53,167 bases of DNA from an uncultured Desulfobacteraceae bacterium (GTDB lineage: Bacteria; Desulfobacterota; Desulfobacteria; Desulfobacterales; Desulfobacteraceae): positions 1-53,167 of the forward strand of contig CAJWHT010000013.1 in assembly GCA_913041495.1 (NCBI GenBank), in the 5' to 3' direction. Of this stretch, positions 1-53,167 are shown piece by piece (the stretch's first letter is position 1; each line of letters begins with the position of its first letter). Under the pieces are notes generated by a model that saw nothing but the letters and a program-made list of their open reading frames with translations, was not told where the DNA came from and ran no database searches. The translations under genes were made by a program, and so were the position numbers.

Positions 1-643
1 AAGCGCCGGTGTTGGCTTCATCCAGGGCCGCCATGGTGGTCACGGTGACTTCACCGCATTTGAGAACCAGGGCAACCATCTCATCCACGGTAAGATCCTT
101 GGTGGTGGAGGCCATGCCGTCAATCATGAAGTCCCAGATTTCTTCTTTTTCAACACCCAAAACGGCCGCATGGTCGGCATAGGCTGCCATCCCCTTGATA
201 CCGAGAATCAAAAGTTCGCGCAGGGATCTGACATCTTCGTTTTCAGTGGCCATGACGCCCACGGTTTCAGCCTTGGCCTGGAAGGTGGCCACATCGTTGG
301 AGTACCAGGTGGCGCTTTCATGGAGATCGGAGCCGATCTTGTCACCGGCGGCATCTGCGATCTGCTTTTTCAATGCCTGTGCCCGGTTGATCCACTGCAC
401 CAGGTTTTCATCGTTAAAGTTGGCGTTGGTGATGGTGGTAAAAAGGGCCTGGCCGATGAAAGCCCCGACATTTCCAGGAATCGTCACCCCGGCATCCCTG
501 GACAACTGGGCCAGCAGGGCGATGCCCTTGAGGTTGAAGATCAGAAGATCCTGAAGGTTGGCAGTGGTATTTTCCTTACCGCACATGCCTTTGACGGTAC
601 ATCCTTCATTCTTGGCTGCTTCCTGACATTGAAAACAAAACAT
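1..643 (-). CDS. hcp: Hybrid cluster protein (hydroxylamine reductase / NO reductase), N-terminal part
   Basis: Reading the minus strand from the ATG at 643 gives a protein that runs off the left edge, so about 214 N-terminal residues are present. It begins MFCFQCQEAAKNEGC and carries Cys at 3, 6, 15 and 21, the C-x2-C-x8-C-x5-C arrangement of the [4Fe-4S] cluster in Hcp of strict anaerobes such as Desulfovibrio; what follows is the usual N-terminal helical domain. Hcp is a cytoplasmic iron-sulfur enzyme that reduces NO or hydroxylamine in nitrosative-stress defence. An AAGGAG ribosome site lies just upstream of the start. The gene is divergent from a Crp/Fnr regulator, and a dyad operator (728-743) sits between them, the classic hcp-hcpR arrangement. 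The hybrid-cluster ligands lie outside the window. Confidence 0.95.
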   Translation of the reverse strand, partial: MFCFQCQEAAKNEGCTVKGMCGKENTTANLQDLLIFNLKGIALLAQLSRDAGVTIPGNVGAFIGQALFTTITNANFNDENLVQWINRAQALKKQIADAAGDKIGSDLHESATWYSNDVATFQAKAETVGVMATENEDVRSLRELLILGIKGMAAYADHAAVLGVEKEEIWDFMIDGMASTTKDLTVDEMVALVLKCGEVTVTTMAALDEANTGA

Positions 644-705
644 TGGACAGTCTCCTTGTTATTGATTGTAACGGACAATTCATCTTTACATCCTGGCATC
701 AACCT

Positions 706-743
706 ACTATAGAAAGGGTCACGGAACCTTGACCTGGATCAAG
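706..743 (-). promoter_or_regulatory. Fnr/HcpR-type operator and -10 element of hcp
   Basis: The dyad CTTGACCTGGATCAAG (728-743) has perfectly complementary outer arms and matches the Fnr-family core TTGAY-N4-ATCAA. On the minus strand TATAGT (706-711) can serve as the hcp -10 element. The dyad centre then lies close to the -35/-41 position used by class II Fnr-type activators. An almost identical dyad precedes the flavodiiron gene at 4772. Which regulator binds is inferred from the adjacent Crp/Fnr gene. Confidence 0.75.
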
Positions 744-823
744 ATGAAAACAAAAGAATTAAATTTTTTGGTTCAGGATGAAAAACTTTATGTCACTTTG
801 AACGGAATAAAGGGTATTTTACC

Positions 824-1510
824 ATTAAACTTTTAAAATCCATACCGCTTTTTTCAGGGCTTTCCGAAGACCAGCTGGAACAGATCTCGGATCTTTCCAA
901 ACACCTGGGTTTCGGCCGGGGAGAGATGATCTTCCAGGAAGGGGACCGGGGCAATGGGTTTTACATCGTGGCAAAGGGTAAGATCAAGGTATTCAAGCTC
1001 TCCTTTGAGGGCAAGGAGCAGATCCTCCACATTTACGGCCCCGGCCATACTTTCGGGGAAGTGCCGGTGTTCGAAGGAAAAAGTTTTCCGGCCTCCGCCA
1101 TGGCCCTGGAAGCCTCAAAGATCCTCTTTATCCCCCGGGATGCCTTTGTTGAACTTCTCACGGCCTCCCCTGCCCTGGCCATGAACATGCTGGCCGATCT
1201 ATCCCGGCGACTCCGGGCATTTACCGTTCAGATCGAAAACTTAAGCCTCAAGGAAGTGCCGGCACGGCTGGCCGCCTACATCCTCACCCTGGCCCGGGAA
1301 GCCGCAGATGATCCGGATGATTTGCCCGACAAAGTCACCCTGCCCATATCCAAGGCTCAGCTGGCAAACCTCATCGGCACCACCCCGGAAACCGTTTCCC
1401 GGATATTCAAAAAAATGGGGGACGCCGGCTTGATAAAAGTCGAGACAAAGGATATTCTGATCCATGACCCGGACGGATTATCCGAACTGTCTGATGCGGG
1501 CCGTCTGTAG
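824..1510 (+). CDS. hcpR: Crp/Fnr-family regulator, HcpR type (apparent ATT start)
   Basis: Cytoplasmic transcription factor with an N-terminal cyclic-nucleotide-binding fold (IPLFSGLSEDQLEQI, then a GEMIFQEGDRGNGFYIVAKG strand pair) and a C-terminal Crp-type winged helix (ISKAQLANLIGTTPETVSRI). It lacks the N-terminal cysteines of Fnr, which suits the haem/NO-responsive HcpR group. The first in-frame ATG (926) would delete the first ~34 residues, including conserved parts of the sensor fold. The frame is open back to a TGA at 779-781 and contains no ATG, GTG or TTG before 926. The only reasonable start is ATT at 824, nine bases after AGGG (811-814). A sequencing indel is the alternative. It is divergent from hcp and probably controls hcp and the flavodiiron gene at 4879. 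Confidence 0.82.
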   Translation: MKLLKSIPLFSGLSEDQLEQISDLSKHLGFGRGEMIFQEGDRGNGFYIVAKGKIKVFKLSFEGKEQILHIYGPGHTFGEVPVFEGKSFPASAMALEASKILFIPRDAFVELLTASPALAMNMLADLSRRLRAFTVQIENLSLKEVPARLAAYILTLAREAADDPDDLPDKVTLPISKAQLANLIGTTPETVSRIFKKMGDAGLIKVETKDILIHDPDGLSELSDAGRL

Positions 1511-1611
1511 CCGGCCGCTTTTATAACCGCAATCTCCCGCACCTGCCGTTTTCCCGCTGATGGCGCCTTTTAGTTGATAACTGCCTCTATATGCATTGAA
1601 TTAAGGTGATG

Positions 1612-2823
1612 ATGACCAAACCACCCAAATACACCATTTTCGGCGAGGACCTGGATCCCGCCGCCATCGATCAGATGGAAAACGCCATGTCCCTGCCCGT
1701 CGCAGTAAAGGGCGCATTGATGCCCGATGCCCACAAGGGGTACGGCCTGCCCATCGGCGGGGTGCTGGCCACGGACAATGCCGTGATCCCCTACGCCGTC
1801 GGGGTGGACATTGCCTGCCGGGTGAAGATGTCCGTTCTGCCCCTGCCCTTTGACCGGTTTGATGACCTGCGGGGAGAACTGAAACAGACCCTGGAGGAAC
1901 AGACCCGGTTCGGCTACGGCAGAGCGTTCAAACGGCCAAAGGATCATGCTGTCATGGACCGGGACTGGGGATTCTGCCCCACGGTGAAAGGTCTCAAGGA
2001 CAAGGCATGGAAGCAGCTTGGCACCAGCGGCTCCGGCAACCACTTTGCCGAATTCGGCTGCCTGACCTGTGATACGAAGGCCCTGGGACTTACGCCCGGG
2101 GACTATATTGCCCTGCTCACCCATTCCGGCTCCAGGGGCACCGGTGCCGCCATTGCCAAGCATTATTCCACCCTGGCCCAGAAGCTGTGCACAAAGCTGC
2201 CCAAGCACCTGAAACATCTGGCCTGGCTTGCCATGGAAAGGGCCGAAGGACAGGAGTACTTCAGGGCCATGACATTGATGGGGGAATACTCGGCTGCCAA
2301 CCACGATATCATTCACGAATCCGTCCTGGAGGCCATCGGGGAGCGTCCTGTTATCACCGTGGAAAATCACCACAATTTTGCCTTCCGGGAAAAAATAGGG
2401 CTCAGGGAAGTCATCGTCCACCGCAAAGGGGCGGTTCCGGCGGCCCCAGGCACCCTGGGAATCATCCCCGGCTCCATGGCCGATCCCACCTACGTGGTCC
2501 GTGGTCTTGGAAATCCCGAATCCATCAACTCCTCCGCCCACGGCGCAGGACGGGTAATGAGCCGGACGGCGGCCTTCAATACCTTCACGTCCAAAGACCT
2601 GATCGACATCCTCACAAAAAGGGGGGTCACCCTCATTTCTGCTGGACTTGACGAGATACCCATGGCATATAAAAATATTGATGCGGTCATGTCCCAGCAA
2701 AAGGGTCTTGTTGAGACGCTGGCCCGGTTTGAGCCGAAACTTGTGAAAATGGCGCCGCCTGAGTCCAGAAGCGGCCGGTCCGGCAAGCGCCGGCGCAAAA
2801 AAAAGAAACATCGAAATCGTTGA
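1612..2823 (+). CDS. rtcB: RtcB-family RNA ligase
   Basis: About 403 residues with the RtcB landmarks in order: MPDAHKGYGLPIGGV, VGVDIACRV, GTSGSGNHF, HSGSRGTG, ENHHNFA, HRKGA, GIIPGSM and SSAHGAGRVMSR, the last containing the histidine that RtcB guanylates. RtcB is a Mn2+/GTP-dependent ligase that joins 3'-phosphate and 5'-OH RNA ends in tRNA or RNA repair. It is shorter than typical archaeal and E. coli forms and ends in a lysine/arginine-rich tail (residues ~392-403). GTG-ATG-ATG codons lie at 1606-1614. I chose the last ATG because AAGG at 1603-1606 is then five bases away; 1609 is equally possible. No archease or RtcA gene is nearby. The 95-base gap after the regulator is short, but co-transcription is only a guess. 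Confidence 0.92.
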   Translation: MTKPPKYTIFGEDLDPAAIDQMENAMSLPVAVKGALMPDAHKGYGLPIGGVLATDNAVIPYAVGVDIACRVKMSVLPLPFDRFDDLRGELKQTLEEQTRFGYGRAFKRPKDHAVMDRDWGFCPTVKGLKDKAWKQLGTSGSGNHFAEFGCLTCDTKALGLTPGDYIALLTHSGSRGTGAAIAKHYSTLAQKLCTKLPKHLKHLAWLAMERAEGQEYFRAMTLMGEYSAANHDIIHESVLEAIGERPVITVENHHNFAFREKIGLREVIVHRKGAVPAAPGTLGIIPGSMADPTYVVRGLGNPESINSSAHGAGRVMSRTAAFNTFTSKDLIDILTKRGVTLISAGLDEIPMAYKNIDAVMSQQKGLVETLARFEPKLVKMAPPESRSGRSGKRRRKKKKHRNR

Positions 2824-2911
2824 GGGCACCTCTAACAATCTCACTAGTGGTGCCGTTAAGTTTTTTCAACCCCCTAACAGTTCTAATTTTAGCCAAGGAG
2901 GATATATTATT

Positions 2912-4639
2912 ATGGGGAAATTATTGAGGATTAATACCAAGGAGTTAACCTACACCTTTGAAGAGGTACCCGAAGCCTATGCGGGTCTCGGCGGCCGTGC
3001 CCTCACCTCAAAGATGATCCTGGATGAAGTGCCTGCCACCTGCCATCCCTTAGGAAAAAACAACAAGCTGATTTTCGCCCCGGGCATCATGGCAGGGTCT
3101 CCTGCTGCAGATTCCGGACGGCTTTCCGCAGGCGCCAAAAGCCCCCTTACCGGCGGCATCAAAGAGAGTAACGCAGGCGGACTTGTCTCCCAGAAGCTTG
3201 CCAAGCTGGGTATCCAGGCCGTTGTCCTGGAAGACAAGCCCGAAGGCGACGACTATGCCATGGTCGTCATCAAAAACGATGGCGTGGAAATCCTGCCGGC
3301 CGGCGATCTGGTGAACAAAGGCAACTACGATGTCATGTCCTCCCTCTGGGACAAGTACGGCAAGAACACAGGATTGCTCACCATCGGCCAGGCCGGTGAG
3401 CAATGCCTCAAAGGCGCCTCCATCCAGCAGGCAGATATGAACGGCAACCCCGGTCGTGCCCACGGCCGCGGCGGCCTCGGCGCCGTTATGGGCTCCAAAA
3501 AAATCAAAGCCATTGTGGTTGACGACAAAGGGGCGGGACGTGTTGAAGTCAAAGACAAAGACGCCTTCAAAACCGCCAACAAGCGCTGGGTGGAAATGCT
3601 TCGCAACCATCCTGTCACCGGCGAAGGCCTGCCGGCCTTAGGTACTGCGGTACTCGTGAACGTTATCAACGAGGCCGGCACCCTGCCCACCCAGAACTTC
3701 AGAAAGGGCCGCTTTGAACATGCCCAGGCTATTTCAGGCGAAACCATGGCTGAAACCATCGAAGCCCGCGGCGGTGTTCCCTCGGAAGCCTGCCATCCGG
3801 GCTGCGTGATCAAGTGCTCCAACGTCTACCACGACAAAGACGGCAAGTACCTGACCTCAGGATTTGAGTACGAAACCATCTGGGCCTTCGGTGCCCACAC
3901 CACCATCAAAGAACTCGACGATATTGCCATGCTGGACCGTCTCTGCGACGACTTCGGCCTGGACACCATTGAAATGGGCGTCACCCTGGGTATTGCCATG
4001 GAAGGCGGCATGATCCCCTGGGGCGACGGCAAGGCTGCCATTGACCTGCTCTCCAAGATCGGCGAATTTGCCCCCGAAGGCAAAATCATCGGCAACGGGG
4101 CGCTTTTCACCGGCGATGCCCTCGGTGTTGACCGTGTGCCCGTGGTTAAGAAACAGGCCCTGCCGGCCTACGATCCCCGTGCCTGTAAGGGTGTCGGCGT
4201 CACCTACGCCACCACCCCCATGGGCGCTGACCACACCGCAGGTTACGGCGTTACCGCCAACATCCTGTCTGTCGGCGGCTCCGTTGATCCCCTGAAAAAA
4301 GAGGGCAACATGGAACTCTCCCAGGGTCTTCAGATCGCCACCGCAGCCATCGACGCGGCCGGCCTCTGCCTCTTTGTGGCCTTTGCCGTTCTGGACAACG
4401 AAGACGGCCTGCCCACCATCTGCGAGATGATCAATGCCCAGTATGGCCTGGCGCTGACCCCGGACGATGTTCTGGAGCTTGGCAAATCCATCCTGAGAAA
4501 CGAGAAGGAATTCAACAAGAAAGCCGGTTTCACCCCTGTGGACGACCAGCTGCCCGAGATGTTCAACGATGATTTCCCGCCCCACAACAGCACCTGGGAT
4601 TTCACCGAAGAAGATCTTCAGAAAACCCTGGATTTCTAA
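2912..4639 (+). CDS. aor: Aldehyde:ferredoxin oxidoreductase family protein (tungsten/molybdenum bis-pterin enzyme)
   Basis: 575 residues matching the AOR family throughout: N-terminal MGKLLRINTKELTYTFEEVP, GLGGRALTSK (~26-34), APGIMAGSP, SGRLSAGAKSPLTGGI and GRGGLGAVMGSKKIKAI. The [4Fe-4S] ligands are C294, C298 and C302 (CHPGCVIKC), with the fourth probably C486 in the DAAGLC motif. The family oxidises aldehydes to acids, or the reverse, with ferredoxin in the cytoplasm; the substrate of this member cannot be read from sequence. AAGGAGG (2894-2900) precedes the ATG. It forms its own unit between rtcB and a strong terminator at 4669. No ferredoxin or pterin-biosynthesis gene adjoins it. Confidence 0.93.
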   Translation: MGKLLRINTKELTYTFEEVPEAYAGLGGRALTSKMILDEVPATCHPLGKNNKLIFAPGIMAGSPAADSGRLSAGAKSPLTGGIKESNAGGLVSQKLAKLGIQAVVLEDKPEGDDYAMVVIKNDGVEILPAGDLVNKGNYDVMSSLWDKYGKNTGLLTIGQAGEQCLKGASIQQADMNGNPGRAHGRGGLGAVMGSKKIKAIVVDDKGAGRVEVKDKDAFKTANKRWVEMLRNHPVTGEGLPALGTAVLVNVINEAGTLPTQNFRKGRFEHAQAISGETMAETIEARGGVPSEACHPGCVIKCSNVYHDKDGKYLTSGFEYETIWAFGAHTTIKELDDIAMLDRLCDDFGLDTIEMGVTLGIAMEGGMIPWGDGKAAIDLLSKIGEFAPEGKIIGNGALFTGDALGVDRVPVVKKQALPAYDPRACKGVGVTYATTPMGADHTAGYGVTANILSVGGSVDPLKKEGNMELSQGLQIATAAIDAAGLCLFVAFAVLDNEDGLPTICEMINAQYGLALTPDDVLELGKSILRNEKEFNKKAGFTPVDDQLPEMFNDDFPPHNSTWDFTEEDLQKTLDF

Positions 4640-4668
4640 TCCGCATTTTTCTGAAGATTTAGCAATTT

Positions 4669-4708
4669 AAACGGCAGGGCGAAATAAAACGATTTCGCCC
4701 TGCCGTTT
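4669..4708 (+). terminator. Rho-independent terminator after the AOR gene
   Basis: Perfect 17-bp inverted repeat: left arm 4669-4685 (AAACGGCAGGGCGAAAT), 6-base loop, right arm 4692-4708, ending in a T-rich tract. It separates the AOR gene from the flavodiiron transcription unit. Confidence 0.92.
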
Positions 4709-4771
4709 TATTGTATGCATGCCGGTAAGGTTCCATCCTCACGTTCACCTTTGAAACGAATTTCCGGATTT

Positions 4772-4787
4772 ATTGACCTGAATCAAT
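4772..4787 (+). promoter_or_regulatory. Fnr/HcpR-type operator upstream of the flavodiiron gene
   Basis: ATTGACCTGAATCAAT is a dyad with the same TTGACCTG-R-ATCAA core as the site in front of hcp (728-743). A possible -10 (TGTAGA, 4808-4813) lies ~31 bases from its centre, consistent with an activator site near -41. Regulation by the neighbouring Crp/Fnr protein is an inference. Confidence 0.75.
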
Positions 4788-4878
4788 GCAGCACCCCGCA
4801 CCTCTTCTGTAGACTTCCCTTAAAAACCCTTATGCGGTATCAAAAAAAACGGGTGGTATAAGCAAAAGAGGAGGCAAC

Positions 4879-6069
4879 ATGAGTTTCACCGTAAAAAATA
4901 ATATTCAATGGGTGGGAAAAATTGACTGGGAATTGAGAAAATTCCACGGAGACGAATACTCCACCCACCGTGGATCATCCTACAACTCCTACCTGATCAG
5001 GGAAGAAAAAACCGCCCTCATCGACACGGTATGGACGCCCTTTGCAAAAGAATATGTGGAAAATCTGAAAAAAACGGTGGATCTTTCCACCATCGATTAT
5101 GTCGTCGCCTGCCACGGGGAAAATGACCACAGCGGAGCGCTTCCCGAATTGATGCGGCAGATTCCCGGCACCCCCATATACTGCACTAAAAACGGAGAAA
5201 AAATCCTCAAGGGCCTGTACCATGAGGACTGGAACTTCAAGATCGTGAAAACCTCCGATACCCTTGATCTTGGAAACGGCCGGACCCTCACCTTTGTGGA
5301 AGCCCCCATGCTCCACTGGCCGGACTCCATGTTCGCCTATCTGAGCGGCGACGAAGTTCTGTTCTCCAACGATGCCTTCGGTCAGCACTATGCCTCGGAG
5401 TTCATGTTCAACGACCGGGTGGACCAGGCCGAACTCTTCCAGGAATGCATGAAGTACTATGCAAACATCCTGACGCCCTTCAGCCCCCTTGTGATCAAGA
5501 AAATAAAAGAAATCCTGGGATTCAACCTGCCCCTGGACATGATCTGCACCAGCCACGGCATCATCTGGCGGGACAGCCCTGCCCAGATCGTTGAAAAATA
5601 CCTGGAATGGGCGGACAGCTACCAGGAAAACCAGATCACGATCCTTTACGACACCATGTGGGACAGCACCCGCATCATGGCCGAACAGATTGCCGGAGGC
5701 ATCAGGCAGGCGGACGACGACGTGACGGTGAAGCTGTTCAACCTGGCCAAGACGGACAAAAACGACGCGGTCACCGAAATTTTCAAGTCCAAAGCCATCC
5801 TGCTGGGGTCATCCACCATCAACAACGGCATCCTGGTTCATGTGGCCTCCCTGCTGGAAGAGATTAAAGGCCTTAAATTCAAAAAGAAATCCGCAGGGGC
5901 TTTCGGCAGTTACGGCTGGAGCGGAGAGGCCGTCAAAATAATGCTGGAACGGCTGGCGGATTCCGGTTTCTCGACCCCTGATCAGGGGCTGCGCCTGACC
6001 TGGGCGCCTGACGACGCCAATATGGCGGCCTGCAGGGACTACGGAAAACGCTTTGTTCAAAATCTTTAA
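4879..6069 (+). CDS. Flavodiiron protein (FprA/ROO-type, O2 or NO reductase)
   Basis: 396-residue A-type flavoprotein: an N-terminal metallo-beta-lactamase-like diiron domain (to ~250) and a C-terminal flavodoxin domain with FMN loop YDTMWDSTR. The diiron ligands are all visible: H79-x-E81-x-D83-H84 (HGENDH), H146 in [10 protein letters not shown]165 in SNDAFGQH, H226 in CTSHG. These positions coincide with those of Desulfovibrio gigas rubredoxin:oxygen oxidoreductase. The enzyme reduces O2 to water or NO to N2O, usually with rubredoxin electrons. AGAGGAGG lies before the ATG. The Fnr/HcpR-like operator at 4772, shared with hcp, points to NO detoxification. No rubredoxin domain is fused and none is adjacent. 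Confidence 0.95.
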
Positions 6070-6219
6070 GGGTGAAGGGCTGCCGGCAACGCATCTACGC
6101 CCTTGAAAACAGCCTTTCAGTCACGGCAGACCTGATGTTAAACGGATATTTTCATTCCGGAAATACTAAAAAAAGTATAAAGTACCCGTTTATATCCTGA
6201 ACAACAACGGAGGCGGACT

Positions 6220-6546
6220 ATGGCAGTTAAACGGGTCTGGCACGGCTGGACAACCCTTGAAAATGCAGACACCTATCAGCAGTTGCTCCACAATGAGGTC
6301 TTCCCCGGAATCGAAGCCAAGAAAATCCCCGGGTACCGGAAAATAGAGCTGCTGCGCCTGGACCATGAAGATGAGGTGGAGTTTATCACCATCATGACCT
6401 TTGATTCCCTGCGGAACGTCATCGACTTCCAGGGAGAGGATTACACCCGGTGCTATGTACCGGATGCGGCACAAAAGGTGCTCAAGCGCTGGGACCAGCG
6501 GTCCTCCCACTATGAAGTCATTGAAACCCGGGAGTACGGCACCTGA
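6220..6546 (+). CDS. Small protein of ABM (antibiotic biosynthesis monooxygenase)-like dimeric alpha/beta-barrel type
   Basis: 108 residues, well expressed to judge by ACGGAGG seven bases before the ATG. The pattern (W.GWTTLENADTYQQLLHNEVFPGI, then IPGYRKIELLRLDHEDEVEFITIMTFDS, then an aromatic-rich C-terminus) fits the ferredoxin-like ABM/Dabb fold seen in many small hypothetical proteins, where H, W and E residues line a small cavity. No substrate can be assigned. It lies 150 bases after the flavodiiron gene and may belong to the same stress block, but there is no recognisable operator of its own. The fold assignment is by pattern and moderately secure; the function is unknown. Confidence 0.7.
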   Translation: MAVKRVWHGWTTLENADTYQQLLHNEVFPGIEAKKIPGYRKIELLRLDHEDEVEFITIMTFDSLRNVIDFQGEDYTRCYVPDAAQKVLKRWDQRSSHYEVIETREYGT

Positions 6547-6561
6547 TCCCTAAAAACGGTT

Positions 6562-6630
6562 TTGTCCTGCCGAAAAAGACAATTGTCCTGTCCGGCAGGA
6601 CAACCCACCTGTCCCGTCCCGCAGGACAGG
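6562..6630 (+). promoter_or_regulatory. Upstream activator dyads for the sigma-54 promoter
   Basis: Two dyads built on the same word lie side by side: TTGTCCTG-N5-CAGGACAA (6583-6603, 8-bp perfect arms) and CCTGTCC-N9-GGACAGG (6608-6630, 7-bp perfect arms). A further TTGTCCTGCCG (6562-6572) can also pair with 6593-6603. They lie about 60-110 bases before the -24 element, the usual place for binding sites of sigma-54 enhancer-binding proteins. The binding protein is not proven; the EBP at 13421 is a candidate. The first palindrome could alternatively end transcription of the 6220 gene, though it has no T-run. Confidence 0.65.
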
Positions 6631-6690
6631 ACAGACTGCCACCCACCCAACCCACTGAAAAATAAACACTTTACCCTCACCCCCACACAT

Positions 6691-6706
6691 TGGCACATCC
6701 ATTGCT
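6691..6706 (+). promoter_or_regulatory. Sigma-54 (-24/-12) promoter of the DASS transporter
   Basis: TGGCACATCCATTGCT matches the sigma-54 consensus TGGCAC-N5-TTGCW exactly at both the GG and GC dinucleotides with correct spacing. It ends 42 bases before the transporter start codon. Confidence 0.88.
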
Positions 6707-6748
6707 AATATTCCCGTCAACACTCACACATAGTAACCGGAGGGATGT

Positions 6749-8284
6749 ATGGACGCTGTCAATGAAAGAAGTTTTCTGCAGAAAGTCGGGCTGGTGCTCG
6801 CACCTTTATTCTTTTTTGCCGTAATGATGCTGGATCTGGACCCGGCCAATCCCCTGGTGACACGGATGGCTGCCGTGGCAGTGATGATGGCCGTGCTCTG
6901 GGTCACCGAAGCCGTACCCCTGGCGGCCACCGCATTGATTCCCGTTATTCTCTTCCCACTTTTGGGGATTATGAAAGGCAAGGCTGCCGCCGGCGTTTAT
7001 TTCAACTCCACCATCTTCCTGTTTATGGGGGGCTTTCTCATCGCCCTGGCCATGGAACGCTGGAACCTGCACAAGCGCATCGCCCTGTTTACGGTAAAGA
7101 CAATCGGCGGCGGCCCTTCCAGGCTGGTGTTCGGTTTCATGGTGGCATCAGCCTTCCTGTCCATGTGGATCTCCAATACGGCCACCGCTGTAATGATGCT
7201 GCCCATCGCCATGTCCATCATCCTGAAGATGGAAGAACAGTTCACAGCCAAGGATACCCATCACTTTTCCCTCTGCCTGCTGCTGGGTATTGCCTACGCC
7301 GCCTCCATGGGCGGTGCCGCCACCCTTGTGGGCACCCCGCCGAACCTGGTGCTGGTAAGGACATTTGAGCAGACCTTCCCCACGGCGTCTCCCATCTCCT
7401 TCGGTGTCTGGATGATGATGGCCCTGCCCCTGGCCGCATCCATGCTGATGGTCATCTGGTTCCTGCTCACCCGGGTCTTCTTCCGGGTGCCCAAACATAT
7501 TACGGTGGATCACTCCATTGTGGAAAAGGAATACAAAGCCCTGGGAAAGCTTTCCGCTGAAGAAAAAATGGTGCTGGTGGTATTTTTCGCCACTGCCGCC
7601 CTCTGGATATTCAGAAAAGACCTTAACCTGGGAGTTATGACCCTTCCGGGATGGGCAGGACTGCTGCCTTTTCCCAAGCTGATCGACGACGGGACCGTGG
7701 CCATTGCCATGGCCGCCCTGTTGTTCTTCCTGCCCACCCGGTCTAAAACCGCCGACTCCGCCGCCATTCTGGATGCATCCGTGTTTTCAAAGCTGCCCTG
7801 GGGCATCATTCTGCTCTTTGGCGGCGGATTTGCCCTGGCCAAAGGGTTTCAGGCTTCCGGACTCTCGGTATTCATCGGTTCCAAACTCAACGTTCTGGAA
7901 GGCGCCAACAATATCTTTATGATTTCAGGTATCTGCACCACCCTGACCTTCCTGACCGAACTGACCTCCAACACGGCCACCACCCAGATGATCCTGCCGA
8001 TCCTGTCTTCCATTGCCGTGGCCATGAAGACCAATCCGCTGATGCTGTTGATCCCTGCCACCCTGTCCGCATCCTGCGCCTTTATGATGCCCGTGGCCAC
8101 CCCGCCCAACGCCATCATCTTCGGCAGCGGCCGGGTCCGGATCTTTGAAATGGTCAAGGCGGGCATATTTATCAACTTCATTGGTGTCTTTGTGATCACC
8201 GGACTGTTCCTCGCCCTGGGAACCTTTGTCTTCTCCATTGACCCCAATGTGATTCCTGAATGGGCTTTGCTGGCCCAAGGGTAG
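6749..8284 (+). CDS. DASS/SLC13-family anion (dicarboxylate or sulfate) symporter
   Basis: 511-residue inner-membrane protein with about 11-13 hydrophobic segments. Both family hairpin signatures are present: SNTATAVMMLPIAMSI in the N-terminal half and TSNTATTQMILPIL in the C-terminal half (SNT motifs that bind Na+ and the substrate carboxylate), followed by the MPVATPPNAIIFGSG signature. Members import succinate, malate, fumarate, citrate, tartrate or sulfate with Na+; the substrate is not decidable here. GGAGG (6740-6744) precedes the ATG. Expression appears to depend on sigma-54 (promoter 6691, dyads 6562-6630). A MITE-like element begins directly after its TAG stop. Confidence 0.93.
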   Translation: MDAVNERSFLQKVGLVLAPLFFFAVMMLDLDPANPLVTRMAAVAVMMAVLWVTEAVPLAATALIPVILFPLLGIMKGKAAAGVYFNSTIFLFMGGFLIALAMERWNLHKRIALFTVKTIGGGPSRLVFGFMVASAFLSMWISNTATAVMMLPIAMSIILKMEEQFTAKDTHHFSLCLLLGIAYAASMGGAATLVGTPPNLVLVRTFEQTFPTASPISFGVWMMMALPLAASMLMVIWFLLTRVFFRVPKHITVDHSIVEKEYKALGKLSAEEKMVLVVFFATAALWIFRKDLNLGVMTLPGWAGLLPFPKLIDDGTVAIAMAALLFFLPTRSKTADSAAILDASVFSKLPWGIILLFGGGFALAKGFQASGLSVFIGSKLNVLEGANNIFMISGICTTLTFLTELTSNTATTQMILPILSSIAVAMKTNPLMLLIPATLSASCAFMMPVATPPNAIIFGSGRVRIFEMVKAGIFINFIGVFVITGLFLALGTFVFSIDPNVIPEWALLAQG

Positions 8285-8468
8285 CCCGAATATTTCATGA
8301 CATTTTGATGTGTATTCATTTTGCAATACCCTGCAAATCAAAATGTCACCCTTCGGGCGAAGTGTTTTTACCTCATCTGCCGCGTTACAGAACGCTCGCG
8401 GTAAAGGACTACAGCTTCACGTCCTGTGCCTTGCAGCTAAGGCGAAAACACTTCGTGAAATATCCGGG
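8285..8468. repeat. MITE-like element of nested inverted repeats
   Basis: Terminal inverted repeats CCCGAATATTTCATGA (8285-8300) and, reverse-complemented, CCCGGATATTTCACGA (8453-8468) match at 14 of 16 positions. Inside are a perfect 12-bp pair TGACATTTTGAT (8298-8309) / 8337-8348, an inner TTTGCA/TGCAAA hairpin, and a perfect 11-bp pair CGAAGTGTTTT (8358-8368) / 8445-8455. No convincing gene is present. The form is that of a miniature non-autonomous repeat. Only one copy is in this window, so multi-copy status is inferred. Confidence 0.65.
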
Positions 8469-8533
8469 TACGATATGGCTGTCACCCCCTGGCGCCGGCT
8501 GTACCTGCTGCCGACCGGCCTGATTCAGGAAAT

Positions 8534-8595
8534 AAAAGGGGTACCACGGGTTCAACAGAGAACATTCGATCCCCCGCCCGCGGTACCCCTTTTTA
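8534..8595. terminator. Bidirectional terminator between the DASS and kinase units
   Basis: A 17-base stem (8534-8550 with 8577-8593; 16 of 17 paired, core AAAAGGGGTACC/GGTACCCCTTTT) is flanked by A-runs on one side and T-runs on the other. It can end transcription from both the plus-strand transporter and the minus-strand kinase operon, which converge here. Confidence 0.85.
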
Positions 8596-8612
8596 TCTTT
8601 ACCCGTCTGTCT

Positions 8613-10319
8613 CTATAGCTTACTTTGGTTCCTAAGATCCCACACCGGAAAAATTACCCTGAATTCCGTCCCTTTGCCCTGGGCCGTATCCACCTCGATA
8701 TAGCCGTCGGATTTTCTCACGATCCCCTGAACCACGGAAAGCCCTAAGCCATTGCCCTCTTCCTTGGTGGTGAAGTAAGGATCGAAAATTCTGTCCATCA
8801 GGTCCGCCGGAATACCGGGGCCGGTGTCTTTGATGGTGAGCAGCAGATGACGTTTCTCATCCAGTTCCCTTTCCTGCAACCCCACTGAAAGCATCCCTCC
8901 GTTCTCCGCCATGGCCTGCCAGGCATTGGTACACAGGTTCATGACCACCTGATGGATCTGTGTGGAATCCGCCAGGATATAGGCGTTGGAGTTCAGATCG
9001 CTGTCAATCCCGACGTCAGCCGGCAAAGAGGCCATTGCCAGTCCCACAACCTCGTTGACCACCCGGGACAGCATCACCGGTTCCCGCTCACGGGCGTCCT
9101 GGTGGCTGAAGGTGAGGATCTGTTGAACCAGGTTTCTGGCGCGGTAGGCGGCCCCTAAAATTTTATCCAGTTTTTCGTTTTCTCCGCTCTCTACGATACT
9201 GAGCTCAGTGTATCCGATGATTCCGGAAAGGATGTTGTTGAAATCATGGGCCACGCCGCCGGCCAGTGTACCGATGGCTTCCATTTTCTGGCTTTGCCGC
9301 AATTGCTCCAGGGCTTGGGTTCTTTCCGTCTCCGCCCGCTTTCTCTCCCTGAGTTCAATGGAAAGCTGCTGGTTGACGGATTCAAGCTCCCGGGTCCTTT
9401 CCCTGACCCGAATCTCCAGAATATCATTCAGGCTTCTGAGCTGCCGGCCTGATTTGCGCTCATTGTCATAATGAAGGGCCAGGTCCCGGCCTTTTTGAAT
9501 AATGGCCTGTTTTTCATCAGGCAGACAGGCATCTTTGGAGATAATGAGCAGCCGCCGGCCCTGCACCGCCAGGGCCGAGGCTTCGAACAGCAGTTCCTCA
9601 CCCCGGTGGTCCTCTTCTATCCACAGCCCCGACCCAAAGGTCTGCTTTTGCCCCTGGTCCCACCTGGTTTTGGCCTCCTGGATAAAATTGCCCAGGAAGC
9701 TGAAACAATCTTCTTCAAGAGGACTGCCGCTGCGAAGCCGTTCCGCCTGGGGCAGGCTGTCCAGCCATGGCGGCGGTTGACTGAACAAGAAAAACCGGCC
9801 CTGATCGTCCATCTCAAGCACTGCCACATTCAATGCCGCGAAAAACTCCCCTAAAAACCCGGGGGGAGCCTGCCCGTTTTTCATGTCGGTTTTCGTATCA
9901 GATACGGATACGGCGTCCAGATCGGCCAGCAGTTTTTCTTTTTTTTCGATGAGCAGGCTCATCTCGTTCACCACCTGGAGGGTGGGCCTGAGATGGGACT
10001 GCTTCCTGCTGCTGTCCCATATAATAATGTCCAGAGAGGACTCCTGGCGGTAGATGCAGGCATCCACACAGACGCCCGAGGGCAGTTCAATAAAGGAAAA
10101 TTCCAGTTCATCGTCTGCCACGGGAATCATCCCCTCCAGAAAAACCAGCAGATCGCAAATCTGGGTATCGCTCCCGGGTTCCGGCAGATTCAACCGGGAA
10201 AGGCTCCCCCCCCAGTACCGGATGGTGCCCTGCAAATCAGTGATAAACCAGGCTATGGCCGAATCCTTAAAGGTTTTTCGGCAAAGGGTATCGAGAATGC
10301 GGGCATAGCCGGTGGTCAT
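8613..10319 (-). CDS. Soluble histidine kinase with PAS-like sensors
   Basis: 568 residues, no membrane segment. Two PAS-like regions (~15-105, with AIAWFITDLQGTIRYWGG; ~155-262, with ALNVAVLEMDDQGRFFLFS) are followed by a long coiled coil (~270-345), a HisKA box with the phospho-accepting His in GGVAHDFNN (H358), and an HATPase_c domain (N-box NLCTNAWQAM, G1 DTGPGIP, F-box IFDPYFTTK, G2 GNGLGLSVV). There is no receiver domain and no response regulator in the operon, so the partner is unknown. The start codon lies two bases after the stop of the GTPase gene, so they are almost certainly co-translated. It is the last gene of the coiled-coil/OmpA/GTPase operon; a kinase controlled by, or acting through, the small GTPase is an inference from that order. 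Confidence 0.9.
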   Translation of the reverse strand: MTTGYARILDTLCRKTFKDSAIAWFITDLQGTIRYWGGSLSRLNLPEPGSDTQICDLLVFLEGMIPVADDELEFSFIELPSGVCVDACIYRQESSLDIIIWDSSRKQSHLRPTLQVVNEMSLLIEKKEKLLADLDAVSVSDTKTDMKNGQAPPGFLGEFFAALNVAVLEMDDQGRFFLFSQPPPWLDSLPQAERLRSGSPLEEDCFSFLGNFIQEAKTRWDQGQKQTFGSGLWIEEDHRGEELLFEASALAVQGRRLLIISKDACLPDEKQAIIQKGRDLALHYDNERKSGRQLRSLNDILEIRVRERTRELESVNQQLSIELRERKRAETERTQALEQLRQSQKMEAIGTLAGGVAHDFNNILSGIIGYTELSIVESGENEKLDKILGAAYRARNLVQQILTFSHQDAREREPVMLSRVVNEVVGLAMASLPADVGIDSDLNSNAYILADSTQIHQVVMNLCTNAWQAMAENGGMLSVGLQERELDEKRHLLLTIKDTGPGIPADLMDRIFDPYFTTKEEGNGLGLSVVQGIVRKSDGYIEVDTAQGKGTEFRVIFPVWDLRNQSKL

Positions 10320-10321
10320 TT

Positions 10322-10819
10322 TTATTTCCCCACCATTTTCCGGGCCAGCTCTTCAAAGGCCCATTCAACGGACTGGCCTGTTTTGGCGCTGGTGGGAATC
10401 ACGGATATGCCCTGGCCCCTCAAATCCTCCATCACTTCATCGTCGATCTCCCATTGGTCCGCCAGGTCCGCTTTGTTGACCAGAAGCATGAAGGGCAAAG
10501 ACCCCATGGAGCTTTCGGCGATCTGACGAAGGTTCAGCGCCGTTGCCAGGGTGCTGTGACGGGTACCGTCCGCCACGAAAATCAATCCGGCGGAGCCTTT
10601 AAGGTATGACAGGCGCACATGCTGGAAGTCATCTTCCCCGTGCAGGTCCCAGATGATAAGATCCACTGCCTCGCCGTCAACATCCACACTTGTTTTCTCG
10701 ATTTTCACGCCTACGGTGGTGTGATACTTGTCGGAAAATATACTGTTGACATACTGCTGGACCAGGCTGGTCTTTCCTACGGCAAAGGCCCCGAGCAGGC
10801 AGATTTTCTTTTTGGTCAT
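10322..10819 (-). CDS. Ras/Rab-like small GTPase (bacterial Rup-type)
   Basis: 165 residues consisting of a single GTPase domain with all G motifs: G1 GAFAVGKTS (10-18), G2 with switch-I Thr in YHTTVGVKI (~32-40), G3 WDLHGED (57-63), G4 NKAD (115-118), G5 TSAK (143-146). The switch-I pattern is of the eukaryote-like Rab/Ras type. At the position of the Ras catalytic Gln61 it has Glu, and the G3 Ala is His. There is no C-terminal prenylation signal. Prokaryotic Ras-superfamily GTPases of this sort (MglA is the best studied; many are called Rup) pair with roadblock/LC7-fold regulators. The gene starts seven bases after the OmpA-domain gene, whose cytoplasmic part may be such a partner. Confidence 0.92.
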   Translation of the reverse strand: MTKKKICLLGAFAVGKTSLVQQYVNSIFSDKYHTTVGVKIEKTSVDVDGEAVDLIIWDLHGEDDFQHVRLSYLKGSAGLIFVADGTRHSTLATALNLRQIAESSMGSLPFMLLVNKADLADQWEIDDEVMEDLRGQGISVIPTSAKTGQSVEWAFEELARKMVGK

Positions 10820-10826
10820 CCCTTTG

Positions 10827-12659
10827 TTAACTCCCGTCTGGTTTAGGGTGTGGATCCTGTAACGCCCTTCTGTTTAAAGGTGTGCCCTGATTTGCGGAAA
10901 GGACATTCGCCCGGAAAGAAACAGCCCGGTTAAACTGCCGGTCTTCTTCTCTGGTTTCTTCCTTGAGCCGGACCTGTGTGCCGACACCCAGCGTATTAAT
11001 AAAACCATAAGACATGCTGCGGGATTTTACAAATGCATAAATTGTTTCCGCCCGCTCCCGGCTCAGTTTCATGTTGTATTTTTCGGTTCCCGATGAATCC
11101 GTATGCCCCACAATGGTAATCTGTACAGAGAGATTCAGGATCACCATCAGCCGGTTCACGTCCCGGATGGTTTCTATCAGCCGGCTCAGTTTTTGTGTCT
11201 GGCCGGGTATCAATTCCGTACTGTTGTTTTCAAAATAAATTTTCAGGGCTGTCAGGGTGTTTACGGCCGTTGACAGGGCAATACGGTCTGTGTTCACAAG
11301 GGTGTCGCCGTTGGCCGCATCAATTCCGGGAATTGCGGTGGCCCGGATGTCGAAGGTATCAATCCAGGCCTGATCGGCCTTGCCTTTCGCAATCAGGGTG
11401 TTCCGGTCTAAGGAGAGTGTAACCCCCGGCGGCGGGTTCAGCAGGGTTTGCGCCCGCTGAAACACGAATGCCGGATCAAGACTGTAAAACGGCTGCCACC
11501 GTGCCCGTATATCCGAGCGGTTTTCAGAAGCGAGCACGGTCAACGGGTCTTCCACCAGGGGATCTTTCAGGCCGTTCAAACGGTAAACGCCGTCATCGCG
11601 CTCCACGGACACCACGAGAACCCCTTTCTGGTCGCGTATCTTTTCCAGCCGCCCCTTCCATTCCTGTGACGCCTGGTTTACCCGGTATCCCCAATAAGCC
11701 GGGAGAGCAACAGCGGCGGCGACCATCAGGGCCACGATGAGCCAAACCACCGGTGAAATCTGCTGCGAATCTTCTCTTTCCTTGAACCTGAGACCGGAGT
11801 TGAGGGTTTCCCGGAACAGGGCAAAGGGCTGGGTATTCCCGTCAAAGGCGGCAAGGGCGGAACCGGCCTTCAAATGGAGATCTTCGATGATTTCCCGGTA
11901 AAATGTACGCAGTTCCATGGGCGGGTTTCCCCGGATAACCGCGGCCAGAAAGGCATGCTCCCCCTTTTCCACCCAGACACTGCGGTTAGACCCGATTCTC
12001 AATGTATCCAGATCGCCGTCGGACTCGGATTCGCCGTCGGTACTGAAGGAGTCCCTCACAAAATCCTGAATGGCCGTGAGCATGCCCGACACCAGGTCGG
12101 GATCCTGGATCATGGCCCCTTCGGCCACCACATGTTCGAGCACGATGCCGGTATCGCCGTGGACCAGGAAAATCTGCTCCACCTGGTAAACCAGGGTGTT
12201 CAGCATCACCACTTCGGCAAACTGCCGGCCGGTTCTAAGGGCTTCAAGCCGCCACTTGATGCCCTGGATGGAAAAACTGTGGTTCAGTACCTGGTTCAGG
12301 GACTGGATCATCCCCATGATGGTGGCGGTGATGGCTTTTCGTATGCCGGGCCCCAAGGCAGGGAAAATCGCATCTGCCAGGGCTTTGGGATTCTTCCTTA
12401 CGGACTCTTTGAGGGAATCGTCAATCACGGGCTGGATCACCCGGGTCAGGCGATCCCCCTCCATCACGGAAAGCGACACCGCTTCGGGCAGTGAACGGCT
12501 GATCTCATTAGCCCGGGTCATGGGATCGTCCAGCCTGTTTTCCAGCATAGCCAGACGGTCGCTTTCCGGCTGGAACAGCAGATGCTTCAGGGCGTCAATG
12601 GATGCCTCTTCAGTGGATTCCTTTTTTTTGGACTCATTGTCCGTATTTGGGGAGCCCAT
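10827..12659 (-). CDS. OmpA-domain transmembrane protein with a roadblock/longin-like cytoplasmic region
   Basis: 610 residues. A charged N-terminus and a helical region (~20-150) lead to an alpha/beta region (~155-265: EQIFLVHGDTGIVLEHVV, then a helix, then RIGSNRSVWVEKGEHAFLAAVIRG, then a helix) that resembles the strand-turn-strand pattern of roadblock/longin folds. This fold call is my inference. One membrane segment (~303-324) is followed by a long periplasmic part ending in an OmpA/MotB-like peptidoglycan-binding domain (~475-590) with TDSSGTEKYNMKLSRERAE. Topology puts the OmpA domain in the periplasm and the roadblock-like part inside, next to the co-encoded GTPase. Six bases separate it from the upstream coiled-coil gene. 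It could anchor the signalling complex to the cell wall. Confidence 0.82.
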   Translation of the reverse strand: MGSPNTDNESKKKESTEEASIDALKHLLFQPESDRLAMLENRLDDPMTRANEISRSLPEAVSLSVMEGDRLTRVIQPVIDDSLKESVRKNPKALADAIFPALGPGIRKAITATIMGMIQSLNQVLNHSFSIQGIKWRLEALRTGRQFAEVVMLNTLVYQVEQIFLVHGDTGIVLEHVVAEGAMIQDPDLVSGMLTAIQDFVRDSFSTDGESESDGDLDTLRIGSNRSVWVEKGEHAFLAAVIRGNPPMELRTFYREIIEDLHLKAGSALAAFDGNTQPFALFRETLNSGLRFKEREDSQQISPVVWLIVALMVAAAVALPAYWGYRVNQASQEWKGRLEKIRDQKGVLVVSVERDDGVYRLNGLKDPLVEDPLTVLASENRSDIRARWQPFYSLDPAFVFQRAQTLLNPPPGVTLSLDRNTLIAKGKADQAWIDTFDIRATAIPGIDAANGDTLVNTDRIALSTAVNTLTALKIYFENNSTELIPGQTQKLSRLIETIRDVNRLMVILNLSVQITIVGHTDSSGTEKYNMKLSRERAETIYAFVKSRSMSYGFINTLGVGTQVRLKEETREEDRQFNRAVSFRANVLSANQGTPLNRRALQDPHPKPDGS

Positions 12660-12665
12660 GTCAGA

Positions 12666-13277
12666 TTAGTCTCTGGCTGTGCCCGTTACCCCCAGTTCAT
12701 CGCCTGAGATGCGCATGGCGATGTCCAGCAGGAATCCGGACAGGTCAGCCCGGTTCATCTTGGCATCGTCCAGCTCCATGGCGGCCTGTTTCAGGCTCTG
12801 GGTGGCCTGTTCATGTTTGGTAGAAATGTCATTGGACAATTGTTTGGACTGCTCTAAAATCTGTTCGCGAAGTTCTGCAGACCGCTCTGCCAGGTTTTCT
12901 TCCTCCTGGTGCAGTTTCTTGCTCAGGGTTTCAAACATCTCCTTGAGGTCTTTTTGAATCTGGGCGTCGCTTTCGGTCCGTTCGGCGTTTTCATTCTTGA
13001 TCCGGGTATTGATATCCTTGATCTCCTGTTTGATGTAGGATTCAAGGGTATCGATCCGTTTCAGCAGTTCCTGGCGAAGCGCTGCCGCTTCCTGGTTGAG
13101 CTGGTTTTCCATGCGGGAAAACCGTTTGTCGTAATCCCTGGCCTGGTTGCCGAAAAGAATATCGCGGATCTTATCCATACTGCCGGCATCTGCGATATCC
13201 GGAACAGGGGCGGTTTTGGCTGCCTGGGGTTCGGCAGGGGCGGCTTCCGGAGCCTCATCTTTGGACGATTTTTTCAT
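12666..13277 (-). CDS. Coiled-coil protein of the GTPase/OmpA operon
   Basis: 203 residues. An Ala/Pro-rich, charged N-terminus (1-30) precedes a conserved-looking segment MDKIRDILFGNQARDYDKRF (~34-53). A continuous coiled coil with heptads of Leu/Ile and many Glu/Gln/Lys runs over ~55-165, and a short globular tail (ADLSGFLLDIAMRISGD) closes it. There is no signal peptide and no membrane segment, so it is cytoplasmic. It is the first gene of the four-gene operon and is preceded by a good promoter (13344-13372). I do not recognise a named family; similar short coiled-coil proteins next to OmpA/GTPase genes are something I recall only loosely. A scaffold for the GTPase complex is a guess. Confidence 0.8.
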   Translation of the reverse strand: MKKSSKDEAPEAAPAEPQAAKTAPVPDIADAGSMDKIRDILFGNQARDYDKRFSRMENQLNQEAAALRQELLKRIDTLESYIKQEIKDINTRIKNENAERTESDAQIQKDLKEMFETLSKKLHQEEENLAERSAELREQILEQSKQLSNDISTKHEQATQSLKQAAMELDDAKMNRADLSGFLLDIAMRISGDELGVTGTARD

Positions 13278-13343
13278 GGCCGGTCCTTTCCTTTGTCTGA
13301 TTGGAAAAAGCTGATTCGAACGCTAAATAAAATCGTATACTAA

Positions 13344-13372
13344 TTTGTAAGTAAACTACAGGGGTATGTCAA
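13344..13372 (-). promoter_or_regulatory. Sigma-70-type promoter of the coiled-coil/OmpA/GTPase/kinase operon
   Basis: On the minus strand TTGACA (13367-13372) and TACAAA (13344-13349) are 17 bases apart, about 65 bases before the ATG at 13277. Confidence 0.6.
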
Positions 13373-13420
13373 GCGAATGCTGGCGCAAGGACTGATTTCA
13401 TTGGCATATGCCGCCGATAC

Positions 13421-14851
13421 CTATCTTCCCGATAATCCGTATTTTTTTAACAGGGCATACAGTCTTGAGCGCGACAGGCCGGACACCTGGCAGGCCTTAG
13501 CAACGGATGGGGTCCGGGCCATAAGATCGGAGAGATATTTTTTTTCGTAATTGCTCAGAACGGTTTCCCGGTATGCGGCCAAGGTGGGCGTCGCCCCGGC
13601 TTCGTATCCCTCAAAGTCATCGTCCTTGCCTTCAGCCGTATGGGTCTGACCGCCTGAAAATCCGGAGGTTACCACAGATACCCGCAAAGATTTGGGCAGA
13701 TGTGCGGGAAAGACCTTGGGATCATTCATGGCTGCCAGCACCGCATGTTCCATGGTATGGGCCAGCTCTCGAACGTTTCCCGGCCAGGAATAGGCGGCAA
13801 GCACCTCGAAAAAATCCGAGGAGACACCCTTGGAATCAAGCCCCTGACGGATGCAGCAGGCGTCCAGATAATGGCGGGCAAGTGCGGCCACGTCCCGGCC
13901 GCGGTGGCGAAGGGCCGGCAGCTCGATATGAAAAGAGCGGATGCGAAACAGGAGGTCTTTGCGGAAACTGCCCTCATCGGCCATGCGTGAAAGATCCCGG
14001 TTGGTGGCCGCCACCAGCCTGAAATCACTTGCAACTTCACGGCCGCCGCCCAAAGGACGGAACCGCTTTTCCTGGAGCACCCTGAGCAGTTTTTTCTGCA
14101 AAGCCTGCGTCAGTTCACCGATCTCATCCAGGAAAAGGGTGCCCTTGTCCGCACAGGCAACAAGCCCTGGCCGTTCGGCATCCGCCCCCGTATACACCCC
14201 TTTTTTATGACCAAAGAGGATATTTTCCGCCAGGTTTTCAGGCATGGAGGCGCAGTCCACCACCACCATTTCGCCCCCGGATCTGACGGAATTTTCGTGG
14301 ACAGCCCTGGCAAACAATTCCTTTCCCGTCCCCGTTTCCCCTGTGATCAGCACATTGGCGTCGGATGCCGCAGCCCTTGCAACCTTGTCCAGGGCCTTCT
14401 GGATGGCAGGACTGCTGCCGATGATCTTCTCCCGGACAAGGCTTGTCACCCGGTCCGGGTCAGCGGCTTTTCTGCGAGCCGTGTGGTATTGTAACACCCG
14501 GCTGACCGTCAGGGAGATTTCCTTGGTAGAGGCGCTCTTTTCAATATAGTCCCAGGCCCCGTTGAGAATGGCCAGTTCCGCACCGCCGGCATCCCCGGCA
14601 CCGGTGATGATCACCACTTCCGGCGCAGGCTCCAGGGCCTTGAGTTCAGGCAAAAGATCCAGGCCGCTGCCATCCGGCAGCCCCACATCCAGGAGTACCA
14701 GGTCAAAGCGTTGTGATGCTGCGGCCGCCCGGGCTCCGGCCATGGTGGCAACGGACCGGCAGCCGTGCCCCAGCCGTGACACAATCCGCCGGATGCCGTA
14801 GCAGAAATCCTCGTCATCATCAACCACCAGTACCTGAATATCAGCGTCCAT
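13421..14851 (-). CDS. Sigma-54-dependent response regulator (NtrC family)
   Basis: 476 residues in three parts. The receiver domain (DDDE at 11-14, phospho-accepting D55 in LLDVGLPDGSG) is followed by an AAA+ domain (~135-365; Walker A GETGTGKE, Walker B GTLFLDEIGEL, sensor region LVAATNRDL, R-finger area FRKDLLFRI). A Fis-type helix-turn-helix ends the protein (~450-475, VAKACQVSGLSRSRLYALLKKYG). The sigma-54 contact loop reads GVYTGA rather than GAFTGA. The ATG at 14851 has AGGAGG directly upstream and was preferred over a TTG five codons earlier. It overlaps the sensor-kinase gene by 11 bases, so the two form one two-component system. The only sigma-54 promoter I found nearby is that of the DASS transporter at 6691. 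Confidence 0.93.
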   Translation of the reverse strand: MDADIQVLVVDDDEDFCYGIRRIVSRLGHGCRSVATMAGARAAAASQRFDLVLLDVGLPDGSGLDLLPELKALEPAPEVVIITGAGDAGGAELAILNGAWDYIEKSASTKEISLTVSRVLQYHTARRKAADPDRVTSLVREKIIGSSPAIQKALDKVARAAASDANVLITGETGTGKELFARAVHENSVRSGGEMVVVDCASMPENLAENILFGHKKGVYTGADAERPGLVACADKGTLFLDEIGELTQALQKKLLRVLQEKRFRPLGGGREVASDFRLVAATNRDLSRMADEGSFRKDLLFRIRSFHIELPALRHRGRDVAALARHYLDACCIRQGLDSKGVSSDFFEVLAAYSWPGNVRELAHTMEHAVLAAMNDPKVFPAHLPKSLRVSVVTSGFSGGQTHTAEGKDDDFEGYEAGATPTLAAYRETVLSNYEKKYLSDLMARTPSVAKACQVSGLSRSRLYALLKKYGLSGR

Positions 14852-16973
14852 GCCGCCTCCTGTCAAGCACCTTCCGGATCACCACGCTCATGGGTTTAAT
14901 TTCAAAGGGCTTGGACACGGTTTCATCAATCAGCCCTTCGAGATCATATTCCGTATCCAGGAAGGTGTCGTCCTTTTTATTAAAGAAGCCGGAACACATG
15001 ATAATGGGAATATCCTTTCTGATCCGGCGGATGTCGTGGGCCAGTTCCACCCCGGTTCTGCCCGGCATGACCCGGTCGGTGATGATAAGATCAAAACGTG
15101 CGGGATTCTGCTGGAACAGGGCAAGGGCTTGCCGGGCGTTTTCCGCAGCCGTGACCCTATACCCAAGCCGCCTCAGCATTTTGGGGGCGGAATAGACCAT
15201 GTGTTCATCATCGTCCACAAAGAGGATCTCTTCGGTCCCGGACATTTTCACGGGTTCGGTCAATGCATCCTCCTCAAGAACTGGCCCGTCTCCCATGCAG
15301 GGCAGGTAGATATGGAAGGTGCTGCCCCGGTCCACTTCACTTTCGGCTGTGATCACCCCCTTGTGGCGCCGGACGATCACGTCGCTCATGGCAAGTCCCA
15401 GACCGGTGCCGCCGGTGTTCATGTGGGTGGTATAAAAGGGGTCGAACATCCGTTCAAGCACATGGGGGTCCATACCGCACCCCGTATCTGAAACGGACAG
15501 GTGAAGGTAAGGGCCGGTTTGAAGGTCACGGAGGCAGGAGACATCGGTCTTGGAAGAATCCGTTTTGGACAGGGAGATGGTCAGGGTGCCCGGGGAACCT
15601 GCCATGGCGTGCTCGGCATTGAGCAGCAGGTTCATCACCACCTGGTGAATCTGGGTGGAGTCGGCCAGGATAAAGTCCAGCTTGGAGGCGATATTCAATT
15701 TCACCTCCACCTCATCCGGCTTGAAGGTTTTGAACAGGTCCAGGCACTCCAAAATGATGCGGTGAAGCTTGACCGGCTTCTGGCGGGTGTTCCGGCTCCG
15801 GCTGTACTCCAGGATCTGCTTCACCAGTTTCTTGCCCCGGGTGGCGGCCTTTAAAATATGCTTAAGATCCTCATGGGCCGGGTTCTTTTCATCCACATCC
15901 TCAATGGCCATTTCACTGCAGGTGGTGATGGCCCCCAGAATATTGTTGAAGTCATGGGCGATTCCGCCGGCAAAGGTGCCCAGGGCCTCCATTTTCCGAA
16001 CCTTTTGCAGCCGGCTTTCCAGATCTTTTTCCCGGCGCAGGCCCGCATCGATCATTTTCACCACCGGGGTCACGGAGATCCGTGCAAACAGCCAGGCAAT
16101 GACCAGCACCATCACCACCATGGAGGCAAAAACCATGATCATGAACTTCTGGAAGGTGTGCAACTCCCGGAAAGCTTCTTCAAAAGACTGCTCTAAAATC
16201 AGATGCCATCCGAAACGGTTCTCCTCCACGATGCCGATCCGGCTGATGCCGGCCCTGTCCCTATACATCTGGATACCTGCGGTTTTCCCCCGGTCCAGAA
16301 GGATGTGGCGGCCCAGGTCCCGCGGGAAATCCCCGGGCCGGGCCGGCTGTGCAATCACCCGGTTCTCCTCATCCAGCAGCACGGCAAACCCGGACACCCC
16401 GATATGCCAGTCTGCCACGGTCCTGGAAATGGCCTCCGTGGTCATGGCTGCGGCAATCACACCTGCAAACGCACCATCCCGGACAATGGGCAGGGCCAGC
16501 ACCAGGGAAGGCTGGCCCGAGGTTTTTCCGATCAGAGTCTGCCAGGCCAGCGTTCTGCCGGCCTTCAGCGCCCTGAAATAGGCACGTTCCGAATAGTCCC
16601 TGAGGATGCCGTTGTCACTGCGTGCGATGTTCCGCCCTTCGGCATCCAGGGTAAAGGTCAGATAGATCCAGGGGTAGGCCGCCTGTACCGCTTTTAATAT
16701 CTTTGTCTGGTCACCCGCCGCCATCCCCTGCATCCCCGGCTGTCCCGAAGCCGCAGTCAGCACCCGGATGTTCTTGTCCAGCCATTCGTCCACATGGGAA
16801 ATCAGGAATCCGGCGGTTTCCGTCATCAGCACCTGCCGGTCTTCCCGGATGCGGCTGGACATCTCGGAATAGATAAAATAGAAAAGGCAGCTCAACCCGG
16901 CAATGCTGACGGCCAGCATCAGCGCCAACAACCTGGGATTCATACCGGTTCTGGGGGCGGGGGCTGTTGTCAT
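14841..16973 (-). CDS. Hybrid sensor histidine kinase with periplasmic dCache domain and C-terminal receiver
   Basis: 710 residues from the ATG at 16973. TM1 (~14-35), a periplasmic double-Cache sensor (~40-270; typical DAEGRNIARSD and RDYSERAYFRAL ligand-pocket motifs), TM2 (~277-299), HisKA with H340 in GGIAHDFNN, HATPase_c (NLLLNAEHAM, DTGCGMD, FDPFYTTH, GTGLGLAMS), then a receiver (~585-705; FVDDDE, Asp in LIITDRVMPGRTG). dCache kinases commonly sense organic acids or amino acids. The long extension to 17162 was rejected because it overlaps hisD and adds a sequence unlike this family. Translation is coupled to the sigma-54 activator by an 11-base overlap. Control of a dicarboxylate-type transporter would fit but is inferred. 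Confidence 0.9.
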   Translation of the reverse strand: MTTAPAPRTGMNPRLLALMLAVSIAGLSCLFYFIYSEMSSRIREDRQVLMTETAGFLISHVDEWLDKNIRVLTAASGQPGMQGMAAGDQTKILKAVQAAYPWIYLTFTLDAEGRNIARSDNGILRDYSERAYFRALKAGRTLAWQTLIGKTSGQPSLVLALPIVRDGAFAGVIAAAMTTEAISRTVADWHIGVSGFAVLLDEENRVIAQPARPGDFPRDLGRHILLDRGKTAGIQMYRDRAGISRIGIVEENRFGWHLILEQSFEEAFRELHTFQKFMIMVFASMVVMVLVIAWLFARISVTPVVKMIDAGLRREKDLESRLQKVRKMEALGTFAGGIAHDFNNILGAITTCSEMAIEDVDEKNPAHEDLKHILKAATRGKKLVKQILEYSRSRNTRQKPVKLHRIILECLDLFKTFKPDEVEVKLNIASKLDFILADSTQIHQVVMNLLLNAEHAMAGSPGTLTISLSKTDSSKTDVSCLRDLQTGPYLHLSVSDTGCGMDPHVLERMFDPFYTTHMNTGGTGLGLAMSDVIVRRHKGVITAESEVDRGSTFHIYLPCMGDGPVLEEDALTEPVKMSGTEEILFVDDDEHMVYSAPKMLRRLGYRVTAAENARQALALFQQNPARFDLIITDRVMPGRTGVELAHDIRRIRKDIPIIMCSGFFNKKDDTFLDTEYDLEGLIDETVSKPFEIKPMSVVIRKVLDRRRHGR

Positions 16974-17106
16974 CTTAAATTTACCGTATCCTTCATTGCC
17001 GGATTCTGTTATAAAATAAGGTTTGCCATGGTCATCTCTCTGGGTTACATGAAAAGACCCAAAAGGCACCAGGTCATTAATAAACACGAAAAAAAGAAGA
17101 AGCGCC

Positions 17107-18402
17107 ATGAAAATATTTGAATATCCATCCGAAGCAGCAGAAAAGAGAGTCCGGGACACCATAGACAGAGGATTGGGATTTTCCCGGGAAGACCATGAGA
17201 ATGTCCAGGCCTACCTGGACGATGTGAAGCAGCGCGGGGATGCGGCGCTGGTGGAATACACCAACCGTTTCGATTCCAAGGCCGTCACCCCGGACAACCT
17301 GAAGGTTACCGAGGCGGAATTTCAAGAGGCCCTGGCCGGAATGGAACCAAAGTTTCTCCAGGCCCTGGACCGGGCAGTGGAACAACTGACGGTCTACCAC
17401 ACCAAGCAGAAGGAAAACTCCTGGATCGACACCCCCAGAAACGGGGTGATGGTAGGACAGATGGTCAAACCGGTGGAGGCGGCCGGTGTCTACGCCCCGG
17501 GCGCCAAGGGCGGTAAAACCCCCCTGGTTTCCTCGGTTCTCATGGGCGGCATTCCGGCCAAGGTTGCCGGTGTGGATAATATCTGTCTTATGACCCCGCC
17601 CATGGAAGACGGCCGGATCAATCCCCATATCCTGGCCGCCGCCAGAAAAGTCGGTATCGACGCCGTGTTCAAGGCCGGTTCCGCCTGGGCCATCGGCGCC
17701 CTGGCTTACGGCACCGAACAGGTCCCCCGGGTGGATGTTATTGTGGGCCCCGGCAACATCTACGTCACCTTGGCCAAAAAAATCGTTTCCGGCACCGTGG
17801 GCATCGACATGATCGCAGGTCCCAGTGAAATCCTCATCATCGCGGACAAGGGTGCCAACCCGGACTTCATCGCAGCGGATCTCCTGTCCCAGGCCGAGCA
17901 CGACGTCCTGGCCTCCGCCATCCTGGTCACCGATTCCAGGGAATTGGCCGACAAGGTCGTCACAGCCGTTGCCACCCAAGTGGAAGCCCTGTCCAGAAAA
18001 GAGATCGCCAAAGAGTCCATCGAAAACTTCGGCTCCATCCTGGTGGTCCCGGACATTGAAACCGCCATCGAATTGTCCAACCGCCTGGCCCCGGAGCATC
18101 TGGAAATCCTCGTGGACAACCCCTTCACCTGGATCGACCGCATCCGCAACGCCGGCGCCATGTTCCTTGGCCCCTACACCCCGGAACCCATGGGCGACTA
18201 CATCGCAGGCCCCAACCACGTCCTGCCCACCGCCGGCACCGCACGGTTCTCCTCCGCCCTGAGCGTGGAGCACTTCACCAAAAAAACCAGCCTGATCCAC
18301 TACTCCGAGGATGCCTTCAAGAAGGAAGCCGACGATGTGGTCACCCTGGCCATGACCGAAGGCCTGGACGCCCATGCCAATTCGGTGAAGGTCAGAAAAT
18401 AG
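17107..18402 (+). CDS. hisD: Histidinol dehydrogenase
   Basis: 431 residues, full length. It catalyses the last two steps of histidine synthesis (L-histidinol to L-histidine, two NAD+). Family signatures are present: GVYAPGAKGGKTPLVSSVLM (HisD uses this Gly-rich region for cofactor), VDVIVGPGNIYVT, the block GIDMIAGPSEILIIAD, SQAEHD (Zn-binding Gln/His), RLAPEHLEI, and the C-terminal GPNHVLPTAGTARF and SVEHF. It stands alone, divergent from the sensor kinase, with no other his genes nearby, and is followed by a strong terminator. Confidence 0.96.
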   Translation: MKIFEYPSEAAEKRVRDTIDRGLGFSREDHENVQAYLDDVKQRGDAALVEYTNRFDSKAVTPDNLKVTEAEFQEALAGMEPKFLQALDRAVEQLTVYHTKQKENSWIDTPRNGVMVGQMVKPVEAAGVYAPGAKGGKTPLVSSVLMGGIPAKVAGVDNICLMTPPMEDGRINPHILAAARKVGIDAVFKAGSAWAIGALAYGTEQVPRVDVIVGPGNIYVTLAKKIVSGTVGIDMIAGPSEILIIADKGANPDFIAADLLSQAEHDVLASAILVTDSRELADKVVTAVATQVEALSRKEIAKESIENFGSILVVPDIETAIELSNRLAPEHLEILVDNPFTWIDRIRNAGAMFLGPYTPEPMGDYIAGPNHVLPTAGTARFSSALSVEHFTKKTSLIHYSEDAFKKEADDVVTLAMTEGLDAHANSVKVRK

Positions 18403-18434
18403 CACCGGTCACGGACCAACATAGATAAACACCC

Positions 18435-18475
18435 AAAAGGGGAGAGCCTGTTGCTTTACAGCTCTCTCCTTTTTT
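18435..18475 (+). terminator. Rho-independent terminator after hisD
   Basis: Stem AAAAGGGGAGAGC (18435-18447) pairs with 18461-18473 with one mismatch; 13-base loop; T6 tail. Confidence 0.88.
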
Positions 18476-18688
18476 GTTGCCTAAAGATCGTACCCGATAT
18501 GGGTGACAGGTTTGCTATCCACCCAGTAGGCGGGGACGGGGAAAATTCTCGTTAAATCTCAAGCGTTCGTCCTGAACGGCTGAGACGCGGGCAGACCATA
18601 CCAATAAAAACCGCAGAGATATACGGTACAGCAGAGGATGCGCAGAATCCTCTTGCCGCATTGAATAACCGGGTCTAAACTGAAGTTC

Positions 18689-19927
18689 ATGAAACCGACA
18701 CCTCCTCCCGCTTCTCAGGCAACAAGCGCCGCCATACTGATTGCGGCGATGTGCCTGGCCCAGGTGCTCGGCATGCTCGGGGCATTTGCATTTCCGGCCC
18801 TGCTACCCCACTTCATCGAAATCTGGGATCTGAGCAACAGTCGGGCCGGGTGGATAAGCGGTATCTATTTCGGCGGATACGCTTCTGCTGTCCCGGTTCT
18901 GACCAGCCTCACGGACCGGATCGACTCCAGGAAAATTTATTTATTTTCCTGCCTGATCTGCTTGGCCTCGAACCTGGGGTTTGCCTTTTTCAGCAGCGGT
19001 TTCTGGTCGGCACTCATCTTTCGGACATTATGCGGCATCGGACTTGCGGGCACTTTTATCCCTGGTCTCAAAGCTGTCATAGACCGTGTTGCTCCCCGGT
19101 TCATTCACAGGGCTGTCTCTTTTTACACCGCATGTTTCGGTCTGGGCATGAGCCTCTCCTTCTATTATGCAGGTACGGTATTCAAATGGCTCGGCTGGGA
19201 ACCTGTTTTCGTTATTGCCGCAGCATGTTCCGGCCTGGTGCTGTTGATGAGCGCGGGAATTCTGGTCCCTTGTCCAGTAGAAGTGAAAACCAAAAGATAC
19301 TCTGGCCTTTTGGAACTCCTGGATTTTAGACCTGTTTGGCGTAACACTCCGGCCCGGACCTATATTATCGCATACATGTGTCACATGTGGGAAATGTTTG
19401 CAGCCCGCTCCTGGATGGTGGTTTTTCTGGCCTTTGCCGCAAAGGCAGATTCCGATTCTGAACTCTTTATGATACCGACCACCGTTATGGCTGTGGGTGG
19501 TATCTGCGGCATGGCGGCCAGTATCCTGTTCGGGGAGATTGCAGTGAAATTCGGCCGCCGCAGAACCGTTGCCGCCATCATGGCAGCTTCCGGCCTGACA
19601 GGCCTGAGTCTGGGATTCCTGGGGGCTCTGCCCTACCCCGTGTTGGTGTGTTTTTGTCTCCTCTACACCGTCTTTTTCCAAGGCGACTCCGCTGCCATCC
19701 ATACCGGGGTTGTCACTGCGGCAGACCCGAATCGCCGTGGGGCAGCCATGGCCTTACAGTCTATGGGTGGATTCGCAGCCGCATCCCTATCCCCAATCGT
19801 GGCAGGATTTGTTCTGGACATCAGCGGAGGATCCGGCCTGATATCCTGGGGGCTTACATTCGGTATCATGGGGATCGCAGCTTTTTTAGGGCTGTTTTTT
19901 TTATATTGGCACTTTGGGGAATCGTAA
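18689..19927 (+). CDS. Major facilitator superfamily transporter
   Basis: 412 residues with 12 predicted membrane segments in two six-helix halves. The loop 2-3 motif reads SLTDRIDSRKIYLFS, the helix-4 region RTLCGIGLAGTFIPGLKAVID, and the second-half equivalent loop GEIAVKFGRRRTVAAIM. These identify an MFS antiporter/uniporter-type carrier, but no substrate can be inferred. There is no obvious ribosome site before the ATG at 18689. The 210 bases after the hisD terminator contain nothing I can name. It is the last gene before the AT-rich accessory stretch. Confidence 0.87.
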   Translation: MKPTPPPASQATSAAILIAAMCLAQVLGMLGAFAFPALLPHFIEIWDLSNSRAGWISGIYFGGYASAVPVLTSLTDRIDSRKIYLFSCLICLASNLGFAFFSSGFWSALIFRTLCGIGLAGTFIPGLKAVIDRVAPRFIHRAVSFYTACFGLGMSLSFYYAGTVFKWLGWEPVFVIAAACSGLVLLMSAGILVPCPVEVKTKRYSGLLELLDFRPVWRNTPARTYIIAYMCHMWEMFAARSWMVVFLAFAAKADSDSELFMIPTTVMAVGGICGMAASILFGEIAVKFGRRRTVAAIMAASGLTGLSLGFLGALPYPVLVCFCLLYTVFFQGDSAAIHTGVVTAADPNRRGAAMALQSMGGFAAASLSPIVAGFVLDISGGSGLISWGLTFGIMGIAAFLGLFFLYWHFGES

Positions 19928-19937
19928 GGAGGTGCAA

Positions 19938-19970
19938 ATGAATTTAATAATGATACACTCGCAGCCGTGA
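19938..19970 (+). CDS. Very short ORF with a perfect ribosome binding site (possible gene remnant)
   Basis: AAGGAGGTG (19926-19934), overlapping the MFS stop codon, is followed after three bases by an ATG whose frame encodes ten residues (MNLIMIHSQP) and stops. It is either the truncated start of a gene lost when the downstream AT-rich DNA was acquired, or a chance sequence. No homology can be judged from ten residues. Confidence 0.25.
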   Translation: MNLIMIHSQP

Positions 19971-20641
19971 GTTGAAACAAGGGCGGCCAGACCTTCCCAA
20001 AGGGCAGGGTTGACAAAAGTAGTAAACGTCTTTAATTGCAAGGCTTAGGGAGCTCGTTTATAGACAAAGTACGGGGTTTCTTTTTACTTCAAAAGTATAT
20101 CGTACAATTCACTTTTTCTGTTTTTTAATATACAGCCTCAATCGATATCATTTTTAGACTGAATCCTATGCGCAAAATTTATAAGAAATCACCAACCTTG
20201 TTCTCTAAACAGAATGATAGATATTGGCCATTTTCCTCTATCAACCTCAGAGACGAATGAATATAAAATAAGGGATAGCAAGCAAGGCAAGACTCATACA
20301 GATTTGGCCCAAAAGGGTAGCAAGGAAACTAAATGAGCGGACAAAACATATAAGCCACATGGGGTTTTACCTTTGGCAAATTGTATTTAACGACAAAAAA
20401 AGTATTTACTCTTCTAAGCAATGCTGGTATGCCTTTCAAGGTATAGATATCATTATCGATTCTGAATCCAGTCTTTTCTATAAACTACATGGTATCTTGA
20501 TCTATGGTTTAGGTTTGATAATCATCAATTGAAGCTTAAATGGAATGTGGCCGTTTTTCTGCTTCTGCCTCCCTTTGAGCACATCAAATGATAATCTGCA
20601 TGTTTTTTTGTCATCAGCCTTTGCTGTACAGGAGGTTCCAA
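19971..20641. other. AT-rich stretch without a recognisable gene
   Basis: About 670 bases, clearly AT-richer than flanking genes, with stops in all frames. A 30-codon ORF (ATG 20168) has no ribosome site and is not supported. TTGACA (~20010) with TAATTG 17 bases on could be a promoter but lies ~600 bases before the next gene. The region marks the left boundary of the accessory cassette. Confidence 0.6.
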
Positions 20642-22825
20642 GTGGGGCATACCGCATCCAGAAAAAAACAAATTTTCTTTGTGGCTTTCTATCTGGCTCT
20701 GGCGATTTTCATATTGCTCAATTTCGGATCACAATCATACGGTCAGACAGACAAGGCCCCTCCACCGCCTGCATCAGGAAACAAGCATTGGAATGCGAAT
20801 GAGCACTGGGCCTGGCACCGGATTTTAAAAGGCGAAAAGGCGGATTTTAATCAGAAGTTTAATGAAGCACCCGATCCTGAGAATCGGTGTGAATGGTCAG
20901 ATCAAAGGCGGATAAGGCCTGCCTTCCTCGAGGAAATTCTTACAGACCGAACGTATTCAGAGAAAATCACCTCTGCCGGGGTCATGATTATCGGGGCGTG
21001 GATCAGAGAGCCCCTTGATCTATCCTCAGTGAATCTTTCCTTTCCGTTGTGGATTGACAAATCCCGAGTTGAGGGGGCCATCAGTTTTGAAGGCGCTGTA
21101 TTAAAAAGGCTTTTATCCTTGGATGGCAATTGCTTTTTAAACACGGTCAACCTGAATCAGATCAAGTCTTCAGATTCATTGGTTCTTAAAAGGTCGGTTT
21201 ATGAGCAGGACTTAACCATCCGGGGAACCACTGCCTGGCACTGCCGGTTATCAAAGGCAAGGGTTAAAGGTAGCTGCACTATTGAGGACTCCCTTTTCAG
21301 CGGCAATTTCATTAGTGAAGATTCTTTTTTTTCCTCTCTGGAACTGCGGGCCGTTGTTGACGGGGAATTACACCTTTATAACGCCGTCATTGACGGCGAT
21401 TTTGATTTGATCGGCAGCACCATCAAAAACGGTATTTTTTTCGATGATATCAAAGTCAGCGGAAAGGCCTTATGGAGCAGTCTCAATGCCCCAAACGGCA
21501 TGGCGGTCATAGGCGGAAGCCAAACCCGAATGAATTCCATTAATTTAAGCGGCGCATCCACCCAAAGGGATATTTCATTCTTTGGAAATGTTGCCGTCGA
21601 CGGGGACGTGAAGATCAATGGCGCAAGGGTTGACGGCGGCATAACCATGGGCGGGGCGGGCATAGATTTCAAACAGAGGTTGGAAATTAGCTTTACAACC
21701 GTCAAGGAGACCTTAAACCTGTCAGGATCAACATTCCGGCAGGTCCGCATAATCGGCTCCAATATTTCAGGTCTGATATATGGATCAGATGCGAATTTCG
21801 ATAGTTTAAACATCACTGACACCAATGTCGGGACAAGCCTTTATCTGGCCGATGCCGTATTTTCAAAGGGGCCTCTGACGATTCTCAGATCTGAGATCGG
21901 ACGTCACCTATACCTTGCAGGCATTGACATGAAGAGCAATGATGTTTCAATGCATTCCACCAAAACAAATGGTCATGTGATTATGTCTAATATCAAATGC
22001 CTGGGTGCGATTGACATGCGGTTTATGGACATTGGCGGCTATGTCAAACTCAGCGGCAGCCATTTAAAGCAATTGGACCTGTCAAACACAACCATTGATA
22101 ATGCACTTTTTCTCTGGGATAAAGACAATGGATTTATCACCTGGGAACCGTCCTCTGAAAAAAATAAATTTCCGATATTGAACCTGCGCAATACCACGGC
22201 CCGACTGCTTCAGGATCATCCAAAAGCCTGGCCCCGATCCATTGATCTTCTAAATTTTGGGTACCGTTTTTTTGGCTCCAGCGAAGCAATCGGCAGTAAA
22301 AATACCATATCAAACAGACCCGAGCGCTGGTTTGTCGAATGGCTGGAGAAAAGCGGGGATTATGAAAATGCAGAGCCCTACCATAAACAGGCCTATCTGC
22401 ATCTGTATAAAATCCTCAAGGGCATGGGATACAATAAAATCGCAAAAGAGATATTCATTGCCCACAATGATCGTAAAAAGGATAGTCCGTGCACCAAACC
22501 AGGTCAGAAGATCTGGTTATGGTGCCTTGATTTTTTTACCAGTTATGGCCAGGAAATGTGGCGGCTATCAGTTGCCGTATTCATACTCATTTTATCAGGG
22601 GCAGCGGTTCTAAAAATCAGCGGGGAAGGCAGACGGCATCGCATGCCATATGGCATCAGTCTTTCCATTGACCGCACCATCCCGCTGATATCCCTGGATA
22701 AAGCCTATGATGACATAAAGCTTCAGGGGATCACACGGTATTGGTTCTATTTCCTCCAGGTCGCAGGCTACTTTTTTGCCACCCTTCTGGTGGCATCGGT
22801 CATAAACATCTTTTCAAACGCTTAG
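20642..22825 (+). CDS. Beta-solenoid (degenerate pentapeptide-like) membrane protein with C-terminal channel-like region
   Basis: 727 residues from a GTG start chosen because AGGAGG (20630-20635) lies six bases before it; the ATG at 20588 has no such site. A signal/anchor segment (RKKQIFFVAFYLALAIFILLNF) is followed by ~450 residues of short strand repeats (for example GELHLYNAVIDGDFDLIGSTI, then LDLSNTTIDNALFL) that should form a right-handed beta-helix. Next is a helical module (YHKQAYLHLYKILKGMGYNKIAKEIFIAHNDRKK) like that of known pentapeptide-repeat membrane proteins, then a TM helix (SVAVFILILSGAAVL) and a C-terminal WFYFLQVAGYFFATLLVASVINIF. Those relatives end with a similar channel-like tail. 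It is the first gene of a five-gene cassette. Function unknown. Confidence 0.8.
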   Translation: MGHTASRKKQIFFVAFYLALAIFILLNFGSQSYGQTDKAPPPPASGNKHWNANEHWAWHRILKGEKADFNQKFNEAPDPENRCEWSDQRRIRPAFLEEILTDRTYSEKITSAGVMIIGAWIREPLDLSSVNLSFPLWIDKSRVEGAISFEGAVLKRLLSLDGNCFLNTVNLNQIKSSDSLVLKRSVYEQDLTIRGTTAWHCRLSKARVKGSCTIEDSLFSGNFISEDSFFSSLELRAVVDGELHLYNAVIDGDFDLIGSTIKNGIFFDDIKVSGKALWSSLNAPNGMAVIGGSQTRMNSINLSGASTQRDISFFGNVAVDGDVKINGARVDGGITMGGAGIDFKQRLEISFTTVKETLNLSGSTFRQVRIIGSNISGLIYGSDANFDSLNITDTNVGTSLYLADAVFSKGPLTILRSEIGRHLYLAGIDMKSNDVSMHSTKTNGHVIMSNIKCLGAIDMRFMDIGGYVKLSGSHLKQLDLSNTTIDNALFLWDKDNGFITWEPSSEKNKFPILNLRNTTARLLQDHPKAWPRSIDLLNFGYRFFGSSEAIGSKNTISNRPERWFVEWLEKSGDYENAEPYHKQAYLHLYKILKGMGYNKIAKEIFIAHNDRKKDSPCTKPGQKIWLWCLDFFTSYGQEMWRLSVAVFILILSGAAVLKISGEGRRHRMPYGISLSIDRTIPLISLDKAYDDIKLQGITRYWFYFLQVAGYFFATLLVASVINIFSNA

Positions 22826-22914
22826 GTTCAGGAACCTAGGATGATTGCCCTGCGCCAAAGGGCGCAAACCAGGGCGCATTGATGAACATCAACCATCATA
22901 AAAAAGGAGCTAAA

Positions 22915-24726
22915 ATGTTACCAGCAAGCCTCAGTGTCGATGTGGTATTCCTTGCCATCCGGTCTGCGGTAAAATTGGGCAGGCAAATGCGCGGTGTCTA
23001 CGTGGACAACCTCCGTAACAAAGCGTTGGCGCTTCCGTTTATTGAATTTCCCAGTGCGCCGGACTTTGCCTCTGCGGCCACCTTCTTTGAAGGAGACGGA
23101 AAGCAATATTTCGAATCCAGTCAAAGGGTTCAGGTGCTTTACAAAAAAGCCCTTAAAGGGACCATTGAACAAAGCAGCGAAGAAGGGCAGGAATTCATGC
23201 TGCTCTATGATGAATTCTGGGCCTTAAAGGTTTCAAGAGAAAAAGAGACGGTGGACCAGGGCATTGGCCGGCAGGAACTTGCCGATCTGATTTCCTATCG
23301 CCAGTGGAAAAGGGGGGGAGAGCAGAATCCATCTGCCCTGCAGCGGATCTCCGGTGCGCTGATCGAAATCGGCATTGATTACTTTGCCAATGTTCCCGGC
23401 GCGTTAAACGAAAAATCCGCCCATACAAAGGTCATAAAAGGCTTTTTAAAAGGGCTTGAAGACACCAATTTTTCAGAATCCGGCCTGGATGTCATTGCCC
23501 AGGATTTATTTGTCTCGGCCATTGAAGCGGTCTCTGAAAATCCTGAACTCCTGTCAGGTGATGAAAACGTTCAGGAGTTGGTCTGTGCGGTATCCAAAGG
23601 CATTGTCCAGGATGTCGAAAAAAAGATCAAGGAAATCCAGGACGGGCAAGGTGAAAACCTGGTCATTGAAGAGCGGATCCAGGGCTGGGCCAACATCGTT
23701 TTTAAATCCGTATTAACCCATTCCGGCCAGACAGTCCTCTCCCATCCCAATAAATTCCTTGGAATTCCGGAAGGCGAGGAATCCGAAATGATAACAGCCG
23801 TGGGCAACGTGCTGCTTGACGGCCTGATCACGGAGAATGGCGTGGATATTGGCGGCATGTTTGATAGAGCCTCTCTGGACAAAGTCACCCAGGCCGCATT
23901 GACCACGCTGGCCAAGTATCCGGAATTGGTTACGGACGGCAACGAAGGCTTGAAACAGATGGTTTCCGGGGTGGCCCTGGAGTTGTCTGAATCTTCAAAA
24001 TCAATCGATGCTGACCTGCTTCCTGAAGTGATGCGGCTGATCTTATTAAAAACCGGAGAAAATATGGAGGCCATTTGGCCTCAGGGGTCAGAGGATCCCC
24101 AAAAACACCTGTTGATCACTGCGGCAAAACACACCCTGGAAGCCATCGCTGCAAAACCTGAAAATGCTGAAGAGAACTGGGTGCCTGTGCTTAAAGGGGA
24201 GGATGCAAAAGAAATTTTAACCGTTGTCCTTGATGAAGTGATTCAGAATCCGGAATGGCTTTACCGGGATTCCGAAGAAATTTCCCCTGTGATCCGCACG
24301 GCACTGGAAGCCGCCTTTGAATCTTTGAATAAAATTAAAAAAGAAAACCGTCTGGCCCCGGATACCATAAAAAGCATATTGAACTCTGCCCTAAAGGCCG
24401 TGGCCATGCGCAAGGCATTTGCCGACCAGATTCCAATTGATGACACCGGGGATAAAAAATATTTGATTACATTTGTCCTGGATATGATTTTTGATTTGAT
24501 CTTCGAAAATCAGGACACGGCAAAAGCTCGATGGGTCATGGCACGGGGCAACGTCCTCAATATCCTGGTGGATGCCGTATTCAATAAAATAGCTGTTGAC
24601 GGCATTTCCAGGGACAGGATTCAAAAGATCAAGCAGATCATAGAACAGGCCATGATCCGGTACGGAAATGGTGAGCGGTTTTCCATAGAAGACATTGTAG
24701 CTCAGATCAATCAGGTCACCCCATAA
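22915..24726 (+). CDS. Large alpha-helical repeat protein of unknown function
   Basis: 603 residues; the ATG at 22915 has AAGGAG (22903-22908) upstream and is preferred to the ATG at 22879. The protein is acidic and almost wholly helical, with degenerate repeats of about 60-80 residues whose units end in a pattern like LxxVLxxVIxNPELL or ALTTLAKYPELV. It has no signal peptide, but a hydrophobic amphipathic N-terminus (MLPASLSVDVVFLAIRSAVKLG) could touch the membrane. No catalytic motif is visible. I do not recognise a family. Gaps to its neighbours are 89 and 14 bases, so it belongs to the cassette with the solenoid protein and the lipoprotein. Confidence 0.75.
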   Translation: MLPASLSVDVVFLAIRSAVKLGRQMRGVYVDNLRNKALALPFIEFPSAPDFASAATFFEGDGKQYFESSQRVQVLYKKALKGTIEQSSEEGQEFMLLYDEFWALKVSREKETVDQGIGRQELADLISYRQWKRGGEQNPSALQRISGALIEIGIDYFANVPGALNEKSAHTKVIKGFLKGLEDTNFSESGLDVIAQDLFVSAIEAVSENPELLSGDENVQELVCAVSKGIVQDVEKKIKEIQDGQGENLVIEERIQGWANIVFKSVLTHSGQTVLSHPNKFLGIPEGEESEMITAVGNVLLDGLITENGVDIGGMFDRASLDKVTQAALTTLAKYPELVTDGNEGLKQMVSGVALELSESSKSIDADLLPEVMRLILLKTGENMEAIWPQGSEDPQKHLLITAAKHTLEAIAAKPENAEENWVPVLKGEDAKEILTVVLDEVIQNPEWLYRDSEEISPVIRTALEAAFESLNKIKKENRLAPDTIKSILNSALKAVAMRKAFADQIPIDDTGDKKYLITFVLDMIFDLIFENQDTAKARWVMARGNVLNILVDAVFNKIAVDGISRDRIQKIKQIIEQAMIRYGNGERFSIEDIVAQINQVTP

Positions 24727-24740
24727 TCAGGAGGATTTAA

Positions 24741-25577
24741 ATGAGCCCTTTAAAAAAAATAAACAGCCGGTCAATTGGCTGCTGGATAGCGCAGGCCTTT
24801 GTTCTTGTCTCCATTTTGCTTATCAGCGGGTGCCAAAGCTATCTGGCCGATTATTCTTCCGCCCAGAAGCATTTTGACACGGCCTCCCAGCTTCAGGCCA
24901 GCAAGGTCTTTGAACCGGTCCTGACCCGGAACCTGGGGGATGAGTCCATCGCATATAATCAGATTCATTCCCACTATGCTGTGGCATTAAAGCTGATTTC
25001 AGAAGTCATTGATACCCATGAAAAAGAGCTGAAACAAGACCAGCTGCTGGGAAATGCATTTACCATTAAAGCCATTTCCCAATGGAAACTGGGACAGACA
25101 AAAGACGCCCTGTCCACGAAAAAGCAGGCATTGGAAAACCAGCAACTGCTCTATCCCCGTGACAAAGCATTGATGACGGCGCTTCCGGGCCTGATCAAGG
25201 CGGAACAGGCCAATTCAAAACGGCTGAACAAGGAACCATACCTGGGGACCTTAGGCATAAGAGAGATGATCCTTGGCGGCAATGGTGCCATGAACGATTT
25301 CAACATGGCGCTCAAGGCGCTGGATCAGAAGCACCCGGTCCGGATTTATATCATCATGACCCAAATTGCATCCATTCGAATCCTGCATTCAGCAACCCTC
25401 TTAATCCCGGATTTAACAATACAAAAAGAGGAGAGAACGGATTTGATAGAAACCTATTTCAAACCCTTGAGGAAAGAATTGATCACATTGCTCAAAGAGT
25501 TTGAAATTTACGGGGAATCATCGAGCGAGAATCTGCTGTTATATTTCAACAGGATATTTGGGAGCGGGCCCGATTAA
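24741..25577 (+). CDS. Lipoprotein of the accessory cassette
   Basis: 278 residues. A signal peptide with hydrophobic core AFVLVSILLI and lipobox LISGC directs lipid attachment at about C31. The rest is helical and TPR-like in spacing (SAQKHFDTASQLQ, then NAFTIKAISQWKLGQTKDALSTKKQALENQ). AGGAGG lies before the ATG, 14 bases after the helical-repeat gene. Probably anchored in the periplasmic leaflet of a membrane; function unknown. The TPR reading is by pattern only. Confidence 0.82.
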   Translation: MSPLKKINSRSIGCWIAQAFVLVSILLISGCQSYLADYSSAQKHFDTASQLQASKVFEPVLTRNLGDESIAYNQIHSHYAVALKLISEVIDTHEKELKQDQLLGNAFTIKAISQWKLGQTKDALSTKKQALENQQLLYPRDKALMTALPGLIKAEQANSKRLNKEPYLGTLGIREMILGGNGAMNDFNMALKALDQKHPVRIYIIMTQIASIRILHSATLLIPDLTIQKEERTDLIETYFKPLRKELITLLKEFEIYGESSSENLLLYFNRIFGSGPD

Positions 25578-25616
25578 AGCCCCGTCTTTTTAACGCTTTC
25601 CGATGGAGGATAAATC

Positions 25617-26585
25617 ATGCTTGAATCACTGGATGTTATGATTTCACTGGGCGTCATCTTCCTTGTACTGAGCATGGCGCAAAAATACGTTATGAGCCTG
25701 ATCAAACGCCTGCTGAGCACCAAAGCAGAGGTGGTGTCTAAAGAAATGAAAACCTTTATGGGTGAAAAGACATCACAATTTCTGGAATCCTATGTAAAAC
25801 ACCAGGCCCAGCATCTGAATGTATTTGAAAAAAAGAGACTCGGTGACGGTCAAAGATTCCGCCTGCTGACGGCCCCGGAAGTCAAACAGGTGGCCTGCGA
25901 GTTGACACGATTTCTGAACTCCGATGCCATTGAAGTCCTTAAAAAGGATCTGGGCATGGAGAACCGATCAGATTTTGCAAAAGATCTTGATATTGTGAAA
26001 AAGCACCTGGACTCTCTTCAAACCAAAGCGGACACCCTGTTTGAAAATACACTGAGAAAAATTGAGGACAGCTATAAAAGTAAAATGCGGGCCTGGACAT
26101 TCTTTGTTGCATTTGCCCTGGTCATTGTGATGAATGCCAGTTTTTTCGACATTTATAACCGCATTTCGAGCAATGGCGCGCTCCGGGGCAAGCTGGTTAA
26201 CAGCACAGAATCCATCATGGATCGATTCGATACCGTGGAAAAGGAGATGGCGGAACTGGACCAGGCCCAGATTAAAAATTACACGCAGGAAGTGCAGGGG
26301 GTAAAAACAAAAATTGCCGATCTGACTCAGCTTATCGAAGAGAACCAAACCTTTTTCGGATGGGATAAAAAGAAATGGGATGATCTTCGTGGTTGGAAGA
26401 TACTCAATAAAGTGGTCGGGTTCCTGATATCAGCGCTTCTCATGAGTTTTGGGGCACCGTTCTGGCATGATTATCTGTCAACCTTTGTCAATATCCGCAA
26501 GGTTGTGGCCCGAAGATCCGAACAGTCCCAGGCGGCTGCCCCCCCCGCAGCAGTATCAACAGCCCCGGGAGGATGGCTTCCCTGA
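25617..26585 (+). CDS. Membrane protein with N-terminal TM and central coiled coil
   Basis: 322 residues. TM1 at the N-terminus (MISLGVIFLVLSMAQKYV), a cytoplasmic or periplasmic helical region (~30-155), TM2 (WTFFVAFALVIVMNASFF), a coiled coil (VEKEMAELDQAQIKNYTQEVQGVKTKIADL), then TM3 (VVGFLISALLMSFGAPFWHDYLS) and an Ala/Pro-rich tail. The TM3 region GFLISALLMSFGAPFWHD recalls a short motif seen in several bacterial membrane proteins of unknown function. GGAGG precedes the ATG; the gap to the lipoprotein gene is 39 bases. Likely a scaffold of the cassette's envelope complex, but that is inference. Confidence 0.8.
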   Translation: MLESLDVMISLGVIFLVLSMAQKYVMSLIKRLLSTKAEVVSKEMKTFMGEKTSQFLESYVKHQAQHLNVFEKKRLGDGQRFRLLTAPEVKQVACELTRFLNSDAIEVLKKDLGMENRSDFAKDLDIVKKHLDSLQTKADTLFENTLRKIEDSYKSKMRAWTFFVAFALVIVMNASFFDIYNRISSNGALRGKLVNSTESIMDRFDTVEKEMAELDQAQIKNYTQEVQGVKTKIADLTQLIEENQTFFGWDKKKWDDLRGWKILNKVVGFLISALLMSFGAPFWHDYLSTFVNIRKVVARRSEQSQAAAPPAAVSTAPGGWLP

Positions 26586-26629
26586 ATGTAAAATGCGTTT
26601 ATCAGGACACCACAGATAAGGAGGCAGGT

Positions 26630-27520
26630 ATGCGATTTACAATTGGCAGCAAAGGAGAAGAGGTTAAAAGCGTTCAGGAGATTCTAAAGCAGCTGGGATA
26701 CGGCCCGGGGCCAATAGACGGATGGTTCGGAGAGAAAACCGAGAAAGCGGTGGTGCAGTTTCAGGAGGAAAACGATCTCTATGCCGATGGCATCGTCGGC
26801 CCCACAACCTGGAAGGGGCTTCACCAGGCCGTGAAGATTCATATGGATGAGCAAATGCCGCTGCTGACCGGAAATGCTGCCCCGCCGGATTTAATGCCCT
26901 GGGTGAGGGTTCCTTCAGATAAATACCGGGATGGATATGACCGTTTCTTTCTGAGAGAGGACGCGGCCAAGGCCTATTTGCAGGTTCGGGAAAGAGTCGT
27001 GGAGGCCGGGGGAATCTTAACCAGCTCCGGTGCCAGAAGATCTCTCAACGCCAGGGTCAGTGCCTCCCGCAGTGCAACGTCATTCCATTATACGGGTATG
27101 GCCCTGGATCTGTTTGTCGGCAGCGGCATGGAAAATAGGACAAGGGATCCATTTGTCGTGACGCCTGATGGAGACCGTTACTGGCGGGTTTATGTCCGGG
27201 CACCCGGCGGGGATGCCATGGAGATTGATGCGGTCACTTACGGCTCACGAAAAACAGGCAGGACGGTGTCCGATCATTTTCTTGATCTGACAGCGCTGTT
27301 CAGATCCGCAGGATTTAAGCGAATCAGGGCCAGAAAATCCTTTTTCACAGGCGGCACATGGTTGGGGGCTGAGTGGTGGCATTTTCAATATGAAAAACCA
27401 CTGGAAAAAGGTGTATCCACCTTTGGAGACCAATTGCTCAAAGTCTATTCGGAAAATGAAATAAGAGACACGCCGCCGTGGAAATACAGGGATAGGGTAT
27501 TTGGGATCAATTGGTTTTGA
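26630..27520 (+). CDS. Peptidoglycan-binding M15-type metallopeptidase
   Basis: 296 residues from the ATG at 26630 (AGGAGG nine bases upstream; preferred to 26573, which overlaps the previous gene). An N-terminal PG_binding_1 domain (~5-68; GEEVKSVQEILKQLGYGPGPIDGWFG, then AVVQFQEENDL, then DGIVGPTTW) is followed by a D-Ala-D-Ala/LAS-type zinc peptidase domain: SFHYTGMALD (H153, D160 of the HxxGxAxD motif) and EWWHFQY (E248, H251). M15-like enzymes cut peptidoglycan peptides. No signal peptide is evident, so it would need export by another route or act on lysis, as phage endolysins do. It ends the cassette. Confidence 0.88.
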   Translation: MRFTIGSKGEEVKSVQEILKQLGYGPGPIDGWFGEKTEKAVVQFQEENDLYADGIVGPTTWKGLHQAVKIHMDEQMPLLTGNAAPPDLMPWVRVPSDKYRDGYDRFFLREDAAKAYLQVRERVVEAGGILTSSGARRSLNARVSASRSATSFHYTGMALDLFVGSGMENRTRDPFVVTPDGDRYWRVYVRAPGGDAMEIDAVTYGSRKTGRTVSDHFLDLTALFRSAGFKRIRARKSFFTGGTWLGAEWWHFQYEKPLEKGVSTFGDQLLKVYSENEIRDTPPWKYRDRVFGINWF

Positions 27521-27561
27521 TTGGGGGTGTTTCCAAAATCAGCTAAGTTATAAGAGTCTTG

Positions 27562-27575
27562 CATCAACGTTGATG
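27562..27575. repeat. 14-bp perfect palindrome downstream of the cassette
   Basis: CATCAACGTTGATG lies 42 bases after the peptidase stop. There is no T-run, so it is not a typical terminator. It could be a protein-binding site or chance. The surrounding 27521-27725 is AT-rich with no gene. Confidence 0.4.
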
Positions 27576-27729
27576 ATCAAAATAATTATGTGGTTTTACG
27601 ATATCTATCAACGGAATGAGTAATTTCAATGCGTTTACTCATGGTATAAGTCCTGCTTCTTGATAGTTCAGAAAAAATCAAGCACTATCGCTGTCAGTCC
27701 ACATCATTTTTGGGGAAATTTTACCGGAT

Positions 27730-27945
27730 AGCAAACCCGGAGGACCAGGCAGCCGGTGCCGTGTAGGCCCGGAACGGCGTGAGATTACGCGGGGCGTCAT
27801 ACCCCAAGGGCAGAAGCCGGACAGACAGACCCGTGAATCTCCGCTATTCCGGCGATCACGACGATTGCCGGAATATTAGTGGAGGGTCCCGCGGGGCCGA
27901 CTGCCGGGTAGATGACTCGGCCGGTGGCAAAACCTTAATCCACCG
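27730..27945 (+). ncRNA. Candidate structured RNA (HEARO/omega-RNA-like, orphan)
   Basis: A GC-rich island in AT-rich DNA with many consistent stems on the plus strand: GCCGT/ACGGC (27758-27762/27774-27778), GAGATT/AATCTC (27781-27786/27836-27841) enclosing GGGG/CCCC (27791-27794/27802-27805), a 9-bp TATTCCGGC/GCCGGAATA stem (27845-27853/27867-27875), GGCCGA/TCGGCC (27895-27900/27917-27922) and GGTGG/CCACC (27923-27927/27940-27944). All frames are interrupted. The layout and some of the wording remind me of HEARO RNAs, which accompany IscB-type transposon nucleases, but no IscB gene follows. Strand and family are uncertain; that it is a structured RNA is more secure. Confidence 0.5.
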
Positions 27946-27952
27946 CCAACAT

Positions 27953-27989
27953 TTCCAACGACATTCTCCCCTATAAAATACCGTTGGAA
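27953..27989. repeat. 8-bp inverted repeat after the structured RNA
   Basis: TTCCAACG (27953-27960) and CGTTGGAA (27982-27989) flank a 21-base AT-rich spacer. It could be the end of the RNA element or a weak terminator. Bases 27990-28110 hold nothing I can name. Confidence 0.4.
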
Positions 27990-28110
27990 CAGTGCTGGCG
28001 CATGATCTCACACGAATCATACCCGACGAATACAAGGAACGGTATTAGATCCGGTCTTAATCCAGAAAACTGGCCAGGGAAGTCAACATGATTTTGCGCC
28101 AGGAGGCATA

Positions 28111-28812
28111 TCAGGGGGATACGAGTTTTTTGTCCCTGAGCACCAGGTGCCGGTCGGCGATGCGCCGGACCTGGTCCATGTAATGGGAAACAAGGATAAT
28201 GGTTCTGTCCTTCTTGAGCCTGAGCAACAATTTTTCCATCTCATGGACGGCGGCTTCGTCCAGGGATGAGGTGGGCTCATCCAGAAGAAGGACCTGGGGC
28301 TCCAGCACAAGGGATCTTGCAATGCACAGCCGTTGCTGCTGCCCACCGGACAAGGCCCTGGCATCCTCGTTCAGCCGGTCTTTGATTTCATCCCATAACA
28401 GGGCCTGGCGAAGCGCTGTTTCCGCTTTTGCGGCAACGGTTTTTCCGTTTTTTTCTCCCATAAGGGTCAGGGGAAAGGCCATGTTTTTGCGGATGCTCAT
28501 GGGCAGCGGGTTGGGCATCTGAAATACCATGCCCACCCGGCGGCGTAACAGGGGCAGACGGCAGTCCGGGTGGTTGATATCTTCAAACCCGTTTCCAAAA
28601 TCCATGCAGACCCGTCCTGTGGCCCGGGCGCCGTCGATGTTCTCCCACAGCCGGTTGAACACTGTTAAAAAAGAGGATTTCCCCTGGCCGGAGGGGCCGG
28701 TGATGGAGGTGATGGACCGGTACCGGATATCCAGGCGGATATCTTCGAGGATCTGCCTTTTGGCATACCAGAAGTTCAAGCCCCTGATTTTTATTTTGGG
28801 TGCGTCATTCAT
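28111..28812 (-). CDS. pstB: Phosphate-type ABC transporter ATP-binding protein
   Basis: 233 residues; a single ABC ATPase domain with Walker A GPSGQGKSS (~39-47), Q-loop MVFQMPNPLP, signature LSGGQQQRL, Walker B VLLLDEPTSSLD and H-loop VSHYMDQ. The Q-loop NPLPMSI wording is that of PstB, which powers high-affinity phosphate uptake. It is slightly shorter than E. coli PstB, and the usual GPSGCGKST has Gln for Cys. It follows pstA after seven bases and ends the operon; no phoU follows. Confidence 0.88.
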   Translation of the reverse strand: MNDAPKIKIRGLNFWYAKRQILEDIRLDIRYRSITSITGPSGQGKSSFLTVFNRLWENIDGARATGRVCMDFGNGFEDINHPDCRLPLLRRRVGMVFQMPNPLPMSIRKNMAFPLTLMGEKNGKTVAAKAETALRQALLWDEIKDRLNEDARALSGGQQQRLCIARSLVLEPQVLLLDEPTSSLDEAAVHEMEKLLLRLKKDRTIILVSHYMDQVRRIADRHLVLRDKKLVSP

Positions 28813-28819
28813 ATCAAGC

Positions 28820-29707
28820 TCAATTGAAGCTGTTGTACCGCCGTTTGATTTGAAAGGAAATGATAAAAAGACCTGTGCAGATGGCCAGCAGAATCAGGGC
28901 CGCCCCATATGCGGCCTCAAGTTCGGCAGGGTCTGAATATTCACTGGCGGTGTAGTAAATAAAAAAAGGCAGGGCCTCAAAGGGGGAAAACAGGGACTTA
29001 GGGACCCCGGCTGTGGCCACCACCCCGGTGAGCATGATCACCGCGGTATCCTCGGCACACCGCCCGATGGCCAGCACGATGCCGGCCATGATATCAGACA
29101 GGGAGGCCGGAATCAGGACATGGCGCAGGTTCTGCAGGGGACTTGCCCCCAGGCTAAGCCCGGTCATCCGGATCTCCAAAGGGATCTGTTCAAGGGCGAT
29201 GCGAGTGGTCTTCACGATATAGGGCAACACCAGAAAGGCCAGGGCGATGCCGGAAATGCCCAGGCAGGGAAGGATGCGGCCGCCGAAATAATGGTGCAGG
29301 AATACGGTGATGGAAAAGCCGAATAATCCCACGACAATGGACGGGATAGCAGCCAGGATGTCTACCATGAGGCTGAAAAAGGACTTGACCCGGTTTGAAG
29401 CGTACTCAGCCATGTAAATACCGCAGGCCAGCCCCAGGGGAAGGGCTGTTCCCACGGCCAGGCAGATCAGGCAGAATGTGCCCAGGGCCGCCGGAAAAAG
29501 CCCTGAAAACACCCGCTTTTTAAACAGCAATGCATCCAGGGGGCGGACCTCACCGAAAATCAATTTCGGCCCCAGCACATGCCAGCCCTTAAAAAAGAGA
29601 AAGCCCAGAATGGCGGCAAGCACCAGGGTCAGGGTCAGGGCACAGCCCCAGCAGAACAGGGTCATGAGCCGGTCGCAGGCCTCTCCATTGACACGGGAAG
29701 GGATCAC
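28820..29707 (-). CDS. pstA: Phosphate-type ABC transporter permease
   Basis: 295 residues with six membrane segments and the inner-membrane permease signature (EQIPLEIRMTGLSLGASPLQNLRHVLIP, the EAA loop). SIVVGLFGFSITVFL and AIGRCAEDTAVIMLTGV match PstA/PstC permeases. The GTG start at 29707 overlaps the TGA of pstC (GTGA, four bases), so translation is coupled. It forms the channel with PstC. Confidence 0.88.
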   Translation of the reverse strand: MIPSRVNGEACDRLMTLFCWGCALTLTLVLAAILGFLFFKGWHVLGPKLIFGEVRPLDALLFKKRVFSGLFPAALGTFCLICLAVGTALPLGLACGIYMAEYASNRVKSFFSLMVDILAAIPSIVVGLFGFSITVFLHHYFGGRILPCLGISGIALAFLVLPYIVKTTRIALEQIPLEIRMTGLSLGASPLQNLRHVLIPASLSDIMAGIVLAIGRCAEDTAVIMLTGVVATAGVPKSLFSPFEALPFFIYYTASEYSDPAELEAAYGAALILLAICTGLFIISFQIKRRYNSFN

Positions 29708-30549
29708 AGGTTTTTCTCCGCAGCCCTGGCCGCCAGAATGCCCAGGCCGGTCATGACGTACAGCAGGATGCCGCTGATAAAAATGGTTTTAAATTCCAGG
29801 CTGTCAAAATCCGCCGCGATCACCAGGGCAATATGGGCCGTAAGGGTTCTGGCCGAATCCAGAACGGATTCCGGCAGGGTAACGGCGTTCCCGCCCAGCA
29901 TCAGGGCGATGAGGGTGTCTCCCACGGCCCTGCCAAAGGCCAGCACCGTGCCCGAAACAATGCCCGGCCAGGCAGCGGGAAAGATGATATGGCGGACTTT
30001 CTGGTAAGGGGTGCCGCCCATGGCATCCACGGCGTCCAGCCAGGTCCGGGGGACCCTGGCAATGCTCCTGGAAAAGAAAAGAATCATGGTGGGGCAGATC
30101 AGGACCGCCAGCATGAGGGCGGCGGTCAGTATGCACAGCCCCGATCCCTGTCCGCTGAAAGACCTGACCAGGGGCACAAGGAGGAAAATTCCCACAAATC
30201 CGTAAATCACCGTGGGGATGGCCGTCATCAGCCGGACCAGCCATTCCAGCAGCCGGCCCGCCCCCCGGGGCCGGACCACCTCAATGAACAGCGAGGCCCC
30301 CAGGCTCACCGGAAAGGCAATGATAAGGCTGAGGCCGGCAATATACACCGACCCCACCGCCATGGCCAGGATGCCGAACTGTCCGTGGTCCGGGGACCAT
30401 GGACCCGTGAGAATGTCCCAGAGCATCCCGGACCGGATCAGGGGAAGCCCCAGCACCACCATGAATCCCAAGACCAGCAGTCCCGCCAGGGCACAGGTCA
30501 GCCCTGCTGAAAAAAAGAGGCGGCGTGCCGCCCTGTCTCCTGAGTCCAT
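29704..30549 (-). CDS. pstC: Phosphate-type ABC transporter permease
   Basis: 281 residues, six membrane segments. Signature stretches include AIPTVIYGFVGIFLLVP, the EAA loop DAVDAMGGTPYQKVRHIIFPAAWPGI (split here by its glycine turn) and AFGRAVGDTLIALMLGG. The ATG at 30549 shares its A with the TGA of pstS (TGATG), which I prefer over an upstream TTG. Compact overlaps throughout the operon indicate strict co-expression. Confidence 0.88.
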   Translation of the reverse strand: MDSGDRAARRLFFSAGLTCALAGLLVLGFMVVLGLPLIRSGMLWDILTGPWSPDHGQFGILAMAVGSVYIAGLSLIIAFPVSLGASLFIEVVRPRGAGRLLEWLVRLMTAIPTVIYGFVGIFLLVPLVRSFSGQGSGLCILTAALMLAVLICPTMILFFSRSIARVPRTWLDAVDAMGGTPYQKVRHIIFPAAWPGIVSGTVLAFGRAVGDTLIALMLGGNAVTLPESVLDSARTLTAHIALVIAADFDSLEFKTIFISGILLYVMTGLGILAARAAEKNL

Positions 30550-31382
30550 CAATTGACCGGGATAAATCCTTTTTCAGCGGCTATTTTCTGCCCTTCAGGA
30601 CTCATGAGATAGGCGATGAATTTTGCGGCCAGTCCTTTTGCCTCGCCCTTGGTATTGGAATAAAGGCCCCTGGCCACCTTGTAATCACCGCTTTTTACTG
30701 AGCCAAGGCTGGGACGGACATTATCCAGGGCCACCGGGGCCACACTTTTGTCCATATATCCCACCGAAATATAACCGATGGCGTAAGGATCGTTGCCGAT
30801 CGCCGATTTCATTGCGCCGTTGGAGGCTACGAAATTGGCTTTTCCTGAGATATCCCCTTTGCCCAGGGCTTTTTTCCAGAACACCGACCGGGTGCCTGAG
30901 GAGGCATCCCGGGTGTAAAGATTGATGCCCCGGTCCTCTCCGCCAAGGTCTTTCCATGAGGTGATTTTTCCCGCATACACCGCGCGAAGCTGATCAGAGC
31001 TCAGGGCGGTGACCGGATTATCGGGATTCACCACCGGTGCTACCCCGTCAATGGCCCATTTATGCATGGAGAGTCCGTATTTTTCTATCTCCTGGGGTTT
31101 AGGTTTTCTGCCGGAGTTACCGATATCCACCAGCCCTTCACCCACCTGTTTGATGCCGGCCCCGGATCCGCCGCCGGCAATAGTGATACTGATGTCCGGA
31201 TTAAACCGCATGATCCGTTTTGCCGCTTCCTTCATCACCGGAATATGGGCGGTGCCTCCGGAAATCCTCAGGGTGCCGGATTCTCCCTTAAAGGTGTCCA
31301 GCGCTGATGCGCCGGCAACGGCGGGCAGCAGTACCGCTGCCATGCAGACCAACGTCCATTTGATAGTGTTTTTCATTTTCAT
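30549..31382 (-). CDS. pstS: Phosphate-type ABC transporter substrate-binding protein
   Basis: 277 residues with a Sec signal peptide (MKMKNTIKWTLVCMAAVLLPAVAGASA, cut near residue 26). The PBP-like domain carries oxyanion-binding motifs: ISGGTAHIPVM, the Gly/Ser loop IAGGGSGAGIKQV, DIGNSGRKP, and TRDASSGTRSVFW. This is the PstS type. A related anion is possible, but the SSGTR and GGGSGAG motifs favour phosphate. It is the first gene of pstSCAB; no clear Pho box was seen in 31383-31580, which also serves the divergent yqeB-like gene. Confidence 0.88.
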   Translation of the reverse strand: MKMKNTIKWTLVCMAAVLLPAVAGASALDTFKGESGTLRISGGTAHIPVMKEAAKRIMRFNPDISITIAGGGSGAGIKQVGEGLVDIGNSGRKPKPQEIEKYGLSMHKWAIDGVAPVVNPDNPVTALSSDQLRAVYAGKITSWKDLGGEDRGINLYTRDASSGTRSVFWKKALGKGDISGKANFVASNGAMKSAIGNDPYAIGYISVGYMDKSVAPVALDNVRPSLGSVKSGDYKVARGLYSNTKGEAKGLAAKFIAYLMSPEGQKIAAEKGFIPVN

Positions 31383-31581
31383 TTGTTTCTCCTTAAAAAG
31401 TGATTTGTGCGCTAATTGTATCCTAACTCTTTTTATGGGTACTCATATTCAAGGTGAAACACATGATCAAATTGATAATTCTGATGGTCCAAATGATTCA
31501 AATAGATATTCTCAATTCTTAGAACGTGGCATAATGATGGTATGATTTAGATGAATTTAAATTAAAGGGTGATAAAGCGAA

Positions 31582-32394
31582 ATGAATGAACCTGTGACAC
31601 ATCGGTCTCCCGGAGAGACAATCGTCTGCATCAAGGGCGCAGGGGAAATGGCGTCCGGGATTGCCTGGCGTCTTTTCCGGTCCGGATTCCGAAAAATATT
31701 CATGCTGGAAGTGGCACGTCCCCTGGCTGTGCGGCGGACTGTCAGCTTCTGCGAAGCGATCCATGACCGCCGGATCTCCGTGGAAGGGGTTGACGGGGTG
31801 TCAGCCCGGAGCAAAGAAGGAATTCTCAGCGCGTGGGCTGATGGCCATATTGCCGTTTGTGCGGACCCGGACTGGTCAATTCTCCCGGATATTTGTCCCC
31901 ATGTGGTGGTGGACGCCATCCTGGCGAAAAAAAACCTGGGCACCCGCAGGGATGAGGCCGAAAGGGTCATCGGCTGCGGCCCGGGATTTACAGCGGGCCG
32001 GGATGTCCATTTCGTTGTGGAAACCCAGCGGGGGCATGATCTGGGACGGGTCATTGAAACGGGAATGGCGGCCCCCAATACCGGGATTCCGGGGGATATA
32101 GGCGGCCATACCACGGCCAGGGTGCTCCGGGCACCGGCGGAGGGTGTCTTTAAAAGCGATTTTGACATCGGGGAAATGGTAACCCGGAACCAGGTCATCG
32201 GGCAGGTAAACGGCACCCCTGTCTTCAGTGCGATATCCGGTGTATTGCGGGGCCTGATCCGCCCGGGCACCGAGGTATCTAAATCCGTGAAAATCGGAGA
32301 TGTGGACCCCAGGGGAATAAAATCCTACTGCTTTACCCTTTCGGACAAGGCCAGGGCCATTGCGGGCGGGGTCCTGGAAGCGGTGATGCGGTGA
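31582..32394 (+). CDS. yqeB: YqeB/EF2563-type accessory protein for selenium-dependent molybdenum hydroxylases
   Basis: 270 residues. The N-terminal Rossmann-like motif VCIKGAGEMASGIAWRLFRSGF and downstream blocks (EVARPLAVRRTVSFCEAI, VVVDAILAKKN, IGCGPGFTAGRDVHFVVET, RGHDLGRVI, NTGIPGDIGGHTTARVLRAPAEG) are those of the EF2563 family, linked by genome context to selenium-dependent molybdenum hydroxylases such as xanthine dehydrogenase. Its molecular role is not established. No hydroxylase, selenium or molybdopterin gene lies in this window, so it is an outlier here. It is divergent from pstS. Confidence 0.85.
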   Translation: MNEPVTHRSPGETIVCIKGAGEMASGIAWRLFRSGFRKIFMLEVARPLAVRRTVSFCEAIHDRRISVEGVDGVSARSKEGILSAWADGHIAVCADPDWSILPDICPHVVVDAILAKKNLGTRRDEAERVIGCGPGFTAGRDVHFVVETQRGHDLGRVIETGMAAPNTGIPGDIGGHTTARVLRAPAEGVFKSDFDIGEMVTRNQVIGQVNGTPVFSAISGVLRGLIRPGTEVSKSVKIGDVDPRGIKSYCFTLSDKARAIAGGVLEAVMR

Positions 32395-32427
32395 AACAGA
32401 ACCGGCGGCAGCCGGGGGCCGTCTCAT

Positions 32428-34152
32428 TTACAGGTCGTGCAGTGCTTTTTTTAAGGTCTCAATGGAGAAGGGTTTGGACAGGGCTGCCGAAAACCCGAAG
32501 TAGGTGCAGTTTTCCATGGTGGGGTCGTTGGAATAGCCCGAAGCCACAATGCCTTTGATGCCGGGGTTGAGGGAGAGCAGCTTTTCCATGGCCTCCACAC
32601 CGCCCATGCCGTGCTTGACCTCCAGGTCCAGAATCACCTTGCCGATGATCTTTCCCTCCAAAAGACAGGAACGGTACTTATCCACGGCTTCCTCCCCGGT
32701 CCTGGCCAGGACGGGTTCATACCCCAGGCGTTCGAGAATCTTGCCGGTAATTTCCAGGATCATGGCATCGTCGTCCATGAAGAGGACCAGGGGTTTGCGG
32801 CTGGAAATCCGCCGGGCAGGGGCGCTTTCCTTTTTCACCGCCTTGGCGGCTGCCGTTTTGGGGCCTTCCTTCTGGAAAACGGGAAGGACCATGTCCACGC
32901 GGGTGCCCTGGCCCAGGCTGGATTCAATGCGGATAGTGCCCTGGTGGTTTTTCACGATGGCCCAGGCGATGGAAAGTCCTAAACCGGTGCCTTTGCTTTT
33001 TCCCATGGGCTTCGTAGAAAAATAGGGATCAAAGACCTTTTCAACATCCCCTTCTGCGATGCCGCGGCCATGATCGGTGACGGAGATGAGCACCATGCCC
33101 TGTTTGTCCGGATGGCTTTTGGCTTCGATCCTCACGGGCTTGGCCTTGTCCATGGCTTCCCCCGCATTGATGACGATATTCCTGAATGCCTCCTGGAGCT
33201 GCTCCTTGTCCGCCTCCATCACCGGGGGCAGATCTTCAATGTTCAGGGTAAACCGGACCCCGTGTTCGGTCTCCATGGGGGCCAGGGTATCGGTGATGAA
33301 GCCGTGGGTATCGATGTGTGATTTGATGCGGATGCCGCCGCCCTTGGAGAATACCACAAATTTGGAGGCCAGTTCCTTGGCCTGGAGGATGGACTGCTCG
33401 GCATCCGCCAGGTATTCTTTCACCGGATCACTGCTTGCGATCATCTGGGCCAGGTTAATATTTCCCAGGGTGATGGACAAGGTGTTGTTAAAATCGTGGG
33501 CGATGCCGCCGGCCAGGGTGCCGATGGCCTCAAGCTTCTGGGAGCGCAAAAGGCGTTCCCTGGCCTGGAGCAATTCGTTTTCCGCCCGCTTCTTTTCAAT
33601 GGCCACGGCGATGGTCTCGGAAACGAAACTAAGCAGTTCCACATGATCCTGGGTGTACTTGATGGGGTTGTTGTAGCTCTTTACGGCCATGACGCCCAGG
33701 ACATCTCCCTGGATCATCAGGGGAACCCCCAGCCAGTTTTTGGGCAGACTGCCCAGGACCCGTCCTTTGGCGGCGAGCTGCCCCAGTTCTTTTTCGTCCA
33801 GGAGCAGGGGTTTTTTCTTCAGTATGACATCGCCGGTGAGGGAAGGATTTTTACTGAAATTATGGATCCACTTGGGGGAAAGGGCGGCTTCCTGGTCCCT
33901 TCTGAATACGTATTGAACGGCATTCTTATCCGGGTAATACACGGCAATGAAAAAATTGGTCATATCCATGAGCGAAGACAGGTGCCTGTGGATGGACCGG
34001 TAGAGGTCCTGGAGGGTTTCACTGGTGTTCAGGGCGCTGGCGATGTGAAAAAGGGTCTTGTTGACCATCTCGGCCCGGCGGGTCCTGGCAACGGTTAGTT
34101 CCAACCGTTTTATCTGCTGTTCAAGATCTTCATAACTGGGTTTGTCACTCAT
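32428..34152 (-). CDS. GAF-domain hybrid histidine kinase
   Basis: 574 residues from the ATG at 34152 (AGGTGA five bases before). A short coiled coil (1-35), a GAF sensor (~40-185, with FIAVYYPDKNAVQYVF and NWLGVPLMIQGDVLGVMAVKSY), HisKA (GGIAHDFNNTLS), HATPase_c (VINAGEAMD, DHGRGIAEGD, FDPYFSTK, GTGLGLSIA) and a C-terminal receiver (LFMDDDAMI; phospho-Asp in VILDLEVKHGMGG). The receiver lacks the usual Pro after the phospho-Asp loop, although the Asp itself and the MGG turn are kept. No membrane segment. It has no adjacent response regulator, so it is an orphan; an intracellular small ligand or redox signal via GAF is possible. Confidence 0.9.
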   Translation of the reverse strand: MSDKPSYEDLEQQIKRLELTVARTRRAEMVNKTLFHIASALNTSETLQDLYRSIHRHLSSLMDMTNFFIAVYYPDKNAVQYVFRRDQEAALSPKWIHNFSKNPSLTGDVILKKKPLLLDEKELGQLAAKGRVLGSLPKNWLGVPLMIQGDVLGVMAVKSYNNPIKYTQDHVELLSFVSETIAVAIEKKRAENELLQARERLLRSQKLEAIGTLAGGIAHDFNNTLSITLGNINLAQMIASSDPVKEYLADAEQSILQAKELASKFVVFSKGGGIRIKSHIDTHGFITDTLAPMETEHGVRFTLNIEDLPPVMEADKEQLQEAFRNIVINAGEAMDKAKPVRIEAKSHPDKQGMVLISVTDHGRGIAEGDVEKVFDPYFSTKPMGKSKGTGLGLSIAWAIVKNHQGTIRIESSLGQGTRVDMVLPVFQKEGPKTAAAKAVKKESAPARRISSRKPLVLFMDDDAMILEITGKILERLGYEPVLARTGEEAVDKYRSCLLEGKIIGKVILDLEVKHGMGGVEAMEKLLSLNPGIKGIVASGYSNDPTMENCTYFGFSAALSKPFSIETLKKALHDL

Positions 34153-34407
34153 GAACGTCACCTGTACAACGTTTGGCCGTCGTTTGATTCGCAGCCGCTT
34201 AAAAGTTCGGGCACCTTAAGATCTGCTGCCGGTATAAACGTAAGGAAAGAATACCGACATCTCAGGAATTTCGCAGCGCCCCAATCACTCGTGTTTAATA
34301 GAAGTTGGTATCTTATCAAAAATAATCGAATATATATACTTAATTTCTTAAAAAAGATGCGGTTTTTCCCATGCGCATGCCCGGTGGAAGATTATATATA
34401 TTATTCA

Positions 34408-34437
34408 TTGACTAACAGTCTGATTTTAATCTATATA
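34408..34437 (+). promoter_or_regulatory. Sigma-70-type promoter of hisS-aspS
   Basis: TTGACT (34408-34413) and TATATA (34432-34437) are 18 bases apart, 50 bases before hisS. The 325-base stretch 34162-34487 is otherwise AT-rich and shows no gene; I saw no T-box-like structure. Confidence 0.6.
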
Positions 34438-34487
34438 TAGCGTTTGTATATTTTTGACCGTAACCCTAATAAGTAAAGACGAAGATA

Positions 34488-35741
34488 ATGCAGACCATAC
34501 GCGGGTTTAGAGATATATTGCCGGAGCACATTACCCTGTGGCAGAAAGTGGAAAGAGAAGCTGCCGACCTGTTTGAATCATTCGGATACAGGGAGATCCG
34601 GATCCCCATCCTGGAAAAGACGGAGTTGTTTGCCAGAAGTATCGGGGAGACCACCGACATTGTTGAAAAAGAGATGTACACCTTTGAGGACCGGAAGAAG
34701 GACAAGCTGACCCTCCGGCCGGAAGCCACCGCCTCCATCTGCCGGGCCTATATTCAGCACAAGCTGTACGCCTCCGAACCGGTGCAGAAGTTTTACCTCT
34801 TCGGCCCCATGTTCCGGCGGGAGCGTCCCCAGAAGGGCAGATACCGCCAGTTTTACCAGATTGACGCCGAGGTGTTCGGGGTTGAATCCGCCTATATTGA
34901 CAGCGAACTGATTTTCCTGCTCAACGAATTGTTCAAGCGGTTGGGCCTGACAGGGCTGTCCGCCCATATCAACAGCCTGGGCTGTCCTGAATGCCGCCCC
35001 GCCTACCAGCAGGCCCTGCTGGATTTCCTGGGCGAACGTAAGGAAACCCTGTGCACGGACTGCAAACGCAGGATCGAAAAGAACCCCCTGCGGGTGCTGG
35101 ACTGCAAGGTGGAAACCTGCAGGGAGGCCCTGAAAGGGGCGCCCACCACGGTGGACCACCTGTGCGAGGCCTGTGACGACCATTTTAAAACGGTCCGGGC
35201 ATCCCTGATCCGCCAGGGGGTGGACTTCAAGGTGGACCACGCCCTGGTCCGCGGCCTGGACTATTACACCCGGACGGCCTGGGAAATCCAGACCACCAGC
35301 CTCGGTGCCCAGTCAGCGGTTGCCGGCGGCGGCAGATACGACCGCCTGGTGGAAGAACTGGGGGGGCCTGCCACACCCGCCATCGGCTTTGCCATCGGTT
35401 TTGACCGCCTGGTGGAAGTGATGGACCAGCTTGGAACCAAGGGGGAAGAAAAGGCGCTGGACCTTTTCATCGTTCCTTTGGGCAACGCCGCCATGGACTT
35501 AAGCTACCATTGGTCCTGCGACCTGAACCGGGAAGGCGTCCGCACGGACACCGATTTCAGGGGCAAAAGCATGAAGGCCCTGATGAAACGGGCCAACAAA
35601 CTCAACGCCCGCTACGTGCTGATTGCCGGAGAAAATGAACTGAAAGAAAACAAGGCCATCCTCCGGAACATGGACACCAAAGAACAGACCGACATCCCCG
35701 TGGATTCCCTGGTAACCGATCTTGTAAACATTTTTAAATAA
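34488..35741 (+). CDS. hisS: Histidyl-tRNA synthetase
   Basis: 417 residues, class II synthetase, full length. Motif 1 region (YREIRIPILEKTELFARSIGETTDIVEKEMY in pieces), motif 2 LRPEATASICRAY with FGPMFRRERPQKGRYRQFYQ, the His-specific LVRGLDYYTRTAWE and AGGGRYDRL, and motif 3 AIGFAIGFDRL are all visible. The C-terminal anticodon-binding domain ends the protein (~325-417). Charges tRNA-His in the cytoplasm. aspS follows after 36 bases, forming a hisS-aspS operon common in bacteria. Confidence 0.97.
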   Translation: MQTIRGFRDILPEHITLWQKVEREAADLFESFGYREIRIPILEKTELFARSIGETTDIVEKEMYTFEDRKKDKLTLRPEATASICRAYIQHKLYASEPVQKFYLFGPMFRRERPQKGRYRQFYQIDAEVFGVESAYIDSELIFLLNELFKRLGLTGLSAHINSLGCPECRPAYQQALLDFLGERKETLCTDCKRRIEKNPLRVLDCKVETCREALKGAPTTVDHLCEACDDHFKTVRASLIRQGVDFKVDHALVRGLDYYTRTAWEIQTTSLGAQSAVAGGGRYDRLVEELGGPATPAIGFAIGFDRLVEVMDQLGTKGEEKALDLFIVPLGNAAMDLSYHWSCDLNREGVRTDTDFRGKSMKALMKRANKLNARYVLIAGENELKENKAILRNMDTKEQTDIPVDSLVTDLVNIFK

Positions 35742-35777
35742 TAAACACATTAACACACTGGATTTAAGGAAAAAAAC

Positions 35778-37565
<1,788 letters not shown>

Positions 37566-37584
37566 ACCGTATCCATTTAACAAT

Positions 37585-37622
37585 AAAGCCCCCGGTCCTC
37601 CTTTGGGAAGACCGGGGGCTTT
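37585..37622. terminator. Bidirectional terminator between aspS and minE
   Basis: Perfect 13-bp stem AAAGCCCCCGGTC (37585-37597) / 37610-37622 with a 12-base loop and T-rich tail; A/T flanks allow it to serve the convergent min genes too. Confidence 0.93.
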
Positions 37623-37657
37623 TGTTTTTCGGTAGACGGCAAAAAGAAAGGCGGACC

Positions 37658-37924
37658 TTACGCCTGTTTTCTCTTCACATGCAAAATTGGGGTGTTAAAC
37701 ACCAGGGCCGAGACATCGTCATCCCGCTTAACTTTGAGTTCCAGGGAGTCCCTGTCGATTTCAAAATACTTGGATATCACATCCACAATATCGTTTTGAA
37801 GGTCGGTAAGTGTGGTGTCGTTGACCTCGAGCTTGTCGTAAATCAAAGAGAATTGGAGGCGCTTTTTGGCCTCTTCTTTGGAATTCTTCTGACCGGTGAA
37901 CCGTTTCAACAATCCTTGTAACAT
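37658..37924 (-). CDS. minE: Cell division topological specificity factor MinE
   Basis: 88 residues. The N-terminal amphipathic membrane-targeting helix (MLQGLLKRFTG) is followed by the MinD-stimulating region (SKEEAKKRLQFSLIYDKLEV) and the dimerisation strands (FEIDRDSLELKVKRDDDVSALVFNTPI). MinE drives pole-to-pole oscillation of MinCD. It starts ten bases after minD and is the last gene of minCDE. Confidence 0.95.
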   Translation of the reverse strand: MLQGLLKRFTGQKNSKEEAKKRLQFSLIYDKLEVNDTTLTDLQNDIVDVISKYFEIDRDSLELKVKRDDDVSALVFNTPILHVKRKQA

Positions 37925-37934
37925 TCAATTCTCC

Positions 37935-38732
37935 TTATTTTAACCCGAAGGTTTTGCTGATCTTGTTCCACATGCTGGTCTTGTGGGTGGGTATTTCAAT
38001 GGGGACGTCCGTTTCACCGTTGAGCCGCTTGGCAATCCGGCGGAAGGCCTGGCCTGCCTTTGATTCGTTCTGGAGCACCAGTGGGGTACCGGTGTTAGAG
38101 GAAATCAGGACTTTTTCATCCATGGGAACGAGCCCTGCCAGTTCTATGGACAGCACCTCCATGACATCTTCGTGGGAGAGCATCTCTCCGCGTTCAACCC
38201 GGGAGGGTTCAATCCGGTTCACAATAAGCCTGGGTTCCAGGGATCTGGCGTAAAGCAGGCCGATGACCCGGTCTGCGTCCCTGACGGCGGATACGTCCGG
38301 GGTGCAGACCACCAGGGCTTCGTTGGCCCCGACAATGGAGTTCTGGAATCCCTTTTCGATGCCGGCCGGGGAATCCATGAGCACATAGTCGAACTTTTTG
38401 CGAAGGTCATTGCAGACCCTTTCGACGCCGGACGTGGTAAGCACGTCCTTGTTGTCACTCTGGGAGGCGGGAATCAAAAAGAGGTTATCGATTCGTCTGT
38501 CCCGGATGGCTGCCTGATCGATCTTGCATCTGCCCTGGACCACATCCACGATGTTGAAGACGATCCGGTTTTCAAGCCCCATGACCACATCAAGGTTTCT
38601 CAGGCCGATGTCCATATCCACGATGGCCACCCGCTTGCCTTCAAGGGCCAGGGCCGCACCGATGGATGAGGTTGCCGTTGTTTTGCCCACACCGCCTTTT
38701 CCTGATGTTACGACAATGATTTTTCCTTCCAA
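37935..38732 (-). CDS. minD: Septum site-determining ATPase MinD
   Basis: 265 residues. Deviant Walker A GKGGVGKTTATSS (~11-23), switch motifs VDMDIGLRNLDVVMG and DSPAGIEKGFQ, and the C-terminal amphipathic membrane-targeting helix (MWNKISKTFGLK). It is a membrane-cycling ATPase that carries MinC and is recycled by MinE. It is shaped for coupled expression with minE. Confidence 0.96.
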   Translation of the reverse strand: MEGKIIVVTSGKGGVGKTTATSSIGAALALEGKRVAIVDMDIGLRNLDVVMGLENRIVFNIVDVVQGRCKIDQAAIRDRRIDNLFLIPASQSDNKDVLTTSGVERVCNDLRKKFDYVLMDSPAGIEKGFQNSIVGANEALVVCTPDVSAVRDADRVIGLLYARSLEPRLIVNRIEPSRVERGEMLSHEDVMEVLSIELAGLVPMDEKVLISSNTGTPLVLQNESKAGQAFRRIAKRLNGETDVPIEIPTHKTSMWNKISKTFGLK

Positions 38733-38802
38733 TTCACACCTCTATGCTAAGTTTTATATACATTCTTTGGGTTATCGCGTTATGCTAAAGCGTTTGCAAG
38801 CA

Positions 38803-39492
38803 CTAGATGGCTTCCGGCCAAGGCAACCGTCTGAACGGTCCCTCTTTCATATAGTCCCGGACCACAATCTGTGCCCCTTCCACCGCGGCATATTCAGGGG
38901 CGGTTCCCTGGCTGTCATCGCTGCCTGCGGCTATCCGGGCGCCGATACGGACATGGCTGGGGTTAAAGCCCAGGGAAAAAATAATGGCATCATCATTGTC
39001 CGGAAAGCCGGCATGTACGTCACCGGACAGCTTTCCTAAGATGATTACGTCACCGCCGGCAACCAGTTCCGCCCCGGGGTTGACGTCTCCGGTGATCACC
39101 AGGTGTTTTCTGGCGTTGATCTTTTGCCCGGCACGGACCCGGCCCCGCAGCATGAGCACATCGCTTCGGTGATGATTCCAGCCCCGGGACAGATCCCGCT
39201 GGCGGATGCGTTCCGTGGGAACGGACCGTTTCTGGGGGGAGGTGGAGATTTTACCCAGTTCAAAGTTCTTTTCAAGGTGGCTTTTTATGGTCCGGATCAG
39301 ATCCTCATGGCCTTTGGCATCCCCCAAATCCAGGGTAACATCCGCATTCACGGCCAGATGTTTCAAATTTTTAATCAGCTTGTCGATTTCCTCGATCAGC
39401 ACCTCTTCCGGATGGGAAGGGTCGATGGTGATCCAGAAGCCCCCGCCGGCACCCTTGAGCTTTACAGGTGCGGGATTGTCAAAGTGTATCAT
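38803..39492 (-). CDS. minC: Septum site-determining protein MinC
   Basis: 229 residues. A weakly conserved N-terminal FtsZ-binding domain (~1-105) and a C-terminal beta-helix domain (~125-220) with LRGRVRAGQKI, GDVNPGAELVAGGDVIILGKLSGDVHAGFP and IGARIA, which binds MinD. Inhibits FtsZ ring formation away from mid-cell. Gene order minC-minD-minE, with 70 bases between minC and minD. Confidence 0.93.
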   Translation of the reverse strand: MIHFDNPAPVKLKGAGGGFWITIDPSHPEEVLIEEIDKLIKNLKHLAVNADVTLDLGDAKGHEDLIRTIKSHLEKNFELGKISTSPQKRSVPTERIRQRDLSRGWNHHRSDVLMLRGRVRAGQKINARKHLVITGDVNPGAELVAGGDVIILGKLSGDVHAGFPDNDDAIIFSLGFNPSHVRIGARIAAGSDDSQGTAPEYAAVEGAQIVVRDYMKEGPFRRLPWPEAI

Positions 39493-39510
39493 TGAATTCC
39501 ATGCATTGAA

Positions 39511-39534
39511 TTAACGTTAACCGGCATATGCCGG
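39511..39534. repeat. Two adjoining perfect palindromes upstream of minC
   Basis: TTAACGTTAA (39511-39520) is directly followed by CCGGCATATGCCGG (39521-39534), 19 bases before minC on the minus strand. They could be an operator of the min operon or a poorly T-tailed terminator. The core GGCATATGCC recurs at 13403-13412, just beyond the stop of the sigma-54 regulator. Confidence 0.45.
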
Positions 39535-39677
39535 CCTTGCAACAGACGAAAACCGGACTGTTCCAGGGAATATAAAAGGTAAGCATCCCCCTGTCAAGAC
39601 GAGACATTTGCCTGCCGCACCACCTGTTTCACACAGGCGCAAGGAAGGCGGCGGGACTGAAGAATACGCAGCAGGTC

Positions 39678-40823
39678 CTATTGTTCCAGTACCTCCCGGA
39701 TCTTGTGTGAAAAATCGATCACCGAGTAGGGTTTGAGGATATAGCCCTTGCATCCCTGCCTGAGCATCTCCTGGGCCTTTTCATCGATGGCGTAGCCGGT
39801 GGAGAGCAGCACCTTGATGTCCGGATTCAGCTTTTTCAGCCCCATAAAGGTCTCCAATCCGTTCATTTCCGGCATGATCATGTCCAGGACCACCAGGTTG
39901 ATCTCATCTTTTTTCTCTGCGTAGATGGCCAGGGCTTCCCGGCCGGAATCCGCCGTGATCACCTTGTAGCCCAGCGCCTTGCAGATCTCCCTGCCCACGG
40001 TGAGAATCCGCTCCTCATCATCCACCAGGAGAACAAATTCATTGCCCAGGATCAGTTTTTCCTGGTGGGAGGGCATATCCGCATTCTCAATGGGTTCGGC
40101 CAGGGGGAGGATAATGGAAAAGGAGGATCCCACATTGGGGGAACTCCAGACATCAATCACCCCGTCGTGGTTTTTCACGATCTTTCTGGCAAAGGTGAGG
40201 CCCAGTCCTTTTTTATCCGGATAATTCCGGTGATTATGGGTATAAAAGGGTTTGAATATTTTTTTGAGCACCTCGTTGTCCATGCCGATACCGGTATCGG
40301 TGATGTTGATTTTCACAAAATAGCCGGTATCCACCCCGTAGGCCTCTGCCGTGCCGTTCATGATGGCGGCGGACTCGGTCATCACCGAAAGCTTGCCCCC
40401 TTCGGGCATGGCCTGGAGGGCATTTTCAACGATGACTGAAATCACCTGGTTGATCTTGTCCGGATCCCCGTTGATCACCAGGGGCTTGGCATTCAGATCC
40501 ACATCAAGGATGATATTGCGGCCCTTGAGATCGAGATTCTCAACCGCCTTTCTCACCAGCCTATTGGCGTCGATACTTGTGGTGTAAAAAGCGTCAACCT
40601 TGGCAAACCCCAGCAACTGGTTGGCAATTTCAGAGCCCTGGTCTATGCAGGACAAAATTTCCGAAATATGCCCGTAAAGCGGGTCAGAGGGATTCACACT
40701 GCTCATCATCAAAGAGGCATGGCCTTTGATGGCGGACAACAGGTTGTTGACATCATGTGCGATGCCGTTTGCAAGGGCCTCTACCGCATCCAGAGACTCA
40801 TCCTTGGGATTAATAAATTCCAT
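39678..40823 (-). CDS. Soluble hybrid histidine kinase (HisKA-HATPase-receiver)
   Basis: 381 residues without any sensor or membrane domain: HisKA (EALANGIAHDVNNLLS, H near 24), HATPase_c (VENALQAMP, DTGIGMDNE, IFKPFYTHN, KGLGLTFA) and a C-terminal receiver (LLVDDEERI; Asp in LVVLDMIMPEMNG; KPYS). It starts 32 bases after a NarL-type regulator on the same strand, so the two likely form one system in which input comes from protein partners. Confidence 0.9.
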   Translation of the reverse strand: MEFINPKDESLDAVEALANGIAHDVNNLLSAIKGHASLMMSSVNPSDPLYGHISEILSCIDQGSEIANQLLGFAKVDAFYTTSIDANRLVRKAVENLDLKGRNIILDVDLNAKPLVINGDPDKINQVISVIVENALQAMPEGGKLSVMTESAAIMNGTAEAYGVDTGYFVKINITDTGIGMDNEVLKKIFKPFYTHNHRNYPDKKGLGLTFARKIVKNHDGVIDVWSSPNVGSSFSIILPLAEPIENADMPSHQEKLILGNEFVLLVDDEERILTVGREICKALGYKVITADSGREALAIYAEKKDEINLVVLDMIMPEMNGLETFMGLKKLNPDIKVLLSTGYAIDEKAQEMLRQGCKGYILKPYSVIDFSHKIREVLEQ

Positions 40824-40855
40824 GTAAGGTTCCTAACTTCATTACGGCGTCTATC

Positions 40856-41506
40856 TTACTCAAGGGCGATGATCCCTTCCTGAATGGCAAATTTGGTCAG
40901 TCCGGCCACGCTGAAAATATTCAGTTTCTTCATGATATTCCTGCGATGGCTTTCAACCGTTTTCACACTGACCCCGAGCTTTTCCGCAATATCCCGGGTT
41001 TTTTGCCCTTCCGCCACCAGTTGGAGAATCTCTCTTTCCTTTGTGGATATTTTACTGGCTTTGGGCAGGGCCTCCCAGATTTTCCGGCTGGGGGTGTTTT
41101 CGTCCGCATACATCCGTTCAATGGAGGGGGTAAGGTAATAATTTCCCCGGATCACCCCTTGGATGGCATCATAGATTTCATCAAAGGCGGATTCTTTGAG
41201 CAGGTAGCCTGAAGCCCCCGAGGCGAACATCTTGTTGATGATGCTTTTGCTCGAGTGCATGGACAGGGCGATCACCCGGGTATGGGGGACCTCCTGCCGG
41301 ATTCTTGCCGTGGCTTCCACCCCGTTGAGGTCGGGCATGGAAATGTCCATCATCATGATATCCGGCTCAAGGGAAATGGCCTTTTCAACCGCCTCCCTGC
41401 CGTTTTTGGCAATGTCCAGAACCTTGATACCTTTATTTTCCAGAAGGCTTTTCAGCCCTTCCCGGATAATCGCGTGGTCATCTGCTATAATGACTTTAAG
41501 CTGCAT
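40856..41506 (-). CDS. NarL/FixJ-type response regulator
   Basis: 216 residues. Receiver domain (IIADDHAIIREGL; phospho-Asp in IMMMDISMPDLNG; Thr/Ser in IALSMHSS; Lys in LLKES) and a C-terminal LuxR-type helix-turn-helix (STKEREILQLVAEGQKTRDIAEKLGV, then SVKTVESHRRNIMKKL). Cytoplasmic transcription factor, first gene of a two-gene unit with the hybrid kinase downstream. Target genes are unknown; divergent from aroB. Confidence 0.93.
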   Translation of the reverse strand: MQLKVIIADDHAIIREGLKSLLENKGIKVLDIAKNGREAVEKAISLEPDIMMMDISMPDLNGVEATARIRQEVPHTRVIALSMHSSKSIINKMFASGASGYLLKESAFDEIYDAIQGVIRGNYYLTPSIERMYADENTPSRKIWEALPKASKISTKEREILQLVAEGQKTRDIAEKLGVSVKTVESHRRNIMKKLNIFSVAGLTKFAIQEGIIALE

Positions 41507-41690
41507 TCCGCTCCCAGCATATTCCCCGGGCCAATTTACACCCGGATAATTTTTGTCCGAGTCTATCTTGAAGCCGGCCTAAAATCAAATATAAATTTTG
41601 TTTTCCCTTGACAAGTACCAGAAACTCCAGGTAAAAGTGCCCGCCATAGCGTTCTTGTATACAGAATCCCCAAACGTATAGGAAATTCCG

Positions 41691-42740
41691 GTGAAATCTC
41701 TTGAGATGAAAACCTTTGAGGTAAACGGCCGCCAGGGCAACTCCCTGATCCATGTGGGGGACACCCTTGCCAATGTAAGCACCCACATTCCGGATGGGAC
41801 GATCCCCGTCATTATCACGGATGAAAATATCAAACGCCTCTACGGCGGCAAGTTCCCCGAAGGCCCCGTGATCACCATCGGCACCGGGGAAAAAAACAAA
41901 ACCCTTGCCACGGTGGAGTATATCCTAAGGGAACTGGTGGAACTGGGGTGTGACCGGTCCAGTTTTATCCTCGGCATCGGGGGGGGTATTGTCTGTGATA
42001 TCGTCGGATTTGCCGCTTCTATCTTTCTGCGCGGGGTAAGATTCGGGTTTGTCTCAACGTCCCTGCTCTCCCAGGTGGATGCCAGCGTGGGCGGAAAAAA
42101 CGGTGTCAACCTGGATGCCTTTAAAAATATGGTGGGGGTATTCAACCAGCCCGAATTTGTGATCTGCGACATCGATATGCTGGCCACCCTTCCCGAAGCG
42201 GAAATTTCAAACGGCCTGGCAGAGATCGTAAAGCACGGCCTGATCAAAGATATCCGGCTGCTGGACTTCATCGATGCCAACCGGGAAAAAGCCCTGAGTC
42301 TGGACCGGGATACGGTGTTTCGTCTTGTGGCAGACTCCGTTTCCATCAAATCCCGGGTGGTTCAGGCCGATGAACGGGAAGCCGGAGAACGCCGGAAACT
42401 CAACTTCGGCCACACCATCGGCCATGCCATAGAAAAACTGGACCAGTCGGGTCACGGCAGGGCCGTGGCCGCCGGGATGGTGGCCGCCGCAAGGTTTTCT
42501 GAAAAAAAAGGCTTCATCAACCGGGATGCCGTGGATCGCGTTACCGATCTGATATTAGGCCTCAACCTTCCCGTATCGATTCCCTTCCCGGTGGAAGAGA
42601 TCGTTGCCGCCGCCTCACGGGATAAAAAGAAGATGGGCAAGGATGTCTTCTTTGTCTTTTTGGATTCCCTGGGCTGCGCCCGGGTGGACAAGATCTCCTA
42701 CGACGAGATGAACGACTTTATCCGCAACGATCTTTATTAA
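41691..42740 (+). CDS. aroB: 3-Dehydroquinate synthase
   Basis: 349 residues. Converts DAHP to 3-dehydroquinate in the shikimate pathway, using NAD+ and a divalent metal. Motifs: NAD-binding GIGGGIVCDIVGFAASIFLRG, STSLLSQVDASVGGKNGVN, metal-ligand region AEIVKHGLI, and metal-binding NFGHTIGHAIE and HGRAVAAGM. The GTG start at 41691 has AGGA seven bases upstream; an ATG lies five codons later. No other aro gene adjoins. Its stop overlaps the convergent FGE-like gene by four bases. Confidence 0.96.
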   Translation: MKSLEMKTFEVNGRQGNSLIHVGDTLANVSTHIPDGTIPVIITDENIKRLYGGKFPEGPVITIGTGEKNKTLATVEYILRELVELGCDRSSFILGIGGGIVCDIVGFAASIFLRGVRFGFVSTSLLSQVDASVGGKNGVNLDAFKNMVGVFNQPEFVICDIDMLATLPEAEISNGLAEIVKHGLIKDIRLLDFIDANREKALSLDRDTVFRLVADSVSIKSRVVQADEREAGERRKLNFGHTIGHAIEKLDQSGHGRAVAAGMVAAARFSEKKGFINRDAVDRVTDLILGLNLPVSIPFPVEEIVAAASRDKKKMGKDVFFVFLDSLGCARVDKISYDEMNDFIRNDLY

Positions 42741-43798
42741 TTGATTTTCCTGAGCACCAACCGAAATCCCATATAATTTGTCTTCATTTGGGGCAGGGCC
42801 CGGTTCCTGGCCCTGCACAGAGAGGCGGACACCGGATCAACATAGGATCCGCCCCTGACCACCCTGGGGCTGTTCTTTGATGACTGGCGGCCGGATTCAT
42901 CGTCCTTTGCGTCCTTGTACTGATCACGGCCTTTTCGGTCATAGGCAGACCGGCACCACTCCCGGACATTGCCCCCCATATCGTAAATTCCGGCTTCGTT
43001 GGGCAGATAAGACCCCACGGGGGCTGTCCGCCCCCTGGTGCCTGCGGTGTCACATCCCCCGCAGTTGGCCCGGGGACGATAATCCTTATTTCCCCAAGGG
43101 TAGGGCATCCGCCGGCCCCGGCTTCTGCAGGCAAACTCCCACTGGGCTTCGGAGGGCAGGGTAAACCGCTTCCCGGTCATCTGGTTCAGGCGGCGGATAA
43201 ATTCCCGGACATCGTCAAAAGAGACCTGTTCCACAGGGAGGGTGTCGCCCTTGAACCGGGATGGGTTCCGGTCCATCACCGCCATCCACTGCTGCTGGGT
43301 GACTTCGGTCTCCCCCATCCAGAATCCGTCAAGACAAACCCTTTTTGCGGGAAGGGCATTGCGGCCGCAGTCCTCATCGTTACCGCATCCCGCCCTGAAA
43401 CATTTTCCCGGCAGCCAGACAAACCGCATGCCTGTGACCGGTTCCCGGAAGCTGTCTCCGCCATCATTGGCCGGTTCCGGCCGGTCATCAAACTCAAGGG
43501 TGCAGTTGCCCGAATATTGCCAGAGCTTCAGGCGGTTCCAGACCTTTTCCGCCCGTTTTTCCCCCAGGTCGTGGGCCCGCTTTGTCCAGCACTTTGCCTT
43601 GAAGGGATCCTTGAGCACCCCGTCACCATTGTAATAGGCCAGGGCGAGGTCAACCATGGCATCCGTATCCCCTGACCGTGCCGCCCGGATCAGATCAGAC
43701 AGGGCCTGTTCATCCTCCCATTGGCCAAGCCCCTGGCCTGCACCAATTCCCATAAGCAGTGCCGATATCACTGCCGCTATTATAAGTGTACGCCGCAT
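42737..43798 (-). CDS. Secreted FGE-sulfatase (SUMF1)-domain protein with Sel1-like repeat
   Basis: 353 residues. Signal peptide (RTLIIAAVISALLMGIGAG), a Sel1/TPR-like stretch (~35-85, DTDAMVDLALAYYNGDGVLKD), then a formylglycine-generating-enzyme fold (~115-350: FVWLPGKCFRAG, FWMGETEVTQQQWMAVM, LPVEQVSFDDVREFIRRL, RFTLPSEAQWEFACR, YDMGGNVREWC, RVVRGGSY, GFRLVLRK). In true FGE two Cys five residues apart bind copper; here the first is kept (SLCRARNR) but the second is Arg, so formylglycine formation by the known mechanism is unlikely. It may be a PvdO-like or binding protein. Confidence 0.88.
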   Translation of the reverse strand: MRRTLIIAAVISALLMGIGAGQGLGQWEDEQALSDLIRAARSGDTDAMVDLALAYYNGDGVLKDPFKAKCWTKRAHDLGEKRAEKVWNRLKLWQYSGNCTLEFDDRPEPANDGGDSFREPVTGMRFVWLPGKCFRAGCGNDEDCGRNALPAKRVCLDGFWMGETEVTQQQWMAVMDRNPSRFKGDTLPVEQVSFDDVREFIRRLNQMTGKRFTLPSEAQWEFACRSRGRRMPYPWGNKDYRPRANCGGCDTAGTRGRTAPVGSYLPNEAGIYDMGGNVREWCRSAYDRKGRDQYKDAKDDESGRQSSKNSPRVVRGGSYVDPVSASLCRARNRALPQMKTNYMGFRLVLRKIN

Positions 43799-44055
43799 AT
43801 GTGCTCCCTGCGTTCCAAAAGTGTCTGATGAATAAACCGCTTTTAATGCCCTTTTTTTTATAGTATAAATTGATGTCGATTGGTATGGCAGGTCGATTAC
43901 TTTTTACTTCTGCAGCAGATTTCTTTTTAAGCCGCCTGTTGAAACGCACCAACCAAGTTCACGAATCGTATCAAGATTAACCTTAAGTTTAAGGAGGCAA
44001 ATCCAAATTGTACCCGTATTTGGATGTATGATCAGGGAAAAATTTAAATCATCTG

Positions 44056-44084
44056 TTGACAAATAGGATTGAATCCTATTTAAT
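44056..44084 (+). promoter_or_regulatory. perR promoter with embedded PerR/Fur-type operator
   Basis: TTGACA (44056-44061) and TTTAAT (44079-44084) are 17 bases apart. A perfect 21-bp palindrome (arms AAATAGGATT and AATCCTATTT around a central G, 44061-44081) fills the spacer, so a bound repressor would block the polymerase. It lies 31 bases before the perR start, consistent with autoregulation. Confidence 0.85.
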
Positions 44085-44114
44085 CTTTCCAACGAAACAG
44101 GAAAGGAGACGAAT

Positions 44115-44531
44115 GTGGAAAGCTTTTATGAACAATGCAAGGCCAACAACCTGAAAATCACCCCCCAGCGGGTGGCGGTGTTCAAAGCCTTGACGTCTTC
44201 TTTGTCTCACCCGTCAGCAGATCAGATCCACAGGGAGTTAAAAAAAGAGTTTCCCAATATTTCCCTGGACACGGTGAACCGAACCCTGCTGACTTTTGCC
44301 AAGGCAGATATGATTGATGTGGTGGAAGGCCATGGCGATCCCAGGCGGTTTGACCCCAACCAGGAGGCCCACCACCACTTTTACTGCATCAGTTGCCGCG
44401 GCATATTCGACTTCCACGACAGTGCCGTGGACAACATCAGTGTTTCCCCGGAACTGGAAAAACGGTTTACCATCACAGGTAAGCGGCTCTGTCTGTCCGG
44501 GTATTGTGATAATTGCCGCAGCAGCCAATAG
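44115..44531 (+). CDS. perR: Fur-family peroxide-responsive regulator (PerR-like)
   Basis: 138 residues from a GTG with AGGAGA (44103-44108) upstream. Winged-helix domain (KITPQRVAVFKALTSS, then SADQIHRELKK, then SLDTVNRTLLTF) and a dimerisation domain with the metal-site HHHFYCISC and the structural-zinc pairs C-x2-C (CISC, CDNC). PerR proteins use Fe(II) or Mn and lose DNA binding when peroxide oxidises a ligand His. Its neighbour rbr is a typical PerR target in anaerobes, which supports PerR over Fur or Zur. Operon with rbr, gap 81 bases. Confidence 0.9.
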   Translation: MESFYEQCKANNLKITPQRVAVFKALTSSLSHPSADQIHRELKKEFPNISLDTVNRTLLTFAKADMIDVVEGHGDPRRFDPNQEAHHHFYCISCRGIFDFHDSAVDNISVSPELEKRFTITGKRLCLSGYCDNCRSSQ

Positions 44532-44612
44532 AAGTTCCCCTGGACTGCTGCCCCTTTCAACCTGCGGGAGTTTCCCGCTATATAATGAAATGATAAAAAG
44601 GAGAATAAAATT

Positions 44613-45188
44613 ATGGCAAGTTTAAAAGGCACCAAAACCGAAAAAAATCTGCTCACAGCTTTTGCCGGCGAATCCCAGGCCCGCAATCGGTACACCTATT
44701 TTGCCAGCCAGGCCAAAAAAGAAGGCTATGTTCAGATTTCAGATATTTTCGCTGAAACCGCTGACCAGGAAAAAGAGCATGCCAAACGCTTTTTCAAGTT
44801 CCTTGAAGGCGGAGAGGTGGAAATCGTTGGTGCCTTCCCCGCCGGTGTCATCGGTACCACACTTGAAAACCTCAAAGAGGCGGCGGCCGGCGAAGAATAC
44901 GAATGGACCCAGATGTATCCGGATTTCGCAGCCGCAGCCAAAGAAGAAGGGTTTGACGCCATCGCCGAGGTATTCGAAATGATTGCCGTTGCGGAAAAAC
45001 AGCATGAAAAACGCTACAAAGAACTGGCCGCCAACGTGGAAGCCGGCAAGGTATTTAAAAAGTCCGGTCCTGTGAAATGGCGCTGCCGCAACTGCGGCTA
45101 TGTCCACGAAGGTGAGGAAGCCGTTGACCTGTGTCCGGCCTGTGCCCATGCCCAGGCCCATTTCGAGCTGCTGGCAGAAAACTGGTAA
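44613..45188 (+). CDS. rbr: Rubrerythrin
   Basis: 191 residues. A ferritin-like four-helix diiron domain (~1-145; E in FAGESQARNRY, EKEHAKRF, EAAAGEEYEWTQMY, EKQHEKRY) is fused to a C-terminal rubredoxin-like domain (~150-191; CRNCGY and CPACAHAQAHF). It reduces hydrogen peroxide to water in anaerobes using NADH-linked electrons. AAGGAG precedes the ATG. Transcribed with perR and closed by a terminator at 45222. Confidence 0.97.
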   Translation: MASLKGTKTEKNLLTAFAGESQARNRYTYFASQAKKEGYVQISDIFAETADQEKEHAKRFFKFLEGGEVEIVGAFPAGVIGTTLENLKEAAAGEEYEWTQMYPDFAAAAKEEGFDAIAEVFEMIAVAEKQHEKRYKELAANVEAGKVFKKSGPVKWRCRNCGYVHEGEEAVDLCPACAHAQAHFELLAENW

Positions 45189-45221
45189 TTCATTACCGTC
45201 TTTCGGCTCTTCATAAATACG

Positions 45222-45280
45222 ACGCCCTGTAATCCCGTACCCTGCCTGTGGCGGGACAGATTCAGGGCGTTCCCTTTTTC
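45222..45280 (+). terminator. Rho-independent terminator after rbr
   Basis: ACGCCCTG (45222-45229) and TCCCG (45233-45237) pair with CGGGA (45252-45256) and CAGGGCGT (45263-45270), followed by CCCTTTTTC. Confidence 0.85.
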
Positions 45281-45295
45281 TAAAGGGCCTTTGAA

Positions 45296-45324
45296 TTGAC
45301 AAAGACCGAATATGAACATATATT
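45296..45324 (+). promoter_or_regulatory. Sigma-70-type promoter of trxA-trxB-bamD
   Basis: Consensus TTGACA (45296-45301), 17-base spacer, TATATT (45319-45324), then 34 bases to trxA. Confidence 0.85.
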
Positions 45325-45358
45325 TACAGGCAATTTTAACCTGAATTAGGAAATAAAC

Positions 45359-45685
45359 ATGGCAGAAAATATTATCGAGCTCACCGACGAAAACTTTGAA
45401 GAAACGGTCAAAAACTCCGATAAACCCGTAATGGTTGATTTCTGGGCACCCTGGTGCGGTCCCTGCAAAGCCATTGCCCCCACGGTTGAAGCCCTGTCCG
45501 GCGAATACGGAGACCAGATGATCTTCGCCAAGGTCAATGTGGATGACAACCCCTTGAGCCCCAGTAAATTCGGCGTACAGGCCATCCCCACACTGATCTT
45601 CTTCAAAGATGGTGAGGTCGCCGAGCAGATCACCGGTATGGTCGCCAAAGAAAAACTTGAAGAGACCCTCAAGGGCGTTCTTTAA
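45359..45685 (+). CDS. trxA: Thioredoxin
   Basis: 108 residues, the standard single-domain length. Active site WCGPC (C33, C36) in VDFWAPWCGPCKAIAP, the cis-Pro in VQAIPTLIFFKDGE, and buried Asp in MVDFWA. Cytoplasmic disulfide reductase. Thirteen bases separate it from trxB, its reductase. Confidence 0.97.
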   Translation: MAENIIELTDENFEETVKNSDKPVMVDFWAPWCGPCKAIAPTVEALSGEYGDQMIFAKVNVDDNPLSPSKFGVQAIPTLIFFKDGEVAEQITGMVAKEKLEETLKGVL

Positions 45686-45697
45686 GGAGAGACACAT

Positions 45698-46612
45698 ATG
45701 AGCGATTATGATCTGGTCATTATCGGGGCCGGCCCTGCCGGCCTGACCGCCGGCCTGTACGCCGCCCGTGCGAGAATGAAGGTGCTTCTTCTCGAAAAGG
45801 CCGTACCGGGCGGACAGATTATCATCACGGACTGGATTGAGAACTATCCCGGATTCCCCGAAGGCATCAGCGGTTTTGACCTGGCTGAAAAGATGAAAAA
45901 GCATGCCGAGGACCTGGGCCTTGAAATCCGGACGGCTGAAGTCCACGGACTCAACCTTTCAGCCGACACCAAGGAGATTATTCTTAAAGATGAAACCATC
46001 ATCACCAAGTCTTTGATCATTGCCTCGGGTGCATCGCCCAAAAAGCTTGGAATCGGCGAAGACAAATACATGGGCAAGGGGATCTCCTTTTGCGCCACCT
46101 GCGATGCCCCCTTTTTCCGGGACAAAACGGTCGTGGCCATCGGCGGTGGAGACACGGCGGTACAAGAAGCAATCTTTTTGACCAAATTTGCCAAAAAGGT
46201 CTATCTGGTTCACCGCAGGGATGAGTTGCGGGCCACCAAGATCCTCCAGGAAAGAGCCTTTGCCAACGAAAAAATTGAATTTGTCTGGGATACCGTGGCC
46301 ACCGGTGTTGACGGTTTTTTCGGCATTGAGGGCGTAAAGGTGAAAAACGTTAAAACCAATGAAGAATCCGTCATCAAGGCAGACGGGTGTTTCATCTGGG
46401 TGGGCATTCTTCCCAACACCGAATTCGTAAAAGGGGCTGTGGCCACGGACGACGGCGGGTTTATCATCGCCGACGCCCACATGCAGACCAACATCCCCGG
46501 CGTTTACGCCGCAGGCGACGTGAGGGACACCCCCCTGCGCCAGGTGTCTACAGCCGTAGGCGACGGTGCCATTGCCGCGGTTTCCGCAGAACACTATATT
46601 GAGAATTTATAA
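45698..46612 (+). CDS. trxB: Thioredoxin-disulfide reductase
   Basis: 304 residues. FAD-binding VIIGAGPAGLTAGLYAAR (~8-25), redox-active CATC in GISFCATCDAPFF, NAD(P)H-binding GGGDTAVQEAIFL, FAD-binding C-terminal GVYAAGDVRDTPLRQV. Reduces TrxA. AAGGAG upstream. bamD starts one base after its stop codon, so the three genes form one operon. Confidence 0.97.
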   Translation: MSDYDLVIIGAGPAGLTAGLYAARARMKVLLLEKAVPGGQIIITDWIENYPGFPEGISGFDLAEKMKKHAEDLGLEIRTAEVHGLNLSADTKEIILKDETIITKSLIIASGASPKKLGIGEDKYMGKGISFCATCDAPFFRDKTVVAIGGGDTAVQEAIFLTKFAKKVYLVHRRDELRATKILQERAFANEKIEFVWDTVATGVDGFFGIEGVKVKNVKTNEESVIKADGCFIWVGILPNTEFVKGAVATDDGGFIIADAHMQTNIPGVYAAGDVRDTPLRQVSTAVGDGAIAAVSAEHYIENL

Positions 46613-46613
46613 G

Positions 46614-47270
46614 ATGAGAAAATACCTGATCCTTGTGATCCTGACGGTTTTCCTTTCAGGGTGTTCCCTCTTTGAAGAGCCGACCCAAATGAACAAAAGC
46701 GCCGAGCAGCTGGCCTCCGAGGGGTCTGTCGCCTTTTTGAACCAGGACTATAACCAGGCGGTTAAAGCCTATACCGACCTTAAGGACTGGTATCCGTTCA
46801 GCAAATACGCCATCCTGGCGGAACTTAAAATCGCTGACGCCTACTTTCACCTGGAAGAATACGACGAAGCCGTCGTTGCCTATGAAACCTTTGAAAAAAT
46901 GCACCCCAGGAATGAAGCGGTTCCCTATGTGATTCACCAGATCGCCCTGTCCTGGTTCAACCAGATCGACACGGTGGGCAGGGATGCAAGTCCCGCCAGA
47001 AATGCAAAGGCCCAGTTCGAACGACTGATCGCCCTATATCCGGATCACGAACTATCCCCAAAGGCAGCCGCCAAGATTGACACCTGCATTGACAATATGG
47101 TGGGCCATGAACTTTACGTGGCCAACTACTATATGAAGACCAAGGAATACAAGGCTGCCCTGAAGCGGTTCGAATACATCGTGGAATTCTATCCCGGTAC
47201 CGAAGAGAGTGAAGTGGCCCTGGCCCAGATTCCGGTACTAAATGGCCTCATTCAAAACGCAAATCAATGA
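46614..47270 (+). CDS. bamD: Outer-membrane assembly lipoprotein BamD
   Basis: 218 residues from the ATG at 46614 (one base after trxB). Lipobox LSGCS after a short signal peptide (MRKYLILVILTVFLSGC), then TPR repeats: LASEGSVAFLNQDYNQAVKAYTDLKDWYPFS, ADAYFHLEEYDEAVVAYETFEKMHPRN and YYMKTKEYKAALKRFEYIVEFYPG, the BamD pattern with a Tyr-Pro phrase in each turn. Part of the BAM complex that inserts outer-membrane beta-barrels. Its presence after trxB is a common deltaproteobacterial arrangement in my recollection, but not verified. Confidence 0.9.
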   Translation: MRKYLILVILTVFLSGCSLFEEPTQMNKSAEQLASEGSVAFLNQDYNQAVKAYTDLKDWYPFSKYAILAELKIADAYFHLEEYDEAVVAYETFEKMHPRNEAVPYVIHQIALSWFNQIDTVGRDASPARNAKAQFERLIALYPDHELSPKAAAKIDTCIDNMVGHELYVANYYMKTKEYKAALKRFEYIVEFYPGTEESEVALAQIPVLNGLIQNANQ

Positions 47271-47364
47271 TAGGAAGAAATTTACCTTTACTTTTAATTT
47301 AAACTCGTGTATCTTCACCGGGTTATTATTTTGATAAAGCGTTTTTTGCGTTAGGAGTGTAACC

Positions 47365-47559
47365 ATGTCAAAAGAATGTGCAATTTGCGGGAAAAAACCA
47401 ATGGTCGGCAACAATGTCAGCCATGCCCACAATCTCAACAAGAGAAGATTCAACCCGAACCTTCAGAGAGTCCGTGCCGAGATCAAAAAGGGTTGTGTCA
47501 GAAAAATCGATGTTTGTACCAGCTGCATTAAAGCTGGCAAAGTCGTAAAAGCCTCCTAA
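47365..47559 (+). CDS. rpmB: Ribosomal protein bL28 (zinc-binding form)
   Basis: 64 residues. [23 protein letters not shown] and the C-terminal [10 protein letters not shown] give two C-x2-C pairs, the zinc-binding (C+) form of L28. [16 protein letters not shown] is the family core. TAGGAG precedes the ATG. Encoded alone and followed by a terminator. Confidence 0.97.
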
Positions 47560-47598
47560 GGAAATTCTGACAGCGCCCGGGCAAACTCCCGGCAAAAA

Positions 47599-47645
47599 GA
47601 AACAACATTGAGTTCCGGTATGCAGTTTCTGGTACCGGAACTTTT
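47599..47645 (+). terminator. Terminator after rpmB
   Basis: AGTTCCGGTA (47611-47620) pairs perfectly with TACCGGAACT (47633-47642); outer AACAACA/TGTTGTT lengthens the stem and a T-run follows. Confidence 0.88.
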
Positions 47646-47689
47646 GTTGTTTTACCCCTTTTCTTCCCCCTGATTTTTTCAAGAGAAAA

Positions 47690-47720
47690 GGCCGGCCCTA
47701 AATTGTCTTCAGGACCGGCC
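47690..47720 (-). terminator. Terminator of the PIN-PhoH gene
   Basis: On the minus strand GGCCGGTCCT (47711-47720) pairs with 47690-47699 (one mismatch) and is followed by TTTTCTCTT. Confidence 0.75.
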
Positions 47721-47757
47721 GATACACTTACAGGTTAGTTGTGTTTAAAGTCTTTGC

Positions 47758-49077
47758 TTAAAGTATCTTTGAAGCCAGTTCTGCCAGTTCTGACCGCTCT
47801 CCCTTTTCCAGGTTGATGTGGGCGTAAAGCTTCTGGCCCTTCATCTTTTCGATGATATAGGCCAGGCCGTTGGTCTGACTGTCCAGATAGGGGTGGTCGA
47901 TCTGGAAGATATCACCGGTGAAGATGATTTTGGTTCCCTCCCCTGCCCGGGTGATGATGGTTTTCACCTCGTGGGGGGTGAGGTTCTGTGCCTCGTCCAC
48001 AATAAAGAAAACCCGGACAATGGACCGCCCCCTGATGTATGAAATGGGGGTGATGACGATCTTTTCCTCTTCAATGAGTTCCTTGATCTTCTTTCCGGTG
48101 GAGTTGTGTTCGTTAAAATGGTTCTGGATCACCGACAGGTTATCGTACAGGGGCTGCATGTAGGGATCCAGCTTTGAGGCCACATCACCGGGAAGAAAGC
48201 CAAGATCTTTGTTACTCAGGGGCACCACCGGTCTTGCGATGAAAATCTGGCGGTAAAATTGTTTTTTGGCAAGTGCTGCGGCCAGGGCCAGCAGGGTTTT
48301 TCCGGTGCCCGCCTTGCCGGAAACGGTGACCAGGGAAATATCGGGATTGAGCATGGCGTTCAGGGCAAAGGTTTGCTCAGAGTTTCTCGGCTTGATCCCG
48401 TAGCAGATCCGTGGCTGAATCAATTTGACGGTCTGGGTGTTGCCGTCAAAAAAGGCCAGGGCGGATTTAGACCCGTTTTTCAGGATGACATTTTCATTGG
48501 AGTAAAACTCAAGATCCTGTCCCAGGCGGTTGGTGGGGGCCTCATAGGGTTTCTGGTACAGGTCGTCAAACACATCTGAAGCGATATTCTCCACCACTTT
48601 TAGACCCGTATACATGTCTGAGATATTTTCTACGAACTGCGAGTTGTAATTCTCCGTTTTCAGACCGATGGACCTTGCCTTGAGCCGGAGATTCACATCT
48701 TTGGTGACAAAAATAACCTTGTTAAAATCTTTTTTCTTGGCAATGGAGTAAGCGATATTCAGAATTCGAATATCCGGCGTTATATCGTTGAAGTTCTCCT
48801 TGATAATGGGATCCAGGGCCGTATCAAGCCGGATGGCGATACTTCCCTCCCCGTTGGGAAATGGCACGCCGCCATTGAGCATCTTGTCACTGGACAATGC
48901 ATCCAGAGTTCTTAAAAAATCCCGGGCATTGGCATTGATGACGTTGTTCCCCTTCTTGAATTTGTCCAGCTCTTCGATCACCGTTATGGGAATGTAAATA
49001 TCATTGTCCTTGAACTGGTGAATACAGCCGCTGTCATGAAGGATTACGTTGGTGTCCAGAATAAAGATTTTTTTCAT
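47758..49077 (-). CDS. PIN-domain/PhoH-type ATPase
   Basis: 439 residues. An N-terminal PIN nuclease domain (~1-150; IFILDTNVILHD with catalytic Asp, then VIEELDKFKKG, then FVTKDVNLRLKA) is fused to a PhoH P-loop ATPase (~215-439; VTVSGKAGTGKTLLALAAAL, FIARPVVPLSNKDLGFLPGD, FFIVDEAQNLTPHEVKTIITRAGEGTKIIFTGD). Such proteins (PhoH2 or YlaK-like) unwind and cut RNA; they are also found in toxin-antitoxin contexts, but no antitoxin gene adjoins. A good promoter lies at 49104. Confidence 0.93.
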   Translation of the reverse strand: MKKIFILDTNVILHDSGCIHQFKDNDIYIPITVIEELDKFKKGNNVINANARDFLRTLDALSSDKMLNGGVPFPNGEGSIAIRLDTALDPIIKENFNDITPDIRILNIAYSIAKKKDFNKVIFVTKDVNLRLKARSIGLKTENYNSQFVENISDMYTGLKVVENIASDVFDDLYQKPYEAPTNRLGQDLEFYSNENVILKNGSKSALAFFDGNTQTVKLIQPRICYGIKPRNSEQTFALNAMLNPDISLVTVSGKAGTGKTLLALAAALAKKQFYRQIFIARPVVPLSNKDLGFLPGDVASKLDPYMQPLYDNLSVIQNHFNEHNSTGKKIKELIEEEKIVITPISYIRGRSIVRVFFIVDEAQNLTPHEVKTIITRAGEGTKIIFTGDIFQIDHPYLDSQTNGLAYIIEKMKGQKLYAHINLEKGERSELAELASKIL

Positions 49078-49103
49078 ATGGATCTCCGCTTTAAATTGCC
49101 GAT

Positions 49104-49132
49104 ATCTAAATCATAGAAGACTATGACGTCAA
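49104..49132 (-). promoter_or_regulatory. Sigma-70-type promoter of the PIN-PhoH gene
   Basis: On the minus strand TTGACG (49127-49132), 17-base spacer, TTAGAT (49104-49109), 27 bases before the ATG at 49077. Confidence 0.6.
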
Positions 49133-49420
49133 AGTAAAGGTTGGGGGGGAAATCTGGGGGCAGGGAACCCGTTGTACCCGGCGGATGCGCCGGGGTTCCG
49201 GCAAGGGCTGGTAACAAGCTATTGTTAACCATAAGATATCCAGGTTGGGGTTAAACATCAGGCCCGGGGGCATTGCTTTTTACACCCGGCCACGATAACC
49301 ATATGTTATTTCATCCGGGTTGTCTACTAAAAATTTACCCGGGGCAAGGGCAGGTGGTTTTCCCTGTGCTCAAAATGAAGTGTAACCGGCTTTGGTTAGG
49401 ATTCGATGGGGAACGTGTTT
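49133..49420. other. Intergenic region without a recognised feature
   Basis: Roughly 290 bases between spoT (end) and the PIN-PhoH promoter. There are several short imperfect palindromes (for example ATAAC-CATAT-GTTAT near 49299), but no gene, no convincing terminator for the minus-strand (p)ppGpp gene and no consistent RNA fold that I could build. Confidence 0.5.
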
Positions 49421-51583
49421 TTAATCCGATCTGACCACACGTTTTACGTCAGTGACTTTTTTGACCCGGCGGATCTCTGCCATGACCTTTCGAAGCTGCT
49501 CCCGGCTTTCCACCATGATGGTGAAATAGAACAGCCCGATACCGTCATCGCTGGTCTTGCTCTGGGCGTTGACAATATTGATTTTGGACTTGGAGATGAC
49601 GCCGGCAATATCGGCCAGCAGACCGTGGCGGTCGTCTGTTTTGATGCGGATGGAGGCGGGATAGGATTCCTTGAGGTCACTTGCCCACTGGACCTCAATC
49701 TTTCTTTCACTGCTCATCTTCATGACGTTGAGGCAGGTTTTCTGATGGATGGTCACCCCCTGGCCCTGGGTGATGTACCCTGTGATGGGATCACCGGGCA
49801 GAGGGGTGCAGCACTTGGAAAACTTGACCAGGATATCGCTTAAGCCTTTTACGATGACGCCCGTATCCTGTTTGCCGCCTTTGGGGGCGGGTATGGCAAT
49901 TTTTTTGGTGGCCCCTTCTTCCTCCCGGTGCTGTCCACGCTCCAGATCGGGCAGGGCCTTGTTCAGGACCTGGTTGGGGGTCAGCTTGCCGAATCCCACG
50001 TGGGCGATGAGATCATCCACTGTTTTAAAGCCAAAAAACTCCGCCACCCGGGCCATGTCCCCGGATTTAACCAGCGCATTGAAATTCTGCCCCTTCTTGC
50101 GGAAGGTTTTTTCGCACATCTCTTTGCCCAGAGAGAAGCTTCGCTCCCTCTCTTTGGCATTGATGTAGGCGCGGATTTTAGTCTTGGCCTTGACCGTTTT
50201 TACAAAGTTCAGCCAGTCGCGGCTGGGTTCATGCCCCTTGGTGGTCATGATTTCCACCGTATCCCCGCTCATGAGCTGATGGGCCAGGGGAACCAGCTTG
50301 CCGTTGACCTTGGCACCGGTACACTGGGCCCCCACCTCGGTGTGGATACGGTATGCAAAATCCACGGGTGTGGCCTTCTTAGGCAGGGTTTTGATCTCTC
50401 CTTGGGGGGTGAACACGTAAATTTCACCCGGGTAGAGGTCGATGCGGACATTTTCCAGGAACTCATCCGGATCACTGAGACTCTCCTGGTTTTCCACCAG
50501 GTTACGGATCCAGGCAAAAAGCTCCCCCGTGCTCTCATCGATATTGGTGCCCTCTTTGTAGGACCAGTGGGCGGCAATACCGGATTCGGCGATCCTGTCC
50601 ATCTCGTGGGTACGGATCTGAATCTCCACCCGCTCCCCTTTGGGTCCGATCACCGTGGTATGGATGGACTGGTACATATTGGGCTTGGGATTGCCGATGT
50701 AATCCTTGATCTTGTAGTAGATGGGTTTCCACATGGAGTGGATGGCCCCCATGGCGGCATAGCACTGGGGCACCGTGTCAAGGATGATCCTGAAAGCGAT
50801 GATGTCGTAGACCTCATCAAACTCCAGTCCCTGGGAAAGCATCTTCTGGTAGATGGAATAGTGGGCCTTGTACCGTCCCTTGATGTCACAGGGCAGTTCC
50901 ATCTCCTCCATCTTGTAATGCAGGGAGGTGGAGACCTCCTTGATATAATCCTCTTTTTCATCCTTGGCCCGGTTCACAAGGGCCTCGATGCGGTCGTACT
51001 CCTCTCTCAGGGTGTAGTAGAACCCGATCTCCTCCAACTCATGCTTGATCCAGAAAATCCCCAGGCGGGCGGCAATGGGGGAGTATATATCCAGGGTTTC
51101 CTGGGCAATGGCGGCCTGTTTTTCCGGTTTGCGGTGGTACTTGAGGGTCCGCATATTATGGATCCGGTCCGCCAGCTTGATCAGAACCACCCGGATGTCG
51201 TCGGCCATGGCCAGGATCATCTTCCGCAGCGATTCTGCCTGCTGAAACCGCTTGGTGGCCGAAGGCAGGGAGGACAGCTTGGTCACCCCCTCCACGATAT
51301 GGGCCACCCCGGGTCCGAAAAGATTCTCGATATCTTCCTTGGTGGCCGGTGTATCTTCGATGACATCGTGGAGCAGGGCGGCGGCAATACTTTCCATATC
51401 CAGCCGCATATCCGCCAGGATACTGGCCACCTCAAGGGGATGGGAGAGGTAGGGCTCCCCGGACAGCCGCACCTGCCCCTCATGGACCCGGGCCGAATAG
51501 ATGTACGCCCTGTCGATCAGGGAGACATCCGCGTCGGGATTGTACTCGTAAATCTTATCCAATATGTCGGTGATACGTATCAT
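49421..51583 (-). CDS. spoT: Bifunctional (p)ppGpp synthetase/hydrolase (RelA/SpoT family)
   Basis: 720 residues: HD hydrolase domain (~45-145; HPLEVASIL, HDVIEDT, ADRIHNMRTL), synthetase domain (~235-345; IKGRYKAHYSIYQKM, YDIIAFRIIL, YQSIHTTVIGPKGERVEIQIRT), TGS domain (~385-450, YVFTPQGEIKTLPKKATPVDFAYRIH), a helical/Zn-like region with KCCTPLPGDPITGYIT, and a C-terminal ACT domain (~645-718). Intact HD and synthetase motifs suggest both activities. Makes and degrades the stringent-response alarmone in the cytoplasm. Confidence 0.96.
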   Translation of the reverse strand: MIRITDILDKIYEYNPDADVSLIDRAYIYSARVHEGQVRLSGEPYLSHPLEVASILADMRLDMESIAAALLHDVIEDTPATKEDIENLFGPGVAHIVEGVTKLSSLPSATKRFQQAESLRKMILAMADDIRVVLIKLADRIHNMRTLKYHRKPEKQAAIAQETLDIYSPIAARLGIFWIKHELEEIGFYYTLREEYDRIEALVNRAKDEKEDYIKEVSTSLHYKMEEMELPCDIKGRYKAHYSIYQKMLSQGLEFDEVYDIIAFRIILDTVPQCYAAMGAIHSMWKPIYYKIKDYIGNPKPNMYQSIHTTVIGPKGERVEIQIRTHEMDRIAESGIAAHWSYKEGTNIDESTGELFAWIRNLVENQESLSDPDEFLENVRIDLYPGEIYVFTPQGEIKTLPKKATPVDFAYRIHTEVGAQCTGAKVNGKLVPLAHQLMSGDTVEIMTTKGHEPSRDWLNFVKTVKAKTKIRAYINAKERERSFSLGKEMCEKTFRKKGQNFNALVKSGDMARVAEFFGFKTVDDLIAHVGFGKLTPNQVLNKALPDLERGQHREEEGATKKIAIPAPKGGKQDTGVIVKGLSDILVKFSKCCTPLPGDPITGYITQGQGVTIHQKTCLNVMKMSSERKIEVQWASDLKESYPASIRIKTDDRHGLLADIAGVISKSKINIVNAQSKTSDDGIGLFYFTIMVESREQLRKVMAEIRRVKKVTDVKRVVRSD

Positions 51584-51618
51584 CTGGCCCGGCCTTACAG
51601 ATCCTTATATCTCTTTAA

Positions 51619-52842
51619 CTAATATGCCTTGGCGAACAGAACCCGCCGCTCGCTTTTTTCACCGCAGCAGATGCAGGCCCCGTCTTCATCGGGGCTGTCA
51701 AAGGGGATACAGCGGATGGTGACGGAAAGGTCTTTTTTAATTTTTTCCTCGCACTCCCCTGATCCGCACCAGTGGGCATTGACAAATGCACCGTTGTTGT
51801 ATCCCTTGGCCTTTTTATACAGGGCATAGAACTCATCTTTGTCGTCGATGGAAAAGGTGTTTTCCTCTTTATAGGCCAGCGCCCTCTGGAACAGGGTGTT
51901 CTGGATGTCATCCAGGGTGTCGGTGATGGTGTTGACAAATTCATCCCGGCCCATGGAGGTCTTTTTCCCGGTATCCCGGCGGGCCATGAATACCGCGTTG
52001 TTTTCGATATCCCTGGGTCCCAGCTCGATCCGGACGGGGATGCCTTTTTTCACCCAGTCCCAGCCCCTGGCACCGCCGATATCCCGGCTGTCGATCTCAA
52101 CAACCACCTTGCGGTCGTGGTAGAATTGTTTCTGCAGGGCCGCTTTAAGGGCATCTGCACTTTCAAGGACAGCCGCGTTGTCCCCGCCTTTTTTCAGGAT
52201 CGGCAGGATCACCACATGGGCCGGTGCAATTCTGGGGGGAACCACAAGGCCGTCGTCATCGGAATGCACCATGATCATGCCGCCGATCATCCGGGTGGAG
52301 GTGCCCCAGGATGTGGTCCAGGCATAGGCTTCCTGGCCGTCTTCATTCTGGAAGGTGATGTTTGATCCTTTGGCAAAGTTCTGGCCCAAAAAGTGAGAGG
52401 TGCCGGCCTGAAGCGCCCTTTTGTCCTGCATCATGGCTTCGATGCAGGTGGTGTCGTCCGCACCGGGAAACCGTTCAGATTCACTCTTGCGCCCCTTTAC
52501 CACGGGCATGGCCAGGCGTTCTTCCACAAAGTCCGCATAGAGTTCCAGCATCTGCATGGTTCTATCCACCGCCTCTTCTTTGTTGGCATGGGCGGTATGG
52601 CCTTCCTGCCACAGGAATTCACTGGTTCTCAGGAACATCCGGGTCCGCATCTCCCAGCGCACCACGTTGGCCCACTGGTTCACCAGCAAGGGCAAATCGC
52701 GGTAGCTCTGGATCCAGTTCTTGTAGGTGTTCCAAATGATGGTCTCGGACGTAGGGCGTACGATGAGTTCCTCCTCCAACTTCGCGTCGGGATCGACCAC
52801 CACGCCACTGCCGTCTTCGGCATTCTTGAGGCGGTAGTGCGT
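51619..52842 (-). CDS. proS: Prolyl-tRNA synthetase (archaeal/eukaryotic-type short form), N-terminus missing at a junction
   Basis: The authentic sequence runs from about THYRLKNAEDGSGVVVDP to the stop, ~407 residues of a protein normally ~480 long. Class II motifs: LIVRPTSETIIWNTYKNW, RTRMFLRTSEFLWQEGHTAH, GTSHFLGQNFAKG, SWGTSTRMIGGMIM, the anticodon domain, and the C-terminal zinc-like CICCGEKSERRVLFAKAY ending in Tyr, all of the short ProRS type. Upstream of 52,842 the frame continues for ~47 residues that make no sense in ProRS and are the antisense of an ACC deaminase end. The first ~75 residues of the synthetase are therefore absent from this contig. Confidence 0.93.
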   Translation of the reverse strand, partial: THYRLKNAEDGSGVVVDPDAKLEEELIVRPTSETIIWNTYKNWIQSYRDLPLLVNQWANVVRWEMRTRMFLRTSEFLWQEGHTAHANKEEAVDRTMQMLELYADFVEERLAMPVVKGRKSESERFPGADDTTCIEAMMQDKRALQAGTSHFLGQNFAKGSNITFQNEDGQEAYAWTTSWGTSTRMIGGMIMVHSDDDGLVVPPRIAPAHVVILPILKKGGDNAAVLESADALKAALQKQFYHDRKVVVEIDSRDIGGARGWDWVKKGIPVRIELGPRDIENNAVFMARRDTGKKTSMGRDEFVNTITDTLDDIQNTLFQRALAYKEENTFSIDDKDEFYALYKKAKGYNNGAFVNAHWCGSGECEEKIKKDLSVTIRCIPFDSPDEDGACICCGEKSERRVLFAKAY

Positions 52843-52850
52843 GATGATGA
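52835..52850. other. Probable chimeric junction between two genomes
   Basis: Left of here the minus strand encodes ProRS; right of here the plus strand encodes ACC deaminase, and the base composition shifts to AT-rich. The word GTGATGATGA (52841-52850) fits both readings (antisense of Ile-Ile-Thr codons in ProRS, Asp-Asp-Glu codons in the deaminase), the kind of short overlap at which assemblers join unrelated reads. Confidence 0.8.
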
Positions 52851-53100
52851 AATTGTCATTAATCCAGATTATTCCTATCCTGCATATGGCATACCAAGCC
52901 ATGAAACCAATGAAGCTATTCGTATAGCAGCCCGCACGGAAGCTATGATTACTGATCCTGTTTATGAGGGCAAATCCATGCAAGGAATGATTGATTTAGT
53001 TAAAAAAGGTTTCTTCCCAGAAGGTTCAAATATTCTTTATGCCCATCTTGGTGGAGCGCCAGCTCTTAATGGTTACAGTTATACTTATAGGAATGGTTAA
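52843..53100 (+). CDS. acdS: 1-Aminocyclopropane-1-carboxylate deaminase, C-terminal fragment
   Basis: About 85 codons ending at TAA: DDEIVINPDYSYPAYGIPS, then RTEAMITDPVYEGKSMQGM, then FPEGSNILYAHLGGAPALNG. This follows the C-terminus of PLP-dependent ACC deaminases (TDPVYEGKSM and YAHLGG signatures) closely, and fits D-cysteine desulfhydrases less well. The catalytic lysine half is missing. Codon use is AT-rich, unlike every gene to its left. No start exists because the gene is cut by the junction; the apparent upstream reading frame is the antisense of proS. Confidence 0.88.
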   Translation, partial: DDEIVINPDYSYPAYGIPSHETNEAIRIAARTEAMITDPVYEGKSMQGMIDLVKKGFFPEGSNILYAHLGGAPALNGYSYTYRNG

Positions 53101-53113
53101 ACCCAGAAGTGTG

Positions 53114-53167
53114 TGGTGGAGGGACAGGGATTTGAACCCTGGAAGGGTGTTAGCCCTTGCTGGTTTT
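53114..53167 (-). tRNA. Class II tRNA (Ser or Leu), 3' part
   Basis: Read on the minus strand: anticodon-stem end ACCAG, a long variable arm (AAGGG-loop-CCCTT), T-arm CAGGG-TTCAAAT-CCCTG, acceptor TCCCTCC, then A and an encoded CCA (53114-53116). The long variable arm indicates tRNA-Ser or tRNA-Leu; the third anticodon base appears to be A, leaving Ser-UGA or Leu-UAA/CAA. The acceptor suits Ser, but the discriminator A suits Leu. The 5' half lies beyond the window. Confidence 0.85.

Follow-up and report, generated by a model that had tools for sequence, protein, structure and literature searches.

Genes B and C, usually together with a third gene, D, form a conserved core that was found in 11 sampled genomes from two phyla, and in seven of the nine loci with readable flanks a direct same-strand neighbour of this core encodes a predicted hydrolase of the cell wall or of lipid. 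We identified the core in the window, by which we mean the whole 53,167-nucleotide stretch of DNA analysed, where it lies within a run of five genes (A to E) that an initial annotation had described as an envelope cassette of undescribed families. That description was borne out in part: the cassette recurs in other genomes and includes a peptidoglycan enzyme without a signal peptide, and because B, C and D recur together elsewhere their grouping is beyond chance. The combination of undescribed proteins, predicted to be cytoplasmic, inner-membrane and lipid-anchored, with a wall or lipid enzyme that is swapped between species therefore suggests that this rare cassette may be a new envelope-breaking device. 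No published description of it was found in the open-access literature searched.

All five open reading frames are present on the + strand and closely spaced (A–B 89 bp, B–C 14 bp, C–D 39 bp and, given an E start at 26630, D–E 44 bp), a GGAG-like site read from the sequence precedes every start codon, and the genes have a GC content of 46–52%, compared with 54–62% for hisD, the MFS gene and the pst genes. The earlier picture of co-directional, tightly packed genes, each with a ribosome site and AT-richer than their surroundings, thus agrees with the sequence. The flanks, which had been called non-coding, have no assigned gene over 714 bp (37% GC) on the upstream side and 590 bp (49% GC) on the downstream side, but a longer reading of A, from a TTG/ATG codon, begins within the upstream flank. 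Rfam gave no match in the cassette and flank, and a scan for promoters and terminators gave nothing above shuffled sequences. In the stretches fetched around hisD from six genomes of the same genus the MFS or pst gene was absent, and therefore no empty site could be demonstrated.

The enzymes that adjoin the core differ from locus to locus. In the window the neighbour is E, which has PG_binding and M15-like parts, and in the other six loci it is an Amidase_3 protein (L007), a Lipase_3 protein (L004), a DUF6765 protein (L013), a GH24 lysozyme with PG_binding and C39 domains (L027), a PG_binding and CHAP protein (L028) and a patatin (L060). For each of these the predicted substrate is peptidoglycan or lipid; the DUF6765 protein is possibly a zinc phospholipase, from a family with no known activity, and its link to phospholipase (E 0.023) is below the cut-off. 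The count of seven in nine omits two loci in which the contig ends inside the core (G003, inside B; L006, inside D and C), retains L027 although its B and C are split into broken frames, and does not include as a hydrolase a 405 aa gene of L060 with no Pfam match. In the remaining two loci, L025 and L026, no hydrolase adjoins the core. One exchange is between L004 and L060, where the B proteins are 75% identical and the enzymes differ (Lipase_3 and patatin). This swap between close relatives makes the idea testable, as one core would be expected to function whether it is given a peptidase, a lysozyme or a lipase. None of the 13 enzymes scanned, seven of them from core loci, has an N-terminal signal or transmembrane segment by hydropathy.

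B (22915..24726, + strand) encodes a 603 aa core component that is predicted to be cytoplasmic and whose structure model is all-helical and weak (pLDDT 63). Profile searches with the 603 and 322 aa proteins, B and D, had been proposed as a check, and both remained below the Pfam and NCBIfam cut-offs, so that B is family-less and D has only a sub-threshold CT_584-like match (E 5e-5). Foldseek with the B model returned nothing at E 0.001, and the matches that these two proteins gave in profile searches of the PDB (a designed repeat at E 0.09, a SAM synthase at E 0.0013 and coiled coils) were judged to be due to chance. Relatives of B were found in 11 genomes in all, which again span two phyla, and those compared with the B of the window are 16–35% identical to it; a weak match in genome G428 (E 4.7e-4) was dropped when a deeper profile failed to confirm it. 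Nor were B and C found apart or within a known phage or secretion module, as might have been the case had the cassette been misread: B had no match in 50,697 phage records and 72,556 plasmid records, and two scans of viral_contigs gave no confirmed relative.

C (24741..25577, + strand) lies 3′ of B in all 10 loci in which that side is visible, and encodes a 278 aa lipoprotein with a TPR-like helical fold. Its lipobox is ISGC with Q at +2, and a lipobox was found in all eight C proteins scanned. No Pfam or NCBIfam family was over the cut-off (TPR_12 was sub-threshold at E 0.006) and Foldseek gave nothing at E 0.001, with TPR and 14-3-3 proteins as the top chains; the model itself (pLDDT 78.7) aligns with TPR-like chains, the highest Z being 13.7. 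The C proteins encoded beside differing enzymes align as one family, although at 13–28% identity to the C of the window. Immunity proteins are usually enzyme-specific, and the apparent constancy of C whatever the enzyme would tend to speak against an antibacterial effector set, in which a secreted hydrolase would enter rivals, C would be the periplasmic immunity protein, and B and D would act as adaptor and membrane partner. Markers of the relevant secretion systems are missing from most carriers: the T6SS sheath protein VipB (PF05943) was found in two and the T4SS protein TrbI (PF03743) in one of the 10 carriers searched, and neither in the window's own genome (G000, a 328-contig assembly). 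On these figures T6SS or T4SS effectors were rejected as a general explanation, and we consider the effector set unlikely in spite of an enzyme repertoire and lipoprotein partners that resemble X-T4SS effector–immunity pairs (PMC6536674).

D (25617..26585, + strand) encodes a 322 aa coiled-coil membrane protein with three transmembrane segments and a C-terminal GAPFW motif. Its hydrophobic segments lie at residues 1–19, 161–179 and 262–280, and three such segments were present in all eight D proteins scanned. D adjoins B–C in seven of 10 loci; it is missing beside B–C in L004 and L060, and in L013 an unrelated transmembrane protein takes its place. Alignment with hhalign ties D to a wider, undescribed membrane family, the scanned members of which have no Pfam match over the cut-off. 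When eight of the 12 plasmid records with D were viewed, four of the eight copies adjoined predicted wall or lipid hydrolases, the neighbours on some plasmids being amidases, a cell-wall hydrolase and a patatin. A predeclared test on six chromosomal D loci outside the cassette found no adjoining wall hydrolase or phospholipase (0/6; of 12 direct neighbours nine were scanned with Pfam and three read by eye, and one second neighbour was scanned), and a hydrolase next to each D was rejected as a general rule. At one locus, L117, a neighbour of D appeared C1-peptidase-like by eye, with no Pfam match, and the gene two places from D has a sub-threshold match to S1-P1 nuclease (E 3.4e-5).

A (20642..22825, + strand) has a GTG start and encodes a 727 aa pentapeptide-like beta-solenoid (Pentapeptide_3, E 2.6e-6, marginally over the cut-off) with one N-terminal hydrophobic segment (11–29) and two C-terminal ones (642–660 and 707–725). 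It is present in one of 117 genomes of the class, that is, in its own genome only, and adjoins none of the other B–C cores in view. A is an add-on outside the conserved core, and the notion of a single five-gene unit was rejected: what survives of it is the joint recurrence of B and C, usually with D, beside an interchangeable enzyme.

Relatives of A were found in 11 plasmid records, and in three of the six viewed (one of which carries no annotation) annotated trypsin, caspase or Trypco1 genes lie nearby. Likewise, a relative of D in Hymenobacter sits between nuclease, amidase and S8 peptidase genes. Such contexts would suit an immune-like cell-death module, in which infection is sensed and the cell is killed by its own envelope enzyme as the effector arm of a trypsin/caspase network, and precedents exist in EAD1 systems with lysozyme effectors (PMC7159879) and in LypABC lysis (PMC13236601). 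However, conservation of the core does not extend to A, and Pfam found no NTPase, trypsin, caspase or Trypco among A to E. PADLOC gave no convincing defence match for the five proteins, only a 46-residue coiled-coil match of D to CorA (E 1.4e-6). We regard a cell-death module as rather improbable.

For E (+ strand) the open reading frame ending at 27520 exists as first placed, and one possible start, the ATG at 26573, overlaps D. A well-spaced ggagg at 26620 precedes the ATG at 26630, for which reason 26630..27520 (296 aa) is the more likely extent. The protein has a clear PG_binding_1 domain (E 2.7e-19) and no N-terminal hydrophobic segment by hydropathy, hence no signal peptide, and both of these features had been recognised. 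Its assignment as an M15 peptidase holds less firmly. The catalytic half has SxHYxGxAxD and EWWHF motifs, kept in 14 aligned sequences with the glycine in at least 90%, and these resemble SxHxxGxAxD ... ExWH, which we take to be the M15 zinc site; for this half, searches of Pfam to E 10 and of the PDB to E 1 returned no match, and BLASTP aligned E to an M15_4 protein only weakly (E 0.008, 43 residues including the motif). E is thus predicted to be a muralytic enzyme without a Sec signal, its catalysis being assumed from the motif.

The catalytic half of E has 33 relatives in viral contigs, five of the six inspected carrying a PG-binding stretch ahead of the catalytic part, and the PG-binding half matches many phage records; E had no match in plasmids. 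This virus-like character, together with the AT-rich cassette and its gene-poor flanks, could indicate what is left of a prophage lysis module, or genes that lie together by chance. Against this, B is absent from the phages and viral_contigs searched, the cassette-D profile found no confirmed relative in viral_contigs and a plasmid-borne D no match in phage records, the frames of the window are open, and the gene set recurs in two phyla. We consider a prophage remnant or chance very improbable.

The reading we favour, tentatively but as one that may well hold, is that of a lysis or wall-opening cassette that would act in the manner of holin, endolysin and spanin with unrelated parts. B, C and usually D would form an envelope-spanning assembly controlling one hydrolase that is encoded alongside and made in the cytoplasm. 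Lacking a signal peptide, the enzyme (here E) would be kept there, its likely partners being B and the portion of D that faces the cytoplasm. Upon a trigger D (or, in loci that lack it, a different membrane protein) would pass the enzyme across the inner membrane in the way of a holin, and C, on the periplasmic side, would connect this breach with the wall and the outer membrane. The cell would thereby lyse, or open its own envelope at one place. Direct support exists for the recurring gene set, the absence of signal peptides, the lipobox, the transmembrane layout and the exchange of enzymes. Several observations weigh against the mechanism: Pfam and PHROGs gave no holin match for D and no spanin match for C or D; D is missing or replaced in three loci, two loci are hydrolase-less and the chromosomal D test was negative; and cytoplasmic lipases could attack the inner membrane without export. 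A bolder form of the idea, which we find possible if somewhat doubtful, is an undescribed envelope-breaking machine in which a constant B–D–C chassis loads the adjacent-encoded enzyme and on a signal exports it independently of Sec, of any known holin and of T4SS or T6SS; D would be a branch of a broad membrane family. If true, the mechanism would show how a folded hydrolase can reach the wall from the cytoplasm when neither a known holin nor a known secretion machine takes part, and the membrane family of D would gain its first functional setting. The same parts might serve as a non-lytic wall-opening or secretion aid, in which local loosening lets another product out. In type 10 secretion a wall enzyme without a Sec signal is coupled to a membrane protein (PMC9527704), the layout of D and E, but in the flanks of the cores no shared cargo gene was observed, and lipases and a patatin would leave the wall closed; such a role seems to us quite unlikely.

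Compared with known systems, the cassette is closest in layout to holin–endolysin–spanin and type 10 secretion, in that a wall enzyme without a Sec signal adjoins an inner-membrane protein and a lipoprotein, and holin/endolysin secretion offers a precedent for the release of cytoplasmic wall enzymes through a membrane protein (PMC9527704). The relationship of the catalytic half of E to viral-contig genes likewise recalls phage lysis cassettes. It differs in adding the helical protein B of about 600 aa, in that a lipase may take the place of the wall enzyme, and in that D and C are larger than holins and spanins and family-unmatched, C being TPR-like at 278 aa. With EAD/Trypco and CARD-NLR systems (Kaur et al. 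2020; LypABC) it shares a constant core with varying effectors, some of them directed against peptidoglycan. Genes of such systems occur close to some of the A and D relatives. In place of an NTPase, trypsin, caspase or Trypco the cassette has three family-less core proteins. X-T4SS and T6SS effectors have a similar enzyme repertoire (for X-T4SS, Lipase_3, PG-binding proteins and wall hydrolases; PMC6536674) and, like E with C, lipoprotein partners; the cassette is set apart from them by the scarcity of the T6SS and T4SS markers in its carriers, by a C of one family beside different enzymes and by its core proteins B and D.

The stretch from 20642 to 27520 holds five ORFs, all in the same direction (plus strand), as the initial annotation had proposed. 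They encode a pentapeptide-like beta-solenoid (A, 727 aa), a helical protein (B, 603 aa), a TPR-like lipoprotein (C, 278 aa), a three-TM coiled-coil protein (D, 322 aa) and a PG_binding_1 and M15-like enzyme (E). Gene starts and spacing stood as first placed except for E, where the ATG at 26630 (giving 296 aa) was preferred because it has ggagg at 26620, whereas the earlier choice, the ATG at 26573, overlaps D. The AT-rich character originally described was also borne out, with a GC content of 46–52% in A to E against 54–62% in the hisD, MFS and pst genes, and the flanks without an assigned gene are 714 bp and 590 bp long. The DNA at 27540–28110, between E and pstB, is GC-rich and structured-looking, and matched no Rfam family even at E 1. 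Pfam matches among the five were Pentapeptide_3 (A) and PG_binding_1 (E); B, C and D fell below the cut-off in Pfam and NCBIfam and had no convincing match in PHROGs or PADLOC.

B is rare. A single-sequence search of 297 genomes from the phylum found it in three, one of them being the genome of the window, and growing profiles gave relatives in 3/145 (one of the three was later dropped), in 6 of 291 genomes of the class and in 6 of 321 of the order. A Nitrospirota profile search was positive in 1/245, the centre genome itself, and a single scan of genome_contigs with a two-row alignment as query returned two Nitrospirota contigs and the Thermodesulfobacteriota contig of genome G071, found before. 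The genome samples overlap one another; all searches pooled, B was carried by 11 distinct genomes, including that of the window. Among the same-genus genomes searched only G309 was positive, its B being broken into frames. In that locus (L027:6987-9632) B and C lie in several frames and the lysozyme gene and D are intact; the broken genes may represent a decaying copy or sequencing error.

C lay directly after B in all ten genomes with that side in view, with a gap of 7–15 bp in the eight measured (C is in two frames at L007 and L027), and D adjoined the pair in seven of the ten, in the order B-C-D in the window and L025 and D-B-C in L006, L007, L026, L027 and L028. In L013 a different three-TM protein, unrelated to D by hhalign, takes its place, and D was not found within the fetched stretches of L004 and L060. 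The conserved core is B-C, usually with D. The proposal of a single five-gene unit is not supported: A is treated as an add-on and the type of enzyme differs by locus.

Three hydrophobic segments occur at similar positions in 8/8 D proteins scanned, and the positive residues that follow TM1 and TM3 suggest that D is N-out, with the TM1-TM2 part cytoplasmic and the TM2-TM3 coiled coil periplasmic. A lipobox is present in all eight C proteins scanned, with a residue other than Asp at +2 in each, and the C model (pLDDT 78.7) resembles TPR proteins with Z up to 13.7, scores that, according to the tool, unrelated helical repeats give too. Hydropathy revealed no clear TM segment in B: residues 1-19 of the window copy scored 1.62, barely above the threshold of 1.6, and an internal stretch is borderline in three of the other seven copies. 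The B model is all-helical and weak (pLDDT 63), and its fold search returned no clear match.

Nine loci had readable genes beside the core, and in seven a direct same-strand neighbour was a predicted envelope hydrolase: E in the window, Amidase_3 in L007 (E 1.2e-28), Lipase_3 in L004 (E 1.7e-31), DUF6765 in L013 (E 6.2e-91, with a zinc phospholipase match below threshold at E 0.023), phage lysozyme with PG_binding_1 and C39_2 in L027, PG_binding_1 with CHAP in L028 and, 576 bp from the core, patatin in L060 (E 3.7e-29). No hydrolase adjoined the core in L025 or L026. For a background rate, product names were counted along three plasmid stretches: among 139 genes, 2 were wall or glycoside hydrolases, and two more were ambiguous (alkaline-phosphatase-family and alpha/beta hydrolase). 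The chance of at least seven of nine loci would be about 5e-9 at 4% per locus and 7e-7 at 8%, a rough guide, since the background was scored by names and the loci by Pfam, and the loci are related. Most telling for enzyme exchange is the pair L004 and L060, whose B proteins are 75% identical and whose enzymes are Lipase_3 and patatin. In L060 a 405 aa gene immediately 3' of C (5986-7203) has no Pfam match and, judged by eye, could be another wall enzyme. A hydropathy scan found an N-terminal signal or TM segment in none of 13 enzymes (seven from cassette loci, the uncounted L060 gene and five adjoining plasmid D genes). The B-C(-D) core is real and rare, with swappable envelope enzymes, and is apparently new to description.

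The catalytic half of E has 33 relatives on viral contigs (42–48% identity), preceded by a PG-binding-like stretch in five of the six inspected; two that were scanned matched endolysin PHROGs via that stretch. SxHYxGxAxD (Gly nearly always) and EWWHF are kept across 14 aligned sequences, and we take these to be the M15 zinc motif. The M15 assignment rests on this motif, as the catalytic half reached no M15 profile and no PDB chain.

Profile comparison placed D in a larger family with plasmid proteins bearing GAPFWFD, PxGW and N-x-[DN], which the cassette profile joined at 99.8% (E 7e-29) and window D alone at 98.8% (E 7e-17). Among 12 plasmid records with D, eight neighbourhoods were viewed and four had a direct hydrolase neighbour: Hydrolase_2 in R. 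phaseoli, Amidase_2 with PG_binding_1 in Caballeronia and Hymenobacter, and patatin in Rhizobium NXC14. A glycoside hydrolase lies some genes off in Nostoc, and Vitreoscilla has none. The neighbourhoods in Rhizobium rosettiformans (L061:4022-6903) and Paracoccus (L068:3373-6906) have in common a vanadium-dependent haloperoxidase gene, adjoining D in the former and three genes off in the latter, preceded in both by two hypothetical genes. The Caballeronia (L064:6001-7272) and Hymenobacter (L067:6001-7194) D proteins have in common a C-terminal tail with LPAAxGGV at its end, which the shorter D proteins lack, perhaps a processing or recognition tag. A second D-family gene in the window's genome (contig C67, L042:10015-11130) comes after TRAP-transporter-like genes, with B and C not adjoining. 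Six chromosomal copies of D from the phylum were then used for a test set beforehand, and none had a wall hydrolase or phospholipase beside it. The hydrolase link is firm for B-C loci; for D, it was observed at some plasmid genes, not across the family as a whole.

Relatives of A occurred in 11 plasmid records; among 117 class genomes searched, only the window's own had A. Six neighbourhoods were viewed, one in an unannotated record. Nearby were a gene annotated trypsin-like in Mesorhizobium, TIGR02594, C1 peptidase and caspase genes in S. meliloti (two hypothetical genes between) and Trypco1 in Acaryochloris, where the match spans 39% of A; trypsin, caspase or Trypco-type genes were not found in two Streptomyces neighbourhoods. 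On the Acaryochloris plasmid, Trypco1 is directly followed by the short A relative (L058:6522-7888), and a caspase is encoded a few genes further on. A is treated here as accessory to the core, perhaps with a role in conflict.

On the reading favoured here, B-C-D and the enzyme may, tentatively, form a lysis or wall-opening cassette that would work like holin-endolysin-spanin sets. Delivery of the hydrolase into rival cells is unlikely, and less likely than lysis or wall opening, because most carriers lack the relevant markers: T6SS was marked in two of ten and T4SS in one of ten, and both markers are absent from the window's genome. A non-lytic, T10SS-like role is improbable, and an immune-like cell-death role equally so. 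Among published systems, the T10SS (PMC9527704), EAD1 systems with lysozyme effectors (PMC7159879), LypABC lysis (PMC13236601) and X-T4SS effectors (PMC6536674) are neighbours in idea. The lysis or wall-opening cassette is likened to holin-endolysin-spanin sets in its working and is not a member of them, because D matched no holin family and C no spanin family.
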